Part shown: piece after piece, positions 1 through 17,400 of the stretch | Layout of the letters: each line of letters opens with the position of its first letter | Numbering within the stretch: the first letter of the stretch is position 1 | NCBI GenBank assembly: GCA_024741835.1 | Contig: JAENRP010000542.1 | Coordinates: 2,156-19,555, forward strand | Reading direction: 5' to 3' | Source of the DNA: Diplocarpon mali | Lineage: Eukaryota > Ascomycota > Leotiomycetes > Helotiales > Drepanopezizaceae | DNA length: 17,400 bases | The notes under the pieces: model-generated | Databases searched by the model: none | What the model was told of the DNA's origin: nothing | What the model saw: only the letters and a program-made list of their open reading frames with translations | Position numbers and translations under genes: made by a program

Positions 1-6
1 TTTTTG

Positions 7-29
7 ACTCGCGGGTCGGGCCTGCGAGT
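7..29. repeat. 23-bp near-palindrome, unit 1
   Basis: GC-rich inverted repeat with ACTC at the left end and GAGT at the right end, two 11-bp arms around one central base. The arms are ACTCGCGGGTC and GGCCTGCGAGT, which pair with two mismatches. It is one of about 25 copies in the window. It lies in the leftmost part of element A, where I see no certain reading frame. Confidence 0.85.
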
Positions 30-130
30 GGATTTCAAAGAAATATATAGAGGGAGAGGGGGAAGGGGGGAGGTGCGGTAGTAAACGCATAAAATAACAA
101 AAACTCCTTTTTTTCTTCTTTAGTGATGCG

Positions 131-153
131 ACTCCCGGTCCAGGACCGCGAGT
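131..153. repeat. 23-bp near-palindrome, unit 2
   Basis: The best preserved hairpin of the family. Arms ACTCCCGGTCC and GGACCGCGAGT flank a central A and pair with a single mismatch. On the minus strand the frame starting at ACT reads T-R-G-P-G-P-G-V, the same frame used by most other copies. Confidence 0.9.
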
Positions 154-479
154 CAAAAGCTCAAAGTTGTTAAAGCTATTAAATCGCAATTTCAAGGAAA
201 ATTCGAAGACAATTTCAAGTAATCCCAAGCATATATGCCCCAACCAACTTAAGAGGCGTCCTTGCTAAAGAAAATTCAAGCTTCGCATAAAATTCGACTG
301 ACAATTTAGGAATTCCTTTGATACGGACGTTTATCGAGCCTTTCTGAGGTGGCAACTCGCTTATTCAACCTAAGGGAAGCTGGATTTGGGTATTTAGAGT
401 TCGCGTGCTGGTTTTTACCTTCTGGAGCCTATCGATTTCCAAACTGAAGGGCGTGATAAGTTTTCTAAAGAAGGCCTTC
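154..479 (-). other. Unassigned left part of element A
   Basis: This lies downstream of the recognisable gag on the minus strand. Broken frames can be read but no protease or zinc-knuckle motif is certain. To its left, a purine-rich G-run tract at 50-73 and a poly-pyrimidine run near 107-120 are simple-sequence features without an assigned role. No independent gene is seen. Confidence 0.4.
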
Positions 480-555
480 GATTGAGGTTTCTAAACGTTA
501 GATGCGGAGTTTAGAAAACTGGGCTTCGAGTTCCTTGATTTTTAAGGCAGATTTC

Positions 556-578
556 ACTCCTAGGCCGGGACTACGAGT
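556..578. repeat. 23-bp near-palindrome, unit 3
   Basis: Arms ACTCCTAGGCC and GGACTACGAGT. On the minus strand it is read within element A gag as T-R-S-P-G-L-G-V, the octapeptide frame seen in element B on the plus strand, so the unit sits here in the opposite orientation relative to the window but encodes a similar peptide. Confidence 0.85.
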
Positions 579-1561
579 AAAGGGAATTACTACTGGATTT
601 CTCTTTGCCTCCTCTGTAACTTCTAGAGCCTTTGAGTGTTCTTGAACCAAGCTCTTGAGGTCTTTAGTATAAGAGGGAGTAAGGGCTTTTTCCTATTCTA
701 TAGCATTAATAGTTCTTTCACTAAGATCTGATTTCAAAGCAAAGGCCGAGAACTCCTCAAATGAGGCGAAGGTTATAGGGTCTTATTCATCGATCCTGAA
801 ATTCTTAATGATCTTATTGCAGAGGCCAGTAGGTAATCCGAGCAAGAAAAGGCGGCCTCTTTCAACTTCGCTAAGTATTTTCTGGTCGATCAAGGTATTC
901 GACACTCGAGTGAAGGTCCGACAGTAGTTTTTAAGTTCCTTAAGAGTGCGAGTAATAAGAATAAACTCCTTTAAAAAGGCCAGAGTATCGCGAATCTGCT
1001 GTCTATCAAATTCCCGAAATTCAGCTTTAAGAGCCTTGACAAGTAGTTCCTAGGACTTGCGAAGCTTCCACTTAGGCAGAGATTTGATAATATCTTTGCT
1101 AGTTTAGTCGCAGTAGCAGGGAAGTCGATTGATCATTTTATTATATCTAATGCCAAAATCATAACAAGTCTCCTTATATTATTTAAGGAAATCAGTAATA
1201 TTAGCTCTAGTGAAATGAGGAGCGCCAGGGGAACTAGGGAGGGGAAAATGATTAGTGATGGCTTTGAAGGCGGCCATTATCGCTTTATTCGTTTCGATAG
1301 GAGGGGAGTCAGGTCGAATACAGGTCCTAAGGTGTTCCGAGGAGTTTTCAAAATCCGAGTCAATCTCAAAGTGACTAGGGCGAGCTTGAAAAGATTCGGG
1401 CAAAGGGTCGGAAGGAGGTTTAAAATTGATATTTTTAGTATTTTCAAGTGTCGACATTGAGAAAGCAGGTGCAGTTGTCGAAGGGGAAGGTGTCGAAGGA
1501 GAAGGTATAGAAGGGGAAGGTAAAGAACTCGAGTTATACAAAATTGCATTTTTAGATTCCC

Positions 1562-1584
1562 ACTCGCGGGCCCGGCCCAGGAGT
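1562..1584. repeat. 23-bp near-palindrome, unit 4
   Basis: Arms ACTCGCGGGCC and GGCCCAGGAGT. Here the gag frame crosses the unit one base out of the usual register and gives S-L-L-G-R-A-R-E-W. It is the one well-preserved copy in coding sequence that does not encode the T-x-x-P-G-L-x-V peptide. Confidence 0.85.
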
Positions 1585-2103
1585 GAAAATCCGGCTTCCG
1601 TAGAAAGTTTATTTATACTTTGCCAAGACTTCTTTAGTAGGTACGAAGCAATAAATAAAGGTACTGCAATCACTAGCAGTAAGAAAAGGTTTATCGAGTC
1701 AAAGACTAATTTCTAAGATAAAGTTTCTAAGAAAGATTCATCTTAGCTTCTAGGATAATTCCTATTAGTCCTTAGAATAAAGGGGTCTCTAGAGACGATT
1801 CCGGGGCAGTTTTCAGAGTTCTATCGAGTAGAGGCGGCTGAAGTATCCGATTTAGCTTTTTAAAGAAGCTAAGGAGACACTCCCGATTGGAGCTTTCGTT
1901 TAGTATTATATGAATACTCGAAACTGCTATTATTTAAAGTAGCTATTGTAGCTAATCAAACTTCTTTGTATCGGAAAGGCTGGGAATCCGACAATCGTAC
2001 TAATAAGCTGACAATTCAAGCTTTGTCGGATCAGAGGTAGGAGAGTCGGAATAGGGGCCGAAATGGGAAAATCTGAGGCTGTTGATAGTAGAGAATGGCA
2101 ATC

Positions 2104-2183
2104 GACAGTTCCAAATAACTGAGTGATTGCAAGGTCGATAATAGAGGAATGACAACTGACAGTTTTAAATAACTGAGTGATTG
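2104..2183 (-). repeat. 54-bp direct repeat in the element A leader or early gag
   Basis: Two 26-bp blocks, 2104-2129 and 2158-2183, match except for two C/T differences and are offset by 54 bp, exactly 18 codons. On the minus strand they encode ITQLF-x-TV-x-CHS twice within an open stretch at 1930-2241. That stretch is not in the frame of the main gag, so whether it is translated is unclear. Confidence 0.75.
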
Positions 2184-2284
2184 TTGTCTTAAGAGGGTTT
2201 TTCGAAGGGTTGATCTCTTGTCTGCGAACCAAGAGAATCAAGAGGAGAAGTCGTATAAAGACGAAATCTCAAAGGAATCGTCCC

Positions 2285-2547
2285 TGCGTAGGTCACTAAT
2301 ATAAGAGGAAGTAGGAACAATACCTGAGAATAGGCCTACGTAAAGACTAAAGACAAAGAGGGAGGAAGCACCATAAGCGGGCTCTCCGAAGATAGAACTA
2401 GGACAAATCACTCATTAGGGGTAGAATAGGTAGTTGGCATTGCGCGCTGTCTCTAAGTACAACAGTGGTCCTATATATACCCCTTTCTTGGTCCTCATCT
2501 GACCATATGACCTATGTCACGAGATCCTCCACTTCCAGGTCTCTACA
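2285..2547 (-). repeat. Probable 5' LTR of element A, limits approximate
   Basis: On the minus strand this block begins TGTAGAGACC at 2547, next to a clear change of base composition. It carries a TATA-like tract (TATATATAGG, plus-strand position about 2471-2480) as expected of a U3 promoter. It lies just upstream of the gag-like frame. The far end is uncertain: TGCGTAG at 2285 gives only a weak inverted match to the TGTAGAG terminus. No second LTR copy lies in the window, so the call rests on position, the TG terminus and the TATA tract. Confidence 0.45.
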
Positions 2548-3440
2548 TTATATATAGCGCTTAGATCTTACTAATCTAATTTTTAAAGAAAGTTGAAAAA
2601 CGACCTTTGAATATAAGATTAGCTCGTTTTTTCGACCCTTTACCTCTTCTATTTTACAAATGGAAATTCACCTTTAATTTTAATTTAAAAAAAATTTATT
2701 TACTATACCCTCGCTTCGCTAGCATAGGCTGCTGCTTAAAGCAGTATAATAACTTTTCTCTTCTTAACTCTCTTTTACTCTATACTACTCTTTTTCATCG
2801 ACCTTATACTTATTAACAACTCTCCTTATACTCTTCGATAACTCTCCTTATACTCTTCAAAGCTCTTTACTCTTTCCTTCGAAACCCTCGAATATAACTT
2901 GACTCCTTAAAGACCCCTCCTTGCGAATAAGTCGTCGAACTTCTCTATACTCCCTATCGACCTATACTTATCGACTTTGCCTTATACTCTTCAAAGCTCC
3001 TTACTCCTTCCTTCTTATACTTAGGTATAAACTAGGGGACCTATACCTATATATATATATAAAGACTTAATTAGCCTTAGTAGGTTATATTATACCATTT
3101 GAGACTAGGTCAACTTTAATAGAGTAATAAGCTTTAGACCCTACTTCCTTAGATTTGCACTATACCCCTCTTTATATAACCTTATTATAACTCCTAATTA
3201 GTAAAGAGACGTGATCTTAAAGTAAAACCTTCTCTCTTAAGATCTATAAACCTACGATACCTTAATATATACTCTACTAAAAGGCTTTAAGAATGTATAT
3301 AGCTCCGCTTATACTAATCTTCCCCCTTTTGAATAGGTCACTATTGAGCATTAGGTCCCTTTAGATTAAACTAGATAATATAAGGAGAGTTAATACTTAT
3401 AACCTCTAATCTTATACTACTTAAGAGAAGGGAAAGGTTA
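2548..3440 (+). other. Leader-like non-coding stretch upstream of B1 gag
   Basis: AT-rich and pyrimidine-rich DNA with many CTC/CTT runs and no recognisable protein. It contains a 35-bp direct repeat (2846-2880 and 2980-3014, two C/T differences), a shorter duplicated CTCTCCTTATACTCTTC motif near 2820-2860, a TATATATATATA tract near 3050 and a small hairpin at 2732-2744. It is best explained as the 5' leader of B1. A separate, unrecognised repeat cannot be excluded. Confidence 0.4.
2846..3014. repeat. 35-bp direct repeat pair
   Basis: Copies at 2846-2880 and 2980-3014, offset by 134 bp, differ only at two C/T positions. Both begin CCTTATACTCTTCAAAG. They lie in the pyrimidine-rich stretch upstream of B1 gag. 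Confidence 0.8.
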
Positions 3441-3470
3441 ACTGTACCTTTACTACTAAGCCTTACTACT

Positions 3471-3548
3471 ACCAGTTCTATAGGCCTTACTGCCACCAGT
3501 TCTACAGGCCTCACTGCTACTAGTTCCAGTTCTATAGGCCTTATTGCC
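3471..3548 (+). repeat. 24-bp tandem repeat in B1 gag
   Basis: Three units (3471-3494, 3495-3518, 3519-3548, the last with a 6-bp insert) share ACYAGTTC and TAYAGGCCTYAYTGC. They encode T-S-S-x-G-L-T/I-A in the gag frame. The lengths are multiples of three, so the frame is kept. Confidence 0.85.
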
Positions 3549-3608
3549 AACCCTAGTCTTAGAGATATTCCTCCTACTTAGGAAGTTACCTCCCCTAGTA
3601 CCGATTCT

Positions 3609-3631
3609 ACTCCTAGGCCCGGCCTATGAGT
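3609..3631. repeat. 23-bp near-palindrome, unit 5
   Basis: Arms ACTCCTAGGCC and GGCCTATGAGT around a central C. It is read in the B1 gag frame as T-P-R-P-G-L-stop-V, where the stop TGA sits at the position of CGA (Arg) in fresher units. The flanks extend the inverted repeat by a few bases (GATTCT and AGATTC). Confidence 0.9.
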
Positions 3632-5395
3632 AGATTCTCGAAATACCCTATTACCGTCGATTGAAGTTAAGGAAGAAGATATACTCTCCTTAATAACATC
3701 TACCTTTATTATATTAGCCCTTCTCTTTTTAGCTGCTTAATAGGCTGAAATCGCAAACCTTATTAGCGCTGCTATAGCTGCTGCTTTTTAAAATAATACT
3801 ACTGCCCCTTCTTTCTTAAGTGCTAGCCTTTAAAACACTCAGTCCCTTACCGCCGACTTACTGCCTCCCTTAGACTATTACCTCTTAATTATCTGACCTT
3901 TAGTCCTAGCTATCGACCTTTATTAAATTAAGTACCTTTAAACCCATTTTAGCAACTACTAGGACGAAATCACCTATAACGCTTAGAAGATAGCTATAAA
4001 GGTATTTATTTAAAAGTACTTAAGCAACTTCACTTTAAAAGAGAACTAGATCACTACCTACTTTAAGTGTATAATAGGTAAAGCTTAGAACCTGATCCTA
4101 TAATATATAGATCCTATCTTTACTAATAAGTTTATATGCGCTACTAATATCCTTAAGGTCTTAAATCAGAGGTTCTTTAACTATAACTATATTCAGTCTA
4201 TTAAGCTTAAATATAGTAGGCTAACTATAGGTTTATTATTATATAATAAGTTCTAATTTAAGTTTATTACCCTTGCTATAGCTAGTAAGATCGATTAGTC
4301 TTGCTAGTTTAATAATATTTATAAAAAGGTCTTCTTAGCTTTAAAAAACGACCTTTGAGTAGAGAAGTATAAAATGAATAATAATTATACTACTTTAGAT
4401 AAGTTCTTAGCTATTATAGACCGCGAGGCCTATAATATTAAGTAAGAAGAAGCTTATAACGCTTGATGCGTTGCCCTTGCTATTGCGCTCTCCCCTTTAA
4501 AGGACTGCGTCCTTAGCATATTGAAAAGGGAGTTATAAAGACCTATAGCTATAGCTACCTCTTTAGCTCCTTGCACTTATTCTCCTTTGCTAGCGGCCTA
4601 TTAAGAAGGGTCTGCTAGCCTAAAGCCGTCGTTTGATCTCTACTATAATTGCAAAGCCCTTAGTTATTATGCAACAGACTGCCTTAAGCTAAAGAAGTAG
4701 GGTAAGTTTATAATAGCTAAAGTTGAGATAGAAAACGACCTGCTATTAGGAAACTACTAAGCTATAGTAAAGACTCCTACTATAGTATAGGTTATAATTT
4801 ATAAAAAGACTTAGATTTTGATTCCTACTTATTAATAGGCGGTCGCTAGTTCTTAGTTCTTATAGAACTAGCTTAAAATGGATTATTTATTAAAACAGTT
4901 GCCTATATTAATAGTAGAGCTAATATTTTCGATATTATTAAGATATCTTTAGTATATTAGCTCTTTTAAAGACTTAGGGTAAAGTTTATTAAACTACTTA
5001 AACCGATTACCTTTATTAGCTATAATAGCCTTAAAGGAGAAACTATTCGATTTGCTATTTTACTTACCTTTATAATCGATAGGCGATAAATCAACTTCCC
5101 TTTCTTAATTATAAGCTTAAGAGCAATTGACATTTTAATTAGTAGGAAGTTCTTAAAGTATTATAACCTTAAATATTCTTATAGAAAAGGAAAAAACTAT
5201 ATCTCTTAGCTTAAGGATATGCCTATTATCTTTTACTTTAATTAATATATATTAATCGATCTCTTATAGCTAACTAAACCTTTAATAGCTTAATAAGATA
5301 TCAATTGTTAAGTAGCTATAATAGACGCTAAGAATAAAGACCTAAGAATAGCCTAAGCCTAGCTCTTAGTGCTAGTAAGTAATACTTCGAATTCC

Positions 5396-5463
5396 ACTCC
5401 TAGTCCTGGCCTGCGAGTGAAAACTGCAAATTCAAATTCCACTCTTAATCCTAGCCTGCGAGT
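5396..5463. repeat. Array of two 23-bp palindromes in the protease-RT linker of B1
   Basis: Units at 5396-5418 and 5441-5463, spaced exactly 45 bp (15 codons). They read T-P-S-P-G-L-R-V and T-L-N-P-S-L-R-V within repeated A-N-S-N-S-T context, and no stop interrupts this piece (open 5369-5608). Element B2 has three units at the same place, so the array has changed copy number. Confidence 0.9.
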
Positions 5464-7327
5464 GGCCTTTTGCAGACTTAAGGATAGCAGTTTCTTTAAA
5501 GACTTGAAAAGAGATTTGAACTATATAAAGAAGGCCTTGCTAAAAGTACTAGACCCCTTACTCCCTTTTTTAATAAAGAGAACTGCTCTTTTAAAAACGG
5601 CTTGCTAGATTAGCCTAATCTTAGCCTTAGCAATCGGCGCCCTTTACTACTGCTTTATAACTAAGGTAAGATAAGCTATATAAACTTAAGAACTAGCGCT
5701 TAAAGAGTTTATATTTATAAGCTCTATTTATAATTTAAACTAAGAGATCAATTGCTAAAAATTAGTTAAGCAAGCTGAAATTAGCTCCTTTAGTCTTAGT
5801 TCGGTATTATAAGCTAAGTATAAGAGTAATAATAAGCTAATAGATTAGAAGCTCTTACCTTAGTATACTAAATTTAAGAACGTTTTCAATTACTAGGCCT
5901 TTAATCAACTGCCGGAACTTAAGCTAAGGGTAGATTATAAGATCGAGCTAATAAGCGAGAACAACTTAATAATTAAACCCCTCTACCGCTTTACTAATAA
6001 ATAGCTCTTAAAGGTCAAGAGCTATATTTTCAAGAACTTATATAAAGGATTTATTAAAGCTTCGAGTTCCCTTTAGGTAGCCTTAATCCTCTTTATTAGA
6101 AAAGCTAATAGCTCCTTATATCTATATATCGATTATTAGAAACTAAACGCCCTAATAAAGAAGGACCCTTACCTGATCCTACTTATTAATAAGATAATAG
6201 CACGTATATCGAAAGCTTGTATTTTTATAAAAATCGATATATAATAAGCCTTCTACTATATCTGTATATTAGCTGACGCTAAGGACCTAACTACCTTTCG
6301 CACGCGTTATAGGACTTATAAATATAAGGTTTTGCTATTTGGATTGATAAATAGGCCTGCTACCTTTTAAAGGTTTATTAATAATATTCTTCTTAAGCAC
6401 CTTAATGATTTCTACTCTACCTATTTAAATAATATTCTAATCTACTTAGAAAACTCCTTTAACTATAAGATTTATATTAAGAAGATCTTAGGAATTCTCT
6501 AATACTATAGCTTATAAGTAGATATTAAGAAAAGCGAGTTTAAGGTTACTAAGACTAGGTTCTTAAGGTTTATTATTAGAGTTTATAGAATTAAGATAGA
6601 CTTTAATAAGGTCTTAGTCATTTAAGAGTAGAAATACGCTAAGAATATACACGGTATATAGAGCTTCCTAGGGTTTTATAACTTCTATTAAAGGTTTATT
6701 TAAGGCTATAGTTATATCTGCCGACCTTTAATAGCTTTTATAGGAAACGTTCCTTTTGACTTTAATAACGCTTGTAAGGAAGCTTAAGAAGCTCTGCGCT
6801 CAAGCCTTTAAACGACCCCGATTTTATACTACTATTACCCTTAAAAACAGATAAGGCTTAAGACTAACGCCTTTAATAGTATAGTCGCTAGCATACTCTC
6901 CTAACTTTAAGAAGACGATAATTACTACCTAATCAGGTACTTCTTAAAGACTATAAATAACGCTAAGCTAAATTACCTTATTTATAATAAGGAGCTCCTA
7001 GCGATTTTTAGATCGTTCTACTAGTATAAGGCAAAGCTACTTAAGGCTTAGAAAATAGTATATATATATATAGATTATAAAGCCCTTAAGTACTTTATAA
7101 TAACTAAGGACTTAATAGCCCGGCAGGTTTGCTAGGCGGAGTTCTTCGCTGATTTCAACTTCCTTATTATATATTAAATAGGCATAATAAATACGCTAGC
7201 TAATATACTCTTATATTAAGACTAAGAGCTGACCTCTCTTAAGGCTAGGAAACGAGCTTTATGCTATTAGCAGCTCTTACCTAACGATAAGCTCTTTATA
7301 GAAGTACTTGCTATTAAAGGCAATTCT

Positions 7328-7395
7328 ACTCTTAGGCCTGGCTTATAAGTAACTTTAGCGCAAATCAATTCTACTCCTGGGCCTAGCCTATGAGT
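7328..7395. repeat. Array of two 23-bp palindromes between RNase H and integrase of B1
   Basis: Units at 7328-7350 and 7373-7395, again 45 bp apart. In the pol frame they read T-L-R-P-G-L-stop-V and T-P-G-P-S-L-stop-V. The stops (TAA, TGA) fall at the codon that is CGA in fresher copies. Confidence 0.9.
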
Positions 7396-8893
7396 AACGA
7401 TTATGCCAATCACGCTAATAGAAGCACCTGCTAACCTAACGTCTAGGGTTAAGTACAATATGGCAAACTACTATATTATCGATAAAGTCATATAAGCTAA
7501 TAAGACCTCCCTTAAGCTATAGAAGTTCTAAGATAAGGCATAGAGCTATAGTCTTAACTATAAACTTAGCTAAGGCAAACTCTTCTTCTAAGGTAGACTT
7601 ATTATATTATCCTAACCTCTCGAACTGCAAACAGCTCTAATTTGTTATATATATAAGTAACCTTGCGTCGCATACGCTGGAATTAGGAAAATAAGGCTTC
7701 TAGTAGGAAGAAAATACTATTAGAAAAGCCTTAGTAGCGATATCGGCACTTATATCTAGAACTATTATTATTCGAAAATAAAAGCTTATTATAATAAGAC
7801 CCCTAGTTTCCTACAACCTTTGCCAATTCCCGAACAAGCTTATTAACACTTGATAATAGATTTTATAAAGCTTCTGCTTAACGAACTCAGTTATAATTTT
7901 ACCTTTATAATTATTGATAGGTTATTAAAGAAGGCAGTTTCGGTTCTATACTATAATTCGGTCGATATAAAAGGCCTTGCAGAGTTGTTTTTAGTTTACT
8001 AGATATGCTATTTTAGCATGCCTAACTCGATTTTATTAAATAGAGGCGCCTAATTCGTCTCTACCTTTTAGAAAGAGCTCTATCAGATATTAAGTATAAA
8101 GGTTAAGCTAACTATAGCCTATAACCCTAATATCGATAGCTAAACTAAGATTATAAACTAGTATTTAAAATAATGCCTTAGACTGTTCTACTTATATTAC
8201 TAAGATAATTAGAGTTGTCTCTTGCCTTTAATAGATATTGCCTAATTGACCTTACCTTACGAATCGCTAGGGCAAATTTCCCTTTTCTAAGTGCTAAACG
8301 GCTATAAAGCTTGCTCCTCTTAGAATTTAATTAACCTAAAGCCTCTATAAATAGCAACCGAAAGAGTAAATTGTAAAACAGCACTCCGTATAGCTACTAA
8401 AGCTCAAAAAGTAGTCCAATTTGCTTAATTATCTCTTTAAGCATAATAGGCTAAAATGAAATAGCTCGCAGACCTCTACTGCTAGCCAGTTGATTAGACT
8501 ATAAGAGATGATATACTAATTAGTATTAAAAACTAGAAGCTCGATCGGCCGAGCCGGAAGCTCTCCGATAAGTGGTACAGCCTAATAAAAGTACTAGAAA
8601 AGCTAAGAGAAAGCTAAAAGCTACAATTGCCCAATTCGCTCTATTCGATCTACCCTATTTTCTACTCGCACTTACTACGTAAATACGTTCCCAACCCTCT
8701 ATTAGGATAAGTTTAAGAACCTCCTACCGCAATTAAAGTACTACTAGAATAAGAGGAGTAGGAGATAGAAGAAATAATTGGATCTTATATTCAAGCTAGG
8801 AAGCTCGAATATTAGATTAAGTGGAAAGGAGCTGATAAAGACCTTAAATAGTACCTATACTCTAATGCTATAACGGCGCCGCATGCTATTCAA

Positions 8894-8898
8894 AAGTT
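8894..8898. repeat. Left target site duplication of copia C1 (AAGTT)
   Basis: The five bases directly before the C1 5' LTR are identical to 15043-15047 directly after the 3' LTR. The duplicated bases belong to the codons of B1 pol that follow AIQ near its C-terminus. Confidence 0.9.
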
Positions 8899-9093
8899 TG
8901 TTAAGATAGGTGATACAGCTATCACTCTGATATATTATCATATGACCTTACTGCTTAGTCAGTAGGATGTTGATATATATATAGCTATAGGGAAGAAAGG
9001 GGTAACCTTCCTTTCCTAACTCTTATTAATATATCGACTATCGACCTTTAAAAGCCTCTTTTACCTATTGTGCCGACTTACTTAAGCTTAATA
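8899..9093 (+). repeat. 5' LTR of copia C1
   Basis: 195 bp, beginning TGTTAAG and ending CTTAATA. Restoring the last CpA gives a matching TG...CA inverted terminus. It contains a TATATATATAGCTATAGGGAAG block (near 8970-8990) that is the likely promoter. The same block occurs in both other LTR copies in the window. Confidence 0.9.
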
Positions 9094-9106
9094 GGTTATA
9101 AGCCTT
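9094..9106 (+). promoter_or_regulatory. Probable primer binding site of C1
   Basis: GGTTATAAGCCTT directly follows the LTR. Apart from one TpG-to-TpA change it resembles the complement of the anticodon stem-loop of initiator tRNA-Met (which includes CTCATAACC), the half-tRNA primer known for Drosophila copia. C2 carries the same sequence beside its LTR (15954-15966). The tRNA assignment is from memory. Confidence 0.55.
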
Positions 9107-9500
9107 AGATAGACCGATAATAGATTATTAACTTCCTTTAGAAAGTACTTGCGCTATAACTATTAATAGGAAGTTGAACGAGACTTATAGTAAGAGGCGA
9201 GCAATCGGCGAATAGGAGGTATGATTCCCTATTTAGCTAACCTATATTATAAGAGGTATGATTTCTTATTCTATAACCCCTTTAGTACTATAAGAGGTAT
9301 AATTCCTTGCTTTACTATATTTTATAAGAGGTATAATTCCCTGCGTTATAGCTTAAAAATCCTTTTTAATAAGAGGACTTCCTCCTTATTTTATACTTCT
9401 ATAATACCTACTATTTAATCATTTTAACCTTTTAATAGAAGGAGTGCCTTTAACTATTTAATTTATTTGATTTTTTAATATAATTCTATTTGAAATAGTA
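9107..9500 (+). other. Leader of C1 with AGGTATRATTCC repeats
   Basis: Non-coding leader between the primer site and gag. Four copies of an AGGTATRATTCC-like core (9217-9228, 9254-9265, 9295-9306, 9329-9340) recur at 34-41 bp. The short open frame at 9221-9418 is a by-product of these repeats. C2 carries the same four-unit array, so it is a family feature. Confidence 0.75.
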
Positions 9501-11027
9501 ATAGCTTCCGATTCTGATCGAAACACTAGACCTAAAGACCTTTAACTCTCTCGAAAGAACTAGCAATAATAGTTCGACGATTTAAAGCTTTACTTTAAGA
9601 GTAAAGGCATTAAAATAGCAATTTAAAAGACACTTATTAAATATGCAAGAATAGCCCTTTATACTTCCTCTACCGATTCGTCTACTTCCACTTTAATAGC
9701 TAATATAACTGCTACGGATTTGCTAAATATATTAAATAAGCTTAGCTTAAGAGCTTTAGTAGATAATAATTAAGAATCCTAAAGGTAGATTTTAAATATA
9801 GAAAAGGAGAAGGAGTATAGGCTAGCCTTAATTAAATGCAAGCTTAAGATTAATAGAGGTTTAAGCGATAAAGATTAAGATTTTATTTAAGTTTATAATA
9901 ATATAAAGATAAGATAAGATACTTTAAAGGTAAAATACTTTTAAACAATTACCCTTAATACTTAGCATCTACTATAGTAGATTACTTTATTTTAATATAA
10001 AAAAGATAAAGATAGTAAGGATATAGATATAAATATAGACTTTGCTTAATTTATATTATATAAAGCAAAGAGGAAAGTAAGAGCCGCAGATCCTAGGATA
10101 GCTATGACTTTTAAGGAAACTCAGCTTTTTAGTTTCCTACTTAATAGCCTCCCTCTTAAGTTTGCTATTACGAAATAATCTCTTCTCATTTAACCTAACC
10201 TTAAGATTTATAAGAAGATCGACCTCCTTTGAACTATTAAGTAAGACTTTAAAGGACGCTTTGAATTGGCAAATACTGCATTATAAGGCAATAATAAGCT
10301 TAAGAAGAGGAAAGAGCGTAGGATAAGCCTTTAAGCTTATTAGAGATACTACTTCTATAATAGTACTTATAATATTACTAATTATAAAGTTAGAAGGCAA
10401 CTGATGGATATAGTTGCTAGCTTTAATATTAAGAAGTAATTGAAGCAAAAGTTAAGAAGCAAACTGCCCTTATCCTATTAAAGGCCGCAATTACTAAGGA
10501 AAGGCAAAGGAAAAGGAAAAGGCTATTTAGCTAAAACTTTAGCAGATACCTTTAATAATAATAGTAGGTTATCTAAACCTAAATCCACTTTTAATAATTT
10601 AAATAATAATTATAATAAAGATGCTTATATTTTAAAAGCCGATCTTTATAAGATCCTTGAATCCGATTAGTATAATAATACTAGTTGTATAGCATATATA
10701 ACTAATAAACTCTACCTATTTAAAGGCCTACTTATTAAAATAAAAAGGTGCTTTATTAAAGTTGATAGTAAAAGGTTGTATACAAACTCAATAGGTATAG
10801 TAAAGATGAATATTATTAGCGTTTCTTTCCTTTTATAAAATATTCTCCTTATGCCTAGCTTAAGTATTAATCTTTTATTTAGCTATAAGATCTATATAGA
10901 ATTGAATTATATAAGAGTTTTTAATAATTAATTTATATAATTTATAAATAATAATTATAAAGTGATTTTTAAAGCTAAAATTAAAGATAGACTTTATATT
11001 ATCTTAAAGGTGATATTATAGAAATTG

Positions 11028-11449
11028 ACTCTTAGGCCAGACCTATAAGTAGATTCCTTTAAGGAAAGTGCACTCTCTACCTTAATATAATTAAGTAAGG
11101 ATAAGGAGAATAGATAGACTCTTAAGCTAAGACTATAAGTGAAATTTGCGAAAATGACTCTTAAGCTAAGACTATAAATAGATTATAAAGTATCTTTAAA
11201 GATGACTCTTAAGCTAGGATTATAAGTGAATTTAATAGAAATAACTCTTAAGCTAAGACTGCAAATAGATTTTATAGATTCACTAATAATAACTCTTAGG
11301 CTAGGATTATAAGTGAAATTCGCAGAAATGACTCTTAGGCTAGGACTATAAGTGAAATTCGCGAATTTGTCAAAATCGACTCTTAAGCTAGGACTGCAAG
11401 TGGATCTTGCGATTTTATTAAAAATAACTCTTAAGCTAGGCTTGCAATT
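11028..11449. repeat. Array of nine decayed 23-bp palindromes inside copia C1 pol
   Basis: Units start at 11028, 11118, 11157, 11205, 11244, 11292, 11331, 11379 and 11427. Intervals are 90, 39, 48, 39, 48, 39, 48 and 48 bp, all multiples of three. Each begins ACTCTTA and ends AAGT, AAAT or AATT. In the pol frame they read T-L-x-L-x-L-x-V, with TAA where CAA (Gln) survives in the less mutated units (for example 11379). The array replaces no recognisable domain and lies between the protease and integrase regions. Confidence 0.9.
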
Positions 11450-12285
11450 GGAAAATGGTAAAACCTTAAACTACTATTACTAGTCTTTTCCAGCCGCTAA
11501 TAATAAAGTATTAACTAATAATAGGCTATTAAAGCTATTAGAAGCTAAAAGCCTATTAAAGTATTAGCTAATATATAAAAGATTCGCGCATTTAAGGCTA
11601 AAGAAATTAAAGGGCCTATATAAGGTCTTAACTTTAAAATAGAAGATCTAAGTACTAAAGGATCGCCTAATATACCGAATTTGCAAGCTAATAAAACTTT
11701 AAAATCAAACGCGAATTAAGCTTAGTTTATAGAAAGATTCGATATTAGCACTAATATTTATTAATACTGCCGGACTATTTACAACCTTAATTAGAGGAAA
11801 TAATTGGTTTTTTTAAATAGTAGATAACTTTACTTAATAGATATAGACCATTTGCACTAAGACTAAATCTAAGCTTATAAAAAAGCTAGAAACTTAGAAA
11901 GCGATAAAGGAACGCTAGACTTAATTAAAGCTAATAACTATTAAGTCTAATAATATATTAAAGATTAAGGTAAAGCTTAATAAATAGATAAAATAAAGAG
12001 TTTATTATAAATTAACTATAATATATAAAGGTTCTTATTAGAATAGTATCGCTAAGCGAAACATCTAATAAATAGAGACTGACTATCGCGCTCTACTATA
12101 AGATGCTAACCTACTATTAGAATTCTAAGACCTTGCAATTAAGGTAAATATATACCTGCGAAATAGAATAGGTAATAGACTAATAGTTAATAGCACTTAA
12201 ATATCGCTATATAAGGCATATTTCAAATAGAAACTAAGCCTAGACTATATCTGCGTCTTTAAAAGCGTCTACTACTCTTATATTA

Positions 12286-12308
12286 GCCTAAAGTCCTAGC
12301 CTACGGGT
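12286..12308. repeat. Possible degenerate 23-bp palindrome unit in copia C1
   Basis: The right part, AGTCCTAGCCTACGGGT, matches the family, but the left end no longer reads ACTC and the right end is GGGT. It lies in the integrase C-terminal part of the pol frame. This is a weak match. Confidence 0.35.
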
Positions 12309-14560
12309 ATAAAAAGTAAAAAGCTAATAGATTAAAGTAAAGAGTATATATTTATTAAATATATTAAATAGATAATAAAGTAATAGATAGTATATACGCT
12401 AGATCTAAGGCGAGTAATTATATCTTTAATAGTTAAGTTTAATAAATCTTAAAATAGAAAAGAGCTATCCTTAAAGCTTTATATACTTAGAGATTTATAA
12501 GGTATACCACTTAATAGTAATACTATTAAGCCGAACTAATAATCCCTTTCTCTTAGCTTAAGCATATTAAGCGCACCTGCTGATCGACGACCTATTAGTC
12601 GCCTAAAGGTTGAATAGACTATTCCTATCGTCTGCGAACTACTTAAAGTATAGAATAACTTTAATATTATTATCCCTTTAATTAAAGTACTTAAGGTAAA
12701 GGATATTCTTAAAATAGGTATAAGTAATAATAAGTCTCTACTATTAGAAAGCGGTTCCTTAAATGATAAGCCTATAGAACCTATAGCCGAACTTATATCT
12801 TTAAAAAGGAATAAAGACCTAGAACTAAAAGATACCTTAAACGAACGCAAGTCTAAGTATATCTAGGCTATAATAGCGCATAGGATCTATAAGCTTAAAC
12901 TTTAATAAAGCTTTAATAAAGATAATGCGTTCTTAGCCGCTAAAGGAATAATGAAAATCTCTTTTCTAAAGATATATAATAAAGCTATTAATAATTTAAA
13001 GAATAGAGTAATATAAAATAAGGCAATCTAAAAGGAGATAAGCTCTCTTACTATAAATGGCATATAAATAAAGGAACTAATGCTAAAGGACGTAAACCTA
13101 GTATTAATAAAGTGGGTCTTTATAATTAAGATATATATAAATAGAACCCTAAAGCATTATAAGGCAAGGCTTATAGCTAAGGGCTTCTCTTAATAGTAAA
13201 GAAAAGACTACTTTAATACGTTTACGCCGATAGTTCGCATAGATACCCTTTGTATATTTATAATAATAGTAGCCGCTAAGGACCTTAAATACAAATAGTA
13301 TAATATTAAAAATGCATTTACTAAAGCGATTATAAAGGAATAGATTTTTCTCTTTTAACCTAACGGTATTCTTATATACGCTAGCCACTCTCTTTATATA
13401 TTCCGCAGTATCTATAGACTTAAATAATCAGCCTATAATTAGAACCTCTTATATAGCTCTACTTTAATAGAAATGGGATTTATTTAAAGCCTAGCTAACC
13501 CTTATTTATTTACCTATACTAAGTATAGAATCAAGTTGCTATTATATATTAATAATATTACTATAGCTGCGAAAACAACTACTTAATTAGATTGGTTCTT
13601 TATAATAATTCGGAAACGTTTTAATACTAAGGATCTAAGGGGAATTTATAAGATCCTTAGCATTTGCGTTATAAGGAACTATTCCACTTAAGAACTCTAA
13701 TTAAATTAAGAGTAGTATATTAAGAAGATCCTAGACTAAATAGGACTCTTTACTTATACTCTTAACTTTAAGCTAAAGCATACTTTAATTAAAGGAAAGT
13801 ATAATAAGTTAGAGCCTACTAATGAAAATAAGTAAAGAGGAAATCTAAAGAAGTACTAATAGGATATTAAAGCGATTATATATACTATAATATATATAAG
13901 ACCAGATATCGCCTTTATTATTAAGTAACTTAATTAAAACCTAAAGGATCTGATAGTTTAATATAAGAATGCAGTTAAGCGATTTAAAAGGTACCTTCGA
14001 TTGATAATTATATAAAAGGTAAGATATAGACTAACGAAATATATAAGCGTAAAGCTTAAGGTATATACCAATTCCGACTAGGCAAATATAAAAGGTTGGA
14101 AAAGTATATTTAAAAGCGTAGTAGTACTATATAGTAGACCTATATTATAAGAAAGTAGGAAGTAGAAATCAATAGCTATTGCAAGCACTAAGGCCGAATA
14201 TATATTAATATTATTAAATTATAAATAAGGATTATAAATTGCTTAAGTTTTAAAAGATATAAGATTCGCTAAGTATATTAAATAAGATAGGAATTATATT
14301 AATCTTTAAGTAAATAATATAAGGGTAATTATACTTATAAAGAATCTATACTTATATAAGTGATCGAAATATATTAATATTACTTACTACTTTATCTATA
14401 ACCTTATTATAAAGAATAAATTATCGATTACCTATATTCTAATTGATCGAATAGTAGTAGATGGATTTATAAAGCTATTAGAGATAATTGCAAAGTTTGA
14501 AGCATTTAAAGATATACTAGGATTATAGAAGATAGTAGGAGCTTAGTAGGCTTAAGGACG

Positions 14561-14709
14561 ACTCCTAGGCCTACTTTATAAGTTAGGTTATATAGTCTTA
14601 TAAAGGAAAGTTTTTAAATTAACTCCTAGGCTTAGACTATAAGTTAAGTTATATAGTCTTATAAAGGAACGCTTTTAGGAAATTTGACTCCTAGTCCTAC
14701 TTTACGAGT
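14561..14709. repeat. Three 23-bp palindromes in the 3' untranslated region of C1
   Basis: Units at 14561-14583, 14622-14644 and 14687-14709. Spacing is 61 and 65 bp, not multiples of three, as expected outside the coding frame. Part of the spacer (TTATATAGTCTTATAAAGGAA) is repeated with the units. Confidence 0.88.
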
Positions 14710-14847
14710 AGGGTTAGTGATTTTAATAGAGGTTGCTATTAATTGATTATTTTTAATTTAAAGAGATACTTAAGAGTTGGATTAGCGTAAAAGGATAGTT
14801 ATTATTTTCTTAACTATAGGTTAATTAGAGTAAGGTCTAAGTAAGGG
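14710..14847 (+). other. C1 3' untranslated region up to the LTR
   Basis: A short AT-rich stretch with no gene. It ends in a GTAAGGG purine run just before the 3' LTR, the likely decayed polypurine tract for plus-strand priming. Confidence 0.45.
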
Positions 14848-15042
14848 TATTAAAATAGGTAATATAGCTATTACTTTAATATATTATCATATAACCTTAC
14901 TGCTTAATTAATAGGATATTAATATATATATAGCTATAGGGAAGAAAGGGGTAACCTTCCTTCTCTAACTCTTACCAATATATCGACTATCGACCTTTAG
15001 AAGCCTCCTTTACCTACTGCGCCGACTCACTTAAGCTTAATA
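14848..15042 (+). repeat. 3' LTR of copia C1
   Basis: 195 bp, same length as the 5' LTR, with termini now TATTAAA and CTTAATA. By eye it differs from the 5' LTR at about 22 positions, all transitions. In the left half this copy has A/T where the 5' LTR has G/C; in the right half the trend reverses. Confidence 0.9.
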
Positions 15043-15047
15043 AAGTT
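15043..15047. repeat. Right target site duplication of copia C1 (AAGTT)
   Basis: Identical to 8894-8898. Joining 8898 to 15048 restores one continuous B1 pol frame, which independently confirms the insertion point. Confidence 0.9.
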
Positions 15048-15186
15048 CTATTTAAAGAACGCTTAAGCTAAGGGGCTACCGAGGGCGCTATTAAGCTGGC
15101 TTAGGTCATATAACAATAGAGTTGACAATTATAGGGACCTAGAGGATAATACGCCTATGGATGCAACTGCGCGGGCGCAGTTTTTC

Positions 15187-15198
15187 AAAGGGGGGGGG
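15187..15198 (+). promoter_or_regulatory. Polypurine tract of element B1
   Basis: AAA followed by nine G residues (15190-15198), three bases before the 3' LTR. This is the expected plus-strand primer site in an LTR retrotransposon. It doubles as the last codons of pol. Confidence 0.75.
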
Positions 15199-15201
15199 TA
15201 G

Positions 15202-15445
15202 TATTACAGCCGCATTAGGTATACGGTCATATTATATGTCGAAGTCAGGTGCACGCTAAGGTAGCAAGGTGGCTAGATCACGTGCACGCTAGTGAAGCAC
15301 CTGTACTTATTCTGGAGGAGCTCTACTAGAGACTCTCTCTTCTTCTTTATCTTTTCTTTTCTATTATATAGCGTACCTCTTGAGGTAATACAGTCAGCGT
15401 TACTCGATTATCGCCCTACTGTACGCTCCAGAGCCAGTCGTAACA
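15202..15445 (+). repeat. 3' LTR of element B1
   Basis: 244 bp. It starts TATTAC (TGTTAC after one TpG-to-TpA change) and ends GTAACA, a 6-bp inverted terminus. It is GC-richer than its surroundings and little mutated. Inside are a direct repeat GTGCACGCTA (15249-15258, 15282-15291) and an inverted pair CAGGTGC/GCACCTG (15246-15252, 15297-15303). A short open frame at 15292-15480 spans it by chance. Confidence 0.82.
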
Positions 15446-15450
15446 ATTTC
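15446..15450. repeat. Predicted target duplication of B1 (ATTTC)
   Basis: The five bases after the B1 3' LTR are copia gag sequence and should be repeated next to the B1 5' LTR. That end is not in the window, so this is a prediction. Confidence 0.4.
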
Positions 15451-15561
15451 AATGCCTTTGCTCTTAAAGTAAAGCTCTAAATTATCGAACTATTATTGCC
15501 AGTTCTTTCAAGAGAGTTAGAGGTCTCTAGGTCTAGTATTTCGATCGGAATCGGAAGCTAT
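15446..15561 (-). pseudogene. gag: Gag N-terminal fragment of copia C2
   Basis: First 38 codons of the same gag as at 9501-9616 of C1. It reads I-A-S-D-S-D-R-N-T-R-P and then, past a cluster of stops, F-D-N-L-E-L-Y-F-K-S-K-G-I-E. The start codon is ATA, as in C1. A Trp lost to a stop in C1 is retained here (KNWQ), showing that the two copies mutated independently. It is truncated by B1. Confidence 0.85.
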
Positions 15562-15953
15562 TGCTATTTCGAATAGAATTGCGTTTAAAATTAAATAAAT
15601 TAAATAGTTAAGGGCACTCCTCCTATCGAAAAGTCGAAATGATTAAATAGCAGGTATTATAGAAGTATTAAATAGGGAGGAAGTCCTTTTGTCGAAAAGG
15701 ATTTTTAGGCTATAACGCAAGGAATTATACCTCTTACGAAAAATAATAAAGCAAGGAATCATACCTCTTATAGTACCAAAGGGTTATAGAGCAAGGAATC
15801 ATACCTCTTATAATACAGATTGGCTAAATAGGGAATTATACCTCTTATTCGCCAGTTGCTCGCCTCTTACTATAAGTCTCGTTCAACTTCCTACTAATAG
15901 TTATAGCGCAAGTGCTTTTTAAAGGAAGTTAATAATCTATTATCGGTCTAACT
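15562..15953 (-). other. Leader of copia C2 with GGAATYATACCT repeats
   Basis: Counterpart of the C1 leader. Cores GGAATYATACCT (plus strand) lie at 15721-15732, 15755-15766, 15795-15806 and 15832-15843. The four-unit number and the 34, 40 and 37 bp spacing mirror C1. Confidence 0.8.
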
Positions 15954-15966
15954 AAGGCTTATAACC
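15954..15966 (-). promoter_or_regulatory. Probable primer binding site of C2
   Basis: Reverse complement of GGTTATAAGCCTT, identical to the C1 site and adjacent to the LTR. Same half-tRNA-Met interpretation. Confidence 0.55.
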
Positions 15967-16161
15967 TATTGAGCTTAAGTGAGTCGGCATAGTAGGTAAA
16001 AGAGGCTTCTAAAGGTCGATGGTTAATATATTAGTAAGAGTTAGGGAAGGAAGGTTACCCCTTTCTTCCCTATAGCTATATACGTATCAACATCCTATTG
16101 ACTAAGCAATAGGGTCACATAATAATACATTAGAGTAATGGCTATATCACCTATCTCAATA
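15967..16161 (-). repeat. 5' LTR of copia C2
   Basis: 195 bp, begins TATTGAG and ends CTCAATA on the minus strand. Restoring the RIP-type changes gives a perfect 7-bp inverted terminus, TGTTGAG/CTCAACA. It keeps several G/C bases lost in C1, for example in the TATA region (GATACGTATATAGC). Confidence 0.9.
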
Positions 16162-16659
16162 TTCTTACCTATTAGTTCGATTTTATAATCTACCCTTAGC
16201 CTAGTTTCCAGCAGCTAATTAAAGGCCTAGCGATTGAAGACGTTTTTAAACTTAGCGTACTAAGGCGGGAGCTTCTAATCTATTAGCTTATTATTACTCT
16301 TATACTTAGCTTACAGCGCTAAACTAAGGCTAAGGGAGCTAATTTCAATTTGCTTAGCCGATTCTTAGCAATTGATCTTTTAATCTAAATTATAAATAGA
16401 GCTTATAAATATAAACTCTTTAAGCGCTAGTTCTTAAGTTTATATAGCTTATCTTACTTTAGTTATAAAGTAGTAGTAAAGGGCGCCGATTGCTAAGGCT
16501 AAGATCAGGCTAATTTAGCAAGCCGTCTTTAAAAGAGCGTTCCTTTTTATTAAAAGAGGAAGCAAAGGGTCTAGTACTTTTAGTAAGGCCTTCTTTATAT
16601 AGTTCAGATCTCTTTTCAAGTCTCTAAAGAAATTGCTATCCTTAGGTTTATAAAAGGCC

Positions 16660-16772
16660 ACTCGCGGGCTAGGCTTAGAAGTGGAATTCGAGTTCGCAGT
16701 TTCCACTCGCAGGCTAGGCCTAAGAGTAGAATTCGAGTTCGCAATTATCACTCGCGGGCTAGGCCTAGGAGT
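16660..16772. repeat. Array of three 23-bp palindromes in B2
   Basis: Units at 16660-16682, 16705-16727 and 16750-16772, each 45 bp apart. On the minus strand they read T-P-R-P-S-P-R-V, T-L-R-P-S-L-R-V and T-S-K-P-S-P-R-V with N-S before each. The flanks GGAATTCGAG repeat with the units, extending the palindrome. B1 has two units here. Confidence 0.9.
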
Positions 16773-17304
16773 GGAATTCGAGGCGTTATTGCTTGCTAGC
16801 ACTAAGAGCTAGGGTCAGGCCATTCTTAAGTCTTTATCCTCAGCGTCTATTATAGCTACTTGACAATCGATATCTTATTAGGCTATTAAGGGTTTTATTA
16901 ACTATAAGAGATCGATTAGTACGCGTTAATTAAAGTAGGAGATAATAGGCATATCCTTAAGCTAGGATATACTATTTTTCCCCTTTCTATAGGACTATTT
17001 AAGGTTATAGTACTTTAAGAACTTCTTATTAATTAAAACGTTAGTTGCTCTTAAGCTTATAATTAGGAAAGGGAAGTTTATTTGTCGCTTATCGATTATA
17101 AGGGTAAATAAGATAGCGAATCGAATAGTTTCTCCCTTAAGGCTATTATAGCTAATAAGGGTAATTAATTTAGGCAATTTAATAAACTTTACCCTAAGTC
17201 TTTAAAAGAGCTAATATGCTAAAGACGTCTTAATAATACCGAAAATATTAGCTCTATTATTAATATAGGTAACTATTGAGCTTAAGTTGTTGAATATAGA
17301 ATCA

Positions 17305-17359
17305 TAGCTATACTAGCTAAGTAGGAATAGCTAAGGTGGAGTAGCTATACTAGCTAAGT
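17305..17359. repeat. 18-bp direct repeat in B2
   Basis: TAGCTATACTAGCTAAGT occurs at 17305-17322 and 17342-17359, 37 bp apart, upstream (on the minus strand) of the protease motif. B1 does not show this repeat in the corresponding stretch. Confidence 0.8.
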
Positions 17360-17400
17360 TGGATTAGAAATCATAACTATACTAAATTTAGCTATAAACT

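Follow-up and report, generated by a model that had tools for sequence, protein, structure and literature searches.

An ultra-short near-palindromic unit shared by Ty3-like and copia-like retrotransposons of Diplocarpon mali

Organelles and bacteria are known to carry ultra-short mobile palindromes, whose way of moving is unsettled. Rickettsia palindromic elements (RPEs) are described, in the sections of the source drawn on here, as bacterial sequences of about 150 bp that lie within cellular genes (PMC10969869). The GC clusters of yeast (GC42) are presented, in the part of the paper cited here, as mitochondrial, mostly intergenic sequences of 42 nt with AG target nucleotides, which are mobile by genome comparison and whose transposition mechanism is unsettled (PMC4478555). 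The ultra-short invasive elements of Podospora mitochondria are given, in an excerpt, as 11 bp long and present in over 100 copies (cited in PMC7218506).

The unit analyzed here was found in a 17,400-nucleotide stretch of Diplocarpon mali contig JAENRP010000542.1 (the window). Its core, ACTCCYRGKCCNGGMCYGCGAGT, is 23 bp long; the strongly favored bases YN...NR on either side bring it to about 27 bp, and the preferred flanks as a whole to about 27-35 bp. The unit resembles the RPEs and the yeast mitochondrial GC clusters, and is a member of neither. As with the RPEs, a palindromic repeat lies in frame in unrelated protein genes and each copy adds a related peptide, and the preliminary description was apt in naming the RPEs as the closest concept; the units differ from them in their much smaller size and in residing in fungal retrotransposons, not bacterial cellular genes. 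GC clusters are likewise short GC-rich palindromes, whereas the present units lie in retrotransposon DNA on many contigs, are often coding, and are flanked by 5-7 bp repeats at best; no common AG pair was found in 25 flank pairs, some of which carry longer, variable repeats. The Podospora elements are also tiny invasive fungal repeats, but mitochondrial. The units share with MITEs an inverted-repeat structure, dispersal, and the lack of an own gene, but have no internal part, and no constant target site duplication (TSD) was evident, their enriched flanking direct repeats being variable in length and offset; no parent was found among 20 retrieved of 83 lone-arm matches, although a diverged one may exist.

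A tolerant scan with the 23-mer consensus ACTCSYRGGCCNGGCCYRSGAGT, accepting C/T and G/A (RIP-type) changes at a cut-off of at least 21 of 23, returned 26 matches in the window, compared with a mean of 1.01 and a maximum of 3 in 100 dinucleotide shuffles. Exactly 24 of the 26 were the sites listed in the preliminary description, all of which were thereby recovered as real units (Table 1); the remaining two, at 5713 and 16388, lack ACTC/AGT ends and were discarded. The genome-wide scan for ACTC-N15-GAGT that the same description had proposed found 3306 places, against 476 when the pattern was reversed. With up to three mismatches, ACTCGCGGGCCNGGCCCGCGAGT matched 505 times genome-wide and never when reversed, and long retrieved loci (178,469 bases) held 116 units versus 3 in reversed sequence. 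These controls lie far below the observed counts, ruling out a chance origin, and the units number in the thousands across the genome, the one genome from which all unit data come. Exact searches found no strict unit in viral contigs, and no strict unit followed by ACTC within 5-25 bases in a bacterial/archaeal collection, both collections being ones that may omit records near the window's genome. The string "palindrom" is absent from the main text of both Diplocarpon genome papers.

Table 1. Units and host reading frames in the window (positions are those of the window)
Feature	Position	Strand	Remark
Unit, D/A	7..29	-	From scan; no protein match here (strand is that of host element)
Unit, D/A	131..153	-	124 bp from first unit, not 3n; no protein match here
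Unit, D/A, probably gag region	556..578	-	TRSPGLGV; phase 0 only by extrapolation from ORF 1179-1673
Unit, D/A, possibly 5' leader upstream of gag	1562..1584	-	Not phase 0 in ORF 1179-1673
Host ORF, B gag (Ty3-like)	3420..4733	+	tblastn with P0012/P0034/P0090; RIP-type stops
Unit in B gag	3609..3631	+	Phase 0, T-P-R-P-G-L-x-V; direct repeat GATTCT on both sides
Host ORF, B pol (PR-RT-RH-IN)	4739..8920	+	RIP-type stops
Unit 1, B PR/RT linker	5396..5418	+	Phase 0
Unit 2, B PR/RT linker	5441..5463	+	Phase 0; 45 bp after unit 1
Unit 1, B RH/IN linker	7328..7350	+	Phase 0
Unit 2, B RH/IN linker	7373..7395	+	Phase 0; 45 bp after unit 1
Host ORF, C gag-PR-IN-RT-RH (Ty1/copia-like)	9501..14525	+	P0121 9501-12455, P0122/P0123 13020-14525; RIP-type stops
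C unit 1, PR-IN linker	11028..11050	+	Phase 0
C array unit	11118..11140	+	Phase 0
C array unit	11157..11179	+	Phase 0; 3' end AAAT
C array unit	11205..11227	+	Phase 0
C array unit	11244..11266	+	Phase 0; 3' end AAAT
C array unit	11292..11314	+	Phase 0
C array unit	11331..11353	+	Phase 0
C array unit	11379..11401	+	Phase 0
C array unit, last	11427..11449	+	Phase 0; 3' end AATT
C 3' unit, past RT/RH match	14561..14583	+	Phase 2 if RT/RH frame extended
C 3' unit	14622..14644	+	61 bp later, not 3n
C 3' unit	14687..14709	+	65 bp later, not 3n
Unit, second B copy, PR/RT linker	16660..16682	-	Phase 0
Unit, second B copy	16705..16727	-	Phase 0; 45-bp step
Unit, second B copy	16750..16772	-	45-bp step

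The description of the unit as ACTC...GAGT/AAGT with two 11-bp arms required some revision. The ends hold for most units, with three exceptions in the C array (Table 1), and the arms do pair, but imperfectly, with 5-10 of 11 exact pairs, or 8-11 when RIP-type changes are allowed. Clustering of the flanks at 70% identity gave 51 clusters, some of them dividing a single site. Positions 5 and 19 of the unit are mismatched in 39 of these clusters, indicating a near-palindrome with a direction, and positions 9 and 15 are pairable in just 32. Position 3 is T in all 51 and position 21 is A in 48, the near-fixed wobble bases being read under a detection rule that itself requires one exact end. Conservation extends symmetrically beyond the core (-2 is Y in 49 and +2 is R in 50 of the 51 clusters), and similarity between families ends at the unit plus a few bases. 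The proposed extension by GAATTCC and GGAATTC survives as a looser flank preference, RATTYN...NRAATY; as a long palindrome it was rejected, the own flanks of a site pairing no better than swapped flanks (inverted test, p 0.51 and 0.70).

The retrieved DNA, in which many loci had been picked as members of B or C, contained 285 units, and flanking blastn placed every one of them in four retrotransposon families (B, 60; C, 147; D, 54; E, 24). B and D are Ty3-like and C (RVT_2 match, E 4e-22) and E are copia-like. The element called A proved to be the 5' part of D and was rejected as a separate unrelated family. The reported sharing among three unrelated families thus holds as sharing across different superfamilies, with A, B and C representing two Ty3-like families plus a copia-like one, and E being a fourth carrier. 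No units were present in the stretches sampled from two other copia families. Units also occur singly, in both orientations and outside ORFs; 11 single D units, 0.2-4.7 kb apart, were found at loci L005-L006. Modular exchange was considered for the D 4937 site and set aside, the flank identities being suggestive, not clear. One candidate non-TE unit (L019, C1:292109) sits in a repeat related to family D, for which 40 matches were listed of 248 candidates; as judged by eye, this repeat is bounded by direct repeats at about 1308 and 3217 of L019. A position outside TEs was rejected for this unit.

Protein matches span five unit sites (B gag, B PR/RT, B RH/IN, the first C unit and the C array, the last two possibly not independent), and at all five the units lie in one codon phase, phase 0, encoding T-P-x-P-x-x-R-V, the in-frame insertion with a conserved peptide that is typical of RPEs. 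The B gag and C frames were set by the unit-containing D. coronariae proteins P0012 and P0121; P0090, whose match lies 197-318 bp off, agrees with the B gag phase. Among 103 unit occurrences with a protein match within 150 bp, which include many copies of the same sites, 98 are in phase 0 and five in phase 2. The latter all lie beyond the 3' end of the copia RT/RH match, a region with three further units in phase 0; phase 0 at sites beyond the five is extrapolated. Spacing follows the same division. The C arrays of 17 copies show spacings of 39, 48 and 90 only, and those of B (45), E (45/48/54) and D (162) are all 3n, whereas the C units past the copia ORF are 61 and 64-66 bp apart. The single codon phase at spanned sites, and the 3n spacing in coding arrays and not past the copia ORF, are novel.

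The number of tandem units varies in steps of 39, 45 or 48 bp. There are 3-10 units in each of the 17 C copies; in the window, the linker that parts the first C unit from the array continues in relatives. The PR/RT site of 25 aligned B copies has two or three units, the third being truncated in one copy; most have two, and the second B copy in the window has three. Such number variation is typical of minisatellites; confinement to arrays, another minisatellite trait, is contradicted by the single D units.

A further novel feature is that pol proteins of D. coronariae have the peptide in linkers from which it is missing in nearly all aligned homologues. The five retrieved proteins named Diplocarpon coronariae each have at least two copies of the peptide, and among the other 146 retrieved proteins two match the peptide regex, once each. 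P0006, a homologue known from protein alone, has a single TPEPSPQV in the linker between RH and IN, and the unit may therefore occur outside Diplocarpon. Since nearly all aligned homologues lack units at the corresponding linkers, common descent of the hosts fails to explain them, as had been argued. Both orientations, occurrence outside ORFs and near-fixed wobble bases favor copying at the DNA level over protein convergence.

At 25 hand-picked sites, the longest direct match within 8 bp averaged 3.36, versus 2.73 in shuffles (p=0.001), and six sites had direct repeats of at least 5 bp, versus 1.2 expected; inverted repeats around these sites were not enriched. The TSD-like signal is weak, varies in length and offset, and disappears when the windows are widened to 15-20 bp (p 0.14 and 0.11). 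The enrichment of short direct repeats over shuffles, like the 3-10 units of the C copies, is new. Regarding the suggestion that units move or are copied between elements, these repeats favor insertion, but no empty site was found at B PR/RT: all 25 aligned copies carried units, a comparison with a filled-site bias. Most of them, 20 out of 40 listed matches, were obtained with a query that itself contains the units, and the other five were added to these; an empty site could therefore have been missed. Half-arm searches gave 447 exact matches, of which 364 were full units and 83 lone arms; the 20 lone-arm matches retrieved resolved into 10 mutated units and 10 chance-like matches. With no lone-arm surplus in this sample, a parent DNA transposon with the arms as terminal inverted repeats was rejected, diverged parents excepted.

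The units might instead have originated as a coding minisatellite in one retroelement, spread by short gene-conversion or template-switch tracts between co-packaged RNAs, with no insertion element involved. The variable arrays, the restriction of all 285 units to four retrotransposon families and the site common to all aligned B copies would be compatible with such a history, as would locus L061: at the place of the single D/A unit 131 of the window it carries two units, 107 bp apart, a difference that looks as if some DNA between two units had been lost or gained. This explanation is nevertheless unlikely, though not negligible: interfamily sharing is limited to the unit and a few bases, many units are solitary, in both orientations and outside ORFs, and enriched short direct repeats are unexpected from homologous-tract exchange. 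A protein-level function, in which TPGPGPRV is a selected linker or a polyprotein processing or spacing motif and the DNA likeness reflects codon choice, would account for phase 0 and for the location of units at PR/RT, RH/IN and PR/IN boundaries, and the single similar peptide in the P0006 linker is consistent with it. It was judged improbable, given the near-fixed wobble bases, units that are reversed or 3' of ORFs, the same DNA conservation in non-coding units (already seen 3' of the C ORF), and the sampled copia stretches devoid of units.

The symmetric conservation, including the -2 and +2 positions, and the tandem arrangement of units also suggested an array of binding sites, YNACTC...GAGTNR, for a dimeric host or element protein of an insulator or silencing type, multiplied for regulation; the layout is comparable to that of the gypsy insulator. 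Location in pol linkers and frame keeping argue for tolerance rather than regulation, and the conserved mismatch at positions 5 and 19 is at odds with such a site, making this role very improbable. RNA hairpins serving retrotransposon RNA dimerization, packaging or translational pausing received the lowest probability. The units do lie between domains, and one GC-rich unit has a folding energy of -12.7 kcal/mol (z -2.27), but the other five folded sequences were no better than their own shuffles (z -0.78 to +1.06) and positions 9 and 15 often cannot pair; with one of six sequences standing out, a hairpin was rejected as a conserved feature.

We consider it reasonably probable, with room for doubt, that the units represent copies of a single nuclear insertion unit, ultra-short and near-palindromic, which is kept inside ORFs only in frame. 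Each site would stem from one founding event, in which a sequence of non-coding origin entered AT-rich DNA and probably duplicated about 5-7 bp of the target. In gag and pol, the survivors would be open-frame insertions at tolerant interdomain linkers (PR/RT, RH/IN and PR/IN), each adding a loop of the T-P-G-P-G-P-R-V type. Retrotransposition of the host may then have multiplied each unit site, with the arrays presumably growing and shrinking by slippage or unequal exchange. All units examined lie in these four families, which makes the retrotransposons' own reverse transcription and integration machinery the likeliest helper, at low confidence. A further, tentative proposal is that the unit is a hyperparasite of LTR retrotransposons, moved by their reverse transcriptase and integrase in virus-like particles, which would explain its presence in retrotransposons and not in sampled genic DNA; it might be tolerated in polyprotein genes because one frame reads as a harmless flexible loop.

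The formation of new protein loops by selfish DNA has been proposed for Rickettsia. If the insertion-unit explanation is true, selfish DNA does the same in a eukaryote, where its hosts are mobile elements. A nuclear set of thousands of copies in retrotransposon families of two superfamilies, with long-ORF relatives in D. coronariae, would then be a system for studying the multiplication of a 23-bp sequence.

The window was rescanned for the 23-bp unit with a consensus tolerant of C-to-T and G-to-A changes, since TAA and TAG abound in its retrotransposon frames, as would be left by RIP-type decay. At a threshold of at least 21 of 23 positions, 26 places matched, among them all 24 sites of the preliminary description, whereas 100 shuffled windows, scanned in the same way, gave 1.01 on average and 3 at most. 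The two other matches lack the ACTC/AGT ends and were dropped. Across the assembly as a whole (49.37 Mb in 676 contigs, the window lying on C542), ACTC-N15-GAGT occurs 3306 times, versus 476 for the backwards pattern, and the strict form of the unit, allowing three mismatches at most, 505 times versus 0 for the control. The fetched long loci (178,469 bases) contain 116 units, versus 3 in the reversed sequence; the tally of 119 for L001-L023 includes duplicates, namely the window's own 24 units (L021, L022) and three of L023 (also in L001). Scans of loci L002-L004, L011, and L020 revealed no unit, and none of the five ACTC-N15-GAGT places on contig C2 (522,631 bp) is unit-like.

All 285 units in the fetched loci were assigned by their flanks to four retrotransposon families (C, 147; B, 60; D, 54; E, 24), many of these loci having been fetched as B or C members, and some picked by the unit or half-arm pattern only. 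The units are confined to retrotransposons in the sampled DNA, of which the genic part is small. Family B is Ty3-like (matches to RVT_1 and RNase H, plus a Tf2-type SH3 match that falls short of its cut-off), and C is copia-like (RVT_2 match, E 4e-22). For both B pol and C gag-pol, the best named relatives come from Diplocarpon coronariae; the host is taken as a Diplocarpon, probably that species. A published D. coronariae assembly is given as 51.2 Mb with 34% repeats, copia elements making up 20.7% and Ty3 elements 5.7% of the genome (PMC11527701).

Coding regions of families B and C in the window, located by homology
Feature	Position	Strand	Basis
B gag	3420-4733		homology
B pol	4739-8920		homology
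Second B copy (match)	16161-17288	minus	homology
C gag-pol, P0121 match	9501-12455
C gag-pol, P0122/P0123 match	13020-14525

The units had been attributed to three unrelated families; the copia-like C does stand apart from the Ty3-like B, but element A proved to align with the 5′ part of the Ty3-like family D (66-80% identity). Family D was classified by an RNase H match in L005 and an integrase zinc-binding match in L006. One D copy of about 15.7 kb, with eleven units along its length, is bounded on either side by a 248-bp repeat (C1:394020 and C1:409497), and L009-L010 and L017 match most of its length; a third copy of the repeat, at L005:3397-3633, makes its left end uncertain. This copy (L005:4020 to L006:9744, or C1:394020-409744) continues for about 9 kb after the integrase zinc-binding match, with units 0.4-1.6 kb apart, and a six-frame search of that stretch gave no Pfam match. 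A 2.1-kb repeat-bounded element at L019:1308-3440, related to the 5′ part of D and with one clear unit, may be a non-autonomous derivative. Family E is a further copia-like family (RT match at L014:1090-2631) with six units within 3.5 kb; we infer that the two in L013 belong to the same element. Neither L007 (10 kb, copia matches) nor L018:7801-10000, part of a copia element, contains a unit or matches C or E. In the B copy of L018 (C4:225001-235000, minus strand), the reading frame of pol shifts somewhere between the PR/RT units and RT, perhaps through interruption by another insertion. An imperfect tandem repeat of period 14 lies at the contig end (window 17314-17347).

Unit statistics were derived from 173 units; loci duplicating the window or one another had been set aside, as had units lying too close to an end or to an N. 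The 173 units formed 51 flank clusters, some of which split one site or contain tandem neighbours, and base counts over the clusters gave the consensus RATTYN-ACTCCYRGKCCNGGMCYGCGAGT-NRAATY, with a pyrimidine at flank position -2 in 49 and a purine at +2 in 50 of the 51. In purine/pyrimidine code, 18 of the 23 positions (all except 5, 9, 12, 15, and 19) are constant in at least 166 of the 173 units, a constancy overstated insofar as detection was weighted towards the consensus and required one end to be exact. Positions 5 and 19, expected to pair, are mismatched in 39 of the 51 clusters, indicating that the unit is directional, and resembles a copied sequence rather than a perfect palindrome kept by selection. 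The same transversion variants at positions 9 (purine/T) and 15 (pyrimidine/A) are seen in several families.

Codon phase was determined with tblastn frames as a guide, from protein matches within 150 bp of a unit. Among 103 unit occurrences with such a match, 98 are in phase 0, in which a little-decayed unit reads TPGPGPRV, and five in phase 2; these five all lie 3′ of the copia RT/RH match, as do three further units that are in phase 0. All five sites spanned by a match (B gag, B PR/RT, B RH/IN, the first C unit, and the C array) are in phase 0, with unit-free relatives setting the frame at B PR/RT and B RH/IN, and unit-containing D. coronariae proteins (P0012, P0121) at B gag and C; at B gag, P0090, some 200-320 bp off, agrees. 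The units at D 7862, D 8024, the E triple, and A 556 are in phase 0 by extrapolation only, and the A unit at 1562, which is not in phase 0, may lie in a leader. Spacings within coding arrays are all multiples of three (B, 45; C, 39, 48, and 90, in 17 of 17 copies examined; E, 45, 48, and 54; D, 162), whereas the C 3′-end units, outside the ORF match, are spaced by 61 and 64-66. The spacings of the D/A units at 7 and 131 (124 bp) and of the three units of L061 (107 and 124) are not multiples of three, and that DNA has no protein match. Where the window has one unit (131-153), a D/A copy has two, 107 bp apart (L061:59-188), as though the intervening DNA had been lost or gained.

Relatives were compared as database protein translations, in a sample of 151 (the best 120 of 1203 in one search, plus all from two others). 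A unit-peptide pattern matched seven, including all five fetched proteins named as D. coronariae (P0001, P0002, P0012, P0087, and P0121), with at least two copies each, and P0134, where the match lies inside RT. The seventh, P0006, a homologue known from its protein alone and not among the named Diplocarpon proteins, has one unit-like TPEPSPQV in its proline-rich RH/IN linker, which weighs somewhat against confinement of the unit to Diplocarpon. In the C alignment, eight units lie between the protease and integrase parts of the D. coronariae protein, whereas the sequence flanking the units runs on without them in P0132-P0135 (64-68% identity, in local alignments covering about one-third of the query); P0140 and others have unrelated extra sequence in this linker. 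The B linkers of Drepanopeziza brunnea P0034 and most other homologues have different sequence and no unit, an absence less clean than that in C because B linkers vary so much.

Unit number changes in frame. C copies contain 3 to 10 units (17 copies), and the B PR/RT site has units in all 25 aligned sequences, two in most, with three in the window's minus-strand copy and two plus a truncated third in L018. The suggestion that units move between elements gained from direct repeats, but not from empty sites: none was met within a family, among the 17 C copies and the 25 B PR/RT sequences, 20 of which came from 40 listed matches to a unit-containing query, favouring filled sites. Direct repeats were sought at 25 hand-picked sites, with flanks swapped between sites as the control; the B PR/RT entry was the L018 copy, in which spacer of the array forms the right flank. 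The longest match within 8 bp averaged 3.36, versus 2.73 for swapped flanks (p = 0.001), and six of the 25 sites had a direct match of at least 5 bp, where 1.2 would be expected (0 of 1000 shuffles). Such repeats include GATTCT at B gag, TGATTTT in E, and AAAAAC in D. The signal persisted at 10 bp (p = 0.002) and 12 bp (p = 0.005), and was gone at 15 bp (p = 0.14) and 20 bp (p = 0.11). Inverted matches around these sites were not enriched. When offsets were fixed, no duplication stood out clearly among the 51 clusters (best z 3.2, 245 tried), and a free-offset test of the same, not independent, clusters pointed in the same direction as the 25-site test.

The exact half-arm ACTCSCGGGCC has 447 matches, versus 19 for the control, of which 364 have RAGT at the right distance and are full units. 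Of 20 fetched from the remaining 83, ten were units with a changed end and ten chance-like, the latter in DNA of 43-66% G+C; no pool of lone arms was seen in this sample, and thus no sign of a larger element with unit ends.

We somewhat favour a view of the unit as a gene-less insertion element. It would insert into a retrotransposon, duplicating its target, and a frame filter would keep the coding insertions that are in frame; with moderate confidence, all three of these steps can be drawn from the evidence. The chief rival is that units spread by short exchange between retrotransposons; the recurring variants at positions 9 and 15 hint that there was more than one source variant or that exchange took place, and the direct repeats speak for insertion. 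Both the linker match in P0006 and the biased selection of B copies slightly lower confidence in the insertion-element reading. Such units in a fungal nucleus were not found among the open-licence papers listed by the literature searches. Rickettsia palindromic elements likewise insert in frame and add a conserved peptide, but they are bacterial and measure about 150 bp. The GC clusters of yeast mitochondria share the shortness, palindromy, and unsettled transposition of the unit, but are mitochondrial, mostly intergenic, and associated with AG target nucleotides. For an insertion element without genes, the confinement to retrotransposons makes retrotransposon enzymes the first suspect as helper.
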